From Aquihabitans sp. G128 (GTDB lineage: Bacteria > Actinomycetota > Acidimicrobiia > Acidimicrobiales > Iamiaceae), in NCBI RefSeq assembly GCF_019048865.1, contig NZ_CP077604.1, positions 3,658,001 to 3,722,000 of the forward strand: a DNA stretch of 64,000 nucleotides, given 5' to 3'. Made by a program: the position numbers and the translations under genes. The notes beneath the pieces are model-generated. The model saw nothing but the letters and a program-made list of their open reading frames with translations, made no database searches and was not told the DNA's origin. Each line of letters begins with the position of its first letter. Position 1 is the first letter of the stretch. Positions 1 through 64,000 of this stretch are shown one piece after another.

Positions 1-1118
1 GGCCGGCGCCACGGGCGTGGCGGGCCATCACCGCGAAGTTGTGGCTGTCGGCCCGCTGGAGGGCGTCGAGGGCGGCTTGGTGGATGCGGCGGTGCTCGCG
101 CCCGAGGAGCCGCTGCTCGATGGCCTCCCGCGAGAGGTCGTGGCGGAACCCGAAGACGTCGGGCTCGGTCTCGACCAGCAGCCCGTGGGCGATGAGGTCG
201 CGGAGCACGCCGATCAGCTCGGTCTCCTCGAGGCCGGTCACCGCGGCGAGCACGTCGAAGGTGACGCGTCGTCCGAGCACGGCGGCGGTCTCGATGGTGG
301 CGCGAGCGGTGGGCTCGAGCCCGTCGACCTGGTTGTGCACCGCCTCGGCCAGGTTCCAGGGCAGCGGCGCGGTGTCGAGGTCCTCCAGCGCGGCGCCCCC
401 GGAGGCGACGAGCAGCTCCTCGAGGAAGAACGGGTTGCCGCCGCTGCGGGCGTGCAGGCCCTCGGCCACCCGGTAGCTCGGTTGGCCGCCGTAGACCGCA
501 GCGAGGAAGTCGCGCACGTCGGCCACCGAGAAGCGGTCGAGGCGCAAGTGCACCGTCGACGGTCGGCGCTCGAGGCGGGGGAGGGCCTCGGTCAGCGGGT
601 GCCGGCGCGTGAGGTCGCGCGGCCGGTAGGTGCCGAGCAGCACCTGGGGCGGCCGTCCGGCCTCACGGGCGCCGAGCTGCTCCAGCAGGGCGATGCTCTC
701 GGAGTCGGCCCAGTGCAGGTCCTCGAAGACCACCACGGACCGCCGGTCGCCCACCAGGTCGTCGAGCAGCTCGCGGGCCAGGGCGAAGCGGGTGGCCAGC
801 GGTCCCTGGCCCTGGTCGGCGCCCGAGGGGCGGAGGGCCACCACGCCCGTCGTCGGGGGCGACGTGGTCGGAGACGGCGTCGAGGAGCAGCTCGAAGGGG
901 TGGCTCAGCCCGCCGGGGTCGGCCTGGCCGGCGAGGACGAGGACGTCGTCGGGCAGCTGGGCCTGCAGCTCGCGCAGCAGGCGGGACTTGCCGATCCCGG
1001 CGCCGCCGCCGATCAGCCCGAGGCCGCCCTCCGGCGATGCCAGGAGCGAGCTCAGCCGGTCGAGGTGGGTGGCACGACCCACCATGACCGGGCTGAGCCC
1101 ACTTCTCCCGGCAAGCAT
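1..1118 (-). CDS. LuxR/MalT-type large ATPase regulator, 3' truncated by the window edge, one apparent frameshift
   Basis: This reads as the N-terminal part of a large AAA/STAND-type ATPase, the class found in LAL/MalT-like LuxR regulators and adenylate-cyclase-linked ATPases. A P-loop GGGAGIGKSRLL lies about 35 residues from the start, followed after the shift by VVVFEDLHWADSES (Walker B region), LLGTYRP and RSGGNPFFLEELL, all hallmark blocks of that family. Translation begins at ATG 1118; ATG 1085 (MVGRATHLDRL) is an alternative. The protein-like frame breaks at about 838-846: upstream it reads HVAPDDGRG, and one base must be skipped to continue as VALRPSGADQ. After that the frame stays open to base 1. 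The output domain, possibly a LuxR helix-turn-helix, lies outside the window. The target is unknown. The frameshift may be a sequencing error or a real lesion. Confidence 0.72.
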
Positions 1119-1224
1119 GGGGCGATCGTACCGATCACCCGCGGCCGAGGCGCCGGCCCCCGCCGGAGCCTCGGATGCCGATGGTGCGGGGGCCGGAGCC
1201 CCCGGGGGCGAGGGGACGGGGCCC

Positions 1225-1389
1225 CTAGAAGATGCGGGCCGGCCGGGCCGCACCGATGCTCGGGGTGCGCACCGATGCCCGGTGCGACGCCACCTCGATG
1301 TCGATCTCCCGGGCGCCACGGCGGCGACCACCGGTCCGCTCCGAGCCGAACCGCCCGGCCGTGATCCGTTCGTACAACCTTCCGCTCAT
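1225..1389 (-). CDS. small Arg-rich protein with a strong Shine-Dalgarno, function unknown
   Basis: This is a 54-codon ORF (begins MSGRLYERITAGRFGSERTG) lying 106 bp upstream of the LuxR-like ATPase gene on the same strand. The main support is a perfect AGGAGG about 8 nt before its ATG, which is rare in this window and would be unusual by chance. The product is basic, with many Arg and Ser residues, and has no membrane segment or motif I recognise. It fills part of what would otherwise be a 490-bp gap between the ATPase gene and hemB. It could be a small regulatory or nucleic-acid-binding peptide made with the ATPase, but that is conjecture. It could also be a spurious ORF. Confidence 0.42.
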   Translation of the reverse strand: MSGRLYERITAGRFGSERTGGRRRGAREIDIEVASHRASVRTPSIGAARPARIF

Positions 1390-1599
1390 CGCAGGGCCTC
1401 CTGGTCTCGCCCCGACCGCTCTGGCCGGTGGCATGGATCCATCGTGCGCCTCTGAGGTAGGCCGCCACATCGGTCGCGATGCGTATTCGCGTGGCCGCGC
1501 GCTACCTAGGCCGGACGTCACACGACCTACGTCGGAGAATCGGTGCTGGTCAGCGAGGGGCCGGCGCCGACCGGTGGTCGGGCCGGCCGGCGCCGCCCG

Positions 1600-1605
1600 T
1601 AGGCT
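1600..1605 (+). promoter_or_regulatory. -10 element (TAGGCT) for leaderless hemB
   Basis: TAGGCT fits the actinobacterial -10 consensus TANNNT and lies exactly 6 nt before the GTG of hemB. That spacing places the transcription start at the start codon, as expected for a leaderless mRNA. No Shine-Dalgarno is visible, which agrees. The same TANNNT-N6-8-start arrangement recurs at 38399, 11398 and 50513. Confidence 0.55.
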
Positions 1606-1611
1606 CGCGCC

Positions 1612-2592
1612 GTGTTCCCGCAGCGCCGCCTCCGCCGGCTCCGCCGCACCCCGGCCCTGCGCCGGATGGTGGCCGAGACCGTCCTCACGCCGAACGACCT
1701 GATCGCCCCGCTGTTCGTGCGCGAGGGCATCACCGAGCCGCAGCCGATCGCCTCCATCCCCGGCGTCTCGCAGCACACGCTCGAGTCGCTGCGCCAGGAG
1801 GTGCGCGAGCTGATCGACGTGGGCGTGCCGGGCGTGATCCTCTTCGGCGTGCCCGAGCACAAGGACGCCGAGGGCAGCGGGGCCAGCGATCCGGACGGGA
1901 TCGTCCAGGTGGCGCTGCGGGACCTGCGCGACGCCTTCGGCGACGACGTCGTGCTCATCGCCGACCTGTGCCTGGACGAGTACACCGACCACGGCCACTG
2001 CGGGCTGCTCACGCCCGAGGGCCTCGTCGACAACGACACCACCCTCGACCGCTACGCCGAGGTGGCGGTGGCCCAGGCCGATGCGGGGGTCGACATCGTG
2101 GCGCCGTCCGGGATGATGGACGGCCAGGTGGCGGCCATCCGCGACGCGCTCGACGAGGAGGACTGGGTCGACGTGTCGGTGATGGCCTACGCCGCCAAGT
2201 ACGCCTCCGGGCTCTACGGCCCCTTCCGCGACGCGGTCGACGTGGAGATCGCCGGCGGGGGCGATCGCCAGGCGTACCAGCAGGACTTCCGCAACCGCCG
2301 GGAGGCGCTCGAGGAGGTGCGGGCCGACGTGGCCGAGGGGGCCGACATCGTCATGGTGAAGCCGGCGATGGCCTACCTCGACATCGTGGCCCAGGTGCGC
2401 GCCGAGCACGACCTGCCGCTGGCGGCGTACCACGTGTCGGGCGAGTACTCGATGATCAAGGCGGCGGCCGCCAACGGCTGGATCGACGGCGACCTGGTGG
2501 CCCTCGAGCACCTCACCGCCATCAAGCGGGCGGGTGCCGATGTCATCCTCACCTACCTGGCCAAGGAGGTCGCCCAGACGCTGGGCGGCTGA
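1612..2592 (+). CDS. hemB: delta-aminolevulinic acid dehydratase (porphobilinogen synthase)
   Basis: HemB condenses two 5-aminolevulinate molecules into porphobilinogen, the first common step of tetrapyrrole (heme) synthesis, in the cytoplasm. The 326-residue length is normal. The Schiff-base lysine sits in MVKPAMAYLDIV and the second active-site lysine in YAAKYASGLYGPFR. The metal-site segment reads LCLDEYTDHGHCG: of the three zinc cysteines of the E. coli and human enzymes, the first and last are kept and the middle one is Asp, so the metal site is of a mixed type. The GTG start is chosen because it follows a -10 box by 6 nt and because the N-terminal FPQRRLRRLRRTPALRRMV matches the family. 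hemL follows after 172 bp, so the two form a heme gene pair that serves the cytochromes encoded downstream. Confidence 0.96.
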   Translation: MFPQRRLRRLRRTPALRRMVAETVLTPNDLIAPLFVREGITEPQPIASIPGVSQHTLESLRQEVRELIDVGVPGVILFGVPEHKDAEGSGASDPDGIVQVALRDLRDAFGDDVVLIADLCLDEYTDHGHCGLLTPEGLVDNDTTLDRYAEVAVAQADAGVDIVAPSGMMDGQVAAIRDALDEEDWVDVSVMAYAAKYASGLYGPFRDAVDVEIAGGGDRQAYQQDFRNRREALEEVRADVAEGADIVMVKPAMAYLDIVAQVRAEHDLPLAAYHVSGEYSMIKAAAANGWIDGDLVALEHLTAIKRAGADVILTYLAKEVAQTLGG

Positions 2593-2713
2593 CCGACCGC
2601 TTCGGGTGAGCCCCACGTCGCGGGGCGCGGCGGCCCGGACGCCCTCTGCGTCGGCCCCGTCGGCGCGGCGGTCGCGGCGGCCCGATCCAGCGCGGGGCCG
2701 ACCCCGGCCCGCC

Positions 2714-2719
2714 TACGCT
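2714..2719 (+). promoter_or_regulatory. possible -10 element (TACGCT) for hemL
   Basis: TACGCT matches TANNNT and lies about 45 nt upstream of the hemL GTG, within the 172-bp hemB-hemL gap, with an ACCGAGGCC Shine-Dalgarno-like stretch before the start. No clear -35 is visible. hemL may equally be transcribed from the hemB promoter. Confidence 0.25.
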
Positions 2720-2764
2720 CGCCAGGCGCCAAACCCCCCTCCTCCCGACGCACCGAGGCCTCCC

Positions 2765-4051
2765 GTGACCACCAACTCCGAACTCTTCGAGCGGGCCCAG
2801 CGGGTCATCCCGGGCGGGGTGAACTCGCCGGTGCGCGCCTTCGGCTCGGTGGGCGGGACGCCCTACTTCGTGGCTCGGGCGGAGGGCGCGAGGGTGTGGG
2901 ACGTCGAGGGCACCGAGTACCTGGACCTGGTCCAGTCCTACGGCGCCATCATCGGCGGCCACGCCCACCCGAAGGTGATCGAGGCCATCCGGTCCGCCGC
3001 CCTGGACGGCACCTCCTACGGCGCCCCCACCGAGCGCGAGGTGCTGGTGGCCGAGGCCGTCTCGGAGCGGGTGCCGAGCTGCGAGAAGGTGCGCATGGTG
3101 TCGAGCGGCACCGAGGCCACCATGACCGCGCTCCGCCTGGCCCGGGGGGCCACCGGCCGCACCAAGGTCGTGAAGTTCGCCGGCAACTACCACGGGCACG
3201 GCGACGCGCTGCTCGCCGAGTCCGGCTCGGCCGTCGCCCACCTCGACCCCGTCCACTCGCCCGACGGCGTCCCGGGCTCGGCGGGCGTCCCGCCCACCGC
3301 CGTGGCCGAGACCCTGGTGGTGCCCTACAACCAGGTCCCGACGCTCGACGACACCGTCGCCTGCGTGATCGTCGAGCCCATCGCCGCCAACATGGGCCTC
3401 GTCGCCCCGGTCCCCGGGTTCCTGGCCGGCCTGCGCACCGAGTGCGACCGGGTGGGCGCGCTGCTCATCTTCGACGAGGTCATCACCGGCTTCCGCGTGG
3501 CCCGGGGCGGGGCCCAGGCCACCTTCGAGGTCCGGCCCGACCTCACGTGCTTCGGCAAGGTCATCGGCGGCGGCCTGAACGTGGGCGCCTTCGGCGGCCG
3601 CGCCGACCTCATGGACCTCCTCGCCCCGCTCGGGCCGGTGTACCAGGCCGGCACCCTCTCGGGGAACCCCCTCGCCACCGCCGCGGGGCTCGCCGCGCTC
3701 GACCTGCTCGACGACGGCGCCTACGAGCAGCTCACCGGCACCGCCGCCCGCCTGGCGGACGGGCTGGCCCAGGCGCTGCAGGGCGCCGGCCTCACCGTGC
3801 AGGTGCCCCGCGCCGGCACCCTCGTGGGGCTGTTCTTCGGCACCGAGCTGCCGGTCGACTACGCCGGCGCCCGGGGCACCGACGAGGCGGCCTACGCCGC
3901 GCTGTTCCACGCCCTCCTGTCGCGGGGGGTGGCGCTGGCGCCCGGCGCCTACGAGGTGCTGTTCCCGGGCCTGGCCCACACCGACGCCGTGGTCGACGAG
4001 ATCGTCGAGCGCGCCGGCGCGGCAGCGATCGCGGTGGCGGGGGCCGGCTGA
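2765..4051 (+). CDS. hemL: glutamate-1-semialdehyde 2,1-aminomutase
   Basis: HemL is a PLP enzyme that moves the amino group of glutamate-1-semialdehyde to give 5-aminolevulinate, the substrate of the neighbouring HemB. The product has 428 residues, the usual size. Visible family blocks are RAQRVIPGGVNSPVRAF at the N-terminus, the PLP-phosphate loop VSSGTEATMTALRLARG, FDEVITGFR with the cofactor-binding Asp, and the PLP lysine in CFGKVIGGGLNVGAFGGR. The frame is open further upstream, but the family N-terminus begins exactly at GTG 2765 (TTNSELFERAQRV), so the longer reading is rejected. Having hemL implies the C5 (glutamyl-tRNA) route to 5-aminolevulinate; the hemA gene is not in the window. 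Confidence 0.96.
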   Translation: MTTNSELFERAQRVIPGGVNSPVRAFGSVGGTPYFVARAEGARVWDVEGTEYLDLVQSYGAIIGGHAHPKVIEAIRSAALDGTSYGAPTEREVLVAEAVSERVPSCEKVRMVSSGTEATMTALRLARGATGRTKVVKFAGNYHGHGDALLAESGSAVAHLDPVHSPDGVPGSAGVPPTAVAETLVVPYNQVPTLDDTVACVIVEPIAANMGLVAPVPGFLAGLRTECDRVGALLIFDEVITGFRVARGGAQATFEVRPDLTCFGKVIGGGLNVGAFGGRADLMDLLAPLGPVYQAGTLSGNPLATAAGLAALDLLDDGAYEQLTGTAARLADGLAQALQGAGLTVQVPRAGTLVGLFFGTELPVDYAGARGTDEAAYAALFHALLSRGVALAPGAYEVLFPGLAHTDAVVDEIVERAGAAAIAVAGAG

Positions 4052-4085
4052 TGGCGGACCGACGAGGACCGCAGGGCACCCGCAC

Positions 4086-6659
4086 GTGAGCGCCGCAGCC
4101 TCCCTCGGCGGCACCCCCTTCGGCGGCCGCGGCCCGGTCCTGCCGACCGGCCTGGACCCCGCCGTCCTCCTCGGGTCGGTCCCCGACCTGCTGGTCCTCG
4201 CCGACGGCGAGGGCGGCATCTGCTGGGTGGCCAACGGGGGCTCGGAGCTCTTCGGCTGGCAGGAGCACGACCTCGTCGGCCGGTCGATGTTCGACCTGTT
4301 CGCCAAGGACGCCAACCACCGGCTGCACGTCGAGGCGCTGGCCGAGGTGCTGTCGCGTCCGGGGGTGCACGGGCCGATCGAGGTCACCATCGTCCAGGCC
4401 GACGGGCAGCTCCGCGAGGTGGAGCTCTTCGTCACCAACGCCCTGGACGACCCCGCCGTGGGCTACCTGGTGGCCAGCTGCCGCGACATCACCCGGCGCG
4501 ACACGGTGGTCGAGGAGCTGCGCCAGCGCGAGGCCTGGGCCACCAGCCTGCTCCGGGGCTCCACCGACCTGATCATGGTGTGCGATCGGCTCGGCGGGCT
4601 GGTCTACGTCAGCCCGTCGGTGTCGAGGATCCTCGGGCGCGAGCCGGGCACGATGGTCGGGCGCTCCCTCGCCGACTTCGTGCACGCCGACGACCTGCTG
4701 GCCGACCCCGACGCCGCCCCGGCCATCGACCGGCTGCTCGGCACCGGCCCGGGCCGCATCCCGCTGGTCCGCTTCGAGCACGCCGACGGGTCCTGGCGGC
4801 GCCTCCGCCTCGGCCGGGCGTCGAGCGACCGCGCCAGCGACCACTCCATCCTGTTCACCGGCCGGGACCTCACCGACGAGGAGGGCGCCGCCGACCTGCT
4901 CAGCGAGCAGACCGTCCTCCTGGAGCGCATCGCTCGCGGCGCGCCCGTGGCCGACACGCTCCGCGCCCTGGAGCACCTGGCCAGCCGGCGCCTGGCCGAC
5001 GGCGACCTCACGGTCGGCTTCTTCGATCCCACCGGGGCCTACCTCAGCCAGCCCGGCGCGGTCGATCCCGCCCTGGTGGGCATCCTCGAGCGCACCGGGA
5101 TCATCCGGCCGCCGGGCCACCCCTCGCCCAGCCAGCCCGGTCCGGTCTTCCGGCGCAACGAGGGGTGGGACTCCGTGCTCCGGGCCGCGTCGAGCGGCGC
5201 GTACGCCACCGCCTGGGTGGCCGACCTGGTGGCGGCCGACGGCATCGTCTCGGGGCGGGTGGCCTTGCTGCGCCACCACGCCGGCGAGCTGACCGCCGAG
5301 GAGACCGACCTGTTCGGCCTGGTGGTCGACCTGGCCACCATCGCCGTCGAGCGCCACGACCTCCAGGCCCGCCTCGCCCACGGCGCGCTGCACGACGAGC
5401 TGACCGGCTTGCCCAACCGGCGCGACCTGCTGATCCGGCTGCGCGAGATGTTCTCGACCCCGGAGTCGGTCGGGGGCCTGCTGTTCGTCGACCTCGACCG
5501 CTTCAAGCTCATCAACGACAGCCTCGGCCACGACGCCGGCGACCAGCTCCTGCAGGAGGTGGCCACCCGGTTCCGCCGCACGCTGCGGCCCCACGACGTC
5601 GTGGCCCGCGTGGGCGGCGACGAGTTCGTGGTCCTCTGCCCGGAGCTCGACACCGTCGAGGCGGTCGCCCGGGTGGCCGACCGCCTCACCGCCACCCTCG
5701 CCGAGCCCGTCGACCTGCCCGGCGGCCGCGTGGTGGTGTCCTCCAGCATCGGGGTGGTGCACGTCGTCGGCGAGGCCGAGCCCACCGCCGTGCTCCAGGA
5801 CGCCGACCTCGCCATGTACGAGGCCAAGCAGCTCGGGCGCAACCGCGTGGCGCTGTTCCACGACGGCCTCCGCGAGCGGGCCATCGCCCGCCTCGAGGTC
5901 GAGAACGCCCTGCGCGACGCCATCCGCTACGACGAGATGCAGCTCCACTACCAGCCGGTCATCCGCCTCCGCGACGGCGAGATGGTGGGCGTCGAGGCGC
6001 TGCTGCGCTGGCAGCGGCCCGGCGTCGGCATGGTCCAGCCGGGTGCGTTCGTGCCGGTGGCCACCGACACCGGGCTGATCCTCCCGCTCGGCCGCTGGGT
6101 CATCGAGCAGGCGGCCGAGGCCGCGGCGCGCTGGCCCACCCTCGAGGTGGCGGCCAACCTGTCGGCCCGCCAGCTGGCCGACGCCGACCTGGTCGACTTC
6201 GTGGCCGGCGCGCTGGAGCGCAACGGCGTCGAGCCGTCGCGGCTCTGCCTGGAGGTCACCGAGGCCGACCTCATCACCGACACCGAGGTGGTGGTCGACC
6301 AGCTGGCGCGGTTCAAGGAGCTCGGCGTCCGCCTGGCCATCGACGACTTCGGCACCGGCTTCGCCACCCTCGACTACCTCCGCCGCTTCGCCTCGGCCGA
6401 CATCCTCAAGGTCGACGCCTCGTTCGTGGCCGGGGTCACCGATCCGTCGTCGCACGACCTCGCCATCGTCTCGGCCGCCATGGTGCTGGCCGACAACCTG
6501 GGCTTCGTCACCGTCGCCGAGGGCATCGAGACCGAGGCCCAGCGCGAGGTGCTGGAGCGCCTCGGCTGCGAGTTCGCCCAGGGCTACCTGTTCAGCCGGC
6601 CCGTGGCGGCCGGCGAGATCGACGCCCTGCTGGCGGCGCGCGCCCTGCCCTCGGCCTGA
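4086..6659 (+). CDS. c-di-GMP turnover protein: PAS-PAS-GAF-like-GGDEF-EAL
   Basis: An 857-residue cytoplasmic signalling protein with no membrane segment. In order: PAS (about 25-130, SVPDLLVLADGEGG), second PAS (about 150-265, GSTDLIMVCDRLGG), a GAF-like region (about 285-425), GGDEF (about 430-590) and EAL (about 605-850). The cyclase signature is intact (RVGGDEFVVL) with an inhibitory-site RxxD (RPHD) exactly five residues before it. The phosphodiesterase half keeps VEALLRW, NLSARQL, EVTEADL, IDDFGTGF, DILKVD, VAEGIET and FAQGYLFSRP. Both activities are therefore possible: synthesis of c-di-GMP from GTP and hydrolysis to pGpG. The PAS/GAF input ligand cannot be read from sequence. The GTG start lies 34 bp after hemL, so it may be in the same transcript. 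The surface-glycan genes later in the window are the sort of trait c-di-GMP often controls, but no direct link is visible. Confidence 0.95.
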   Translation: MSAAASLGGTPFGGRGPVLPTGLDPAVLLGSVPDLLVLADGEGGICWVANGGSELFGWQEHDLVGRSMFDLFAKDANHRLHVEALAEVLSRPGVHGPIEVTIVQADGQLREVELFVTNALDDPAVGYLVASCRDITRRDTVVEELRQREAWATSLLRGSTDLIMVCDRLGGLVYVSPSVSRILGREPGTMVGRSLADFVHADDLLADPDAAPAIDRLLGTGPGRIPLVRFEHADGSWRRLRLGRASSDRASDHSILFTGRDLTDEEGAADLLSEQTVLLERIARGAPVADTLRALEHLASRRLADGDLTVGFFDPTGAYLSQPGAVDPALVGILERTGIIRPPGHPSPSQPGPVFRRNEGWDSVLRAASSGAYATAWVADLVAADGIVSGRVALLRHHAGELTAEETDLFGLVVDLATIAVERHDLQARLAHGALHDELTGLPNRRDLLIRLREMFSTPESVGGLLFVDLDRFKLINDSLGHDAGDQLLQEVATRFRRTLRPHDVVARVGGDEFVVLCPELDTVEAVARVADRLTATLAEPVDLPGGRVVVSSSIGVVHVVGEAEPTAVLQDADLAMYEAKQLGRNRVALFHDGLRERAIARLEVENALRDAIRYDEMQLHYQPVIRLRDGEMVGVEALLRWQRPGVGMVQPGAFVPVATDTGLILPLGRWVIEQAAEAAARWPTLEVAANLSARQLADADLVDFVAGALERNGVEPSRLCLEVTEADLITDTEVVVDQLARFKELGVRLAIDDFGTGFATLDYLRRFASADILKVDASFVAGVTDPSSHDLAIVSAAMVLADNLGFVTVAEGIETEAQREVLERLGCEFAQGYLFSRPVAAGEIDALLAARALPSA

Positions 6660-6694
6660 GCCGGCGGGCCCGCCCGCCCAGGCGGCCGGAGCCG

Positions 6695-6904
6695 CTACCC
6701 GTCGCTGAGCGGCCCCTGGGGCTGCGGGCGCTGGGACCGGGCCCAGAGGAACATGGCGGCCCCGACCACGGCCAAGGCGACGCCCAGGATGGTGAGCGAG
6801 CTCGAGCTGCTGCTGGCGCCGTAGGCGGCGATCGCCACGCCGGCCACGACATCGAACAGCGCCGTGCGCTGCAGCACGGTGACGGTCTGCTGGGGGAGGG
6901 CCAT
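6695..6904 (-). CDS. small two-helix membrane protein, function unknown
   Basis: A 69-residue ORF (MALPQQTVTVLQRTALFDVV) with two hydrophobic segments, about residues 17-31 (VVAGVAIAAYGASSS) and 38-57 (ILGVALAVVGAAMFLW), and a basic C-terminal tail. The start at 6904 is preferred to ATG 6913 because an AGGATGG stretch sits at a workable distance before it. It converges with the c-di-GMP gene and diverges from pgi. The hydrophobic pattern makes it credible, but I recognise no family. Confidence 0.55.
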   Translation of the reverse strand: MALPQQTVTVLQRTALFDVVAGVAIAAYGASSSSSSLTILGVALAVVGAAMFLWARSQRPQPQGPLSDG

Positions 6905-7051
6905 GGCGCCCATCCTGGCCGAACCCGCAGGCCGGTCGGCGCGTCCCGTCACGGCCCGTTCACCCGGGCGGGGTACATCGGGGTGTTCGGGCGCGGTAGA
7001 AGGGGGTAGGGCCGAACCGCCCCCACCAGCCGACCCCCCTGGAGCACCTCC

Positions 7052-8602
7052 ATGACCACCGCCGGATTCCGCCGTGAGCGCCTCGGGGACCTGCAGGCCG
7101 GCGTCGACGCCGCCCTGGCCGACCTCGGTGAGCGAGACGCGGTGGCCCGGCTCTGGGCCCGGGACCACACCCTGTGGGCCGAGGACCCCACCGAGATCAG
7201 CGATCGCATGGGCTGGCTCGAGGTCACCGACGACATGCTCGCGGCCGGGGCCCGCCTCGACGCCGTGGCCGAGCAGGCGAAGGCCGACGGCTTCACCCAC
7301 GTGGTGGTCATGGGCATGGGCGGCTCCAGCCTGTTCCCCGAGGTGCTGGCCCGCACCTTCGGCGAGGTGGCCACCGGCCTCGAGCTGTCGGTGCTCGACA
7401 GCACCGACCCGGCCGCCGTCGCCGGCATCCTGGCCCAGTCCCCGCCGGAGACAACGCTGTTCGTGGCGTCCTCGAAGTCCGGCGGCACCGTGGAGACGCG
7501 CAGCCACCTCGACTTCTTCTGGGATCGCGTCGCTCGTCCCGAGGCGTTCGCCGTGGTCACCGACCCGGGCTCGGCCCTCGGCGACCTGGCCCGGGAGCGC
7601 AGCTACCGCGAGGTCTTCGAGAACCGCACCGACATCGGTGGTCGCTACTCGGCGCTCAGCTTCTTCGGCCTCGTCCCCGCCGCCCTCGCCGGGGTCGACT
7701 GGCGGGCTCTCGTCGCCTCGGCCCAGGCCGTCTCGCCGGCCCTGCGCGACGGCGACCCCGCCGCCAACCCGGGCCTGCGCCTCGGCGCCATCCTCGGCGC
7801 CGCGGTCAAGGCTGGCCGGGACAAGGTCACCCTCGTGATCGACCCGCGCATCGAGACGTTCGGCCTGTGGCTCGAGCAGCTGCTGGCCGAGTCCACCGGC
7901 AAGCACGGCACGGGGACCGTGCCCATCGTCGACGAGCCGCTCGGCCCGAGCGACCTCTACGGCGCCGACCGCCTGTTCGTGGCCATCGGCGACGTCGACC
8001 AGGAGATCGGCCTCGACGTGCTGGCCGGCGAGGGGCACCCGGTCGTGGAGCTGTCCTTCGCCGAGGCCACCGACCTCGGGGCCCAGGTCCTGCTGTGGGA
8101 GGTCGCCACCGCCCTGTGCGGCGCGGTGCTCGAGATCAACCCCTACGACCAGCCCAACGTGGCCGAGGCCAAGGAGGCCACCAAGGAGGTCCTGGCGTCG
8201 GGTCGGCCCGACCTGCCCGCCACCACCCTGGCCGAGGTGCTCGACCAGGTCGGGCCCGGCGACTACCTCGCCGTCCAGGCCTACATGGAGCCGTTCGACC
8301 CGGCGGTGCCCCAGCTCGAGGAGCTGCGCCTCGCCCTGCGGGACGAGTTCAAGGTGGCCACCACGTTCGGCATCGGCCCCCGCTTCCTGCACTCCACCGG
8401 CCAGCTCCACAAGGGCGGCCCGCCCACCGGCGTGTTCCTCCAGGTCGTCGGCGACGATCCGTCCGACGCGGCGATCCCGGGGCAGGACTTCACCTTCTCC
8501 GAGCTCAAGCACGCCCAGGCCGACGGCGACCTCGCCACCTTCGCCAAGCACGGCCTGCGGGCCGTGCGCACCACCCTCGCCGAGCTGGCCGCCCGCGCCT
8601 GA
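7052..8602 (+). CDS. pgi: glucose-6-phosphate isomerase
   Basis: Pgi interconverts glucose 6-phosphate and fructose 6-phosphate in the cytoplasm. The 516-residue product shows the SIS fold: [15 protein letters not shown] (first phosphate loop) and [14 protein letters not shown] (the SxSGxT sugar-phosphate loop), [12 protein letters not shown] (active-site Gln/Asn region) and a C-terminal [16 protein letters not shown]. This variant resembles the Pgi domain that in some actinobacteria is fused to transaldolase; here it stands alone. A CTGGAG stretch precedes the ATG. The order pgi-gnd-zwf groups glycolytic entry with the oxidative pentose phosphate branch, so the operon manages NADPH versus glycolytic flux. 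Confidence 0.93.
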
Positions 8603-8668
8603 GCGCGCCCGCTCGCCCCCGTCCACCCCCGCACACCCCACGGGCACGTCACCACCAAGGAGCAACGA

Positions 8669-9570
<902 letters not shown>

Positions 9571-9571
<1 letters not shown>

Positions 9572-10998
9572 TGGCGTCCGACCCCACCCCTCCCAAGGCC
9601 GAGCGCAGCGACGCCCTCGTCCTGTTCGGGGCCACCGGGGACCTCGCCCACAAGAAGATCTTCCCGGCGGTCTACGAGATGGAGGCCGACGGGCGGCTCG
9701 AGGCGCCGATCATCGGCGTGGCGTCGTCCGAGGGCGACGACGAGTTCATCCGTGAGAAGGCGCGGGCCTCGGTCACCGAGCTGGTGCCCGACTTCGACCA
9801 GGCCGTGCTCGACCGCATGCTCGAGCAGGTCCACTACGTCAGCGGGGACTACCGCGAGGGCCAGGTCTACGACGACCTCGCCAAGGTGCTGAAGGGCTAC
9901 GAGCGCCCGCTCTTCTACCTCGCCATCCCGCCCGTCCTCTTCGACGACGTCGTCACCGGCCTCGACGCCTGCGGCGTGGCCAAGGGCGGCCGGGTGGTGG
10001 TCGAGAAGCCCTTCGGCCGCGACAGCGCCAGCGCCAAGGAGCTCAACGACGTGCTCCACAAGTCCTTCACCGAGGACGAGATCTTCCGGATCGACCACTA
10101 CCTCGGCAAGGAGTCTGTCGAGAACCTGCTCGTGTTCCGGTTCGCCAACTCCATGCTGGAGCCGATCTGGAACCGCAACTTCATCTCCAGCGTGCAGATC
10201 ACCATGGCCGAGGACTTCGGGGTGGGCAGCCGCGGCAAGTTCTACGAGAGCGTCGGCGCCCTGCGCGACGTGCTGCAGAACCACCTGCTCCAGATCGTGG
10301 CCCTGCTGGGCATGGAGCCGCCCGCCGGTGCCGACGCCCAGTCGCTGCGCGACGAGAAGGTGAAGCTGCTGCGCCAGGTCCGCACCTTCGAGTCGAAGGA
10401 CCTGGTCCGCGGCCAGTACCGGGGCTACGTCGACGAGGAGGGCGTCGAGGGCGGCTCCGACGTCGAGACCTACGCCGCGGTCCGCTTCGAGATCGACTCG
10501 TGGCGCTGGGCGGGGGTCCCGTGGCTGGTGCGCACCGGCAAGTCGCTGGCCACCAGCGCCACCGAGGCGATCATCACGTTCAACGCCCCGCCCCGGCTGC
10601 TCTTCACCCCGGAGGGCTCGCCCGAGCCCGGCCCGAACTTCCTCCGCTTCCAGCTGGGCAAGCAGGACGGCGTGAAGCTGCACCTGCACGCCAAGAAGCC
10701 CGGCGAGGACCTCATCCCCGAGCCGGTCGACCTGGAGGTCTCCTACGCCGAGGCCCTCGGCCCGCGCGAGGAGGCCTACCAGCGCCTGCTCGACGACGCC
10801 ATGGACGGCGACGCCCGCCGCTTCGGCCGCGAGGACGCCCTCGACGAGCAGTGGCGCATCGTGGAGCAGGTCCTCGAGGACCACGAGGAGGTCCACCTCT
10901 ACGCCGAGGGCACGATGGGCCCCCGCCAGGCCGACCGCCTGGCCAGCGACGTCGGCGGCTGGATCGACCCCAGCCCCCCGGTCACCACCCCCTCCTGA
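9571..10998 (+). CDS. zwf: glucose-6-phosphate 1-dehydrogenase
   Basis: Zwf oxidises glucose 6-phosphate to 6-phosphogluconolactone, reducing NADP (or NAD). The 475-residue product begins with the nucleotide-binding [19 protein letters not shown], followed by [10 protein letters not shown] and the family signature [19 protein letters not shown], which holds the catalytic His and substrate Lys. The ATG at 9571 overlaps the gnd stop. A longer open frame runs upstream through gnd, but only the 9571 start gives the family N-terminus. 6-phosphogluconolactonase (pgl) is not next to it, so the pathway needs a gene elsewhere. Confidence 0.95.
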
Positions 10999-11022
10999 GC
11001 GAGGGGTGGCGCTACGGATCGG

Positions 11023-11028
11023 TAGCAT
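11023..11028 (+). promoter_or_regulatory. possible -10 element (TAGCAT)
   Basis: TAGCAT matches TANNNT and sits 13 nt before the ATG at 11042, which would leave a leader of only about 6-8 nt. No -35 is obvious. It supports the 11042 start over an upstream GTG at 11006. Confidence 0.35.
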
Positions 11029-11041
11029 CTACCATGCGCCC

Positions 11042-11365
11042 ATGGAAGCGCATCGCGCCACCGGACCGTCGACGCGCCGCCCGGTCGCGTCGCTGCTGCT
11101 CGCCGTCGGCGCAGGCCTCCTCGGCGGCGTCGCACTCCGTGTGACGGGGGACCACCGGGTCGCCGAGCCGGCGAGCGACCAGCTCCTGCGTGTGGGGGCC
11201 GCATGGATCTTGCTGCTCTCCGCCGTGGCGGTCGTCGGGTTCGGCCTTGCGGTCGCATCCTCGTCCACGTCGCCTCGTTTCGGCCGCGGCCTCCAGGTGT
11301 TGGCCTGGGCGGGCGTGGCCGTGCTGGCCACGGTCGTCGGCACCGTCCTCGACGCGTGGGTCTGA
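11042..11365 (+). CDS. small membrane protein, function unknown
   Basis: A 107-residue ORF (MEAHRATGPSTRRPVASLLL) with three hydrophobic stretches: about residues 17-35 (VASLLLAVGAGLLGGVAL), 52-72 (AAWILLLSAVAVVGFGLAV) and 85-105 (VLAWAGVAVLATVVGTVLDAW). The pattern of helices separated by short polar loops suggests an integral membrane protein. A GTG at 11006 would add 12 residues, but it overlaps the likely promoter. It follows zwf by 43 bp. No family recognised. Confidence 0.5.
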   Translation: MEAHRATGPSTRRPVASLLLAVGAGLLGGVALRVTGDHRVAEPASDQLLRVGAAWILLLSAVAVVGFGLAVASSSTSPRFGRGLQVLAWAGVAVLATVVGTVLDAWV

Positions 11366-11397
11366 GCGCCGCTGGTCGCCGAGCGTGGCGGGTTGCC

Positions 11398-11403
11398 TAG
11401 GGT
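11398..11403 (+). promoter_or_regulatory. -10 element (TAGGGT) for a leaderless transcript
   Basis: TAGGGT is followed after 7 nt by ATG 11411, the leaderless spacing seen at hemB and nuoA2. The first codon would be that of a 16-residue upstream ORF, not that of the HugZ-like gene. Confidence 0.45.
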
Positions 11404-11410
11404 CGAGGCC

Positions 11411-11461
11411 ATGAGCTCGATGCTGCCGGTGCCCACCCTCGTGATCGGCGGCCTCCGGTGA
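11411..11461 (+). CDS. 16-residue leader ORF coupled to the HugZ-like gene
   Basis: ATG 11411 opens a 16-codon ORF (MSSMLPVPTLVIGGLR) whose TGA overlaps the GTG of the next gene as GTGA. It is positioned as the first codon of a leaderless mRNA, and the downstream gene has no Shine-Dalgarno of its own. The arrangement suggests translational coupling: ribosomes finishing the leader would restart at 11458. The peptide sequence itself shows no attenuator-type codon run. It is too short to be confident about. Confidence 0.35.
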   Translation: MSSMLPVPTLVIGGLR

Positions 11462-12279
11462 GCGCGCCGCAGGGGCACCAGCCCGTTGGCGTGGCGGCCG
11501 AGCCGCGCACCTCTCCCGATCCCGTGATCCTCGGCCAGGAGCCGTCCGACGCCGAGCGGGCCCGGACCCTCGCCACCGGTCGGGTCCACGGCACCCTCGG
11601 CACCGTGGCCCGCGAGCCCCAGGGCACGCCCTTCGCCTCGGTCGCGCCGTTCGGCATCGACGAGGGCGGCTCGCCCATCCTCTGCATCTCGGAGATGGCC
11701 GAGCACACCCAGAACCTCCGCCAGGACCCGCGCTGCTCGCTGCTGATCAGCGAGGTGGTCGACGAGGGCGCCGATCCGCTGGCCGCCGGCCGGGTCACGC
11801 TGCTGGGCACCGCAGCGGTGGTGGCCGACGACGAGCGCGAGGCCGCCAAGGCGGCCCACCTCGCCGGCAACCCCCACGCCGCCTACTACGTCGACTTCGG
11901 CGACTTCCACCTCTGGCGGGTCACCGTCGAGTCCATCCGCTTCGTCGGCGGCTACGGCCGCATGTCGTGGGTCGACCCGGCCACGTGGGGCGCCGCCCGC
12001 CCCGATCCGGTCTCGGGCTCGGCCGCCGGCGCCATCGAGCACCTCAACGCCGACCACGCGGACTCGCTGCTGCTCATCGCCCAGGTCACCGGCGGCCGCA
12101 CCGACGCCACCAGCGCTTCGGCCCTGGGTCTCGACCGCTACGGCCTCGACCTCCTGGCCCACGGCGAGCGCGGCACCGGCCGGGTCCGCGTGCCGTGGCC
12201 GACCGAGGTCGCGACCGGCCCGGAGATCCGCACCGCCTCGGTCGAGCTGGTCAAGGCCGCCCGCGCCGCCCAGGCCTGA
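11458..12279 (+). CDS. HugZ-like split-barrel protein (pyridoxamine-phosphate-oxidase fold + DUF2470)
   Basis: A 273-residue cytoplasmic protein. Residues about 25-170 form a flavin/heme-binding split barrel like those in pyridoxamine 5'-phosphate oxidase relatives (GTLGTVAREPQGTPFASVAPF, HTQNLRQDPRCSLLI). Residues about 185-270 match the DUF2470 domain (AIEHLNADHADSLLLIAQ). This two-part layout is that of HugZ-type heme-degrading or heme-binding proteins. With hemB/hemL and many cytochromes nearby, a role in heme turnover is reasonable, but F420- or flavin-dependent relatives share the fold, so the substrate is not settled. Start GTG 11458 overlaps the 16-codon leader ORF. Confidence 0.78.
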   Translation: MSAPQGHQPVGVAAEPRTSPDPVILGQEPSDAERARTLATGRVHGTLGTVAREPQGTPFASVAPFGIDEGGSPILCISEMAEHTQNLRQDPRCSLLISEVVDEGADPLAAGRVTLLGTAAVVADDEREAAKAAHLAGNPHAAYYVDFGDFHLWRVTVESIRFVGGYGRMSWVDPATWGAARPDPVSGSAAGAIEHLNADHADSLLLIAQVTGGRTDATSASALGLDRYGLDLLAHGERGTGRVRVPWPTEVATGPEIRTASVELVKAARAAQA

Positions 12280-12304
12280 GCCCGGCGCCAGCGGTGCCTG
12301 CGAG

Positions 12305-13564
12305 CTAGGGGAGCGGGTCCGGGACGCGCTTCACGATGGCGGCGGCCATGGCGTAGGCGGCCTCGGCGGGGCCGACCTCGTCGGGCTGGAGGAGGTTGGC
12401 CATGATGCGCAGCACCCAGTCCATGAGGCTTCGGCTGCGGATGCCCACGCGGGTGAGCTCCCGCATGAGCACCGGCTGGCCGATGACCTTGGCGAAGAGG
12501 CGGGCCACCTTGAAGTACAGGCCGTACTCCGCCTCGAGCAGCTTGGGGTACTGCTGCAGGGCCATGCCGTCGCCGGAGAGCAGCGACTCGCTGAGCAGCT
12601 CGGCCACCATCTTCCCGGTCTCGTAGGCGTAGTCGATGCCCTCGCCGTTGAAGGGGTTGACCGAGCCGCCGGCGTCGCCGACCACGGCCCAGGTGGGCCC
12701 GACCTTGGGGTTCACCGAGCCGGCCATGGGGATGCGACCGCCGGTGGGCGGCTGGCAGGGGTTCTCGGGATCGATCTTCCAGTAGTCCGGAGCGGTCGCG
12801 GCCCACTCCTTCATGAGGTGCGAGGTGTTGACCTCGCGCCAGTCCCGGAAGGTGGAGAGCAGGCCGATGCCCACGTTGATGGTGCCGTTGCCCACCGGGA
12901 AGATCCAGCCGTAGCCCGGGAGGCTGTTGCCGTTGCGGTCCCGGACGTCGAGGCAGCTCTCGATCCACGGCTCGTCGTGCAGGGGGCTCTCGTAGTAGGT
13001 CCGGATGGCCATCCCCTGGGGGAAGGCCTTGTTGCGAGCGGTGCCGAGCGCCCGTCCGAACCGGGAGTTGGCGCCGTCGGCGATGACGACGTAACGGGCG
13101 TGGACGTCCCGGGTCTCGCCGGTGGCCTTGTCCTTGACCACCGCCCCGGTGACCAGGCCGCCGTCGACGATGGGGGCGATGGCCTCGGTGCCCTCGTGCA
13201 GCTCGGCCCCGGCCTCGCCGGCGTGCTGGAAGACCAGCTGGTCGAGGTCGCGGCGCCGCACCACGAAGCCGTGGTCGGGGTAGTCGGGGTGCTGGGGCCA
13301 GTTCAGCTCGAGGGTCACGCCGTGGGCGATCGCCCGCAGGCCGCTGTAGCGGTGGTAGGGCAGCAGCGCGTCGTAGAGGCCCATGTCGCTGAGCTGCTTC
13401 ACCGCACGCGGGGTGAGGCCGTCGCCGCAGGTCTTGTCCCGGGGGAAGGTCTTGCGCTCGACGGTGACCACCCGGTGGCCGGCCTTGGCCAGCCAGTAGG
13501 AGGTGGCGGCACCGGCGGGACCGCCGCCCACCACCAGCACGTCGGCTCGGTCAACGGTGGTCAT
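12305..13564 (-). CDS. geranylgeranyl-reductase-family FAD oxidoreductase, possibly menaquinone-tail reductase (MenJ-like)
   Basis: A 419-residue flavoprotein. The N-terminal FAD dinucleotide loop is VLVVGGGPAGAATSYWLAKAGH, followed by RKTFPRDKTCGDGLTPRAV, the signature of the geranylgeranyl reductase family, and the second FAD motif VGDAGGSVNPFNGEGIDYA. Family members reduce double bonds of isoprenoid chains: the chlorophyll phytyl tail, archaeal lipids, and in mycobacteria the beta-isoprene of menaquinone (MenJ). With a bc complex and two complex I operons next door, menaquinone-tail saturation is the most natural role; this is inference. The stop lies 25 bp from the convergent HugZ-like gene. 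Confidence 0.82.
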   Translation of the reverse strand: MTTVDRADVLVVGGGPAGAATSYWLAKAGHRVVTVERKTFPRDKTCGDGLTPRAVKQLSDMGLYDALLPYHRYSGLRAIAHGVTLELNWPQHPDYPDHGFVVRRRDLDQLVFQHAGEAGAELHEGTEAIAPIVDGGLVTGAVVKDKATGETRDVHARYVVIADGANSRFGRALGTARNKAFPQGMAIRTYYESPLHDEPWIESCLDVRDRNGNSLPGYGWIFPVGNGTINVGIGLLSTFRDWREVNTSHLMKEWAATAPDYWKIDPENPCQPPTGGRIPMAGSVNPKVGPTWAVVGDAGGSVNPFNGEGIDYAYETGKMVAELLSESLLSGDGMALQQYPKLLEAEYGLYFKVARLFAKVIGQPVLMRELTRVGIRSRSLMDWVLRIMANLLQPDEVGPAEAAYAMAAAIVKRVPDPLP

Positions 13565-13618
13565 GCTCGGGCTCCGGGTTCTCGACGGCGTCGCCGGGCG
13601 AGCGGACGACCGCCCCCG

Positions 13619-13624
13619 AGCCTA
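13619..13624 (-). promoter_or_regulatory. possible -10 element (TAGGCT) for the geranylgeranyl-reductase-family gene
   Basis: On the minus strand TAGGCT (the same hexamer as at hemB) stands about 55 nt before ATG 13564, giving a leader near 48 nt. No convincing -35 is visible. Confidence 0.28.
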
Positions 13625-13671
13625 CCGAAGCGCCTCCGCGACCAGCCATCGAGCGACGGCTCCGAAACGGC

Positions 13672-13701
13672 CAGCGGCCGGTCCCGGAGGACCGGCCGCT
13701 G
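13672..13701 (-). terminator. intrinsic-type hairpin after the divergent cytochrome c gene
   Basis: A perfect 13-bp inverted repeat, CAGCGGCCGGTCC / GGACCGGCCGCTG, with a 4-nt loop. It lies 34 nt past the stop of the minus-strand cytochrome c gene and is followed on that strand by only a short T run (CCGTTTCGG). The stem is very stable, so termination is likely, though the U-tract is weak. It also separates this gene from the next minus-strand gene. Confidence 0.62.
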
Positions 13702-13734
13702 CGGCGTGCTCGTGGCGGGCCGGAGCCCGAGGGC

Positions 13735-14550
13735 TCAGCCGGCCGGCTCGGCGGCCTTCAGGTCCGGGTCGCCACCGGGGCCGGCCTCGACCACCGCGGT
13801 GATCTGGGCGGCCACGGCCGCCGGGTCGGCGGCGAAGGTCTCGGCGTTGAAGGACTTGTCGGCGGTGGGGTCGGCGCCGGAGATCTCGTCCCGGACGTAG
13901 ATGACCACGGCCGCCAGCTCCTCGGGGTCGAGCGTGCCGGAGAAGGCGGGCATCACGCCGGGGAGGGTGCTGGTGTTCATGGCGCCGCCCGGACGGTCCT
14001 TGTCGCCGTAGGTGCCGTCGGCGCGGGCGCCGCCCTCGGCGCCGAACTCGATCCAGTGGGCCATGGCCAGCGGGTCCGAGAAGGTCTTGAGGACGTGGCC
14101 GTCGCTGAGCTGCTGGCCGGTGAGGCCCTCGGTGGCGCCGGCGCCGGTGGCGCCGTGGCAGCTGGCGCAGTTGGCGGTGTAGACGGCCTTGCCGATGACC
14201 AGCGGGTCGTTCTCGCCGGCCGGCGGCGGCTGCACGGCGTAGACGTAGATGAACGCCCAGAGCGGGAGCAGGGCCAGGATCGGCGCCGCCCAGAACGGCA
14301 CCCGCTTCCGGTTCTTGGCGGCGGCCACCACCGGGATGTCCGGCTTGGCCGGGGTGGGCTCGTTGTCGAGGGTGGGGAGCGGCGCTTGCGCCTTCTCCTT
14401 CTTGGCCACCGCAGCCGATGGGGCGGCAGCGCCGGCGTCGGCGGCCGGAGCGTCGGCCGCAGGCGCGGCACCGGCGGCGTCGCCGCCGCCGGTCATGGCA
14501 GCGCGACGTTCGGCAGCACGCTTGAGCAGGTGCTCGGGGATCTCGGTCAC
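13735..14550 (-). CDS. membrane-anchored mono-heme cytochrome c
   Basis: A 271-residue protein. It starts with a soluble, Ala-rich segment opening TEIPEHLLKRAAERRAAM, then one transmembrane helix (about 95-118, VPFWAAPILALLPLWAFIYVY), then an extracytoplasmic class I cytochrome c domain with heme motif CASCHG (about residue 139) and a likely axial Met in MPAFSGTLDPEELAAVV. It should carry electrons from the bc complex toward an oxidase. Start GTG 14550 is fixed by GGAGG 7 nt upstream; an upstream ATG reading is rejected. It is transcribed divergently from the bc operon, and its N-terminal motif recurs twice in the subunit IV-like protein of that operon. Confidence 0.88.
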   Translation of the reverse strand: MTEIPEHLLKRAAERRAAMTGGGDAAGAAPAADAPAADAGAAAPSAAVAKKEKAQAPLPTLDNEPTPAKPDIPVVAAAKNRKRVPFWAAPILALLPLWAFIYVYAVQPPPAGENDPLVIGKAVYTANCASCHGATGAGATEGLTGQQLSDGHVLKTFSDPLAMAHWIEFGAEGGARADGTYGDKDRPGGAMNTSTLPGVMPAFSGTLDPEELAAVVIYVRDEISGADPTADKSFNAETFAADPAAVAAQITAVVEAGPGGDPDLKAAEPAG

Positions 14551-14610
14551 GATCGTCCTCCGGCGGCGGTCGATGCGCACCCGGCAAGGGGCCGAGCGCG
14601 GAACGGCGTC

Positions 14611-14616
14611 ACTCTA
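14611..14616 (-). promoter_or_regulatory. possible -10 element (TAGAGT) for the divergent cytochrome c gene
   Basis: TAGAGT on the minus strand fits TANNNT and lies about 60 nt before GTG 14550, leaving a leader of about 53 nt that contains the GGAGG ribosome site. No clear -35. Confidence 0.35.
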
Positions 14617-14864
14617 GGCGTGGGCCCCGCGAGGGGGCCAAGCGGCGGCGACGGGCTCCCGGGGGGGCGCGCCGCCGGCGGGGGCCGGCAGGGGCCGGGA
14701 GCCGTGCCGGATCGGCCGGCCAGGAGGCCGAGAACCACGGCGCCAGGAGGCCTCGTGAACGGGGTGAGAACCACCCCGGTGGGAATGTGTGGGTCCTGAG
14801 GTCGCGTGCTAGACCGTCATTCGGAGCCGGAACCGACACCTGCGTCGTGCCCGTCCACCCGTAT

Positions 14865-14880
14865 TGTGATCGGATTCACG
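14865..14880. promoter_or_regulatory. CRP/GlxR-type operator in front of the bc operon
   Basis: TGTGATCGGATTCACG matches the TGTGA-N6-TCACA operator of CRP-family regulators (E. coli CRP, mycobacterial Crp, corynebacterial GlxR) in 9 of 10 fixed bases. It ends 17 nt before the ATG at 14898, immediately before the AGGAGG ribosome site, and overlaps a possible -10 TATTGT at 14862-14867. That position would suit repression or start-site control. GlxR is known to control respiratory genes in corynebacteria; a cAMP-responsive role here is inference. Confidence 0.55.
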
Positions 14881-14897
14881 AGGAGGCAGTAGCGCCA

Positions 14898-15389
14898 ATG
14901 ATCACCGCTTCTCTCGGCGCCGAGCTGTGGCACGTCGTCTGCTCGATCGCCCTCGGCTTCGCCAACGTGGCCTTCACCGGCTCCCTGCTGCTCTCGTTCG
15001 CCATGATGGGCTCGATCCTCTGGTACGCGAAGCGCCGCCCGAAGGGCACCCCGGTCAGCTGGGGCGAGGCCATGGCCGCCGCCATGTACGTCACCTTCAT
15101 CCTCTTCTTCTTCTTCGGCGTGGTCCCGGACCGCTGGCTCAACTACGCCCAGGGCTCGCTCTCCATGCGCTCCGACGCCATCCTCGCCGGCCCGGGCTCC
15201 ACCGGGTGGTTCAAGGACATCCCCGTCGTCATCTCCAAGGGCACCATCGCCGACCTCGTGACCGTGCTGCTCTACGGCCTCGGCTTCAACCTCAGCGTGA
15301 TCATGTGGGCCAAGTGGCAGAAGCGGGGCGACGCCGTGACCGAAGAGGTCGAGAAGTCCAACTACGGCCGGCCGCTGGTGAAGGCCTGA
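14898..15389 (+). CDS. three-helix membrane protein of the bc operon, function unknown
   Basis: A 163-residue protein with transmembrane segments at about residues 12-42 (VCSIALGFANVAFTGSLLLS), 55-75 (AAAMYVTFILFFFFGVVPD) and 114-136 (ADLVTVLLYGLGFNLSVIMW), and a charged C-terminal tail. No heme, Fe-S or nucleotide motif is present. It is the first gene of the bc operon, has a strong AGGAGG, and stops 4 bp before the ferredoxin gene. The position suggests a membrane anchor or accessory subunit for the ferredoxin or the bc complex. I do not recognise a family. Confidence 0.75.
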   Translation: MITASLGAELWHVVCSIALGFANVAFTGSLLLSFAMMGSILWYAKRRPKGTPVSWGEAMAAAMYVTFILFFFFGVVPDRWLNYAQGSLSMRSDAILAGPGSTGWFKDIPVVISKGTIADLVTVLLYGLGFNLSVIMWAKWQKRGDAVTEEVEKSNYGRPLVKA

Positions 15390-15393
15390 CGCC

Positions 15394-15810
15394 ATGACCA
15401 AGACCGATGCGAACCCGCCGATGCCGGAGTTCCTCACCGACTACGCGCTGGTCGAGGTGGACGCCGACTACCTCGCCAAGGCGGTCAAGCCGAAGCAGTT
15501 CATCCACATCGACCAGTCCGAGTGCATCATGTGCGAGGGCTGCGTCGACATCTGCCCGTGGAAGTGCATCCACATGGTGGACCCCGGCTCCATCGCCGAG
15601 GCCGACGGCACCGAGCGCCCGGGCATCGACCCCAGCGACAACGTCATCTTCCTGATCGACGACGACGTGTGCACCCGCTGCGCGCTCTGCGTCGATCGCT
15701 GCCCCACCGGCGTGATCATCCTCGGCAAGATCGGGGATCCCGCCGCCAACGGCGACGGCCACCAGCGCACCAACACCCACGGCTACGGCTACGGGATGCG
15801 CCTCGGATGA
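15394..15810 (+). CDS. ferredoxin with two [4Fe-4S] sites, in the bc operon
   Basis: A 138-residue soluble protein with two CxxCxxCxxxCP motifs: CIMCEGCVDICP (about residue 46) and CTRCALCVDRCP (about residue 93), the second close to the normal spacing of a bacterial-type 2[4Fe-4S] ferredoxin but separated by an insert (DPGSIAEADGTERPGIDPSD). The N- and C-terminal extensions are not typical of small ferredoxins; the tail ends HGYGYGMRLG. It lies between the three-helix protein and the cytochrome b gene, so it probably docks to the bc complex or passes electrons between the quinone pool and a soluble partner. It is also a possible partner of complex I set 2, which lacks the NADH module. Confidence 0.88.
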   Translation: MTKTDANPPMPEFLTDYALVEVDADYLAKAVKPKQFIHIDQSECIMCEGCVDICPWKCIHMVDPGSIAEADGTERPGIDPSDNVIFLIDDDVCTRCALCVDRCPTGVIILGKIGDPAANGDGHQRTNTHGYGYGMRLG

Positions 15811-15887
15811 GCCCGCACCGCACCACCGCACGCACGACCCGCACCACCCTGGCTCCCCGCCGGATCGATCGGGAGAAGTAGTCACCG

Positions 15888-16661
15888 ATGGCAAAGACCA
15901 TGCAGAACAAGGGCTCCGACAAGCTCAAGGACCTGACCGACAGCGTCCAGGGCTCGCAGGCCTGGAACTCGATCTTCCGTCCCGGGTCGATCTTCCGGAA
16001 GGGCTACACCGACAGCCCCCGGAACCGGTCCTACGTCATCATGAACTCGGTGCTGTACCACCTGCACCCGGTGAAGGTGAAGCGCCACGCGGTGAAGGTG
16101 AGCTACACGCTCTGCCTCGGCGGCCTCTCGTTCTTCCTCTTCATCCTGCTGACGGTGACGGGCATCTTCCTGATGTTCTTCTACCGCCCCACCGCCGCCC
16201 AGGCCTGGAACGACATCTACACCCTGCAGACCTCGGTGACCTTCGGGCTCCTGGTGCGCAACATGCACCGGTGGTCCGCCCACCTGATGGTGCTGTCGGT
16301 GTTCCTGCACATGGCCCGCGTCTTCTACCACGGCGCCTACAAGCCGCCCCGTGAGTTCAACTGGGTCATCGGCATCGTGCTGCTGCTCCTGACCCTGCTG
16401 CTGTCCTTCACCGGCTACCTGCTGCCGTGGGACCAGCTGGCCCTCTGGGCCGTGACCGTGGGAACCAACATGATGGGCTACACGCCCGTCTTCGGGAACC
16501 AGGTGCGCTTCGTGCTGCTCGGCGGCTCGGAGATCGGCACCGATACGCTCCTCCGTTGGTACGTGCTGCACGTGCTGATGCTCCCCTTCGTCATCGTGAT
16601 CTTCATGGCCATCCACTTCTGGCGTGTCCGCAAGGACGGCGGCATCAGTGGCCCCCTGTAG
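15888..16661 (+). CDS. qcrB: cytochrome b6-type subunit of a quinol:cytochrome c oxidoreductase
   Basis: The heme-b half of a split cytochrome b (257 residues, four helices), which holds two b hemes across the membrane. Likely ligands are H127/H141 and H228/H243; the spacings 14 and 15 are those of cytochrome b6, not the 14/14 of mitochondrial-type cytochrome b. C76, in TLCLGG, lies exactly 51 residues before H127, the same distance as Cys35 to His86 in cytochrome b6, where that Cys binds heme c_i covalently. PWDQ and the terminal GISGPL are also b6-like. The N-terminal 45 residues are an added soluble segment. GGGAGAAG is the ribosome site. The symbol is a functional analogy; qcr and pet naming both apply. 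Confidence 0.93.
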   Translation: MAKTMQNKGSDKLKDLTDSVQGSQAWNSIFRPGSIFRKGYTDSPRNRSYVIMNSVLYHLHPVKVKRHAVKVSYTLCLGGLSFFLFILLTVTGIFLMFFYRPTAAQAWNDIYTLQTSVTFGLLVRNMHRWSAHLMVLSVFLHMARVFYHGAYKPPREFNWVIGIVLLLLTLLLSFTGYLLPWDQLALWAVTVGTNMMGYTPVFGNQVRFVLLGGSEIGTDTLLRWYVLHVLMLPFVIVIFMAIHFWRVRKDGGISGPL

Positions 16662-16676
16662 GACTGGAGCAACGGC

Positions 16677-17441
16677 ATGACCGAGATCCCAGAGCACCTC
16701 CGCAAGCGGGCCGAAGAGGCCCGCGCCAAGGCGGCTGCCGCCAAGGCCGAGCCCGAGGCCCCTGCGGCCGACGCCGCGCCCAGCGAGGCCGAGAGCAAGA
16801 TCCCCGCGCACCTGCTCGAACGGGCCAAGGCGGCCCGGTCGAAGGCCGCGGGCGCCGAGGCCGGCGCCGGCGAGTCCGTCACCGCCGCCCCCGCCGGGGG
16901 CACCGCGGTGGCCACCGCCGCCCCGCCCGTCGCCGCCGGCCCGGGCGGCCACACCCAGCGCCTGCTGACCGTGGTCAAGTCCGGCTCCATCCAGGACGTC
17001 AAGGCCGCGCCGCAGGACAAGGTCCACGTGTGGCCGCACCTGCTGTCCATCGAGTTCGTGGCCGCCCTGCTCTGCATCGGGTTCGTGCTGATCTTCTCGA
17101 TCTTCGTGAACGCCCCGCTGCTCGAGCTGGCCGACATCAACAAGACGCCGAACCCCTCCAAGGCGCCCTGGTACTTCCTGGGCCTCCAGGAGATGCTCTC
17201 GATGTTCCACCCGATGGTCGCCGGCGTGCTGCTCCCCGGCATCGGGATGGGCGGGCTGATGCTCGCCCCCTACATCGACAAGAACCCCTCCAACAAGCCG
17301 GAGGACCGCAAGTTCGCCATCTCGCTGTTCACCATCTTCATGATGTCGTGCGCAGTGCTCACCATCATCGGCTCGTTCTTCCGAGGCCCCGGGCAGCTCT
17401 TCGTCTTCCCGTGGGCTGCGGGCCTGTTCTTCGAGCTGTAG
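16677..17441 (+). CDS. subunit IV-like C-terminal half of cytochrome b, with a long Ala-rich N-terminal arm
   Basis: A 254-residue protein. Residues about 120-254 form the three-helix Qo-site half of cytochrome b (SIEFVAALLCIGFVLIFSI; VAGVLLPGIGMGGLMLAPYI; LFTIFMMSCAVLTIIGSFF). The Qo tetrapeptide is APWY in NPSKAPWYFLGLQEML, in place of PEWY of high-potential complexes, which suits a menaquinol enzyme. Residues 1-115 are a soluble Ala/Glu/Lys arm with two copies of a motif, TEIPEHLRKRAEEAR (2-16) and SKIPAHLLERAKAAR (40-54), the same motif that starts the divergently encoded cytochrome c. It follows the b6-type gene by 15 bp and precedes the Rieske gene by 15 bp. Confidence 0.92.
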   Translation: MTEIPEHLRKRAEEARAKAAAAKAEPEAPAADAAPSEAESKIPAHLLERAKAARSKAAGAEAGAGESVTAAPAGGTAVATAAPPVAAGPGGHTQRLLTVVKSGSIQDVKAAPQDKVHVWPHLLSIEFVAALLCIGFVLIFSIFVNAPLLELADINKTPNPSKAPWYFLGLQEMLSMFHPMVAGVLLPGIGMGGLMLAPYIDKNPSNKPEDRKFAISLFTIFMMSCAVLTIIGSFFRGPGQLFVFPWAAGLFFEL

Positions 17442-17456
17442 GAAAGGAAGGCCGAC

Positions 17457-18308
17457 ATGATCATCGTCGTCATCGCCGTCCTGGTGCTGGTGCTCCTCGG
17501 GAGCCTCCTCATCGTCTCCACCTTGCGCAACCGCGAGGCCGAGCGAGCCGGTCACCTGTCTCGGGAGACCCGGAGCCGCGACAAGCGCTCCCGCAAGCCC
17601 GCCCCGCTCCTCGAGGGCACCACCGGGCGCGACGTCGAGCGCGCCGCCCAGCTGGCCCGCCGCGGCGGGGACCTGGTCCCCGTCACCGAGCCGGCCCCGC
17701 CGGTCGCCTACGTCCCGCCGGACCTCGAAGAGATCGGCGTCAACCGTCGCCAGTTCCTCAACCGGTCCATCATCGGTGGCTTCCTGCTGAGCATCGGCGG
17801 CTTCGGCGGCGCCCTGCTGGCCTACCTCTGGCCCTCGGCCTCGGGCGGCTTCGGCTCCAAGATCAGCGTGGGCAAGCTCACCGACATCCAGGCGGCCATC
17901 ACCGCCGGCGGCGGCTTCGCCTACTACCCCGAGGGTCGCATGTGGGTCACCGCGTACCCTTCGGGCGCCCTGGAGAAGGCCCGCAAGGTCTACAGCGCCC
18001 CGGAGCTCGCCGGCATGGAGGCGGGCGTGGTCGCCCTCTACCAGAAGTGCGTGCACCTCGGCTGCCGCGTGCCGTCCTGCGCCACCTCCAAGTGGTTCGA
18101 GTGCGGCTGCCACGGCTCGCAGTACAACCAGGCCGGTGAGAAGAAGGGCGGCCCCGCGCCCCGTGGCCTGGACCGCTTCGCCATGGAGGTCGCCAACGGC
18201 TCCCTCACCGTGAACACGGGCCTGATCATCCAGGGCCCGCCGATCGGCACCAACACCACCGGCCAAGAGGCCGAGGGTCCCCACTGCGTCTCCGGTGGTC
18301 ACCACTGA
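17457..18308 (+). CDS. qcrA: Rieske [2Fe-2S] protein of the bc complex
   Basis: A 283-residue protein that takes the first electron from quinol at the Qo site and hands it to cytochrome c. An N-terminal transmembrane helix (residues 1-20, IIVVIAVLVLVLLGSLLIV) is followed by a cytoplasmic stretch and a second helix (about 105-125) preceded by a twin-arginine signal NRRQFLNRS, as in actinobacterial QcrA with extra helices. The Rieske cluster motifs are CVHLGC and CGCHGSQY in the C-terminal part. The extra helices distinguish it from simple b6f/bc1 Rieske proteins. Its stop overlaps the di-heme cytochrome start (TGATG). Confidence 0.94.
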   Translation: MIIVVIAVLVLVLLGSLLIVSTLRNREAERAGHLSRETRSRDKRSRKPAPLLEGTTGRDVERAAQLARRGGDLVPVTEPAPPVAYVPPDLEEIGVNRRQFLNRSIIGGFLLSIGGFGGALLAYLWPSASGGFGSKISVGKLTDIQAAITAGGGFAYYPEGRMWVTAYPSGALEKARKVYSAPELAGMEAGVVALYQKCVHLGCRVPSCATSKWFECGCHGSQYNQAGEKKGGPAPRGLDRFAMEVANGSLTVNTGLIIQGPPIGTNTTGQEAEGPHCVSGGHH

Positions 18309-19528
18309 TGCTCCTCGCTGCCTCCACCCAGACCTCGATCGGCCTCGTCCTCCTGGGCATCGCCTTCCTGGTCGCCATCGCCTACGCGTTCATCAACGTC
18401 CGCCAGGCCAAGCCCGAGATCGGCTCGGAGATCGAGCTGGCGGCCAACCGCAAGCCGTACCTCCCGGACTCCGAGCTCGAGGGCCGCAAGCTCGACCGCA
18501 CCCTGTCCTTCGGCCTGCTCGGCCTCATCGTGGTCGGCGTCGGCCTGCCGCTCTACTGGCTCCAGGAGCCGGGCCGCCAGGCCAACGAGAAGGGCAACCT
18601 GCAGCGCAAGTTCGTCGACCGGGGCGCCGAGATGTTCGCCCCCACCGAGGACGGCGGCTTCAACTGCGCCTTCTGCCACGGCACCAAGGGCGTGGGCGGC
18701 GTGGCGCCGTACACGCTGACCGACGCCGAGGGCCGCTACCTGAAGTCGGTCGACTGGCGGGGCCCGGCGCTCAACACCGTGCTGCTGCGCTACACCCGTG
18801 ACGAGGTCCGCTACGTGCTCGAGTACGGCCGCCCCTTCTCGCCGATGCCGGCATGGGGCGCCAAGGGCGGTGGCCCGCTCACCGAGCAGAAGCTCCAGAA
18901 CCTGATCGACTACCTCGAGAGCATCCAGATCACGCCCAAGGAGTCGCAGAAGGCGGTCACCGAGGAGCTGGCCAAGGCCATGAAGGCCAAGGACCCCACC
19001 TGCGTCGACGCCCGCACCGAGGCGGCCAAGAAGGGCCTCACCGGTGAGGCGCTCACCAGCTTCGACCCCACCAAGGTCGACACCGACTCCTGCCCGAACC
19101 AGTGGAAGAGCGAGGGCGAAGCCCTGTTCAACCTCGGCTACACCAGCGGGTTCGGCGGCGGCGCCTACTCGTGCGGCCGCTGCCACACCCAGGGCTGGTC
19201 CTACGGCGAGAAGGAAGCCGACGGCGGCGGGGCCATGGGCCCGAACCTCCGCGGCATCACCGCCAACTTCCCCGGCGGCAGCGTCGGCTACGAGCAGCAG
19301 GTCGACTTCGTCTGCCTCGGCAGCTCGCAGGGCGCCCGCTACGGCAAGGCCTCCATGGGCACGGGCCGCATGCCCGGCTTCTGCGTGACGCCCGAGACCA
19401 AGCTCAACCCCGACAACCTCGAGGTCGGCGTGACGCCGGTCGACGCAGGCCTCCCCGAGAACGGCGCCATGTTCACCCAAGACCAGGTCCGCGCCATCGT
19501 CGAGTACGAACGGAGCCTCTCGCAATGA
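18308..19528 (+). CDS. qcrC: di-heme cytochrome c subunit
   Basis: A 406-residue protein with two heme c motifs, CAFCHG (about residue 119) and CGRCH (about residue 292), each in a class I cytochrome c domain, comparable to the di-heme QcrC of actinobacteria that wires the bc complex directly to the oxidase. Two N-terminal membrane segments are visible (about 9-30 and 71-94, LSFGLLGLIVVGVGLPLYW), whereas actinobacterial QcrC usually has its anchor at the C-terminus. Met-containing loops (FSPMPAWG, GRMPGFC) are likely axial ligands. The stop of this gene (TGA 19526-19528) overlaps the next gene's ATG. Confidence 0.9.
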   Translation: MLLAASTQTSIGLVLLGIAFLVAIAYAFINVRQAKPEIGSEIELAANRKPYLPDSELEGRKLDRTLSFGLLGLIVVGVGLPLYWLQEPGRQANEKGNLQRKFVDRGAEMFAPTEDGGFNCAFCHGTKGVGGVAPYTLTDAEGRYLKSVDWRGPALNTVLLRYTRDEVRYVLEYGRPFSPMPAWGAKGGGPLTEQKLQNLIDYLESIQITPKESQKAVTEELAKAMKAKDPTCVDARTEAAKKGLTGEALTSFDPTKVDTDSCPNQWKSEGEALFNLGYTSGFGGGAYSCGRCHTQGWSYGEKEADGGGAMGPNLRGITANFPGGSVGYEQQVDFVCLGSSQGARYGKASMGTGRMPGFCVTPETKLNPDNLEVGVTPVDAGLPENGAMFTQDQVRAIVEYERSLSQ

Positions 19529-20461
19529 CGCTGGACATCCTCAGCTCGATCACGTGGGACCCCGGCTTCAAGGGCCTCCTGGTCGTCGCGGTGGCGGTCG
19601 TGATCCTGTGCGGCTCCGTCGCCCTGATCATCGGCACCAACAGCGGTGCCCGCCTCGGCTTCCTGATCGCCTTCACCGGCCTCATGGGCTGGTTCGTGGT
19701 CATGGGCATCGTGTGGTCGATCTACGGCATCGGCTACAAGGGCCCGGCCCCCACCTGGAAGCTGGTCGACACCACCCAGGGCGAGCCCAGCGGCTCACGG
19801 ATCGCGGTGGCCGACTCGCTGCCGCTGCCCGACGAGCTGCCCGACCCGGCCAAGGAGCGCACCCGCACGCCGGAGCTCATCAAGGAGTTCCCGCCGGAGG
19901 CCCCCAAGGCCCCGACGCTCGGGGACCTCATCAGCGTCGACCCGCCGCTGGCCAAGGAGATCAACGCCAAGGTCGGCCCGTGGAAGATGCTGGAGACCTC
20001 CAACAAGTACACCGGTGAGACCCAGTCGATCGTGGCCGAGGCCCTCGGCCCGGACGGGTCGAACCTGTTCGCCAACGGTGCCGCCGACTACGTGGTGCTC
20101 GACACCTACGTCACCGGCGGCAAGACGGGCCGCACGGAGAACTCGATCATCGGGCGCATCAAGTACAAGTTCACCTCGGCGGTGGAGTTCAACAACAAGA
20201 ACCTCTATGCCGCGGTGCAGATCCAGCCGATCATCCCGCAGGTCACCAAGCCCGGCCAGGCCCCGCCGCTGCCCATCGCCGACCCGGACGCTCCCGTCTA
20301 CACCGTGATCCTCGAAGCGCGACCGTGGCGCCCTGCGCCTGCCGTCGATCAGCTTCACGATCTTCAGCAGCATCATGTTCGGCATCTCCGCCACCATGCT
20401 CCACCGTCGCGACAAGCTGGTCCTCACCCAGCGCGCTGCGGTGGCCGGCGCAGGGGCCTGA
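19525..20461 (+). CDS. membrane protein of the bc operon, unknown family, apparent +1 frameshift near its end
   Basis: With one base removed at about 20315, this gives a 311-residue protein: two N-terminal helices (about 15-36, [20 protein letters not shown]; 45-66, [20 protein letters not shown]), a soluble domain of about 210 residues (opens [16 protein letters not shown]; contains [16 protein letters not shown]), and a third helix ([19 protein letters not shown]) ending GAGA. As read, the frame switches at CTCGAAGCGC (20311-20320) and would run through into nuoA without stopping; CTCGAGCGC restores it and ends at TGA 20461, 2 bp before nuoA. The place between di-heme cytochrome c and nuoA suggests an extra subunit of the bc complex. 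No known family recognised. Confidence 0.72.
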
Positions 20462-20463
20462 CC

Positions 20464-20940
20464 ATGGGGCAGTACCTGCCGGTCCTCGTCATGTTGGCCC
20501 TCGGCGCCGGGTTCGCCGGCGTCAGCCTGGTGATGTCGAAGCTGGTCAGCCCCAAGCGCCCGTCCGCCGCCAAGTCGGCCCCCTACGAGTGCGGCATCGT
20601 GCCCCGCAACGAACCGCCGGAGCGCTTCCCGGTGCGCTTCTACCTCGTGGCCATGATCTTCATCGTCTTCGACATCGAGATCATCTTCCTGTACCCCTAC
20701 GCGGTCATCTACCGGCAGCTCGGCGGCTTCGGCCTGGTCGAGATGCTGGTGTTCGCCATCGCCGTGTTCGCGTCGTTCATCTACCTCATCAGCAACGGGG
20801 CCCTCGACTGGGGCCCGGTGCAGGCGCTGCGCTCCCGGGCCAACCCGGCCGTGAGCCCGAACCGCACCACCGCCTCCACCATCCGCCGCGTCGGCGCCGA
20901 CGGCCGGCCCGCCGATGCGCCCGAGGAGGTGGCGGCCTGA
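20464..20940 (+). CDS. nuoA: NADH-quinone oxidoreductase subunit A, set 1
   Basis: NuoA is a three-helix membrane subunit at the junction of the hydrophilic and membrane arms of complex I. The 158-residue product has the family core [36 protein letters not shown], including the loop Cys near the quinone site and the acidic [12 protein letters not shown] helix. A C-terminal tail of about 35 residues rich in Arg and Thr goes beyond the usual length. It begins 2 bp after the bc-operon gene, so complex I set 1 appears to be transcribed together with the bc complex. Confidence 0.95.
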
Positions 20941-21527
20941 TGCCGCTCGACTTCAGCAACGGCCTCGAGACCCTCGACCACAACTTCATGACCGCCAAGG
21001 TCGAGGACGTGGTCAAGTGGGCCCGCACCCGCTCCATGTGGCCGGCCACCTTCGGCCTGGCCTGCTGCGCCATCGAGATGATGGGCGCCGGCGGCTCGCA
21101 CTACGACCTCGCCCGCTTCGGCATGGAGGTCTTCCGCGCCTCCCCGCGCCAGGCCGACCTCATGATCGTGGCCGGCCGGGTGTCGCAGAAGATGGCCCCG
21201 GTGCTGCGCCAGATCTACGACCAGATGATGGAGCCCAAGTGGGTCATCTCCATGGGCGTCTGCGCCAGCTCCGGCGGCATGTTCAACAACTACGCGATCG
21301 TGCAGGGCGTCGACCAGGTCGTCCCGGTCGACGTCTACGCCCCCGGCTGCCCGCCCGGCCCGGAGACGCTCATCCACGCCATCGGCACCCTCCACGAGAA
21401 GATCGCCGACGGCGACATCTTCCGCCGTCGTGAGGAGAACGGTGGCGCCGGTGCCGGCATCACCGTCAGCCAGCTCGACGGCCAGCGGGCCCCGCAGCCG
21501 GTCCTGCTCACCCCCGGACGGAACTAG
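20940..21527 (+). CDS. nuoB: NADH-quinone oxidoreductase subunit B, set 1
   Basis: NuoB carries cluster N2, the last Fe-S centre before quinone. The 195-residue protein has the tandem cysteines [10 protein letters not shown], then GVCASSGG and [12 protein letters not shown], which complete the four N2 ligands. The C-terminal part beyond about residue 165 is a variable extension. ATG 20940 overlaps the nuoA stop. Confidence 0.95.
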
Positions 21528-21529
21528 CC

Positions 21530-22063
21530 GTGGCCGACGACGCACCCGCCACCGACGCCGAGGTGGCGCCTGACGTGGCGCCCGAGCCCGAGCTGCTGCA
21601 CGGGGCCCCGGTCACCTACAGCCGCGGCCAGAAGGTGGCGCACCCCACCCGCGAGCAGCTGGTCGACCTCGTGCGCACCCTGCGCGACGACGACGGCTAC
21701 GTCATGTGCCTCGACCTCGCCGGGGTCGACTACCTGGCGCACCGGCGCGCCGACCTGCCCGAGGGCGTCGAGCCGGAGCGGTTCGAGGTCGTCGTCACCT
21801 TGATCTCCCACGCCCAGCGCGAGCGCCTGCGCCTCCGGGTCCAGGTCCCCGAGAGCGACCCCGTCGTCCCCACGCTCTTCGAGGTCCACCCCGGCACCGA
21901 CGCCATGGAGCGCGAGGTGTTCGACATGTTCGGCATCGCGTTCGACGGCCACCCCGACCTCACCCGCATCCTCATGCCCGAGGACTGGCACGGGCACCCG
22001 CTGCGCAAGGACTACGCAGTCGGGCGCATCCCGGTCCAGTTCAAAGACGCTCCCTCCCGCTGA
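21530..22063 (+). CDS. nuoC: NADH-quinone oxidoreductase subunit C, set 1
   Basis: NuoC is the 30-kDa-type subunit of the Q-module. The 177-residue product has the signature region DAMEREVFDMFGIAFDGHPDLTRILMPEDWHGHPLRKDY. The first 30 residues are an acidic, low-complexity addition. GTG start, 2 bp after nuoB. Confidence 0.94.
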   Translation: MADDAPATDAEVAPDVAPEPELLHGAPVTYSRGQKVAHPTREQLVDLVRTLRDDDGYVMCLDLAGVDYLAHRRADLPEGVEPERFEVVVTLISHAQRERLRLRVQVPESDPVVPTLFEVHPGTDAMEREVFDMFGIAFDGHPDLTRILMPEDWHGHPLRKDYAVGRIPVQFKDAPSR

Positions 22064-22079
22064 GAGCGGAGGCTCCCCC

Positions 22080-23429
22080 ATGACCATCGCAGAGAACCGC
22101 AACGTCGCCGGCACCCCCGGGCACCACGACGGCACCCACCTCACCTCCGAGGGCGCCCAGGAGATGGACCGCCGGTCCTTCGCGGGCGGCGTCGAGGTGC
22201 TGCGCGAGGTCGGCTCGGTGCTGCGCCTGTCCGAGGCCGAGGCCGGGGCCGACGCCCCGGACGACGCCGAGACCACCATCATCAACATGGGTCCCCAGCA
22301 CCCGAGCACCCACGGCGTGCTGCGCCTCATGCTCGAGCTCGACGGCGAGACCGTGCTGCGGACCAAGCCGGTCATCGGCTACCTCCACACCGGCATGGAG
22401 AAGACCGGCGAGACGCTCACCTACCTGCAGGGCGGCACCAACGTCACGCGGATGGACTACGCCTCGCCCATCTTCAACGAGCTGGTGTTCAGCCTGGCGG
22501 CCGAGAAGCTGCTGGGCGTCGAGCTGCCGCCTCGGGCCGTGTGGATCCGCATGCTGCTCAGCGAGCTCAACCGCCTCACCTCGCACTTCCTCTTCCTGGC
22601 CACCAACGGCATGGACCTCGGGTCCTCGTCGATGATGATCTACGGCTGGCGCGAGCGCGAAGAGGGCCTGCGGATCCTCGAGATGATCACCGGCCTGCGG
22701 ATGAACCACAACTTCATCCGCGTGGGCGGCACCGCCGCCGACCTGCCCGACGGCTGGCAGGAGCGCCTCGCCACCTACCTCGAGAGCATCCCGGCCCGGC
22801 TCGAGGAGTACGAGGTCCTCATGACCAACCAGCCGATCTGGCGGGAGCGGCTCCAGGGCGTCGGCACCATCTCCACCGAGGAGGCCCTGGCGCTGGGCGC
22901 CACCGGCCCCATCCTCCGCTCCACCGGCTACGGCTGGGACCTGCGCCGCGAGATGCCCTACCTCGCCTACGACGAGGTCGACTTCGACGTCGTGGTCGGC
23001 ACCTACGGCGACTCCTTCGACCGCTATGCGATCCGGCTCAACGAGATCCGCGAGTCCATGAAGATCCTCTGGCAGTGCATCGAGCGCATGCCGGCGGGCG
23101 ACTACCGGGTCCAGGACAAGAAGGTCACGCCCCCGCCGCGCGCCCGCATCGACGAGTCGATGGAAGCGCTGATCCACCACTTCAAGATCTTCACCGAGGG
23201 CTTCAAGGTCCCCGAGGGCGAGGTCTACGTCGGCATCGAGTCGCCCCGTGGCGAGCTCGGCTGCTACCTCGTCTCCGACGGCGGGCCCACCCCGTACCGC
23301 ATGCACATCAGAGGCCCGAGCTTCGTGAACCTCCAGGTCCTGCCCCACCTCATGCACGGGGGGCTCATCGCCGACGCCGTGGCCATCATCTCCAGCGTCG
23401 ACCCGATCATGGGCGAGGTGGACCGCTAG
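22080..23429 (+). CDS. nuoD: NADH-quinone oxidoreductase subunit D, set 1
   Basis: NuoD (49-kDa type) forms the quinone-binding pocket with NuoB. The 449-residue protein has a 65-residue N-terminal extension and then the family block NMGPQHPSTHGVLRL. The two residues known from Thermus and mitochondria to contact the quinone head are present: H78 (STHG) and Y127 (TRMDY). At the position of the Arg that NDUFAF7 methylates in mitochondrial NDUFS2 (HRG), this protein has T104 (YLHTGMEK), as actinobacterial NuoD often does. It ends with the expected GEVDR. The spacing to nuoC is 16 bp. Confidence 0.96.
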   Translation: MTIAENRNVAGTPGHHDGTHLTSEGAQEMDRRSFAGGVEVLREVGSVLRLSEAEAGADAPDDAETTIINMGPQHPSTHGVLRLMLELDGETVLRTKPVIGYLHTGMEKTGETLTYLQGGTNVTRMDYASPIFNELVFSLAAEKLLGVELPPRAVWIRMLLSELNRLTSHFLFLATNGMDLGSSSMMIYGWREREEGLRILEMITGLRMNHNFIRVGGTAADLPDGWQERLATYLESIPARLEEYEVLMTNQPIWRERLQGVGTISTEEALALGATGPILRSTGYGWDLRREMPYLAYDEVDFDVVVGTYGDSFDRYAIRLNEIRESMKILWQCIERMPAGDYRVQDKKVTPPPRARIDESMEALIHHFKIFTEGFKVPEGEVYVGIESPRGELGCYLVSDGGPTPYRMHIRGPSFVNLQVLPHLMHGGLIADAVAIISSVDPIMGEVDR

Positions 23430-23431
23430 CC

Positions 23432-24062
23432 ATGTCGCGCTTCTCCGACGCCAACCTCCCCACCGCGCTTCGAGATCCTCTCGCGGTACCCGCGGCCGAA
23501 GTCCGCCACCATCCCGCTCCTGCACCTCGCCCAGGAGCAGGACGGCTACGTGGCCGACGACGCCATGGAGCACATCGCCGAGCTCACCAACACCACCCCG
23601 GCCCAGGTGCTCGGCACCTGCTCGTTCTACGAGATGTTCAAGCGCGAGCCGGTCGGGAAGTACGTGGTGAACATCTGCACCAACATCTCCTGCCAGATCA
23701 TGGGCGGCGAGGAGCTGCTGCACCACGCCGAGCACAGCCTCGGCATCAAGGGCGGCAGCACCACGGCCGACGGGCTCTTCACCATCGAGGACGTCGAGTG
23801 CATCGCAGCGTGCACCGAGGCCCCCTGCCTGCAGATCAACTACCGGTACTTCCACAAGATCAGCAACGACCAGTTCGACGAGGTCATCGCCGACCTCCGG
23901 GCCGGCAAGCGCACCGACGAGATCCCGCCCCACGGCACCCTCGCCCGCATCCGCCAGCACATCCCCGAGGACCGACGGGCCGGCAACGCCGATCCCGCCG
24001 CCACCCCGGAGCCGGTCTGGCTCTCCGCCCACGCCGAGCCCGCAGAAGGCGAGAAGGCCTGA
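23432..24062 (+). CDS. nuoE: NADH-quinone oxidoreductase subunit E, set 1, apparent +1 frameshift
   Basis: NuoE (24-kDa type) holds [2Fe-2S] cluster N1a. With one base removed the product is 209 residues: MSRFSDANLPTALEILSRYP, then HLAQEQDGYVADDAMEHIAE and the cluster motif GTCSFYEMF...CTNISCQIMGG...VECIAACTEAP. The break is at GCGCTTCGAG (23466-23473), where GCGCTCGAG gives a continuous family sequence, ALEILSRYPRPKSA. The C-terminal segment past residue 165 is an extension. The start lies 2 bp after nuoD, and the stop overlaps the nuoF start. The gene is surely functional in its family; the shift is probably a sequence artefact. Confidence 0.88.
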
Positions 24063-25445
24063 TGGTCGTCACCGACGCCCCGAAGATCATCACCAGCCGG
24101 TTCGACCTCGCCGACGGCCACACCCTCGATCGCTACGTCGCCACCGGCGGCTACCAGGGCCTCGACGCCGCGCTGGCCAAGGCCCCGTCGGCCGTGGTCG
24201 ACGAGGTCAAGAGCGCCTCGCTGCTCGGCCGCGGCGGCGCCGGGTTCCCGGCCGGCGTCAAGTGGGGCTTCTGCCCGCCGGGGGTGTTCCCCCGCTACCT
24301 CGTGGTCAACGGCGACGAGTCCGAGCCGGGCACCTACAAGGACCGCCTCCTCATGGAGCGCGACCCGCACCAGCTCATCGAGGGCATCCTCATCGCCTGC
24401 TACGCGGTGGGCTGCTCGCAGGCGTTCCTGTACGTCCGAGGCGAGATGGCCCTGGCCCAGGAGCGCATCGCCCAGGCCCTGAACGACGCCTACGCCGCCG
24501 GCCACATCGGCAAGAACATCCACGGCACCGACTTCTCCGTCGACATCGTCCTGCACTGGGGCGCCGGCGCCTACATCGTGGGTGAGGAGACCGGGCTCAT
24601 CGAGAGCCTCGAGGGCAACCGGGGCATGCCCCGCCTCAAGCCGCCGTTCTTCCCGGCCGCCAAGGGCCTCTACCTCCAGCCCACCATCGTCAACAACGTC
24701 GAGACGCTGGCCAACCTCCCCTGGATCATCTCCAACGGGGCGGCCGCCTTCGCGGCGCTCGGCGCCGAGAACTCCAAGGGCACCCGCATCTTCGCCGTCT
24801 CCGGCCACGTGAAGCGCCCCGGCGTCTACGAGGTCGAGTTCGGCGTCACCACCTTCCGCGACCTGCTCTACGCGCCGGTCTACGGCGGTGGCATCCGCGG
24901 CGACAAGGAGCTCAAGGCGTTCATCCCCGGCGGCGCCTCGGCACCGTGGCTCTACCCCGAGCACCTCGACGTGCCGCTCGAAGCGGGCGCCGTCGGCAAG
25001 CTCGGCACCATGCTCGGCTCCGGCGCCGTGGTGGTGTTCGACGAGGACACCGACATGGTCAAGGCCGCCCTGCGCCTGGTGCGGTTCTTCGCCCGGGAGT
25101 CCTGCGGCAAGTGCACCCCCTGCCGCGAGGGCACCAGCTGGCTCGAGAAGATCCTCGAAGCGCATCGTCGACGGCCACGGCCGCCCGGAGGACCTCAACC
25201 TCCTCCTCGACGTGTGCGACAACATCTCCGTCGGCATGAACTGGCCGCCGAAGCAGACCACCATCTGCCCCCTGGGCCAGTCGGCCACCTCGCCCATCGC
25301 CTCGGCCGTCATGCGGTTCAAGGACGAGTTCGAGGCCTACCTCGGCGGACCGGCCGAGATCACCGTCGAGGTCAAGGGGCCGGCCTTCGTCGGGCCCTAC
25401 GTCCCGCCGGCGCCCGAGAAGGAAGAGGTCACGGTCGATGCCTGA
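24062..25445 (+). CDS. nuoF: NADH-quinone oxidoreductase subunit F, set 1, apparent +1 frameshift
   Basis: NuoF (51-kDa type) binds NADH and FMN and holds cluster N3. The corrected product has 460 residues. Family blocks are LLGRGGAGFPAGVKW (NADH/FMN loop), VNGDESEPGTYKDR, GAGAYIVGEETGLIESLEG (FMN loop) and the N3 motif ESCGKCTPCREGTSWLEKIL with the fourth ligand in TTICPLGQSA. The frame breaks right after the N3 motif at CTCGAAG (25154-25160): with CTCGAG it reads ILERIVDGHGRPEDL and continues normally to TGA 25445. The 3' end overlaps nuoG by 8 bp. Its presence, with nuoE and nuoG, makes set 1 a full NADH dehydrogenase. Confidence 0.9.
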
Positions 25446-28134
25446 CGCCACCACCGAGACCGCCGTCGCCATCACGGTCAACGGCAAGGCCATCGAGGCC
25501 CGCCAGGGCGAGCTGGTCATCGACGCCGCCGAGCGCAACGGCGTCTACATCCCGCGGTTCTGCTACCACCACCGCATGGAGCCGGTCGGCATGTGCCGGA
25601 TGTGCCTCGTGGAGGTCGACACCGGTCGCGGCCCGGCCCTCCAGCCCAGCTGCATGCTCACCGTCGCCCCCGACATGGTGGTCGAGACCGAGTCCCCGGT
25701 GGCCAAGAAGGCCCAGGACGGCATCCTCGAGTTCCTCCTGATCAACCACCCGCTCGACTGCCCGGTCTGCGACAAGGGCGGCGAGTGCCCCCTGCAGGAC
25801 CACACGGTCTCCTTCGGCCCGGGCGAGAGCCGGTTCGTCGAGGAGAAGCGGCACTACGAGAAGCCGATCTCGATCTCGGAGAACGTCTACCTCGACCGCG
25901 AGCGCTGCATCCTCTGCGATCGCTGCACCCGCTTCGCCAAGGACGTCGCCGGCGACACGCTGATCCACTTCCAGGACCGCGGCAACGGCACCCAGGTCAA
26001 CACCTTCCCGGACCACCCGTTCGCCTCGTACTTCTCGGGCAACACGGTGCAGATCTGCCCGGTCGGCGCCCTCACCGCCAAGCCCTACCGCTTCAAGGCC
26101 CGGCCGTGGGACCTCGACGTCGTCGAGTCCACCTGCCAGGGCTGCTCGGTCGGCTGCCGCATCGTCATCGACGGCTCCCGCAACGAGGTCCTCCGCTACG
26201 TCGGCGTCGACTCCGACCCCGTCAACTGGAGCTGGCTCTGCGACAAGGGCCGCTTCGGGTTCGAAGCCGTCGGCTCCGAGGACCGCCTCTCGGCCCCGCT
26301 GGTGCGCAACGAGGCCGGCGAGCTCGGCGAGGTCCGCTGGGCCGACGCCCTGGCCCAGGTGGCCAAGGCCGTCAAGGCCGGCCTCGACAAGCACGGCCCC
26401 ACCGGCACCGCCATCATCGGCGGCGCCCGGCTCACCAACGAGTCCGCCTACGCCTGGGCCAAGCTGGCCAAGGCCGTGATCGGCACCGACAACGTCGACG
26501 CCCAGCTCGGCGACGGCCTCCCGGCCGACGTCGTGGCCTCGCTGCCCCGGGCCACCATCGACGAGGCCTGCACGGCCGGCGGCACGATCCTCGTGATCGG
26601 CTCCGACCCCAAGGACGAGCTGGCGGTGCTGTTCCTGCGCATCCGCGACGCCGTCACCCGCCACGGCGCGAAGGTCGTCGAGCTCGCCCCCCGCACCACC
26701 TCGCTCAGCGAGCTGGCGGCGCACTCGCTGCGCAGCACCCCGGGCGCGGTCAACGAGCTGGTCGACCAGCTCATCGCCGGCGAGGGCGACCACGCCGCGG
26801 TGCGCGAGCTGCTCGGGGCCGAGCACCTCACCGTCCTGCTGGGCCGGGGCTCGCTGGCCGAGGCGCCCGACGCCACGGTGGCCGCCGCCGCCGCCCTGCT
26901 CGCCGCCTTCCCGAACGTGCGCTTCCTCTCCGGGCTGCGCCGCGGCAACGTCCACGGCGCGCTGGACCTGGGCCTCACCCCCGGGCTCCTGCCCGGCCGC
27001 GTCACCCTCGCCGACGGCGCCGACTGGTTCACCGAGGCCTGGGGCTCGGTGCCCGCCGAGGTCGGCCTCGAGACCGGCGAGATCCTGGCCGCCGCCGCCG
27101 ACGGCAAGATCGACACCCTGATCCTCCTGGGCGCCGACCCGCTGTCGGACTTCCCCGATCGCGAGCTGGCCAAGCGGGGCCTCGAGGGCGCCCGCACCGT
27201 GGTCGCCGTCGACACGTTCCTGAACCGCTCCTCGGCCACCGCCGATGTCGTCCTGCCCGCCGCCGGGCCCGCCGAGGTCGACGGCACCACCACCAACCTG
27301 GAGGGCCGGGTCAGCTCGGTCCGCCAGAAGGTCACGCCTCCCGGCACGGCTCGCCCCGACTGGATGATCGCCGCCGAGCTGGCCTTCCGCCTCGGCGCCG
27401 ACCTCGGGTTCACCGACGCCGTCGAGGTGTGGGCCGAGATCGAGCGGGTCTCGCCCGCCCACGCCGGCATCACCGTCGAGGCCCTCGACGCCGAGCCCGA
27501 CGGCCTGCTGGTCGGTCGCTCCACGCCCGAGCCCGCCGACGACGGTGGCGTGACCGCCGCCGAGTCCGACAACGCCGCCGAGCCCGAGGCGTCCGAGCAC
27601 GCCGCCGCGGCCGACGCAGCCGACACCGACGAAGCGGTCCAGGCCCACGAGGCGGCCGCGGCCGGCGCCGAGGCCGCCACGGCCGACGGCACCGACGCCG
27701 ACGCCGACGGCGAGGGTGAGGGCGCGGCGCCCGAGCCAGAAGAGCCCGCAACGCCGGGCCGGCCCGCCACCGTGGCCTTCGAGGCCCCGAGCTACGCGGC
27801 GCCCGCCGTCGACGCCTACTCCCTGCGGCTGGTCACGGCCCGCCGCCTCTACGACCACGGCACCCTCGTCTCCAAGGCGCCCTCGCTGGCCGGCCTCGCC
27901 GTGCCCGGCGTCCTGGTGGCCAACCCCGCCGACCTCGAGCGCCTCGGCGTGGCGGCCGGCGACAGCGTCAAGGTGTCCTCGCCCCGCGGCAGCCTCACCA
28001 CCCCGGTCGAGCCTGACGCCACCGTGCCCGCCGGCACCGTCGTGCTGTCCTGGGCGCAGGGCGACCCGTCGCCCACCGTGCTCATCGACGCCGGTGCGGC
28101 CGTCACCGAGGTCCGGGTGGAGACGAACCGATGA
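25438..28134 (+). CDS. nuoG: NADH-quinone oxidoreductase subunit G, set 1, with cluster N7 ligands and an acidic insert
   Basis: NuoG (75-kDa type, 898 residues) passes electrons from NuoF inward. Motifs: FCYHHRMEPVGMCRMC ([2Fe-2S] N1b), HPLDCPVCDKGGECPLQD (N5, with the His ligand), CILCDRC and ICPVGAL (N4), then CQGCSVGC...WLCDKGRF with a C-x2-C-x3-C-x27-C spacing, the ligand set of the extra cluster N7 found only in some bacteria. The molybdopterin-like domain follows. Residues about 700-770 are a low-complexity Ala/Glu/Asp insert (positions about 27530-27770) before a C-terminal domain of formate-dehydrogenase type (VLVANPADLERLGVAAGDSV). The start overlaps nuoF. Confidence 0.95.
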   Translation: MPDATTETAVAITVNGKAIEARQGELVIDAAERNGVYIPRFCYHHRMEPVGMCRMCLVEVDTGRGPALQPSCMLTVAPDMVVETESPVAKKAQDGILEFLLINHPLDCPVCDKGGECPLQDHTVSFGPGESRFVEEKRHYEKPISISENVYLDRERCILCDRCTRFAKDVAGDTLIHFQDRGNGTQVNTFPDHPFASYFSGNTVQICPVGALTAKPYRFKARPWDLDVVESTCQGCSVGCRIVIDGSRNEVLRYVGVDSDPVNWSWLCDKGRFGFEAVGSEDRLSAPLVRNEAGELGEVRWADALAQVAKAVKAGLDKHGPTGTAIIGGARLTNESAYAWAKLAKAVIGTDNVDAQLGDGLPADVVASLPRATIDEACTAGGTILVIGSDPKDELAVLFLRIRDAVTRHGAKVVELAPRTTSLSELAAHSLRSTPGAVNELVDQLIAGEGDHAAVRELLGAEHLTVLLGRGSLAEAPDATVAAAAALLAAFPNVRFLSGLRRGNVHGALDLGLTPGLLPGRVTLADGADWFTEAWGSVPAEVGLETGEILAAAADGKIDTLILLGADPLSDFPDRELAKRGLEGARTVVAVDTFLNRSSATADVVLPAAGPAEVDGTTTNLEGRVSSVRQKVTPPGTARPDWMIAAELAFRLGADLGFTDAVEVWAEIERVSPAHAGITVEALDAEPDGLLVGRSTPEPADDGGVTAAESDNAAEPEASEHAAAADAADTDEAVQAHEAAAAGAEAATADGTDADADGEGEGAAPEPEEPATPGRPATVAFEAPSYAAPAVDAYSLRLVTARRLYDHGTLVSKAPSLAGLAVPGVLVANPADLERLGVAAGDSVKVSSPRGSLTTPVEPDATVPAGTVVLSWAQGDPSPTVLIDAGAAVTEVRVETNR

Positions 28135-29345
28135 TCCTCGGCTTCGACCCCCTCCTCGGCGGCCACGTCGGCCTCGTGGTGGTCCTCATCGTCCTGGTGA
28201 AGGCCGCCCTCACCCTCGGCATCTGCCTGATCGCCACCATGCTGATGATCTGGTTCGAGCGGAAGATCATCTCGGACCTGCAGAACCGCATCGGCCCGAA
28301 CCGGGCCGGTCCCTGGGGCATCCTCCAGACCCTGGCCGACGGCCTGAAGGTGATCCTCAAAGAGGACCTCATCCCCGACAAGTCCGACCGCCTGGTCTTC
28401 CGTCTGGCCCCGGTGCTCACCATGGTCCCGGCCTTCATCACCTTCGGCCTGATCCCGCTCGGCGGCGACTTCAGCGACGGCAAGGGCGGGGCCGTCCACA
28501 TGTTCGGCCACGACACCTTCCTGCAGCTGGCCAACCCCGACGCCGGCGTGCTGGTGATCCTGGCCATGTCCTCCATCGCCGTCTACGGCGTCATGCTCGC
28601 CGGCTGGTCCTCGGGCTCGAAGTACCCGCTGCTCGGCTCGGTCCGCGCCAGCGCCCAGATGGTCTCCTACGAAGCAGCGCTCGGCCTGTCGGTGCTCGCC
28701 GTCGTCCTGGTGAGCGGCAACGGCGGCTCCGGCCTCGGCACCCTCACCACCAACGGCATCGTCAACGCCCAGGCCCCGTGGGGCTGGAACCTGTGGGTCA
28801 CCGGCCTCATCCCGTTCGTGATCTTCTCCATGGCCGCCACCGCCGAGCTCAACCGCCCGCCGTTCGACCTCGTCGAGGCCGAGCAGGAGCTGGTCGGCTC
28901 GTTCCAGACGGAGTACTCCGGCTTCCGGTTCGCCATCTTCTACCTGGCCGAGTTCCTCAACGCCGTCACCATGGGCGCCATCATCGTGACCCTGTTCCTG
29001 GGCGGGCCCGCCGGCCCCCGGATCATCGGCCCCGGCTGGCTGTGGGGCTTCGTCTGGTTCTTCCTCAAGCTGATCGTGATCCTCTACGCCTTCGTGTGGA
29101 CCCGGGCCTCGGTGCCCCGCGTGCGCTACGACCAGCTCATGGACCTCGGCTGGAAGGTGCTCATCCCGCTCTCGCTGGGCTGGATGCTGCTCCTGGTGGC
29201 CATCCGGGTCGGCTCCGACGCCGGCTGGAACCCGTTCCTCACCGTCGCCATCGGCGCCGCCACCATGGCAGCCGGCTACGGCACGTTGAACCTCGCGCAG
29301 CGTGCGTCGAGGCGGAACCGCGAGCTCGAAGGAGCGATCGACTGA
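28131..29345 (+). CDS. nuoH: NADH-quinone oxidoreductase subunit H, set 1
   Basis: NuoH (ND1) is an eight-helix membrane subunit lining the quinone entry channel and the first proton path. The 404-residue product has IWFERKIISDLQNRIGPNRAGP, the loop AELNRPPFDLVEAEQELV with the conserved acidic residues, and TEYSGFRFAIFYLAEFLN. It overlaps nuoG by 4 bp (ATGA) and nuoI by one base. It is longer than set 2 NuoH by about 60 residues at the N- and C-termini. Confidence 0.96.
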   Translation: MILGFDPLLGGHVGLVVVLIVLVKAALTLGICLIATMLMIWFERKIISDLQNRIGPNRAGPWGILQTLADGLKVILKEDLIPDKSDRLVFRLAPVLTMVPAFITFGLIPLGGDFSDGKGGAVHMFGHDTFLQLANPDAGVLVILAMSSIAVYGVMLAGWSSGSKYPLLGSVRASAQMVSYEAALGLSVLAVVLVSGNGGSGLGTLTTNGIVNAQAPWGWNLWVTGLIPFVIFSMAATAELNRPPFDLVEAEQELVGSFQTEYSGFRFAIFYLAEFLNAVTMGAIIVTLFLGGPAGPRIIGPGWLWGFVWFFLKLIVILYAFVWTRASVPRVRYDQLMDLGWKVLIPLSLGWMLLLVAIRVGSDAGWNPFLTVAIGAATMAAGYGTLNLAQRASRRNRELEGAID

Positions 29346-30067
29346 TGGGCTACCTCGGAGGGTTCCTCGTCACGTTCCGGCAGCGGGGCAAGAAGCAGCG
29401 CAACACCCGCGAGTACGCCAAGGGCGAGGGCGGCAAGCGCGACAAGCCGGAGCGGCTGCACGGCCGCCACGTCCTCAACCGCTACGAGGACGGCATGGAG
29501 AAGTGCATCGGCTGCGAGCTCTGCGCCGGCGTCTGCCCCGCCAAGTGCATCTACGTCCGCGGCCAGGACAACGACCCGGCCGACCCCGTGTCGCCGGGCG
29601 AGCGGTTCGGGTTCGTCTACGAGATCAACTACCTGCGCTGCATCCACTGCGACCTGTGCGTGGAGGCCTGCCCCACCGAGGCCATCACCGAGAGCAAGCT
29701 CTTCGAGTTCTCCTTCACCAACCGCCAGGACGCCATCTACACCAAGGCCGAGCTGGTGGTCACCGACGACGGCATGCCCCAGCAGCTCCCCTGGGAGGAC
29801 TGGACCGACCTCGCAACGGTCGCCCACCAGTCCTCGGCCTGGGTCCGCGCCACCGCCCCCGGCGGCGCCGCGGCCTACGAGGGCAAGGTCGGTTGGAGCG
29901 GCGAGCTCGGCTTCGGCGTGAAGCCCCCGGAGGCCGGCCAGTCCGGCGGCGCCTCCGTCGGCACGCTGCCCTACCTCCCGTCGGCCGAGCACGCCGGGCC
30001 CGACGCCCACGCCACCGTGCACGAGGTCGATCCCGAGGCCGTCCACGAGCACGGGGAGGGCCACTGA
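29345..30067 (+). CDS. nuoI: NADH-quinone oxidoreductase subunit I, set 1
   Basis: NuoI carries clusters N6a and N6b between the peripheral arm and NuoB. The 240-residue product has the two ligand motifs [12 protein letters not shown] and [12 protein letters not shown], with [16 protein letters not shown] between them. The tail after about residue 160 is a long variable extension rich in Ala, Gly and His (ending HEHGEGH), not needed for the Fe-S fold. Start ATG 29345 overlaps the nuoH stop. Confidence 0.95.
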
Positions 30068-30639
30068 TGGAGTGGTTCGTCTTCGTGGCCGGCGCCATCA
30101 TCTGCCTCGCCGGCGCCATCGGCGTGGTCACCTCGGAGAACCCGGTCCACTCGGCGCTCAGCCTGGTGGGCACCCTCTTCGGCATCGCCGTGCTGTTCAT
30201 CGCCCAGGACGCCGAGTTCCTGGCGGCGGTGCAGATCATCGTCTACGCCGGCGCCATCGTGGTCCTGTTCCTGTTCGTGATCATGCTGCTCGGCGTCGAC
30301 AGCTCCGAGGACATCCGGGTCGAGCCGCTCAGCGGCCAGCGCACCTGGGCCGGCGTGGCCGGCGTGCTCCTCGCCGGCGGCCTGGTGTGCGTGGTCTGGT
30401 TCGGCCAGACCACCGGCGCCCGGTCGACCGCTGCTCGCAACGACCCGAACCTGCCGAACGTCACCCAGATCGGCCGCCTGATCTTCACCGACTACCTGTG
30501 GGCCTTCGAGATCACCTCGGTCCTGCTGGTCATCGCCGTGGTGGGCGCCGTCACCCTGGCCCGCCACCGCCACGAAGCCCTCGTCGACGAGCCCCCGGCC
30601 GACGAGATCCCCGCTCCCGCAGAGGAGGTGGCGTCGTGA
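30067..30639 (+). CDS. nuoJ: NADH-quinone oxidoreductase subunit J, set 1
   Basis: NuoJ (ND6) is a five-helix membrane subunit near the quinone site. The 190-residue product has the family pattern [51 protein letters not shown], including the pi-bulge helix. The C-terminal tail is acidic and proline-rich. It is linked to nuoI by TGATG and overlaps nuoK by 4 bp. Confidence 0.94.
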
Positions 30640-30953
30640 TCCTCGCCGCTGCTCCCGGCCCCGAGTGGTACCTCACCCTCTCGGCCCTCCTGTTCGCCAT
30701 CGGCACCGTCGGCGTGCTGATCCGCCGCAACCCGCTGGTGATGTTCATGTGCGTCGAGCTGATGCTCAACGCGGTGAACCTCACCTTCGTCACCCTGGCC
30801 CGCCAGCTCGACGACCTCGGCGGCCAGGTCGCGGTGTTCTTCGTCCTGGTGGTCGCGGCAGCCGAGGTCGTGGTCGGCCTCGGGATCATCGTGTCCATCT
30901 TCCGCCGTCGCCAAGGCGCCACCGCCGACGACCTGTCGCTGCTGAAGGGCTGA
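30636..30953 (+). CDS. nuoK: NADH-quinone oxidoreductase subunit K, set 1
   Basis: NuoK (ND4L) is a three-helix subunit with two buried Glu residues in its proton path. Both are visible, in [15 protein letters not shown] and [18 protein letters not shown]. The product has 105 residues. GTG 30636 overlaps the nuoJ stop and has AGAGGAGG about 8 nt upstream, which fixes the start. Confidence 0.94.
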
Positions 30954-30962
30954 GCGGAACCC

Positions 30963-32927
30963 ATGCACGACCTGCTCTTCCTCATCCCTGCCCTGCCCCT
31001 GGCCGGGTTCCTCTTCCTCGTCTTCTTCGGCAAGCGCCTCGGCGAGCCGCTGGCCGGCTGGCTGGCCACCGGTGCCGTCGGCTCGGCGTTCCTGGCCACC
31101 GTCGCGGTGTTCGTCGACCTGGTGGGCAAGAGCTCGCACGAGCGGGCCCTGACCCAGACGCTGTTCACCTGGCTGCCGGTGGGCGGGCTCAAGGTCGACG
31201 TCGGCTTCCTGGCCGACCCGCTCTCGGTGACCATGCTGCTGTTCGTCACCGGGATCGCCACGCTGATCCACCTGTACGCCATCGGCTACATGCACGGCGA
31301 CCCGCGGTTCAGCAAGTTCTTCGTCTACCTGAACCTGTTCGTCTTCTCGATGATCATGCTGGTGCTGGGCGACAACCTGCTGCTCACCTTCCTCGGGTGG
31401 GAGGGCGTCGGCGCCTGCTCGTACTTCCTCATCTCCTTCTGGCACGAGGTCGACGCCAACGCCTCCGCCGGCAAGAAGGCCTTCGTCACCAACCGCATCG
31501 GTGACTTCGGCTTCATGGTGGCGATCTTCTTCACCTTCCAGTCGCTCGGCACGCTCAACTACCACGGCATCGTGGCCGCCTCGCCCACCCTGGCCACCAC
31601 CACCGCCACGGCCATCGCCGCCATGCTCTTCCTGGGGGCGGCGGGCAAGTCGGCCCAGCTGCCGCTCTACGTCTGGCTGCCCGACGCCATGGCCGGCCCC
31701 ACCCCGGTCTCGGCGCTCATCCACGCCGCCACCATGGTCACCGCCGGCGTCTACCTGCTCACCCGCATGAACCCGATCCTGGCCCTCTCGGCCAGCTGGG
31801 TGCCGTGGCTGATCGCCATCGTGGGCGCCGCCACCGCCCTGTTCGCCGCCACCATCGCGGTGGCCCAGAACGACATCAAGAAGGTGCTGGCGTACTCCAC
31901 GGTCAGCCAGCTCGGCTACATGTTCCTGGCCGTCGGCTCCGGCGCCTACGTGGCCGCCATCTTCCACATGGTCACCCACGCCTTCTTCAAGGCCCTGATG
32001 TTCCTGGGCTCGGGCTCGGTCATCCACGGCATGGAGGACGAGCAGGACATGCGCCGCATGGGCGGGCTGTTCAAGGTCATGAAGGTCACGTCGGTGACCT
32101 TCATCATCGGCTTCCTCGCCATCGCCGGGATCATCCCGTTCGCCGGCTTCTGGTCCAAGGACGAGATCCTGCTCTCGGCGTTCGGCAAGAGCCCCGTGCT
32201 CTGGGTGGCCGGCCTGGTGACCGCCATCCTCACCGCCTTCTACATGGGCCGCCAGGTCTTCATGGTCTTCTTCGGCGAGCCCAAGTGGGACCGCCCGCTC
32301 GAAGAGGCGGTGCCCGACCTGCACGCCGAGCGCGCCGAGTCGGGCGTCCACCCCGGCCACGGGGTCGGCCCCAACGAGGCCATCCACCCCCACGAGTCCG
32401 GCTGGAAGATGACCCTCCCGCTGGTGGTCCTCGCCGGCTTCGCCACCGTCGCCGGCGGGCTCAACCTGCCGCTGTTCGACCGCACCAAGTTCCTGGAGCA
32501 CTGGCTGGAGCCGGTGGTGGAGCTCGGTGAGCGCCACGTCCACCAGTCCACCGCCACCACGGTCACGCTGGCCATGGTCGCCCTCGCCGGCGCGATCGCC
32601 GGGATCCTCGGTGCCGCCGCCATCTACCTCGGCAAGAAGCGCGAGCTGGCCAAGAAGGTCGAGCAGCCCGTCCTCGCCCGGGGCTGGCTCTACGACAGCA
32701 CCATCACCGCCTTCATGGGCGGGCCGGGCCGCAAGGCCTTCGACGCGGTCGCCTGGTTCGACCGCACCGTCATCGACGGCGCCGTCAACGGCGTCGCCAC
32801 GGGCATCGGGTCCGGTTCGGGCCAGGCCCGCCGGACCCAGTCCGGCTACGTCCGCAACTACGCCCTCGGCCTCGCCATCGGCGCGGTCGTGATCGCCGGG
32901 CTCCTCATCTCGAAGGCGGTCTACTGA
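30963..32927 (+). CDS. nuoL: NADH-quinone oxidoreductase subunit L, set 1
   Basis: NuoL (ND5) is the distal antiporter-like proton pump with the long lateral helix. The 654-residue product has FLGWEGVGACSYFLI (key Glu), GAAGKSAQLPLYVWLPDAMAGPTPVSALIHAATMVTAGVYLL (key Lys and His), IKKVLAYSTVSQLGYMFL, and the C-terminal lateral-helix region. A short His-rich loop (VHPGHGVGPNEAIHPHESG, about residues 460-480) precedes the last helices. Set 2 NuoL is 100 residues longer because of a different insert. Confidence 0.96.
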   Translation: MHDLLFLIPALPLAGFLFLVFFGKRLGEPLAGWLATGAVGSAFLATVAVFVDLVGKSSHERALTQTLFTWLPVGGLKVDVGFLADPLSVTMLLFVTGIATLIHLYAIGYMHGDPRFSKFFVYLNLFVFSMIMLVLGDNLLLTFLGWEGVGACSYFLISFWHEVDANASAGKKAFVTNRIGDFGFMVAIFFTFQSLGTLNYHGIVAASPTLATTTATAIAAMLFLGAAGKSAQLPLYVWLPDAMAGPTPVSALIHAATMVTAGVYLLTRMNPILALSASWVPWLIAIVGAATALFAATIAVAQNDIKKVLAYSTVSQLGYMFLAVGSGAYVAAIFHMVTHAFFKALMFLGSGSVIHGMEDEQDMRRMGGLFKVMKVTSVTFIIGFLAIAGIIPFAGFWSKDEILLSAFGKSPVLWVAGLVTAILTAFYMGRQVFMVFFGEPKWDRPLEEAVPDLHAERAESGVHPGHGVGPNEAIHPHESGWKMTLPLVVLAGFATVAGGLNLPLFDRTKFLEHWLEPVVELGERHVHQSTATTVTLAMVALAGAIAGILGAAAIYLGKKRELAKKVEQPVLARGWLYDSTITAFMGGPGRKAFDAVAWFDRTVIDGAVNGVATGIGSGSGQARRTQSGYVRNYALGLAIGAVVIAGLLISKAVY

Positions 32928-34585
32928 TGGGAGCCCTCGTGCTCGCAGCCGAAGCGGCCCACGGCGCTCCGGACTTCCCGATCCTCACCGCGGTGGTGCT
33001 CACCCCGGTGGTGGGCTCGATCCTGGTGGCGCTCATCTCCAAGCGCCGGCCCGAGATCGCCAAGCAGGCGGCGGTGCTCTTCGCCCTGGCCACCGCCGGG
33101 CTCTCCATCGGCATCCTGGCCCTCTTCAAGACCCACGACGCCGGGTTCCAGCTGGTGGACCACCACGGCTGGATCGCCGATCCCACCATCTCGTGGACGC
33201 TCGGCGTCGACGGCATCAGCCTCTGGCTGGTGGTGCTCACCGGGATCCTGTTCCCGATCGCCATGCTCGGCGCCCCGCCGCACCACGACGACAAGCCCTT
33301 CTACGCCTGGCTGCTCCTGCTGGAGGCCGGCTGCCTGGGCGCCTTCCTGTCGCTCGACACCTTCCTCTTCTTCCTCTTCTTCGAGATCGTCCTGGTCCCG
33401 ATGTACTTCCTCATCAGCGGCTGGGGCTACGACCTCCGCAAGTACGCGGCCACCAAGTTCTTCCTCTACACGATGTTCGGCTCGGCCTTCATGCTGGTGG
33501 GCACCATCGCCACCGCCTACCTCCACGCCAAGGGCGGGCCGGTCACCTTCGACCTGCGCACCCTGGCCGAGGGCCAGGACATCATCTCCAAGACCACCGG
33601 CCGCTGGCTGTTCCTCTCCTTCGCCATCGCCTTCGCCGTGAAGGTCCCGCTGTTCCCGTTCCACACCTGGCTGCCCGACGCCCACACCCAGGCGCCCACC
33701 GCCGGCTCGGTCATCCTGGCCGGGGTCATGCTGAAGCTCGGCACCTACGGCTTCCTGCGCTTCGGGCTCTACCTCTTCCCGGAGGCCGCCGTCTGGGCCG
33801 CTCCCGGCATGGTCACCCTCGGCGTCATCGGCATCGTCTACGGCGCCGTCTGCGCCACCATGCAGAAGGACCTCAAGCGGATCATCGCCTACTCCTCGGT
33901 GGCCCACCTCGGGTTCATCGCGCTGGGCACCTTCTCGCTGACCACCCAGGGCCTGCAGGGCGGCGTGTTCCAGATGGTGGCCCACGGCATCACCACCGGC
34001 GCCCTGTTCATGCTCTGCGGCTTCATCTACGAGCGCCGCCACACCTACAAGCTCGAGCACCTCAACGGCCTGCAGAAGCCGGCGCCCATCCTGGCCGCGG
34101 TGTTCACCGTGGTCATGCTGGCGTCCATCGGCCTGCCCGGGCTGAACGGCTTCGTCGGCGAGTTCGTGATCCTCCAGGGCTCGTTCCTCACCCGCCGCTG
34201 GTGGACCGTCGTGGCCGTCACCGGCGTGATCCTGGCCGCCCTCTACCTGCTGTGGGCCTACCAGCGGGTCTTCCACGGCACGCCGGACGACGACAACGCC
34301 AAGGTCGGGGACCTCAAGCTCGGCGAGGGCCTGGCCATCGCCCCGCTGGTGGCGATCATCGTCATCATGGGCGTGTACCCGAAGCCGATCTTCGACCGCA
34401 TCCAGCCCGCCGTCGACCGCCTCGTGCGCCACGTCGAGGACAACTCCGACTACCGCCAGCCCAAGGTCGCCGACGAGGGCGAGAAGGTCGTGCCCGAGGA
34501 CGAGCGCCGCCACGAGGGCGAGCCCTCCGAGGGCCACGACGCCGAGGGCGCCCACGCCGGCGCCGACCAGGAGGGTGGCAACTGA
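32927..34585 (+). CDS. nuoM: NADH-quinone oxidoreductase subunit M, set 1
   Basis: NuoM (ND4) is the middle antiporter-like pump. The 552-residue product has FFEIVLVPMYFLISGWG (key Glu), VPLFPFHTWLPDAHTQAPTAGSVILAGVMLKLGTYGF (key Lys) and DLKRIIAYSSVAHLGFI. The C-terminus after about residue 500 is a soluble, charged tail (EGEPSEGHDAEGAHAGADQ). It is coupled to nuoL and nuoN by one-base overlaps. Confidence 0.96.
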   Translation: MGALVLAAEAAHGAPDFPILTAVVLTPVVGSILVALISKRRPEIAKQAAVLFALATAGLSIGILALFKTHDAGFQLVDHHGWIADPTISWTLGVDGISLWLVVLTGILFPIAMLGAPPHHDDKPFYAWLLLLEAGCLGAFLSLDTFLFFLFFEIVLVPMYFLISGWGYDLRKYAATKFFLYTMFGSAFMLVGTIATAYLHAKGGPVTFDLRTLAEGQDIISKTTGRWLFLSFAIAFAVKVPLFPFHTWLPDAHTQAPTAGSVILAGVMLKLGTYGFLRFGLYLFPEAAVWAAPGMVTLGVIGIVYGAVCATMQKDLKRIIAYSSVAHLGFIALGTFSLTTQGLQGGVFQMVAHGITTGALFMLCGFIYERRHTYKLEHLNGLQKPAPILAAVFTVVMLASIGLPGLNGFVGEFVILQGSFLTRRWWTVVAVTGVILAALYLLWAYQRVFHGTPDDDNAKVGDLKLGEGLAIAPLVAIIVIMGVYPKPIFDRIQPAVDRLVRHVEDNSDYRQPKVADEGEKVVPEDERRHEGEPSEGHDAEGAHAGADQEGGN

Positions 34586-36126
34586 TGCTGTTCGCTGCTG
34601 CCCCCGAGAAGCTCCAGACGCCCGGCGTCGAGTTCTCCGCCCTGCTCCCGGTCCTCATCCTGCTCGGCGGCGCCGTGCTGCTGATGGTGCTGGGCGCCCT
34701 GCTGCCCCGGAGGTCGCGCTTCCCCTGGCACGCCTGCTTCGCCATGGCCACCGCCGGCGCGCCGATCATCTCCGCCATCCCGCTGTGGTTCCGCACCCGC
34801 GACGACGGCCCGCTGCGCGTCGTGGCCGACGCCGTCCGGGTCGACGGGCTGACCGTCTTCCTCGGCATCGTCATCGCCAGCGGCGTGATCCTCACCTGCC
34901 TGCTGGCCGACGGCTACCTCCGCCGCGAGCGCCTCGAGGGCCCCGAGGCCTACGTCCTGTTGCTGCTCTCGGCCGCCGGCGGCGTGATCATGGCCGGCGC
35001 CAACGACCTCATGGTCATCTTCCTCGGCCTCGAGATCCTGTCGATCGCCGTCTACGTGCTGGCCGGCATCCACGTCCGTCGGGCCCGCTCCGGCGAGGCG
35101 GCGCTCAAGTACTTCGTGCTCGGCGCCTTCTCCTCGGCATTCCTGCTCTACGGCATCGCCCTGGTCTACGGCGCCACCGGCACAACCAACCTCACCGGCA
35201 TCCGCTCGTACCTCGCCACCAACATCCTCACCAACGACATCACCCTGCTGGCCGGCTTCGCCCTGCTGCTGGTGGGCCTCGGCTTCAAGGTGGCCGCCGC
35301 CCCCTTCCACGCCTGGACCCCCGACGTCTACGACGGGTCGCCCAGCCCGGTGGTGGCCTACATGGCCTCCGGCGTGAAGACGGCCGGCTTCGCCGCCATC
35401 CTGCGGGTGTTCGTCTACGGCTTCAGCAGCTACCAGACCGACTGGAAGCCCATCGTCTACGTGGTCGCGGTCATCACGCTCCTGGTGGGCTCGGTGCTCG
35501 CCGTCAGCCAGACCAACGTGAAGCGCATGCTGGCGTACTCGTCCATCAGCCACGCCGGCTTCATCCTCGTGGGCGTGCAGGCCGCCACCGAGCGCGGCAC
35601 CCGCGCCGTGCTCTTCTACCTGGCCACCTACACCTTCACCGTCGCCGGCAGCTTCGGCGTCGCCACCATCGTCGGTCGCACCGGCGACAACGCCCACGCC
35701 CTCAGCGACTACAAGGGCCTGGCCAAGCGCGCCCCGCTGCTGGCCTTCGCCTTCCTGGTGTTCCTCCTGGCCCAGGCCGGCGTGCCGTTCACCTCCGGCT
35801 TCCTCGCCAAGTTCTACGTCCTGGGCGCGGCGGTCGACTCCCGCTCGTTCTGGCTGGCCCTGGTGGCCATGCTGTCGTCGGTCATCTCGGCCTTCGTCTA
35901 CCTGCGGGTCGTCCTGACCATGTACGGCGAGGACGCCGAGGACGGCGCGCCCACCTTCACCGTCCCGGCCGGCGCCCGCATCGCCCTGGTGGCCTCGGTG
36001 GTCGCCACCATCGGCCTCGGGATCATCCCCGGCCCGCTCTGGGACGCCACCAAGACCGCGGTGCGCGGCGACGGCGTGGTGGCCACCACGGTCGACACGC
36101 CGACGCAGGCCTCCTCGGGCGGCTGA
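34585..36126 (+). CDS. nuoN: NADH-quinone oxidoreductase subunit N, set 1
   Basis: NuoN (ND2) is the proximal antiporter-like pump. The 513-residue product shows FLGLEILSIAVYVLAGI (key Glu), KYFVLGAFSSAFLLYGIAL, GLGFKVAAAPFHAWTPDVYDGSPSPVVAYMASGVKTAGFAAIL and VKRMLAYSSISHAGFILVG. It is the last gene of set 1; the next gene starts 30 bp later and may be on the same transcript. Confidence 0.96.
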   Translation: MLFAAAPEKLQTPGVEFSALLPVLILLGGAVLLMVLGALLPRRSRFPWHACFAMATAGAPIISAIPLWFRTRDDGPLRVVADAVRVDGLTVFLGIVIASGVILTCLLADGYLRRERLEGPEAYVLLLLSAAGGVIMAGANDLMVIFLGLEILSIAVYVLAGIHVRRARSGEAALKYFVLGAFSSAFLLYGIALVYGATGTTNLTGIRSYLATNILTNDITLLAGFALLLVGLGFKVAAAPFHAWTPDVYDGSPSPVVAYMASGVKTAGFAAILRVFVYGFSSYQTDWKPIVYVVAVITLLVGSVLAVSQTNVKRMLAYSSISHAGFILVGVQAATERGTRAVLFYLATYTFTVAGSFGVATIVGRTGDNAHALSDYKGLAKRAPLLAFAFLVFLLAQAGVPFTSGFLAKFYVLGAAVDSRSFWLALVAMLSSVISAFVYLRVVLTMYGEDAEDGAPTFTVPAGARIALVASVVATIGLGIIPGPLWDATKTAVRGDGVVATTVDTPTQASSGG

Positions 36127-36156
36127 CCCTGCGCCGGCCGCTCGCAGGGCTCGGCC

Positions 36157-38360
36157 GTGGCTGACCCCGCGGGCACCGACCGCTCGTTCACCCGCCTGGC
36201 GGTGGCGATCGGGGTCCTGTCGACCCTGGCCTTCGCCTGGTTCCTGACCCTGGGTCGCGGCGACGTGGTCCAGTACCGCGCCTTCGGCGAGGTGTTCGAC
36301 CTCCAGGCCCGCGCCTTCCTGCACGGTCGGCTGTCGCTGCCCGACGGCAGCCTCGGGTTCGAGGGGTTCGTCGTGCACGGCAAGACCTACGCGTACTTCG
36401 GGATCTTCCCGTCGCTCCTGCGGATGCCGCTGTTCCTGGTGACCGACCACTTCGACGGTCGGCTCTCGGCGGTCTCGATGCTGGTGGCCTACGTCATCGC
36501 TCTCTGGGCGGCCACCCAGGTGGTGCGGCGCACCCACGCCCTGCTGCGGCCGGGCCAGCCCTGGACCCGGCCCGGCCTGGTGGCGGCCGCCGCGCTGCTC
36601 GCCGTCATCGGCATGGGCTCGAACCTGCTGTTCCTGGCCAGCGGCGCCTGGGTGTACCACGAGGCCTCGCTGTGGGGTGCCGCCGGCGTGCTGGCGTCGT
36701 TCGCGGCCTGCCTGCGGTTCCTCGACGAGGGACGCCTGCGCTCGGTGGTGGCGGCCGGCCTCTGGGCGGCGGTGGCCTGGACCTCGCGCGGCTCGGTGGG
36801 CCTGGCGCCCTCGGCGGTGCTCGGCCTGCTCGCCCTCGCCCGCCTCACCGGCCACCCGTGGCTGGCGGTGCTGGCGCCTCCGCCGGAGCGGCAGCCGGCG
36901 CCGGTCGCGCCGGTCGCAACCCCGGACGAGGACGAGCTCTTCGTGCCCGACGAGGCGCCGGTGGCGGGGACCGCCACGGCGTCCGTCGCGTCCGCCCGCC
37001 CGGCCACGTGGTCCCGGGACCTGCGCCTGGGCGCGGCGCTGCTGGTGGCCGCGGTGGCCGGTGCCCTGGTGTTCGCGGCGGTCAACACCGCCAAGTTCGG
37101 CGGCCCCACCACGCTGCCCATGGACGAGCAGGTGGCCTCGGCCCACCCGTGGCCGGAGCGGAAGCGAGCCCTCGAGGTCTACGACGGTTCGCTGTTCTCC
37201 GCCCGGCTGATCCCGTCGGTCGTCTACCAGAGCCTCCGCCCGGACCTCCTGGCCCCGACGGGGGTGTGGCCCTTCGTCCGCTTCACGGCCAAGCGCCCGC
37301 CGACGCCGTCGGGCCTGGTGTTCGACACCGTCGAGCCCTCGGCCGGGCTCACCGTCACCTCCCCGTTGCTCCTGGTGCTCGGCGTGGTGGGCGTCGGCGC
37401 CGCCCTGCGGCGGCGGCGGACCTTCGCCGGTGACCCGGGCCTCGACGAGGGGGTGCGGGCGGGCGTGCTCCGGCCGTTCCTGCTCGGCGGCCTCGCGGCG
37501 GCCTACGCCCCCCCCTCACCATCGCCTTCATCGCCCAGCGCTACCTCACCGATGCGCTGCCGCTCCTGGTGGTCGGTGCCGCCGGCGGCCTGGCCGCGCT
37601 CGACGGCTGGGCGGCGCGCCGACCCGCACCGGCGGCTCGACGCCTGCCGCAGGCGGCGGTGGCCGGCGTGGTGGTCCTGGCCGTCGCCGGGCTGGCCACC
37701 ACCGCGGCGGTCACCTGGAGCTTCCAGCGGTTCGTGATCCCGCCGGACCCGGCGGCGCGCGCCGCGGGCCTGCGCACGCAGGTGGCGGTGGCCGACGTCC
37801 TGGGCTCGCCGCCCGCGTTCCGGCGCTTCGACCGGGCCCTGCCCGCGAAGGCGCCCGGCACCGGCCTCACCGTCCTGGGCGACTGCGACGGGCTCTACGA
37901 GGGCCAGACCGACGGCAGCTGGGCCCCGCTCGAGGTCTCGGCGGCGGCCGGCCACCACCGCCTGCGCGTCCGCCTCGACGGCGCCGCCCGGAGCGACGAG
38001 CTCCTCGCGGTCCTGTCCGTGGGCGACGAGGCCGACCACCTGGTGGTGGCGGTCTCCGGGCCCGCCCGGTCGGCCCGGTTCACCATCGTGCGCAACGGCG
38101 TGGCCGGTCCCGCCGGCTCGACGGTCGACCTGTCGGGCTCCGGGCAGGTCGTCGACGTCTCGGTCGACCCGGCCTTCGCCTGGGTGCGGCTGACGGTCGA
38201 CGGCCGCGAGGCCCGGTTCGAGCCGGGCGGCCCGCCGAAGGACCGCACGGCCACCGTCGGTCGCGACCCGTTCGGCGACGTCGCCCCGCTGCCGGCGACG
38301 CCCCGGGTGGAGCCGACCCCCACGCCCACCTGCGACGACCTCGTCGCCGCCCACCGCTGA
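36157..38360 (+). CDS. multi-spanning membrane protein, GT-C-like, broken at a C8 tract
   Basis: Joined across a frameshift at 37508-37515, this gives about 734 residues: an N-terminal half with about eight hydrophobic segments (for example GVLSTLAFAWFLTLG, AYVIALWAATQVV, LVAAAALLAVIGMGSNLLF), a loop of about 60 residues rich in Pro and Glu, more helices, and a soluble C-terminal domain of beta-type sequence (LGDCDGLYEGQTDGSWAPLE, RFTIVRNGVAGPAGSTVDLS). The layout resembles GT-C glycosyltransferases or related cell-envelope proteins, though I see no DxD-like catalytic motif clearly. A tract of eight C breaks the frame; nine (or six) C restores it, as PPLTIAFIAQRYLTDALPLL. The downstream gene is a second membrane protein of similar style. 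Confidence 0.65.
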
Positions 38361-38398
38361 CGGCCGGGGCCGCCTGCGGTGGCGGGCGGGGCGGCAGG

Positions 38399-38404
38399 TA
38401 GCGT
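38399..38404 (+). promoter_or_regulatory. -10 element (TAGCGT) for a leaderless membrane-protein gene
   Basis: TAGCGT matches TANNNT and is followed after exactly 6 nt by GTG 38411, as at hemB. It suggests a separate leaderless promoter inside the glycan island. Confidence 0.5.
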
Positions 38405-38410
38405 TCCGGC

Positions 38411-40165
38411 GTGGCGCAGATCGGGGCGCCGGCTGGGAGCGCAGCCGGAGAGGGGCAGTCGGCGGGCGCCTCCGTCGTCGACGACGACCTGTGGGTGGCC
38501 GACAGCGAGGTGGCACCCGCCGACCTGTCGACGAGCGCTGACCACGATCGCACGGCCCTCGACCCGCCCGGGCCGGTGCCCGGGGCCAGCGGCGGGGTGC
38601 CGACCCGACCCGGAGGCGCTCGCGGCCAGGCCCGAGCGCGACGCCAGCACCCGTGGTCGATCCGCCAGCGCCTCGGCGGCGCCACGGTCGCCGCCGCCGG
38701 CGTGGCCGTGGTGGTGGCGACCATGGTCCACGCCCGGGTGGCGCTCTACCGCGAGGACTTCGGCATCAGCTGGCAGCTGCTCGAGCAGCACGCCCTCGAG
38801 AAGGACCCGCTGGGCAGCGTCTGGTACCTCCACATCCAGCCGCCGCTGCACAACCTGGTCATCGGCTCGGTGCTGCGCTGGTCGCCGTTCCCCGCCATGG
38901 GCACGATCCTGGTGCTCTACGTGGCCTCGTTGCTGGCCATCGCCCTGCTGCTCACGGACCTGCTGTCGCGCTGGCGGGTGCACCCGGTGCTCGCCGGGCT
39001 GTTCACCGCCATCGCCCTGTGCAACCCCAACCTGCTCAGCACCATCGTGGTGGCGTCCTACGAGGTGCCCGTGACGCTGCTGCTGGTGGCGTCGGTCTGG
39101 TGGTTCCAGCGCCAGCTCCAGGACCCGGGGCTGGCGTCGCTGCTCGGCCTCTCGGTCAGCCTGACCGCCCTGGCCATGACCCGCAGCCTGTTCCACCCGG
39201 CGTTCGTGGTGGCGGTGGTGGTGCTCGCCGCGGTGGCCCGGCGCATCCCGTGGCGGCAGGTGGCGCTGGCCAGCGCCATCCCGATCCTGGTGATCGGCGG
39301 CTGGATGCTCAAGAACGACATCCTCTTCGGCACGCCCACCATGTCGAGCTGGCTGGGCTTCAACCTCCAGCGCGGCGTCGTCGCCCCCATGGCGCGCGAC
39401 GACGTCCAGGCCGCGGTCGACGACGGCACCGTGAGCTCCCTGGCCCTCGAGCACCCGTGGGGCCTGCTCTCGCAGTACGAGGAGTGGACCGACGGCTGCA
39501 CGCCGGTGCACCGCAACCCGGTGGTGAGCGTGGCCGACCGCCCGGACTTCGTGCCGGTGGTCGCCAACTTCAACGACGAGTGCTACCTCCCGGTCTACGC
39601 GCAGAGCCAGAAGGACGCCGTGGCCCTCGTGAAGCGCTACCCGGGCCGCTACCTGCGCACGCGGGTCACCGTCGTCGGCACGTCGTTCGCCATGTCGGCC
39701 ATCGGCGTCGGCAAGAACGACTTCGCCCCGTCGGAGCGACCCTCGGTGCGGCGCACGTGGATGGACGACGTGGGTGACGTGGTGCTCGTCTCCCGGCACT
39801 GGACGGTGCGCCAGGGCGACTGGAACCTCCCCCTGCTCCACGGGGTCGACCTGCCGGTGCGCTCGTCGTTGCTGCTCGCCGCCCTCTTCCTGGGCCTGCT
39901 GGTCCGCGGTGGCCTCGCCGGGGTCCGCCTCGCCCGCTCCGGGTGGCGCGACCGGGTGGAGAGCTGGGACACCGACGAGCTGGTGTGGGCGTTCGTCGCG
40001 GTCAGCGCGGTGCTCGTCGTGCTGGTGGGGGACCTGCTCGAGTTCGGCGAGAACGGGCGCTTCCGCTCGATGCTCGACCCGTTCCTGGTGGCGCTGCCGC
40101 TGGCCGCCCTCGCGCGGATCGTGAGCGGTCGCCTCGCGGCGCGCCGCCCTCAGCCCACCCGGTAG
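38411..40165 (+). CDS. multi-spanning membrane protein resembling GT39/GT-C glycosyltransferases
   Basis: A 584-residue protein: a soluble N-terminal 85 residues, then about ten transmembrane helices. After the first helix comes YREDFGISWQLLEQHALEKD and YLHIQPPLHNLVIG, a loop containing Asp/Glu and HxxPPLH like the first extracytoplasmic loop of dolichyl-phosphate-mannose-type transferases (PMT/ArnT families), where the acidic residue is catalytic. The large loop after residue 300 (QYEEWTDGCTPVHRNPVVS) is soluble. A lipid-linked-sugar glycosyltransferase acting outside the membrane is likely; donor and acceptor are unknown. Its stop overlaps the convergent sulfatase-like gene by 16 bp. Confidence 0.7.
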   Translation: MAQIGAPAGSAAGEGQSAGASVVDDDLWVADSEVAPADLSTSADHDRTALDPPGPVPGASGGVPTRPGGARGQARARRQHPWSIRQRLGGATVAAAGVAVVVATMVHARVALYREDFGISWQLLEQHALEKDPLGSVWYLHIQPPLHNLVIGSVLRWSPFPAMGTILVLYVASLLAIALLLTDLLSRWRVHPVLAGLFTAIALCNPNLLSTIVVASYEVPVTLLLVASVWWFQRQLQDPGLASLLGLSVSLTALAMTRSLFHPAFVVAVVVLAAVARRIPWRQVALASAIPILVIGGWMLKNDILFGTPTMSSWLGFNLQRGVVAPMARDDVQAAVDDGTVSSLALEHPWGLLSQYEEWTDGCTPVHRNPVVSVADRPDFVPVVANFNDECYLPVYAQSQKDAVALVKRYPGRYLRTRVTVVGTSFAMSAIGVGKNDFAPSERPSVRRTWMDDVGDVVLVSRHWTVRQGDWNLPLLHGVDLPVRSSLLLAALFLGLLVRGGLAGVRLARSGWRDRVESWDTDELVWAFVAVSAVLVVLVGDLLEFGENGRFRSMLDPFLVALPLAALARIVSGRLAARRPQPTR

Positions 40166-42258
40166 AAGGTGACGGCGTTCTTGCCCTTGGTGAAGGCCCG
40201 GTCGGGGACGATGGCCGCCACCGACACGTGGTCGCCGTCGGTGTAGGCGTCGACGGTGGACCAGATCGTGCCGTTGACGGCGACGGCCACGGGGCTGCCG
40301 GCGGGCACCTTGTCGACGATCGCCCGCACCAGCGCCGGCACCGAGCCCGAGGCCGGGTCGACGTCGCTGGCGTCGGAGGTGGCGTCGAGCAGGCCGTCGA
40401 TGGGGGTGAGGGTGGCGTCGTGGTCGGCGTCGACCTCGGTCCCGAAGAGCTCGGGGTGCTCGCCGATGCGGTAGAGCCGGTCCTTGCCGCTCTGGGGCAC
40501 GAACGTGTCCACGCCGCGCGCCACCATCAGCTTCCAGCCGGCGTCCTCGTCGAGCGTGTAGGCCTTGCCGGCGAGCACGCCCTTGCTGTCGACGTCGGCC
40601 AGGTGCATGGCCTTCTTCCGGGTGGTCCGAGGCGCCTGCTCGAGCGCCGAGCGGCCGTCGACGTGCCAGGGGATCTTCACGTCCAAGGCGTCGGCCATGG
40701 TGGGCAGCACATCGATGGTCTCGACGTTGTCGTCGTTCACCACGCCCTCGGTCTGGCCCGGCTCCTTGAGGAAGAACGGCACCCACATGACGTCGGCGGC
40801 CACGGAGTCGTCGATCGGCTTGTCGACGTCGAGGCCGCGGATGCCCTGGCCCGACTGGAACGAGATGCCGTGGTCGGCCACCACGGTGAAGAGGGCGTCG
40901 TCGTAGAGGCCCGTGGCCTTCATGGCGTCCATCACCTGGCCGAGCACGGAGTCGGCGTAGGTGAGCTGGAGCAGGTGGCGCTGGCGGCCCAGCTGCACCA
41001 GCCCCGGCTGGTCCTTCCAGGTGTCCCCGTCCCGCCCGAGGTCGGGGTCCGGTCCGGCGTACTGCGTGCCGTCGGGCAGGTAGCGGAACGGGATGTGGGG
41101 GAGCAGCACGTGGAGGAAGTGCAACGTGTTGGAGTCGTCGGTCAGCCCGTCGATGAACGACTGCGCCCGCCCGTTGGCGGTGGCGGCGGTGCCCGTGGCG
41201 GGCTTGCTCTCCGCTGCGGTGGCGCCCTGGTCGACCAGTCCGGCCACCGGATCCTCGTCGCTCGGGTCGGGCGTGATGCGCTGGGCCAGCACCTTGCGAG
41301 CGTCGCGGAGGATGCCGTCGAGGCCGCCCTCGTGGGGCACCTGGAGCTCGCACAGGCTGGTGGGGCAGAGGCGGGTGACCGACTCGGTGACCTTCAGCTG
41401 CATGGACCCGCCGAGCAGCGTGAAGAGGTTCTTCGGGTGCGACTGGGCGGTCGGGGTGGTGTAGTCCCGCGGCTCGCGGCCGGTGGCGATCGAGGGGACC
41501 GCGTCCCAGGTGAAGTTGCTGACCGAGGTGGTGTTGCGGAACCAGTGCGACTGGCCCGCCAGCTCGGCGAAGTGGGGGAACAGGGCGGCGTCGATCTTGC
41601 CGTCCTGGTCCATGAGCGAGTTCAGCGGCAGCTCGTCGAACACGATCATGACGACCGGGGCGGGCTTGCCCACCTGCACGTCGCCGGCGGCGTTCGGGTC
41701 GGTGAGCAGCTGCGAGGTCTGCGACACCAGCAGGAAGAGGGCGCAGAACACCGGCGGCGCCAGCGAGGCGAAGCTCAGCCAGATGCGCATGCCGGTGGTC
41801 TTCACGTAGAGCCAGCCGGCGAAGGCGCCGACCGCGACGGCCAGGGCGGCGAGCAGGAGGCCGTCGCCCACCAGGCCGCGCAGCGCCGACATGGCGAACG
41901 CCGCCACCAGCAGGCCGAGGAAGCCCACGTGCACGACGCGCCGGGCGGACGTGGACACGAGCCCCACGGCGACCTCCGCCACCCAGAGCACGAGGGTGGG
42001 CACCACGAGGACGATCGCCGCGAAGGCGAGGATGTCGTCGCGCACCGCGCCCCGGAAGATGAACTGGTCCGGGGCCTTGCCGAAGACGTCGTAGAGCGGT
42101 TGGGCGATGGCGAAGCCGGTGAGGGCGAACAGCTCGGCCAGGGCCCGCGCCTCGCGCCGCACCGGGGCGGGCACGCGGGCCACGAGGCCCTTCGGCCCCG
42201 CGGCGTCGGTGCCGGCGGGGCGGGCCGTCGCCGGCGTGGGGGCGGCGGCGTCGCTCAT
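40150..42258 (-). CDS. membrane sulfatase-like/alkaline-phosphatase-superfamily enzyme
   Basis: A 702-residue protein with five predicted helices in the first 200 residues and a large extracytoplasmic catalytic domain of the sulfatase/phosphatase superfamily. Metal-binding motifs are MIVFDELPLNSLMD near the start of the domain and VVADHGISFQ later, with the nucleophile region SVSNFTWDAVPSIATGREPR. The helices-plus-sulfatase layout is shared by lipoteichoic-acid-synthase-type and phosphoethanolamine-transferase-type enzymes that decorate surface polymers. Which group it transfers or removes cannot be told. It heads a minus-strand cluster with two downstream-located partners at 42290 and 43674. 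Confidence 0.82.
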   Translation of the reverse strand: MSDAAAPTPATARPAGTDAAGPKGLVARVPAPVRREARALAELFALTGFAIAQPLYDVFGKAPDQFIFRGAVRDDILAFAAIVLVVPTLVLWVAEVAVGLVSTSARRVVHVGFLGLLVAAFAMSALRGLVGDGLLLAALAVAVGAFAGWLYVKTTGMRIWLSFASLAPPVFCALFLLVSQTSQLLTDPNAAGDVQVGKPAPVVMIVFDELPLNSLMDQDGKIDAALFPHFAELAGQSHWFRNTTSVSNFTWDAVPSIATGREPRDYTTPTAQSHPKNLFTLLGGSMQLKVTESVTRLCPTSLCELQVPHEGGLDGILRDARKVLAQRITPDPSDEDPVAGLVDQGATAAESKPATGTAATANGRAQSFIDGLTDDSNTLHFLHVLLPHIPFRYLPDGTQYAGPDPDLGRDGDTWKDQPGLVQLGRQRHLLQLTYADSVLGQVMDAMKATGLYDDALFTVVADHGISFQSGQGIRGLDVDKPIDDSVAADVMWVPFFLKEPGQTEGVVNDDNVETIDVLPTMADALDVKIPWHVDGRSALEQAPRTTRKKAMHLADVDSKGVLAGKAYTLDEDAGWKLMVARGVDTFVPQSGKDRLYRIGEHPELFGTEVDADHDATLTPIDGLLDATSDASDVDPASGSVPALVRAIVDKVPAGSPVAVAVNGTIWSTVDAYTDGDHVSVAAIVPDRAFTKGKNAVTFYRVG

Positions 42259-42289
42259 GCGGCGGCGTTCACCACGAGGCCGTCACGGG

Positions 42290-43687
42290 TCACGACGCGT
42301 CGGACCGCAGCGAGCAGCGGTACAGCGTGCGGGTGCCGAGCACCTGGCGCTCGTCGACGGTGAAGCGGCGGTCCAGGGCCTGCTCCCAGCGCTCGCGGTC
42401 GTAGTGGTCGAACAGGCCGGGCCGCTTGCGGCTGAGGAGGCGCTGCACCATGGGGTCGTCGGGGTGGGGCAGCTCGACCACGAGGCTGGCGCCGAAGTCG
42501 GCGAGCAGGTCGACGATCTCGGTGAACGGCACGGTGTTGGTGATGGCGAGGTGGTGCACCACCGCCAGGCACAGCACCAGGTCGGGCCGGCACCGCTCGA
42601 CGAACGGGCGGCGCTCGCGCGAGCGCCAGCCGGCGCCGGGGGAGGGGTTGACGAGGTCGAGGACCAGCGGCAGCACGCGGGTCTCCCCGGTCTCGCGGAG
42701 GTGGCGATACAGCCGGTCGACCACCAGGTGGTCGAAGTCGGCGGCCACCACCCGAGAGGCGCCCGACTCGAGGGACAGCAGCGAGAACAGGCCGTCGTTG
42801 GCGCCCAGGTCGACCACGAGGTCGGCGCCGGTGGCCCGGACGGCCTCGGCCACGAAGGCCTGCTTCGCCGGCAGGTCGTCGCCGACGTAGTGCGACCGGT
42901 CGGAGTAGTCGGACCACACCGAGCGCTGGGCCTTCCAGCGCAGCGCCCGCACCGTCTTCTCCAGGTTGGCCAGCTGGGCCAGCAGGAGCTTCGGGCTGAA
43001 GCCGGCGCGCCGGCCCTCGGCGCTGCCCGAGGCCTCGGCCGCGGCGTGCTTGCGCTCGGCGCGCGCCTGCAGGGTGAGGTGGGCGAGGAGGCCGTTGCGG
43101 ACCCGCTTGTGGGCCGGGACGATGGCGGCGGCGTCGGCCACGCCGATGCCGCCGACCGCGCCGCGGAGCCAGGCGTGGAAGCCCACCCCGCCCACGGCCT
43201 GCACCACGAGCGGGTTCAGGAACAGCTCGCAGAACTGGCGGTAGCCCGGCCACGCCTCGGAGCGGAGCGGCTTCTCGAAGGACCCGATGTCGATGAACAC
43301 GGGCCGCGACCCGTCGAACATGACGTTGTAGGACGTGGCGTCCTTGGTGGAGAACCCGGCCTCCACGGCGCGGCGGGTGACCTCGAGCTGGAGCAGCGCC
43401 GCGTCCCGCAGCATCTCGAAGGTCCACTCGTAGGGATAGGTCACCACCGGCAGGCGATCGTGGCGGAGCACGCCGGCCCACCGCTCGTGGAGCTCGTGGG
43501 ACCCGGGGGCCAGCTTCTCGGTGCCGACGATCAGGCCGTCGGCGGCCAGCGCGGCGTAGAACGGCGAGGCCTCGACGGCCTCGAACTCGGCCAGCCCGGC
43601 GGCGGTCAGGCCCCGGAGGATCTCGCCGTTCGAGCTGAAGACCTGGGAGAGCGGGTCCCGGAAGGACCCGGGGTCAGCTTCGGTCAC
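42290..43687 (-). CDS. fusion of a kinase-like N-terminal half and a SAM methyltransferase
   Basis: A 465-residue cytoplasmic protein. The C-terminal half is a class I methyltransferase: VVDLGANDGLFSLLSLESG (SAM loop, about 275-293), AADFDHLVVDRL, and PDLVLCLAVVHHLAITN. The N-terminal half carries DATSYNVMFDGSRPVFIDIG (116-135), where D116, N121 and D133-x-G resemble the catalytic-loop Asp/Asn and DFG-type metal Asp of protein/sugar kinase folds. The kinase reading is an inference from this one segment. Such pairs occur in capsule and surface-polymer chain-terminating enzymes, which phosphorylate and methylate the glycan end; that role would suit the neighbourhood. Its start overlaps the small gene upstream by 14 bp. 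Confidence 0.72.
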   Translation of the reverse strand: MTEADPGSFRDPLSQVFSSNGEILRGLTAAGLAEFEAVEASPFYAALAADGLIVGTEKLAPGSHELHERWAGVLRHDRLPVVTYPYEWTFEMLRDAALLQLEVTRRAVEAGFSTKDATSYNVMFDGSRPVFIDIGSFEKPLRSEAWPGYRQFCELFLNPLVVQAVGGVGFHAWLRGAVGGIGVADAAAIVPAHKRVRNGLLAHLTLQARAERKHAAAEASGSAEGRRAGFSPKLLLAQLANLEKTVRALRWKAQRSVWSDYSDRSHYVGDDLPAKQAFVAEAVRATGADLVVDLGANDGLFSLLSLESGASRVVAADFDHLVVDRLYRHLRETGETRVLPLVLDLVNPSPGAGWRSRERRPFVERCRPDLVLCLAVVHHLAITNTVPFTEIVDLLADFGASLVVELPHPDDPMVQRLLSRKRPGLFDHYDRERWEQALDRRFTVDERQVLGTRTLYRCSLRSDAS

Positions 43688-43946
43688 CGATGGTGGGCTG
43701 GTCGTCCTTCGCCTGGCCGAGCTGCTGGGCGGCGGCCTCCGGGTCGACGGCCTGGCCGGTCTCCGGGTCGATCTCGACCCCGAGCAGCTCGCCCTCGGCG
43801 ATCTCGGCCTTGAGGCGCCGCTTCTTGGAGAAGAGGCCCAGGAACTTGTTGCCGTACATCCGCAGCATCATCGCCACGCCCGCCACACCGCCGGCGAGGG
43901 CAGCTCCGACCAGGCTCAGCGTTCCGGCATCGAGGTAAGCGAACAC
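43674..43946 (-). CDS. small membrane protein with YLDAGT motif
   Basis: A 90-residue protein: FAYLDAGTLSLVGAALAGG at the N-terminus runs into a single transmembrane helix, followed by a basic juxtamembrane segment (GLFSKKRRLKAEIAEGE) and an acidic tail. It resembles small YLDPGTGS-type proteins that I recall beside sulfatase-like and methyltransferase genes in surface-polymer clusters. GTG 43946 is chosen because it gives the family start; GTG 43961 would add five residues. The stop overlaps the kinase-methyltransferase start by 14 bp, so the genes form a coupled set. Confidence 0.68.
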   Translation of the reverse strand: MFAYLDAGTLSLVGAALAGGVAGVAMMLRMYGNKFLGLFSKKRRLKAEIAEGELLGVEIDPETGQAVDPEAAAQQLGQAKDDQPTIGDRS

Positions 43947-44081
43947 GCCGAAATGGTACACGGCGCCCCTTCCCGGTCGGCATCGGCCCGCCGCTCCTCG
44001 ACCCCGCGCGCGGTCCGGCGGCTGCCATACTTCGGAGAGCGCAGACGGTCTCCCCACCTCGTCTCCCTGCCCGGTAGGCCC

Positions 44082-45974
44082 ATGTCCGACGTCCAGCCGA
44101 CGAAGATCAAGCACCGCCCGCTGCTCGACGGCACCCGTGGCGTGATGATGTGCGTGGTCCTCGGCTACCACCTCAAGGGCGTGACCAAGCTCCCCGGCGC
44201 CTGGGTCTCGATGGACTTCTTCTTCGTCCTCTCGGGCTACCTCATCACCACGCTGCTGGTGAAGGAGTACGAGCAGTCGGGTCGGCTGGACCTGCGCACG
44301 TTCTTCCGGCGGCGGGTGCGGCGGTTGGGCCCGGCCCTGCTGGCGGTGCTGGCCGTGGTGTTCGTGGTGGCGTGGGCCTTCGGCGGGCCGAAGGAGTTCC
44401 CCGGCCTGCGCGGCGACGGGCTGGCCACCCTCTTCTACGTGGCCAACTGGCACTTCATCTTCTCGGCCACGTCCTACTTCGACGCCGGCGACGGCTCGGT
44501 GCTGCGCCACGCCTGGTCGCTCGCCATCGAGGAGCAGTTCTACGTCATCTGGCCGCTGGTCTTCCTGGGGCTGGCCAAGCTCACCCGCTTCGACAAGCGC
44601 AAGATGCTGGTGGGCCTCGGCGTGTGCCTCGTGGCCTCGGCGCTGTGGATGCGCCACCTGGCCGGGGGCAGCGTCGACCTGTCCCGCGCCTACTACGGCA
44701 CCGACACCCGCGGCCAGGGCCTGATCGTCGGCTCGATGATGGCGCTGGTGCTCTGGAAGGACCGCTGGGACACGCCCCGTGCCCGCGAGGTGGCGGGCTG
44801 GCTGGGCACCGTCGCCCTCGCCGGGCTGGTGGCCATGATGCTGCTGTTCCACGACAACAGCCGGGCCGTCTACACCCGAGGCGGCTTCCTGCTCATCACC
44901 CTCACCGCCGCGGTGTTCATCTTCGGCTGCGCCCGGGCCGAGCGGGGCCCGCTGGCCTGGATCTTCGGCAACAAGGTCAGCCGCCACATGGGCTTCGTGT
45001 CCTACAGCTTCTACCTGTGGCACTACCCGGTGATCGTGCTGCTCTCGCCGCCCCGCCTGGACCTCACGCCGTGGCTGCTCGACTCCACCCGGGTGCTGGT
45101 GGCGCTGGGGCTGGCCGAGGCCACCTACTGGTTCCTCGAGAAGCCCATCCACCAGCAGCGGTGGCAGCTGCGACGCCAGGGCCCGGTGCTGGGCACCGCG
45201 TTCGCGGGTGCCCTCGCCCTGCTGCTCGTGGTCACCCTCACGCCGGCGCCCGAGCAGATCCCCACGAAGGCGGGGGAGAACGCCTCGGGCGCCACCACCG
45301 CCCAGGCCTCGGGCGACGTGCTGGTGATGGGCGACTCGCTGGCGTGGCTGCTCTCGGGCACCGCGCCGAAGGACTACCCGTACCAGGTGCAGGGGCTGTT
45401 CCAGGCCCACTGCGACATCATCGGCGACCGGATCTACACCGGCAGCACGGTCGACCAGGCGGTGGCCGACTGCCCCGAGTGGCCCACGCGGTGGGAGCAG
45501 GCCCTCGACGGCGGCAACCCGGCCATCGACGGCAAGCCCGACGCCATCGTGGTCAGCCTCGGGCTGCGCCAGCTCTTCGACGTCGACGAGGACGGCACCC
45601 GGGTCGTGGTGGGCACGCCGGCGTGGGAGCGCGAGTACCGGGCCGCCGTCGACCGGGCCGCCGGCATCATCCGGGCCCGCACCAAGGTCCCCGTCTTCTG
45701 GCTCGACGTCCCCTGCTACCAGTGGGAGGCCGCCGAGACCGACGGCGAGGAGCGCGACGCCACGCGCATCGCCACGGTCAACCGCGTGCTGAAGGACGAG
45801 CTGGCCTCCTTCGCCGACATCACCGTGCTGCCCTACGGCAAGCGGGTCTGCAGCGGCCCGGGCGGCACCGAGCCCGACCTCGGCCTCCGTCCGGACGGCG
45901 CCCACCTCACGCCCGAGGCCGCCGGCGACTTCTGGCACTGGCTGGAGCCCCAGATCCGGCGCGCCAGCGCCTGA
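44082..45974 (+). CDS. acyltransferase 3 (OafA/YrhL type) fused to an SGNH domain
   Basis: A 630-residue membrane protein that probably O-acetylates a surface polysaccharide. Residues about 8-400 form the ten-helix acyltransferase-3 domain: LLDGTRGVMMCVVLGYHLKG holds the catalytic His, then FFFVLSGYLITTLLV, FFRRRVRRLGPALL and WSLAIEEQFYVIWPL. Residues about 425-630 are an extracytoplasmic SGNH esterase-like domain: VLVMGDSLAW (Ser in GDS), IVVSLGLRQL and DGAHLTPEAAG (the DxxH pair). This two-domain form transfers acetyl across the membrane. ATG 44082 is preferred to an upstream in-frame ATG, which would add an Arg-rich non-family stretch. Confidence 0.92.
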   Translation: MSDVQPTKIKHRPLLDGTRGVMMCVVLGYHLKGVTKLPGAWVSMDFFFVLSGYLITTLLVKEYEQSGRLDLRTFFRRRVRRLGPALLAVLAVVFVVAWAFGGPKEFPGLRGDGLATLFYVANWHFIFSATSYFDAGDGSVLRHAWSLAIEEQFYVIWPLVFLGLAKLTRFDKRKMLVGLGVCLVASALWMRHLAGGSVDLSRAYYGTDTRGQGLIVGSMMALVLWKDRWDTPRAREVAGWLGTVALAGLVAMMLLFHDNSRAVYTRGGFLLITLTAAVFIFGCARAERGPLAWIFGNKVSRHMGFVSYSFYLWHYPVIVLLSPPRLDLTPWLLDSTRVLVALGLAEATYWFLEKPIHQQRWQLRRQGPVLGTAFAGALALLLVVTLTPAPEQIPTKAGENASGATTAQASGDVLVMGDSLAWLLSGTAPKDYPYQVQGLFQAHCDIIGDRIYTGSTVDQAVADCPEWPTRWEQALDGGNPAIDGKPDAIVVSLGLRQLFDVDEDGTRVVVGTPAWEREYRAAVDRAAGIIRARTKVPVFWLDVPCYQWEAAETDGEERDATRIATVNRVLKDELASFADITVLPYGKRVCSGPGGTEPDLGLRPDGAHLTPEAAGDFWHWLEPQIRRASA

Positions 45975-45976
45975 GC

Positions 45977-46033
45977 CACCTCGCCCGGACGGGGCGCGCC
46001 GAACGGCGCGTTGCCACGCGGTGGCACGAGGTG
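45977..46033. other. 57-nt nested hairpin (cloverleaf-like) structure
   Basis: A perfect 7-bp outer stem (CACCTCG / CGAGGTG) encloses three hairpins in a row: CCC-GGAC-GGG, CGCGCC-GAAC-GGCGCG and TGCCAC-GCG-GTGGCA, with almost no unpaired bases between them. It starts 2 nt after the acyltransferase stop and ends 76 nt before the protease ATG. There is no T-run, so it is not a classical terminator. A structured 5' leader of the protease mRNA or a 3' stabilising structure are both possible. Confidence 0.5.
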
Positions 46034-46109
46034 TGAAGCTCCTGGCCCTTCGTCGCCCCCGATCGGCGGGCACGGCCGGACCCGGCCGGGCGACCAGCAC
46101 CGAGGAACC

Positions 46110-48956
46110 ATGCGCGCACCACTCCGCACCCCCCGCTCCCGTCGAGCGGCCATCGCCACCCTGCTCGTCACCGGCCTGGCCCTGACCTCCACGTGGGCCC
46201 CGGCCTCGGCGGCTCCCGCCCAGGACGCGCCCGCCCCGTCGGCCGAGGCCAAGCCGACCGGCGTGCTGTCGACCCGGCTCGACGCCCTGGCCGCCTCCGC
46301 CGGCCAGCGGCGGTCGTCGGCCGACGCCAGCGCCTCGGTGGGCCTCCCGGCCAGCGGGCCGGGCAGCCTCCTGCGGCACGACGGCAAGCTCTACGTCGAC
46401 GTGGTCGCCACCGACGCCTCGGCCATCGCCGCCGCCGCCGGGCTGCCCGGCGCCGAGCTGGTCGCCACCCTGCCCGACGGCGTGAACGCCACCGTCGCCC
46501 TGCCCGCTTCCTCCCTCGCTGGCCTCGGCGGCATCGCCGGCCTCCGCTCGGCCACCGAGCTGCTGGCGCCGAAGGTGCACCGCAGCGCCGCCCCCGCACC
46601 GGCCGCCGGCGCCGCTCGGGCGGCCGCCACCTGCCCCACGGGCGTGCGCTCCCAGGGGGACACCCAGCTGAAGGCCGCCCTCGCCCGCTCGACCTACGCG
46701 GTCGACGGCACCGGGATCACCGTCGGGGTGATCTCCGACTCCTTCCGGGCCGCGCCCCGCGAGGCCACCGCCGACGTCGCCTCGGGCGACCTGCCCGGCG
46801 CCGGCAACCCGTGCGGCCACACCACGCCCGTGCAGGTCCTCGCCGATGACACCGCCGGCTCCGACGAAGGCCGGGCCATGGCCCAGATCGTCCACGACCT
46901 CGCTCCCGGCGCCAAGCTCCTGTTCGCCACGGCCGACCGCGGCGACATCGACTTCGCCAACCAGATCCGGGCCCTGCGCGACGCCGGCGCCGACGTGATC
47001 GTCGACGACATCGCCTACTTCAACGAGCCGATCTACCAGGACGGTCCGATCTCGGTGGCCATCCACGAGGTCGGCGCCGACGGCGTGGCCTACTACTCCG
47101 CGGCGGGCAACGCCGAGTACGAGGTGGGCGGCCGCTCGGTGGGCTCCTACGAGGCCCAGGCCTTCCGCCCGACGGCGTGCCCCGCGGCCATCACCAACAG
47201 CACCTGCCACGACTTCGACCCGGGTGCCGGGGTCACGGCCTACGACAGCCTCACCCTGGCCGGGGGCACCGACCTGATCATCAACATGGGCTGGAACGAG
47301 CCCATCAGCGGCGTGGGCACCGACTACGACATCGTCCTGGTCGACCCCGCCACCGGCAAGGCGGTGGCCGGCGGCGGCGACGCCAACCTCTCCTCGGGCC
47401 AGCCGGTCGAGTACTTCGGCTTCACCAACCCCAGCAGCAGCGCCAAGACCTACCGGCTCTACGTGGCCCGCTACGCCGACCCCGACGGGCCGGCGGCCAC
47501 CGGCACGCCCCGCTTCAAGTTCATCCTCCAGAGCGGGTCGCTGACCGCCGTGGGCTTCGGCACCGACGCCGGCGGCGACGTGTTCGGGCCGACCGTGTAC
47601 GGCCACAGCGCCACCACCGCCATGCAGTCGGTGGCCGCGGTGCCCGCCGGCGCCGGCACCGCCGTGGAGGACTTCTCCTCCCACGGTCCCGCCACGTACT
47701 GCTGGGCCCCGGCGACCGGGTCGGCCCCGGCCGCCGCCCTGCCGTCCTGCACCACCCGCACGGTCGACCTCGCGGCCACCGACGGCGTGAGCACCACGCT
47801 GCCGGGCGACTCCGGCCTGAACCCGTTCTACGGCACGTCCGCCGCCGCGCCCCACGCCGCCGCCGTCGCCGCGCTCATGCTCCAGCGCCGGCCGTGCCGC
47901 ACGCCCGCCGAGCTCTACGCCGCGCAGCAGGCCACCGGCCGCCACCTGAGCGGCGAAACCCAGGACTCCGAGGGAGCCGGCCTCGTCGACGCCGCCGGCG
48001 CGGTCGGGTCGCTGGCCTCCTGCGCCACCACCCCCAGCCACCCCGGCACGCCGACCGTGTCGAGCGCCGGCGCGGCCAAGGTGACCATCGCCTGGAAGGC
48101 GCCCGCCACCCTGGGGGGCGGCACGCTCAGCGGCTACACGGTCGAGGTCACGAACCAGGCCGGCACGGTCCTGTCGACCACCACGGGCTCCACGGCCACC
48201 AGCCGCACCATCACCGGCCTGCCCGCCGGCGGCGCATTCCGGTTCCGGGTCCGTGCCGAGGTCGGGACCAGCTCGGCGTGGTCGCCCCGCTCGGCGGTGG
48301 CCGTCCCGCCGTTCGCGCCGATCGACCAGTTCACCCTGCGCCAGTTCGTCGACTTCGCCGGCCGGTTCCCCACCGCCCAGGAGCTGCAGGACGGCAAGCG
48401 GGCCATCACCGCCAACCTGGCCTCGCCGGGCGCGCGGGTGGCCAAGGCCTCGGGGTTCTCCACGTGGGGGCCGGCGCTCGACCCGGTCAGCCGCATGGCC
48501 TACGCCGCGTTCAAGAAGGCCCCGGAGGCCAGCACGCTGGCGTACTGGCTGCCCAAGCGCCGCGCCGGCACCACCGTCGCGGCCATGGCCGAGTCGTTCG
48601 TGACCTCGGACCGGTTCAAGAAGGGCTGGGGCCCGCTCACCAACCGCCAGTTCGTGCAGCGGATCTACCTCAACGTGCTCGGCCACGACGGCCCGGCCGC
48701 CAGCATCGACAGCTACACGACCAAGTTGGACGAGAAGCAGACCACGCGTGGCGCGATCCTGGCGACGTTGTCCGAGGGCGCCGCCCACGTCGCCCGCCGC
48801 AAGGGCGAGGTGGCCACGGTCGACCTCTTCTACGGCATGCTCGTGCGGGTGCCCACCGCCGCGGAGCTCACCCAGTGGTCCGCCACCACCGCCTCGGACC
48901 GGGTGCCGCTGGCCAACCGGCTGCTGATCTCCCCGGCCTACGACGCCCGGACCTGA
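46110..48956 (+). CDS. secreted subtilase-fold protease with a D-E-S triad, FnIII and DUF4214-like domains
   Basis: A 948-residue secreted protein. Signal peptide: RRAAIATLLVTGLALTSTW with a likely cut near ASA-AP (about residue 34). The catalytic domain (about 190-640) has D210 in GVISDSF and S577 in GTSAAAPHAAAV. Where subtilisins have the HGT histidine, this one has E253 in SDEGRAMAQIVHDLAPGA, so the triad appears to be Asp-Glu-Ser, as in sedolisins. A fibronectin type III domain (about 645-735) and a C-terminal DUF4214-like region (about 740-948, with repeated TNRQFVQRIYLNVLGHDG-type units) follow and may bind the cell surface. GAGGA stands 4 nt before the ATG. The substrate is unknown. 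Confidence 0.88.
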   Translation: MRAPLRTPRSRRAAIATLLVTGLALTSTWAPASAAPAQDAPAPSAEAKPTGVLSTRLDALAASAGQRRSSADASASVGLPASGPGSLLRHDGKLYVDVVATDASAIAAAAGLPGAELVATLPDGVNATVALPASSLAGLGGIAGLRSATELLAPKVHRSAAPAPAAGAARAAATCPTGVRSQGDTQLKAALARSTYAVDGTGITVGVISDSFRAAPREATADVASGDLPGAGNPCGHTTPVQVLADDTAGSDEGRAMAQIVHDLAPGAKLLFATADRGDIDFANQIRALRDAGADVIVDDIAYFNEPIYQDGPISVAIHEVGADGVAYYSAAGNAEYEVGGRSVGSYEAQAFRPTACPAAITNSTCHDFDPGAGVTAYDSLTLAGGTDLIINMGWNEPISGVGTDYDIVLVDPATGKAVAGGGDANLSSGQPVEYFGFTNPSSSAKTYRLYVARYADPDGPAATGTPRFKFILQSGSLTAVGFGTDAGGDVFGPTVYGHSATTAMQSVAAVPAGAGTAVEDFSSHGPATYCWAPATGSAPAAALPSCTTRTVDLAATDGVSTTLPGDSGLNPFYGTSAAAPHAAAVAALMLQRRPCRTPAELYAAQQATGRHLSGETQDSEGAGLVDAAGAVGSLASCATTPSHPGTPTVSSAGAAKVTIAWKAPATLGGGTLSGYTVEVTNQAGTVLSTTTGSTATSRTITGLPAGGAFRFRVRAEVGTSSAWSPRSAVAVPPFAPIDQFTLRQFVDFAGRFPTAQELQDGKRAITANLASPGARVAKASGFSTWGPALDPVSRMAYAAFKKAPEASTLAYWLPKRRAGTTVAAMAESFVTSDRFKKGWGPLTNRQFVQRIYLNVLGHDGPAASIDSYTTKLDEKQTTRGAILATLSEGAAHVARRKGEVATVDLFYGMLVRVPTAAELTQWSATTASDRVPLANRLLISPAYDART

Positions 48957-48972
48957 GCGGAGAGGCCGGGCC

Positions 48973-50415
48973 TCAGGCCGAGGGCCTGGGGGCGAGCTCG
49001 TAGAGGAACTGGTAGGCGAAGAGCTGGGGGCGCAGGGCGACCGCGCCGCGGTCGATCCGGCCGGCGAGCTGGCGCAGGCCGCCAGGCGCGGCCTCGGCCG
49101 ACGCCCCCCGCTCGACCACGCCGAGGGGCAAGCCGATGGACTCCGCCCGGGAGATGGTCCACCCGGCGCCGTCCACCAGGCGGGCGAAGCTGCGCTTGGT
49201 GAAGAAGCGGAGGTGGCCGGCGTCGAGGATGCCGCGCGCGTCGTAGTCGAAGCGCCCGAGCGCCACGCGGGTGCGCGGGTACCAGTGGCCGAAGTTGGGG
49301 ATCGACGTGATGAGCCGCCCGCCGGGCCGCAGGCGGGCCTTGATGGCGTCCAGCACGGCGGCGGGGTCGCGGACGTGCTCGAGCACGTCGGCGGCCAGCA
49401 CGACGTCGAAGCCGTCGCCCACCGCCTCCGGGATGCCCTGCTCGAGGTCGGCCTCGTAGAAGTCGGTGAGGCGCTCGCGCACGCCCTTGTGCTCCACCAG
49501 GTCGACGCCGACGACCTCGTGGCCCTGGGCGACGAGCCGGGCGCCGACCGAGCCGTCGGAGCAGCCGAGGTCGAGGACGCGCGACGGCGAGCGCAGGGCC
49601 AGCCAGGCCTCCACGCGCCCGTGGGAGGTGTCGGCGTCGTCCTTGAGCTCGTAGGAGTCCGAGGCGAAGGCCAGCTCGCCGGTGCCGAAGCCCATCTTGT
49701 GGGCCCGGTAGCGGGCGACGTCGCGCGCCACGTCCTTGGCGTACTTGATGCCGTCGACGTAGCAGATCTCGTCCCCGTAGTAGGTGGGGATGGGGATCTC
49801 GGCGATCCGCTGCTGCGCCTCGTGGAGCTGGATGATGATCTGGGTGTCGAAGTTGAAGCCGTCGTCGTTGCCCTCGAAGGGGATCTGGGCGAGCGCCTTG
49901 ACGTCGTAGGCCCGGTAGCCGGAGTGCCACTCCGAGAGGCCGGTGCCCACCACCTTGTTCTGCACCGTGGTGAGGATGCGGTTGCCGACGTACTTGTAGG
50001 CCGGCATGCCGCCCTTGCGGGCCTCCCCGGCCTGCATCATGCGGGACCCGAAGACGGCCTCGGCCTCGCCCCGCTCGATGGGCGCCACCATCTGGTCGAG
50101 GATCTCCGGGGCGTACTGGCCGTCGCCGTGCAGGAGCACCGCGATGTCCCACCCGCGGTCGATGGCGTGGCGGTAGCCCCACTTCTGGTTGCCGCCGTAG
50201 CCCAGGTTCTTCGGGTGGCGGACGAGCGTGATCGGCAGGTCCTTGGTGACCGACTGGTAGCCGAGGCCCACGAGGTAGGTGGAGTCCTGGCTGTGGTCGT
50301 CGCCCACGAGGACCTCGTGGATGCGGCCCCGGAACTCCTGGGGGATCCGATCGAGCGTCTGGGCCAGGGTGGTCGCGGCGTTGTACGCCACCACCAGCAC
50401 ACCGATCTTCTTCAT
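48973..50415 (-). CDS. fusion of GT2 glycosyltransferase and SAM methyltransferase
   Basis: A 480-residue cytoplasmic protein. Residues 1-235 are a GT-A family 2 glycosyltransferase: VLVVAYNAATTL, VLVGDDHSQDST (nucleotide-binding DDxS), LLHGDGQYAPE (metal-binding DGQ), and WHSGYRAYDVKAL. Residues about 275-425 are a class I methyltransferase: VLDLGCSDGSVGARL, DVVLAADVLEHVRDPAAVL, SIPNFGHWYPR. The GT2 half is of the dolichyl-phosphate-mannose/undecaprenyl-phosphate-sugar synthase style but has no membrane helix. It could make lipid-linked sugars for the GT-C-like proteins at 36-40 kb; that is inference. It lies 16 bp from the convergent protease and is divergent from nuo set 2. Confidence 0.88.
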   Translation of the reverse strand: MKKIGVLVVAYNAATTLAQTLDRIPQEFRGRIHEVLVGDDHSQDSTYLVGLGYQSVTKDLPITLVRHPKNLGYGGNQKWGYRHAIDRGWDIAVLLHGDGQYAPEILDQMVAPIERGEAEAVFGSRMMQAGEARKGGMPAYKYVGNRILTTVQNKVVGTGLSEWHSGYRAYDVKALAQIPFEGNDDGFNFDTQIIIQLHEAQQRIAEIPIPTYYGDEICYVDGIKYAKDVARDVARYRAHKMGFGTGELAFASDSYELKDDADTSHGRVEAWLALRSPSRVLDLGCSDGSVGARLVAQGHEVVGVDLVEHKGVRERLTDFYEADLEQGIPEAVGDGFDVVLAADVLEHVRDPAAVLDAIKARLRPGGRLITSIPNFGHWYPRTRVALGRFDYDARGILDAGHLRFFTKRSFARLVDGAGWTISRAESIGLPLGVVERGASAEAAPGGLRQLAGRIDRGAVALRPQLFAYQFLYELAPRPSA

Positions 50416-50512
50416 GGGCGGAGGCTAGCGAACAAGCGGTCAAATCGGCCTTAGCGGACAGCACCGACGGGCCCGCTCCCGCGCTCCTTTGGCCCCTCGT
50501 GAGCCGTCTCAC

Positions 50513-50518
50513 TAAGGT
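50513..50518 (+). promoter_or_regulatory. -10 element (TAAGGT) for leaderless nuoA set 2
   Basis: TAAGGT fits TANNNT and lies 8 nt before GTG 50527, so transcription should start at or next to the nuoA start codon. It gives set 2 its own promoter, separate from the bc/nuo set 1 operon. Confidence 0.5.
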
Positions 50519-50526
50519 TCGACGCC

Positions 50527-50892
50527 GTGTCCGAGTTCCTCCGCGACTACCTCACCGTCGCCATCTTCTCCGCGGTCACCATCGGGCTGCTGGGCGGCGT
50601 CCTGTCGCTCGGCAAGCTGGTCCGTCCGGTCCGTCCCCAGGGCGCCAAGTACCTCACCTACGAGAGCGGCGTCGACCCCGTGGGCGACAGCTGGGACCAG
50701 AGCCCCATCCGGTACTACGTCTTCGCCCTGCTCTTCGTCCTGTTCGACGTCGAAGCGGTCTTCATCTTCCCGTGGGCCACCCGTCTCGAGGCCTACGGCA
50801 CCTTCGGCGCCGTCGAGATGATCGTCTTCATCGTGCTCCTCTCCCTCGGGCTGCTCTACGCCTGGCGAAAGAAGGTCCTGCAGTGGATCTGA
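50527..50892 (+). CDS. nuoA: complex I subunit A, set 2
   Basis: A 121-residue three-helix protein, the normal size. The family loop reads KYLTYESGVDPVGDSWDQSPIRYYVFALLFVLFDVEAVF; the Cys of set 1 (YECGI) is Ser here (YESGV). Sequence identity with set 1 NuoA is low, so the sets are not recent duplicates. Confidence 0.94.
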   Translation: MSEFLRDYLTVAIFSAVTIGLLGGVLSLGKLVRPVRPQGAKYLTYESGVDPVGDSWDQSPIRYYVFALLFVLFDVEAVFIFPWATRLEAYGTFGAVEMIVFIVLLSLGLLYAWRKKVLQWI

Positions 50893-50943
50893 CGGGTCGG
50901 AACCCCCGCCAAGAACTCGCACTCGTGAACGGAAGCAACTGAC

Positions 50944-51444
50944 ATGGGACTGGTGGAGAGCGGCAAGCTCCCCAAGCCCCTGACGTCGCTGCTGAACACG
51001 TCGCGCAAGTACTCGCTCTGGATCTTCCAGTGGGGCCTCGCGTGCTGCGCCATCGAGATGGGCGCCGCCCTCGGCTCGCCCCGCTACGACGTCATGCGCC
51101 TCGGGGTCATCCCGCTGCCGGCCAGCCCGCGCCAGGCCGACCTCGTCTGCATCTCCGGCACCGTGACCGACAAGATGGTCCCGGCCATCCGCCGGCTCTA
51201 CGAGCAGATGCCGGACCCGAAGTACGTGATCTCCATGGGCTCCTGCGCCAACTGCGGCGGTCCGTACTGGGACAGCTACTCCGTCACCAAGGGCGTCGAC
51301 CAGGTCATCCCGGTCGACGTCTACGTGCCGGGCTGCCCGCCGCGTCCCGAGGCCCTGCTCGAGGGCATCGTGCTGCTGCAGGAGCGCATCGGCAAGGAAG
51401 ACATGGCCGAGCGCTGGAAGGGTGACCCGATCCATGTCACCTGA
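50944..51444 (+). CDS. nuoB: complex I subunit B, set 2
   Basis: A 166-residue protein with all four N2 ligands: [23 protein letters not shown] and [15 protein letters not shown]. The SCANCGG loop has an additional Cys compared with the usual SCAN(S/G)GG. It lacks the C-terminal extension of set 1. It starts 51 bp after nuoA. Confidence 0.95.
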
Positions 51445-52144
51445 CACCGAGGTCGAAGCCGCCGACGCCGCGTCGGAGGCCGTCGAGCCCGCCGGCCCGG
51501 TCGACGAGGCCCGCCAGGCCGTGGTGGCCGAGTTCACCGAGGAGCTCGGCGACGCCGTCGTCGGCTCCTTCGTGCGCCCCGGCGACGACATCTGGATCCG
51601 CGTCACCCGCGAGGCCTGGCGCACCGCCGGCTTCGTGCTGCGCGACAAGGCCGGCTTCCGGGCCTTCGAGTTCCTCTCCGTCATCGACTGGCTGCCCAGC
51701 CCGTTCGGCAAGAACGAGGACTCGCCCACCGACGCCCCGCCCACGCCATCGTCGGAGATCGTCACGGGCTACGCCGGCGGCGACACCCGCTTCCAGGTCT
51801 TCGCCCGGGCCCACTCGCTCACCCGCAAGCTCGGCGTGACCCTGAAGGTCGACCTCCCGGACGACGACCTGTCCATCGACACCTGGCTGCCCGTCTACGC
51901 CGGCGTCAACTGGCACGAGCGCGAGGCCCACGAGATGTTCGGGATCGGCTTCACCGGCCACCCGCACCTCGCCCACCTCTACCTCCCCGGCGAGTTCGAG
52001 GGGTTCCCCCTCCGCAAGACGTTCCCGCTGCTGGCCCGCCACGTGAAGCCGTGGCCCGGCATCGTCGACGTCGAGCCCATGCCCGCCGAGGCCGACGGCG
52101 ACGCCGAGGCCGAAGCCACCCCCGACGCGGAGGCCGCCGAATGA
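51434..52144 (+). CDS. nuoC: complex I subunit C, set 2
   Basis: A 236-residue protein with the family block [36 protein letters not shown]. The N-terminal 20 and C-terminal 25 residues are acidic, low-complexity extensions. ATG 51434 overlaps nuoB by 11 bp; a GTG at 51422 would add four residues. NuoD follows with an ATGA overlap. Confidence 0.93.
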
Positions 52145-53317
52145 CCGCGATCACCGACCGCCAGAAGCTGGCCTACGCCAACGCCCAGGCCGCCGACGGG
52201 CGCGTGAACCTCGAAGTTCGAGACCGACGAGGGCATGACCCTCAACATGGGCCCGCAGCACCCGGCCACCCACGGCACCCTGCGCATCATCGTCAAGCTC
52301 GACGGCGAGCAGGTCGTGAACATCGAGCCGGTCATGGGCTACATGCACCGCGGCTACGAGAAGCTGACCGAGGTCCGCACGTACCCGCAGGTCACCACGC
52401 TGGTGAACCGCATCGACTGGCTGGGCAGCTTCGCCAACGAGGTCCCGTTCATCCTCGCCGCCGAGAAGCTGATGGACATCGAGGCCCCGCCTCGCGCCCA
52501 GTGGATCCGCACCGTGCTCTTCGAGATGTCGCGCATCGCCAACATCTCGCTGTTCGTGGGCGACATGGCCCTGCACATCGGCGCCATGACCGCCGCCTTC
52601 TACGCCTTCCGCGACCGGGAGTACGTCCTCAACCAGATCGAGGCCGTCACCGGTGGGCGCTTCCACCCGAACTTCGACCGCATCGGCGGCCTGAAGGACG
52701 ACCTCCCCAAGGGCTGGATCGCCGACACCAAGGCGTCCATGGACCGCATCCGGGACTTCTGCGACGAGATGGAGACCCTCGTCGAGGGCAACGAGATCTT
52801 CCAGATCCGGACCCGCGGCGTCGGCATCATCCCCGGCGACATCGCGCTGCAGTACGGCCTCTCGGGCGCCAACCTGCGCGCCAGCGGCGTCGACTGGGAC
52901 CTCCGCCGGGACGAGCCGGTGGGCCTGGCCTGGAACGAGGTCGACTGGAACGTCGTCACCCACCCCGACGGCGACTCCTTCGCCCGCTTCTGGGTGCGCC
53001 TCCAGGAGATCCGCGAGTCCACCAAGATCATCGACCAGCTGCTCGACGGGCTGCCGGCCGGGCCGATCATGGCCAAGGTGCCCCGCATCATCAAGGTGCC
53101 CGAGGGCGAGGCCTGGGTGGCCACCGAGAACCCGCTCGGCGAGATGGGCTACTACGTGGTCTCCAAGGGCGACCTCGGCCCGTTCCGGGTGAAGATCCGC
53201 ACCGCCTCGTTCAACAACGTGTCCATCGTGCCGTGGGTGTGCCGCGGCGTGTACGTGCCCGACGTCGTGACGATCCTGGCATCCCTGTACTTCATCCTCG
53301 GAGACATCGACCGGTGA
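52141..53317 (+). CDS. nuoD: complex I subunit D, set 2, altered quinone site, apparent +1 frameshift
   Basis: With one base removed at CTCGAAG (52210-52216), the product has 391 residues and reads [20 protein letters not shown] across the join. The quinone-site His is kept (H44, PATHG). The Tyr that hydrogen-bonds the quinone head in Thermus and mitochondria (RxDY) is Trp here: W93 in NRIDWLG, codon 52418-52420. At the NDUFAF7 methylation position it has R70 (YMHRGYEK), unlike set 1, which has Thr. The ending GDIDR is normal. It must form the Q-module without NADH subunits, and the altered pocket suggests a different quinone or a different binding mode. Confidence 0.9.
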
Positions 53318-54351
53318 TCAACGGCTTCATCCACCTCTCGTACTGGGAGGTGTCGATCCTGCGCACGGTCGGCATCCTGGCCGCCGTCCTGCTCCCCGCG
53401 GGCACGTTCGTCTACCTCTTCCTGTTCAAGATGGTGTCGTTCATGCAGAGCCGGCTCGGCCCCATGGAGGCCGGCCCGTTCGGCTCCATGCAGCTGCTGG
53501 CCGAGGTGGGCAAGTTCCTCCAGAAGGAGGACATCGTCCCCGAGCGGGCCGACAAGCGCCTGTTCAAGTTCGCCCCGTACCTCGTGGTCGGCACGGTGCT
53601 GCTGGTGTACCTGGCCGTGCCGTTCGGGCCGGACATGATCTTCGCCGACCTGCCCGGCGGCGTCTTCTACATCCTGGCCGTGTCGTCCATCAGCTCGCTC
53701 GGCGTGCTCATGGCCGGCTGGTCCTCGGCCAACAAGTACGCCCTCATCGGCGGCCTCCGCGCCGCCGGCCAGCTCATCGCCTACGAGCTGCCCATGGTCC
53801 TCGCCGTCATCGGCGTCGTGATCCAGGCCGGCACCATGAACCTCTCGGGCATCGTGGCCGCGCAGGCCTCCGGCTCGATCTTCGGCCTCGACTTCTTCGG
53901 CAACCCGTACCTGCTCACGCAGTTCGTGGCCTTCGCCATCTTCATGATCTCGGTCCAGGCCGAGCTCGGCCAGACGCCCTTCGACATGCCGATCGCCGAG
54001 TCCGAGCTCGTCACCGGCTACATCACCGAGTACTCCGGCCTCCGCTTCCTGCTGTTCTTCATCGGCGAGTTCGCCTCGGCCGGCGCCTTCGCCGCCGTGG
54101 CCGCCACCCTCTTCCTGGGCGGCTGGACCGTGCCGGCGGCGTGGACCGATCTCAACAGCAACTGGTTCAACCTGCTCGGCCCGCTGATCATGCTCACCAA
54201 GATGATGGTCCTCGCCGGCCTCATCTTCTTCGTGCGGTTCACCTTCCCCCGCTTCCGCGAGGACCAGCTCCAGAAGCTGGCGTGGACCGTGCTGATCCCG
54301 ATCTCGCTGGTCAACATCCTCGCCACCACCATCCTGAAGGTTGCGTTCTGA
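53314..54351 (+). CDS. nuoH: complex I subunit H, set 2
   Basis: A 345-residue eight-helix protein with [15 protein letters not shown] in place of the usual ERK-QNRIGPN block of set 1: the ERK triplet is absent and the loop is shortened. The next loop, [30 protein letters not shown], keeps the conserved acidic residues. GTG start overlaps nuoD by 4 bp. Confidence 0.94.
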
Positions 54352-54905
54352 TGGCACCGAAGCCCAAGGTCCCCGGCCTCCTCAAGGGCATGGGGGTCAC
54401 CTTCAACGAGATGACCCAGACCATCTGGCCCGGCGAAGGCATGAAGCGCTTCATGCAGCCGCCGTCGCCCGCCAAGGGCGCGGCCACGGTGCAGTACCCC
54501 CACGAGAAGGAGGCGCCGGCCCCTCGGGCGCGCGGCGTCATCGCCCTCAAGGAGGACAACTGCACGGTGTGCATGCTCTGCGCCCGCAGCTGCCCGGACT
54601 GGTGCATCTACATCGAGGGCCACAAGGAGAAGGCGCCGCCGCGCCGTCCCGGAGGCAAGGAGCGCACCGTCTCCGCGCTCGACCGCTTCGACATCGACTA
54701 CTCGCTGTGCATGTACTGCGGCATCTGCGTCGAGGTCTGCCCGTTCGAGGCCCTGTTCTGGTCGCCCGAGTTCGAGTACTCCGAGCCGCGCATCGCCGAC
54801 CTGCTCCACGACAAGGAGCGCCTCGGCGAGTGGATGGAGACCGTCCCGGACTTCGAGCCCTACGAGGCCGGCGCCGAGGTCAAGGCCAAGAAGGTGCCGC
54901 GCTGA
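54351..54905 (+). CDS. nuoI: complex I subunit I, set 2
   Basis: A 184-residue protein with two [4Fe-4S] motifs: [12 protein letters not shown] and [12 protein letters not shown]. Between them is a basic loop ([17 protein letters not shown]). The N-terminal 60 residues include [17 protein letters not shown], a membrane-surface helix. Without NuoG, this subunit would be the entry point for a donor such as ferredoxin. Confidence 0.94.
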
Positions 54906-55447
54906 TGGGCGGGCTCCTCCTCGCCGCCGCGGCGAACGCCGACGCCGGCGTCTACGTCGCCCAGAACGTGGCGTTCGGCATCATCGCTGCGCTCATGGTC
55001 TTCTCGGCCTTCCGCGTGGTCACCACCGACAACGTGGTGCACGCCGCCTTCTACCTCGTGATGGTGCTGGCCGGGGCCGCCGCCCAGTTCATCCTGCTGG
55101 GCGCCGAGTTCATCGCCATCACCCAGGTGCTCGTCTACATCGGCGCCATCGTGGTGCTGTTCCTCTTCGGCATCATGCTGACCAAGGCGCCCATGTCCGG
55201 CGAGGAGAAGCTCAGCCGCGACAACTGGGCGCTCGGCGCCCTCACCTCGGTGGTGCTGCTGGCCCTGCTCGGCTACGTCCTGGTCGACGGCTTCGGCAAG
55301 GACAAGCTCCCGGCGGACCTGCTTCCCACGCCCACCGCGGCGATCTCCGACGCCATCTTCGGCGGCTACCTGATCCCGTTCGAGGTCATCTCCTTGCTCC
55401 TGCTCGCCGCGCTCATCGGCGCCATCGTGATCGCCCGACGGGACTGA
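54905..55447 (+). CDS. nuoJ: complex I subunit J, set 2
   Basis: A 180-residue five-helix subunit with the family pattern [50 protein letters not shown]. One-base overlap with nuoI; nuoK starts 12 bp after the stop. Confidence 0.94.
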   Translation: MGGLLLAAAANADAGVYVAQNVAFGIIAALMVFSAFRVVTTDNVVHAAFYLVMVLAGAAAQFILLGAEFIAITQVLVYIGAIVVLFLFGIMLTKAPMSGEEKLSRDNWALGALTSVVLLALLGYVLVDGFGKDKLPADLLPTPTAAISDAIFGGYLIPFEVISLLLLAALIGAIVIARRD

Positions 55448-55459
55448 GGGGCCGCCGCC

Positions 55460-55759
55460 ATGTTCCTGAACCAGTTCCTCCTCCTCGCCGCCGTGCTCTT
55501 CTGCATCGGCGTGTACGGGGTCATCTCCCGTCGCAACGGCGTCATGGTCCTGATGTCGATCGAGCTCATCCTGAACTCGGTCAACATCAACCTGGTGGCC
55601 TTCAGCGCCATGACCGGCGCCGTCTCGGGCCAGGTGTTCGCCCTGTTCGTGATCGCCGTGGCCGCCGCCGAGGTGGGCGTCGGCCTGGCCATCGTGCTGG
55701 CGATCTTCCGCAACTACCGCAGCGTCGACCTCGATGACGTCGACCTGATGAAGGGCTGA
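55460..55759 (+). CDS. nuoK: complex I subunit K, set 2
   Basis: A 99-residue three-helix subunit. The buried Glu residues of the proton path are in VLMSIELILNSVNINLV and VAAAEVGVGLAIVLAIFR. Normal length. nuoL starts 4 bp after the stop. Confidence 0.94.
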   Translation: MFLNQFLLLAAVLFCIGVYGVISRRNGVMVLMSIELILNSVNINLVAFSAMTGAVSGQVFALFVIAVAAAEVGVGLAIVLAIFRNYRSVDLDDVDLMKG

Positions 55760-55763
55760 GGCA

Positions 55764-58027
<2,264 letters not shown>

Positions 58028-58028
<1 letters not shown>

Positions 58029-58090
58029 TGCGCCACGACCCGAAGAAGATGTTGGATCGCAAGTTGATGACGAGGGAGTCGCAACCGTGA
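58028..58090 (+). CDS. 20-residue ORF bridging nuoL and nuoM, set 2
   Basis: ATG 58028 overlaps the nuoL stop (TGATG) and opens a 20-codon basic ORF (MRHDPKKMLDRKLMTRESQP) whose TGA overlaps the nuoM GTG as GTGA. It fills the only spacing over 55 bp inside this part of the operon. It may be a coupling ORF that carries ribosomes from nuoL to nuoM, or chance. No function for the peptide is suggested. Confidence 0.35.
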
Positions 58091-59640
58091 AGGACCTGCT
58101 CAACGGCTGGGGGCCCACCGCCGCCGTGTTCCTGCCCCTGGTGGGAGCCGCGGTGCTGTTGGCGATCCCGAAGTCCGAGGAGACCCTGCACAAGGTGGTG
58201 GCCCTGGTCACCAGCCTGGCGGTCTTCGTCGTCGGGGTCGGCCTGCTGGCCACCTTCGACTACGACAAGTCCGCCAAGATGCAGTTCCTCGTCGACAAGA
58301 CGTGGATCGAGATGATCAACAGCCGCTACATCGTGGCCATCGACGGGATCTCGCTCCCGCTGATCGCCCTCACGGTGTTCGTGGTGCCGCTGGTGATCAT
58401 CTACTCGTGGAACCACTTCCCCGAGCCGCACAACCCGAAGGCGTTCCTCACGCTGATCCTGGTGCTGGAGACCGGCATGGTCGGCACCTTCGTGGCCCAG
58501 GACCTGCTGCTCTTCTTCGTCTTCTTCGAGCTCGTGCTGCTGCCGATGTACTTCATGATCGGCGTCTTCGGCGGCGAGCAGCGCAAGTACGCCTCGCTGA
58601 AGTTCTTCCTCTACACCGCCTTCGGCTCGGCGCTCATGATCGTGTCGATCCTGGCCACGTACTTCCTCTCGCCCAAGGTGAACATCGACGGCGTGATGCA
58701 GCACACCTTCTCGATGATCGAGCTGTCGAACTGGGCCGGCTCCGGCCTGGCCAAGGGCACGGCCATCCTGATCTTCGGCGGCTTCTTCATGGGCTTCGGC
58801 ATCAAGGTGCCGATGTTCCCCTTCCACACCTGGCTGCCCGACGCCCACACCCAGGCCCCCACCCAGGGCTCGGTCATCCTGGCCGCCGTGCTGCTCAAGC
58901 TCGGCACCTACGGCTTCGTGCGCATCGCCATCCCGATCCTGCCCGTGGGCGCGGTCTGGTGGGCGCCGATCATCGGCGGCCTGGCCGTCATCGGCATCAT
59001 CTACGGCGCCCTCGGCTGCCTCGCCCAGACCGACATGAAGCGGCTCATCGCCTTCTCCTCGGTGGCCCACATGGGCTACGTCATGCTGGGCATCTCCACG
59101 CTGACGAGCTTCGGCATCAACGCCGCCATCTTCGGCATGGTCGCCCACGGCCTCATCACCGGCATGCTGTTCTTCCTCGCCGGCTCGGTGAAGGACCGCT
59201 TCCACACCCTCGAGATCAAGCGCCTCGGCGGCCTGCTCCTGCAGGCCCCCCGCATGGGCTGGCTCCTGGCCTTCTCCTGCATGGCGTCGCTCGGCCTGCC
59301 CGGCCTCGCCGGGTTCTGGGGCGAGTTCCCGGCCATCCTCTCGGCCTACAGCCCGGCCGACGGCCTCAACGTGCCGCTGTTCCGGTTCTTCATGGTGGTC
59401 GCCGCCATCGGCACCGTGTTCGCCGCCGGCTACCTCCTCTGGCTGCTCCAGCGGGTGGCCTTCGGCACGCCCACCGAGGAGTTCGAGGACGAGCACATCC
59501 ACGACATGCACCTCACCGACTACCTCGCGTGGTCGCCGATGATCATCCTCATCGTGGTGCTCGGCGTGTACCCGAACCTGTTGTTCAAGATCACCGACGG
59601 CGCCGTGATCCACAGCCTCAGCCACATCGCGGGTCACTGA
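58087..59640 (+). CDS. nuoM: complex I subunit M, set 2
   Basis: A 517-residue NuoM (ND4). Key blocks: FFELVLLPMYFMIGVFG (key Glu), KVPMFPFHTWLPDAHTQAPTQGSVILAAVLLKLGTYGF (key Lys) and DMKRLIAFSSVAHMGYVMLG. It lacks the charged C-terminal tail of set 1. GTG start, coupled to the small ORF before it. Confidence 0.95.
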   Translation: MKDLLNGWGPTAAVFLPLVGAAVLLAIPKSEETLHKVVALVTSLAVFVVGVGLLATFDYDKSAKMQFLVDKTWIEMINSRYIVAIDGISLPLIALTVFVVPLVIIYSWNHFPEPHNPKAFLTLILVLETGMVGTFVAQDLLLFFVFFELVLLPMYFMIGVFGGEQRKYASLKFFLYTAFGSALMIVSILATYFLSPKVNIDGVMQHTFSMIELSNWAGSGLAKGTAILIFGGFFMGFGIKVPMFPFHTWLPDAHTQAPTQGSVILAAVLLKLGTYGFVRIAIPILPVGAVWWAPIIGGLAVIGIIYGALGCLAQTDMKRLIAFSSVAHMGYVMLGISTLTSFGINAAIFGMVAHGLITGMLFFLAGSVKDRFHTLEIKRLGGLLLQAPRMGWLLAFSCMASLGLPGLAGFWGEFPAILSAYSPADGLNVPLFRFFMVVAAIGTVFAAGYLLWLLQRVAFGTPTEEFEDEHIHDMHLTDYLAWSPMIILIVVLGVYPNLLFKITDGAVIHSLSHIAGH

Positions 59641-59642
59641 TC

Positions 59643-61172
59643 GTGCTGGCTCCCGTCCTCGCCGCCTCCTCGGGGTTCACCTCCCCGCACGTCGACTGGC
59701 ACGCGCTCGCGCCCGAGATCATCCTCGTGGGCACGATCGTCGTGGCCTTGCTGATCGACCTGTTCACCGAGGACCACAACAAGGGCCTCGTGTCCAGCGT
59801 GGTGGGGCTCGGCATGCTGGCGTCGTTCATCCCGCTCATCACCCTGGGGCTCGACAACCACGAGCGGGTCATGTTCGGCGGGGCCTACGTGGTCGACGAC
59901 TTCGCCTTGGTGCTCAAGGGGCTGTTCCTGGTGGCCGGCTACCTCACGGTGCTGCTCTCCACCAACACCATCGCCGAGGGCGACTACCACGAGGGCGAGT
60001 ACTACCTGCTGCTGCTCTCGAGCGTGCTGGGCATGACCTTCATGGCCAGCGCCCGGGACCTCATCTCGATCTTCGTGGCGCTGGAGATGCTCTCGATCCC
60101 GGCCTACCTGCTGGCGTCGTGGCGCAAGCGCACCCAGACCGGCATCGAGGCCGGCATGAAGTACTACCTGATGGGCGTGTTCGCCACGGCCGTCATGCTC
60201 TACGGCATGTCGCTCATCTTCGGCGGCACGGGCTCCACCCTGCTGACCGACGTCGGCGCCGCGGTGAACGGCTCGTTCGGTCAGGAGCCGGTGGCCGTGC
60301 TCGGCATCGTCTTCGTGATCGTCGGCTTCGCCTTCAAGGTCTCGGCGGTGCCGTTCCACAACTGGGCCCCGGACACCTACGAAGGCGCCCCCACCCCGGT
60401 GACCGCCTTCCTGTCGGTGGCCTCCAAGACCGCCGGGTTCGTGGCCATCCTGCAGCTGGTGTTCCTCGGCTTCTTCAACCGCAGCGACACCATCCGCCCG
60501 TTCATGTTCGTGCTGGCCGTGCTGACCATGACGGTGGGCAACGTGATCGCCCTGCGCCAGACCAACGTGGTGCGCCTGTTCGCCTACTCCTCGGTGGCCC
60601 AGGCCGGCTTCATCCTGGCTCCGCTGGCCGTCATCTCCAGCAACCACCCCGACCGCGCCGCCGACATCCTGTCGTCGATCGTGCTGTACCTGATCGTGTA
60701 CACGATCATGAACCTCGGGGCGTTCGCGGTGATCATCACGGTGAGCCGCCGCACCCAGTCGGGCGAGATCACCAGCTGGGCCGGCCTGTTCACCTACGCC
60801 CCCGGGCTCGCGGTGGCCATGGGCGCCTTCCTCTTCGGCCTCGGCGGCATCCCGCCGGCAGCCGGCTGGTTCGCCAAGTTCCAGCTGTTCAACGCCGTGG
60901 TGGGCGCCGGCACCCCGTCGGCCTACGCGCTCGGCGTGATCATGGCCGCCAACTCGGTCATCTCGCTGGCGTACTACCTCGGCCTCATGCGGACGATGTT
61001 CATGGACGATCCGGTCGACGGCGACGTCACGCCGGTCAAGATCCCGGTGCCCCTGCGGGCGGCGGTCGTGCTCACGGGCGTGGCCACGATCCTGCTCGGC
61101 GTGCTGCCGTTCCTGGTGTCCGACATCGCCGACGGCGCCACCTTCGTCACCGCCTACCTGCCCGGCAAGTAG
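59643..61172 (+). CDS. nuoN: complex I subunit N, set 2
   Basis: A 509-residue NuoN (ND2). Blocks: FVALEMLSIPAYLLASW (key Glu), GFAFKVSAVPFHNWAPDTYEGAPTPVTAFLSVASKTAGFVAIL and VVRLFAYSSVAQAGFILAPL. The GTG at 59643 follows the nuoM stop by 2 bp; the frame is open upstream but has no better start. The last pump gene of set 2. Confidence 0.95.
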   Translation: MLAPVLAASSGFTSPHVDWHALAPEIILVGTIVVALLIDLFTEDHNKGLVSSVVGLGMLASFIPLITLGLDNHERVMFGGAYVVDDFALVLKGLFLVAGYLTVLLSTNTIAEGDYHEGEYYLLLLSSVLGMTFMASARDLISIFVALEMLSIPAYLLASWRKRTQTGIEAGMKYYLMGVFATAVMLYGMSLIFGGTGSTLLTDVGAAVNGSFGQEPVAVLGIVFVIVGFAFKVSAVPFHNWAPDTYEGAPTPVTAFLSVASKTAGFVAILQLVFLGFFNRSDTIRPFMFVLAVLTMTVGNVIALRQTNVVRLFAYSSVAQAGFILAPLAVISSNHPDRAADILSSIVLYLIVYTIMNLGAFAVIITVSRRTQSGEITSWAGLFTYAPGLAVAMGAFLFGLGGIPPAAGWFAKFQLFNAVVGAGTPSAYALGVIMAANSVISLAYYLGLMRTMFMDDPVDGDVTPVKIPVPLRAAVVLTGVATILLGVLPFLVSDIADGATFVTAYLPGK

Positions 61173-61204
61173 CCCGGCCGGCTGGCCGTCGGCTCGGTGC
61201 ACCG

Positions 61205-62281
61205 GTGAACGAGCTCGAGGCGATCCTAGTCGAGCACCTCGTCGCCCACGGGCCCATCGGCTTCGACGAGTACGTCGACCACGCGCTGTACACGCCGGAC
61301 CTGGGCTTCTACGCCGCAGGCGGCGGCGCGGGCCGCCGTCGGGACTTCCTGACCAGCCCCGAGGTCGGCCCGCTGTTCGGCGCGGTGCTGGCCGGCGCGC
61401 TCGACTCCTGGTGGGACGAGCTCGGCTGTCCGGACCCGTTCCCGGTGGTCGAGGCCGGCGCGGGGCCGGGAACGCTGGCCCGCACCATCCTGGCCGCCGG
61501 GCCCCGCTGCGCTTCGGCGCTGTCGCTCGTGCTCGTGGAGGCCGCCGAGGTGCAGTGGTCCACCCACCCGGCCGGCGTGTCCAGCCGGACCGACCTGCCG
61601 GCGCCCGGCGAGCTCGGCACCGGCCCCGTGGTGGTGCTGGCCAACGAGCTGCTCGACAATCTCCCGTTCGGCCTGGTGGAGCTGGCCGACGGCGGCTGGT
61701 GCGAGGTGGCCGTCGCGGCCAGCGGCACCGAGGGCCCGGCGGGCTCCGGTCGCCTCGTCGAGGTCCTCGTCCCGCTCGAGCCCCGCCGCGCCGCCTGGTG
61801 CTGGGGCAAGGCCGGGCGCGACGCCGCCGTCGGCACCCGCCTCCCGGTCCAGGCCGCGGCGGCCGGGTGGCTCGACGACGCCCTCGAGCTGGCGGCCGGC
61901 GGCCGGGTGGTGGTCATCGACTACGCCGCCACCACCCGGGAGCTGGCCCGGCGCCCGTGGACCGAGTGGGTGCGCACCTACGCCGCCCACGGCCGCGGCG
62001 CCGACCCGCTGCGCGACCCCGGCTCGTGCGACATCACCGTCGAGGTCGCCGTCGACCAGCTGGCGACGGTGGCCGAGCCCGACCGGGACCGGGACCAGGC
62101 CACGTTCCTGCGGGCCCACGGCATCGACGCCCTGGTGGCCGAGGGCGCCGCCCGCTGGCGCGAGCTCGGCGCCGCCGGCGGCCTCCCCGCCATCGCCGGC
62201 CGCAGCCGCGTCCACGAGGCCGACGCCCTCACCGACCCCACCGGCCTCGGCGCCTTCCGCGTCCTGGAGTGGCACGCCTGA
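61205..62281 (+). CDS. MidA/NDUFAF7-type protein arginine methyltransferase, likely complex I assembly factor
   Basis: A 358-residue class I methyltransferase of the DUF185 (MidA) family. Family blocks: GPIGFDEYVDHALYTPDLGFY, RRDFLTSPEVGPLFGAVLA, the SAM loop VVEAGAGPGTLARTIL, VVLANELLDNLPFGLVE and GRVVVIDYAATTREL. The human and Dictyostelium members act in complex I assembly; human NDUFAF7 dimethylates an Arg of NDUFS2, the homologue of NuoD. The gene lies 32 bp after nuoN of set 2, whose NuoD has that Arg (R70), whereas set 1 NuoD has Thr. So set 2 NuoD is the probable substrate; this is inference. GTG 61205 gives the family start. Confidence 0.88.
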   Translation: MNELEAILVEHLVAHGPIGFDEYVDHALYTPDLGFYAAGGGAGRRRDFLTSPEVGPLFGAVLAGALDSWWDELGCPDPFPVVEAGAGPGTLARTILAAGPRCASALSLVLVEAAEVQWSTHPAGVSSRTDLPAPGELGTGPVVVLANELLDNLPFGLVELADGGWCEVAVAASGTEGPAGSGRLVEVLVPLEPRRAAWCWGKAGRDAAVGTRLPVQAAAAGWLDDALELAAGGRVVVIDYAATTRELARRPWTEWVRTYAAHGRGADPLRDPGSCDITVEVAVDQLATVAEPDRDRDQATFLRAHGIDALVAEGAARWRELGAAGGLPAIAGRSRVHEADALTDPTGLGAFRVLEWHA

Positions 62282-62296
62282 CCCACCCTCCCCGCC

Positions 62297-62351
62297 GGAA
62301 CGTTGGGTCCCAGGCCCACGCGCGCACGGGTGTGGCACCCGAAGTTCGAGG
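62297..62351. repeat. 55-bp palindromic repeat, copy 1 (imperfect)
   Basis: This copy differs from copy 2 at three positions (52 of 55 identical). Those changes leave its two arms (GAACGTTGGGTCCCA and TGGCACCCGAAGTTC) with three mismatches, so its hairpin is weaker. It begins 16 bp after the MidA-type gene. Confidence 0.85.
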
Positions 62352-62370
62352 GGGGCGCGGCCACCACCTC

Positions 62371-62425
62371 GGAACTTTGGGTCCCAGGCCCACGCGCGCA
62401 CGGGTGTGGGACCCAAAGTTCGAGG
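62371..62425. repeat. 55-bp palindromic repeat, copy 2 (perfect arms)
   Basis: Direct repeat of copy 1, 74 bp further on. Its arms GAACTTTGGGTCCCA and TGGGACCCAAAGTTC are perfectly complementary over 15 bp around a 20-nt loop that itself has CCC...GGG. It lies between convergent genes, 45 bp from the catalase stop. It may act as a two-way transcription stop or be a REP/MITE-like element. Confidence 0.85.
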
Positions 62426-62469
62426 AGAGGGGGACGGACGGGGGAGGAGGGCGCGGCCCCCCCCCGGGG

Positions 62470-63975
62470 TCAGAAGCCGGCGGTCTTCTCGGGGACGTTG
62501 GCCGCGGGGTCGGCCAGGGCGCCGGAGCGGAGGTCCTTCACCGCCGCCTCGACGCGGGCGCCGTACTCGGCGTCGGCGTTGCGGAAGTTGGCGACGGCCC
62601 GCTCGATGATGTCGTCGCGGGAGACCTGGGCCAGCGAGCCGGCGATGTTGTCGACCAAGCGGTCCTTGGCGTCGGCGTCGAGGAGCCGGTAGAGGTCGCC
62701 GGCCTGGCGGAAGTCGTCGTCGTCGGCGTGGTGCTCGTACGCGAAGTGGCCGCTGCCGCCGTCGGAGGCCAGCGGGGCGTAGAGCTCCTGGCCGGTCTCG
62801 ACCGGGCCGTCGAACGAGTTGGGCTCGTAGTTCTTGCTGCCGCCGCCGTTGTCGGTGAACTGCATGATGCCGTCGCGGCGGTAGTTGGCGACGGTGGCCC
62901 GCTTGGCCGAGTTCACCGGCAGCAGGTTGGCGTTGCCCGTGAGGCGGTACCGGTGGGCGTCGCCGTAGGCGAACAGCCGGCCCTGGAGCATCTTGTCCGG
63001 CGAGGGACCGATGCCCGGCACGAAGTGCGCCGGGTTGAACGCCGACTGCTCCACCTCGGCGAAGTAGTTCTCCGGCCAGCGGTTCAGGGTCATCGTGCCG
63101 ACCTTGATGCGGGGGTAGTCCTTCTGCGACCAGACCTTGGTGAGGTCGAACGGGTTGAAGCGGTAGGTGGCGGCGTCGGCCAAGGGCATGATCTGCACCT
63201 CGACGCTCCAGCTGGGGAACTCGCCGGCCTCGATCGAGGTGCGGAGGTCCTGGAGGTGGGCTTCGGGGTTGCGCCCGCCGACCTCTTCGGCCTCGGCGTT
63301 GGTGAAGTAGCCGATGCCCTGGTTGGTCTTGAAGTGGTACTTCACCCAGACGGCCTCGCCCTCGGCGTTCACCCACTGGAAGGTGTGGGAACCGAAGCCG
63401 TCCATGTGGCGCACGGAGCTGGGGCGACCCCGGTCGCCGAAGAGCCACGTGAACTGGTGGGTGGTGGCGGGGTGGAGGCCGAAGAAGTCCCAGACGTTGT
63501 CGGGCTCCTGCTGGTTGGTGCGGGGGTCGTACTTCTGCGAGTGGATGAAGTCGGGGAACTTGATGGCGTCGCGGATGAAGAAGATCGGGGTGTTGTTGCC
63601 CACCAGGTCGTAGTTGCCGTCCTCGGTGTAGAACTTCAGCGCGAAGCCCCGCGGGTCCCGGGCCGTGTCCGGGGCGCCCTTGGAGCCGGCGACGGTGGAG
63701 AAGCGGGCGAAGACCTCGGTCTTGGCGCCGGGCTGGAACAGCTTGGCCTTGGTGTACCGGCTGACGTCTTCGGTCACCTCGAGCTCGCCGTAGGCGGCGA
63801 TGCCCACGGCGTGCACGATGCGCTCGGGGATCTGCTCCCGGTTGAAGTGGGCCAGCTTCTCGATCAGGTGGTGGTCCTGGAGCAGCACCGGGCCGCCGGC
63901 GCCGGCGGTCTCCGAGTGCTGGTTGTCGGTGACCGGCGTGCCGGTCTCGGTGGTGAGGGTGGGGCGCTCGCTCAT
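62470..63975 (-). CDS. katA: monofunctional heme catalase
   Basis: A 501-residue catalase that breaks hydrogen peroxide into water and oxygen. The distal His is in [15 protein letters not shown]; the following residues differ from the common HAKGxGAxG. The catalytic Asn is in [21 protein letters not shown], and the heme-ligand Tyr region is [15 protein letters not shown]. The size places it with small-subunit catalases. ATG 63975 is chosen because GGAG stands about 8 nt before it; ATG 63984 would leave no spacing. Convergent with the MidA-type gene; the promoter lies beyond the window edge. It plausibly protects the respiratory chain from peroxide. Confidence 0.94.
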
Positions 63976-64000
63976 GGGTTCCATCTCCGGAGGGTGCGGG

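Follow-up and report, generated by a model that had tools for sequence, protein, structure and literature searches.

Symmetric dimethylation of Arg85 of NDUFS2, or of the equivalent Arg in NuoD, has been found in the bovine, human, Pichia and Paracoccus enzymes, while the corresponding Arg of E. coli is unmodified (PMC3750175). In Thermus, the equivalent residue is the Thr of an HTG motif (PMC3750175, PMC3829151). The human methyltransferase for this position is NDUFAF7, which acts early in complex I assembly (PMC3829151), and a proposal made for Yarrowia casts the Arg as a key or lock between the NuoD and NuoB homologues (PMC8042128). Whether the dimethylation is an assembly lock or instead tunes cluster N2 is debated, since an organism with a single complex I makes it difficult to tell the effect of losing the Arg from that of losing the methyl groups. 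The family to which NDUFAF7 and MidA belong and its proposed substrate class are known, and the general idea that MidA acts on NuoD has already been published. The view, held in an initial sequence-only reading of the locus described here, that MidA has been little studied in bacteria is partly outdated, given that Paracoccus NuoD is known to be dimethylated at the Arg85-equivalent Arg (PMC3750175).

We analysed a 64,000-nucleotide stretch of the Aquihabitans sp. G128 genome (hereafter, the window). Its second nuo set comprises 11 genes, nuoA, B, C, D, H, I, J, K, L, M and N, without E, F or G (50499..61172, forward strand; by tblastn and ORF layout), a gene content shared by relatives. It includes nuoB (50944..51444, forward strand; NCBIfam NuoB, E = 1e-64), whose product is the partner of NuoD at cluster N2, and ends with nuoN (59637..61172, forward strand, start codon approximate; NCBIfam NuoN, E = 1e-117). 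A gene for a MidA/NDUFAF7-family S-adenosylmethionine (SAM)-dependent methyltransferase follows on the same strand (61205..62281; 358 amino acids, GTG start). The gap from the end of nuoN at 61172 to the MidA start at 61205 is 32 nt, as the sequence-only reading had it; its placing of MidA next to NuoD holds for the operon, which the two share, but not for the distance, which is about 9 kb. A catalase (HPII-like) gene lies convergent with MidA (62470-63984, reverse strand; NCBIfam E = 5e-132, below the model's own cut-off). The interval between them (62298-62421) contains a palindromic element in two tandem copies (GAACTTTGGGTCCCA ... TGGGACCCAAAGTTC) and folds far better than shuffled sequences (z = -6.5).

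Membership of the window protein in the MidA/NDUFAF7 family is settled, apart from the question of its activity. PF02636 (Methyltransf_28) matches residues 62-291 with E = 2.9e-28 and 99.5 bits, compared with a curated cut-off of 23.3, and a Pfam search of the whole 4.94 Mb genome returned this ORF as the single match; an NCBIfam search of the protein gave no match. Sequence comparison with the PDB showed it to be related to Rhodopseudomonas palustris 1zkd, Burkholderia thailandensis 4f3n and Dictyostelium MidA 5ztz. An AlphaFold model built from an alignment of 33 close relatives had a mean pLDDT of 92.5, and in a PDB fold search with this model the first six ranks were family structures (5zu0, 5ztz, 4g67, 4f3n and 1zkd), led by Dictyostelium MidA (5zu0/5ztz; E = 4e-26, TM 0.78-0.79), with the first structure from outside the family far weaker (E = 2e-6, TM 0.30). 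The SAM-binding and core motifs E-x-G-x-G, ANE-x-x-D (here ANELLDN), DY and D-I/V-T (here DIT) are all present, and across A1 and A2 they show little or no variation. A paper on a MidA structure reportedly argued for a proteobacterial origin.

The genome encodes exactly two NuoD proteins. In set 1 (nuoD at 22080..23429, forward strand; NCBIfam NuoD, E = 7e-161), the motif at 22386 reads GYLHTGMEK, with a Thr codon at the Arg85 position (22389..22391, forward strand), as in Thermus. In set 2, the motif at 52346 reads GYMHRGYEK, and in an alignment to Thermus Nqo4 (2fug_4) its Arg (codon 52349..52351, forward strand) falls on the Thr of the Thermus HTG. Together with the published equivalence of that Thr to Arg85 (PMC3750175, PMC3829151), this alignment places the set 2 Arg at the NDUFS2 Arg85 position and bears out the earlier claim that only the set 2 NuoD carries the target residue; MidA therefore has a predicted target Arg in a NuoD of its own genome. 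The residue is R70 in the frame of relatives, but R39 if counted, in the DNA as sequenced, from the first in-frame ATG (52235). The set 2 gene spans 52141..53317 on the forward strand, with an intact ORF at 52235-53317; near 52206 it reads GAAGTT where relatives have GAGTT, and this one-nucleotide insertion puts the ATG at 52141 out of frame with the rest of the gene. The extra base is likely a sequencing or assembly error, as the assembly, a single contig, has an estimated completeness of only 92%.

To survey the association between MidA and the Arg across the phylum, we used 296 genomes at least 90% complete, 142 of which had an Arg-type NuoD by a broad pattern and 101 a Thr-type NuoD by pattern, plus one (G196) read by hand. 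PF02636 was present in 78. Arg-type NuoD occurred in 75 of these 78 genomes with MidA, compared with 67 of the 218 without; counted the other way, MidA was present in 75/142 Arg genomes and 3/43 Thr-only genomes (Fisher odds ratio 14.9, P = 1.6e-8, uncorrected for phylogeny). The sequence-only reading had named MidA being equally common alongside Thr-only NuoD as the result that would count against it, and no such pattern appeared. In control genomes of E. coli and Thermus, a PF02636 search found none. The association is one-sided, in that Arg does not imply MidA: about 66 Arg-type genomes, resembling E. coli in this respect, had no detectable MidA, a figure that is an upper bound because Pfam missed the MidA of one genome (G260). 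Families f24, f27, f45, f52 and f67 have no detectable MidA and a nuoD2 with Arg at the Arg85 position and Trp at the quinone Tyr position (R/W type), implying that the Arg works without MidA or is served by another enzyme.

Three MidA genomes (G089, G196 and G244) had no Arg-type NuoD that we could find. A narrow HRG pattern, restricted to Gly after the Arg and to CGN codons, had given nine apparent cases of MidA with Thr-only NuoD, seven of which were pattern misses: when the loci were read, all seven had an Arg-type second NuoD, with YMHRAAEK in six f21 genomes and HRG in G188. G089 and G244 were left as exceptions, and G196 was added once its sole NuoD was read as HTG. In G244 (locus L119, 3463-4960), a Streptomyces-type MidA lies divergent beside nuoB2, and only a Thr-type NuoD was found in the genome. 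In G196 (locus L121, 4802-6801), which has only a Thr-type NuoD, the MidA-family gene adjoins a gene resembling arginine deiminases and dimethylarginine hydrolases.

A second sample of 247 Actinomycetes genomes gave the same picture. PF02636 was found in 78, the Arg pattern in 64 and both in 62, of which 48 were absent from the first sample. Direct reading of the sequences showed that all 16 genomes with MidA only have a divergent second NuoD with HR[GS][AT]E[KR], which in 15 of the 16 shares a contig with MidA at a distance of no more than about 12 kb. G260, which had appeared to carry the Arg without MidA, was rejected as such a case, as a MidA missed by Pfam, 46% identical to that of G082, was found about 2 kb upstream of its nuoD2. 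An Arg-type NuoD is thus present in 79/79 MidA genomes of this sample, almost always within 12 kb of MidA, and the only genome with Arg but no MidA is G309, a fragmented assembly. Where both pattern and Pfam matched, MidA and the Arg-type nuoD shared a contig in 61 of 62 pairs, with a median gap of 2.2 kb.

Gene position is the strongest evidence for the pairing of MidA with NuoD2. In Acidimicrobiia (GTDB), set 2 nuoN precedes MidA on the same strand in each of the 74 loci whose sequence reaches far enough upstream, at a distance of at most 320 nt in 69, and the motif was GYMHRGYEK in each of 40 NuoD sequences read. In several other lineages the operon is split. Streptomyces (G023, G162) and families f20, f21, f44 and f59 have a second nuo operon with the order A-B-C-(no D)-H-I-J-K-L-M-N or one close to it, and the only Arg-type nuoD of these genomes is far off or on another contig, beside MidA or within 8 kb of it. 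The relocated nuoD2/MidA loci have no further nuo gene in reach, except for a nuoC-like stretch in G021, and a search with the MidA HMM around the D-less operons found nothing, indicating that MidA follows nuoD2 rather than the remainder of set 2. The separation of Streptomyces nuoD2 from nuo2 has been reported (PMC8388888); in the literature searched we found no report that pairs it with MidA. A mirror-tree correlation between MidA and NuoD2 (r = 0.78) was given no weight, as species relatedness alone can yield such a value.

MidA-linked NuoD2 also departs from canonical complex I at the quinone site. Its set 2 representative in the window has a Trp codon (52418..52420, forward strand) where the 2fug_4 alignment places the quinone-binding Tyr (bovine Y108, Thermus Y87), so that the Tyr expected of a canonical quinone-reducing complex I is missing, a difference bearing on quinone chemistry and not on the Arg. 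Both Arg85 and this Trp were present in 45/45 MidA-linked NuoD2 sequences, compared with Tyr in 20/20 of the Thr type; in a few MidA genomes outside the clades of these 45 sequences, Arg is combined with Tyr. The literature searched yielded no mention of this Tyr-to-Trp difference in NuoD2. The Asp160 position is variable in NuoD2, and in a few divergent Actinomycetes copies the quinone His59 is replaced by Gln or Thr while Arg and MidA are kept. That MidA and the Arg persist in copies with Trp or without His59 would favour an assembly role over a role in quinone chemistry. In MidA-linked NuoD the Arg is mostly followed by Gly and, at the second position, by Tyr, Ala, His or Thr; many Arg-type NuoD proteins of MidA-less genomes, which cluster phylogenetically, have HRC, HRA or HRS, or Phe two residues past the Arg. 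Stand-alone NuoD genes beside MidA at loci L325, L331, L332, L335 and L336 have lost His59 (Gln or Thr) and retain the HR motif and the Trp.

We put the probability at roughly 78% that MidA dimethylates R70 of NuoD2 during assembly of the EFG-less complex and that NuoD1 is not a substrate. MidA would use S-adenosylmethionine to methylate the HRG-loop Arg of set 2 NuoD, most likely by symmetric dimethylation, before or during docking of NuoD2 on NuoB2 near iron-sulfur cluster N2, and this would help the EFG-less complex I, with its 11 subunits, to assemble. The NuoD of set 1, with Thr at the Arg85 position, would offer no substrate. Family, fold, residue states, operon position, co-occurrence and the tracking of Arg-type nuoD by MidA are observed. 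The methylation itself, its symmetric form, its timing and its part in assembly we infer from the mitochondrial and Paracoccus enzymes, and protein arginine methyltransferase activity on the NuoD2 Arg accordingly stays putative. The predicted choice of set 2 over set 1 as the substrate has good support from co-occurrence (75/78 and 79/79) and from MidA following the split nuoD2. A further and rather doubtful extension is that actinobacterial Arg methylation would serve the EFG-less complex I exclusively, as an assembly check on NuoD2-NuoB2 docking that keeps NuoD2 out of complex 1, independent of quinone chemistry.

Because the Arg is invariant within the NuoD2 clade, co-occurrence ties MidA to the Arg and to the other features of NuoD2 alike, and MidA tracks the nuoD2 gene in a way that leaves the bound residue unspecified. 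Such tracking would also be seen if MidA were an assembly chaperone for NuoD2, its methyltransferase activity lost, minor or directed at a residue other than the HRG Arg, and families f52, f45 and f67, with R/W-type NuoD that keeps the Arg in the absence of MidA, fit such a role. We nevertheless consider it unlikely, as the SAM-fold core and the ANELLDN, DY and DIT motifs are conserved in MidA, and the known target of the human enzyme is Arg85, a residue modified in Paracoccus as well.

The exceptions to co-occurrence could instead mean that MidA owes its place near nuo genes to operon hitchhiking and has its target in another protein, such as NuoB2 or one outside complex I: the MidA of G244 is beside nuoB2, and G196 and G089 retain MidA with Thr-type NuoD only. 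This would hardly account for the several distinct arrangements that join MidA to nuoD2, among them relocated nuoD2 with no other nuo gene, and we regard it as improbable. Modification of NuoD1 and NuoD2 alike at a common site other than Arg85 is compatible with the sequences, in which other conserved Arg residues exist, but the absence of MidA from 40 of 43 Thr-only genomes makes it very improbable.

As far as we searched, two points are new: the pairing of MidA with one isoform in cells that have two types of complex I, of which we found no account in the literature searched, and the way the MidA gene follows nuoD2 where the latter has been relocated. Bacteria with an Arg-type and a Thr-type NuoD and one dedicated MidA gene are a natural internal control for the debated role of the modification. 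Streptomyces laboratory strains have this arrangement together with a complete set 1 complex I, so that MidA is probably deletable in them.

Compared with known systems, the window MidA is closest in fold to Dictyostelium MidA (5ztz, 5zu0), to which it is 22% identical; unlike that protein, it is bacterial and shorter, and its substrate is predicted. Structures have also been solved for bacterial members of its family, the COG1565/DUF185 proteins 1zkd (R. palustris) and 4f3n/4g67 (B. thailandensis), which, unlike the window protein, are proteobacterial, and which were deposited without a demonstrated substrate. An EFG-less second nuo cluster like set 2 is known from marine actinobacteria as the 11-gene nuo paralog of Ca. 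Actinomarinales, in an account whose nuo description mentions neither MidA nor the Arg/Thr difference (PMC7771536). Streptomyces nuo2 is likewise a second nuo set with an Arg-type nuoD2, as in set 2 here, and the description of its separate nuoD2 leaves the neighbouring MidA unmentioned (PMC8388888). Human NDUFAF7 and NDUFS2 Arg85 share the enzyme family and, in an orthologous subunit, the equivalent target position; NDUFAF7, however, is mitochondrial and serves a single complex I, whereas here there are two complexes per cell, with the Arg only in the EFG-less one.
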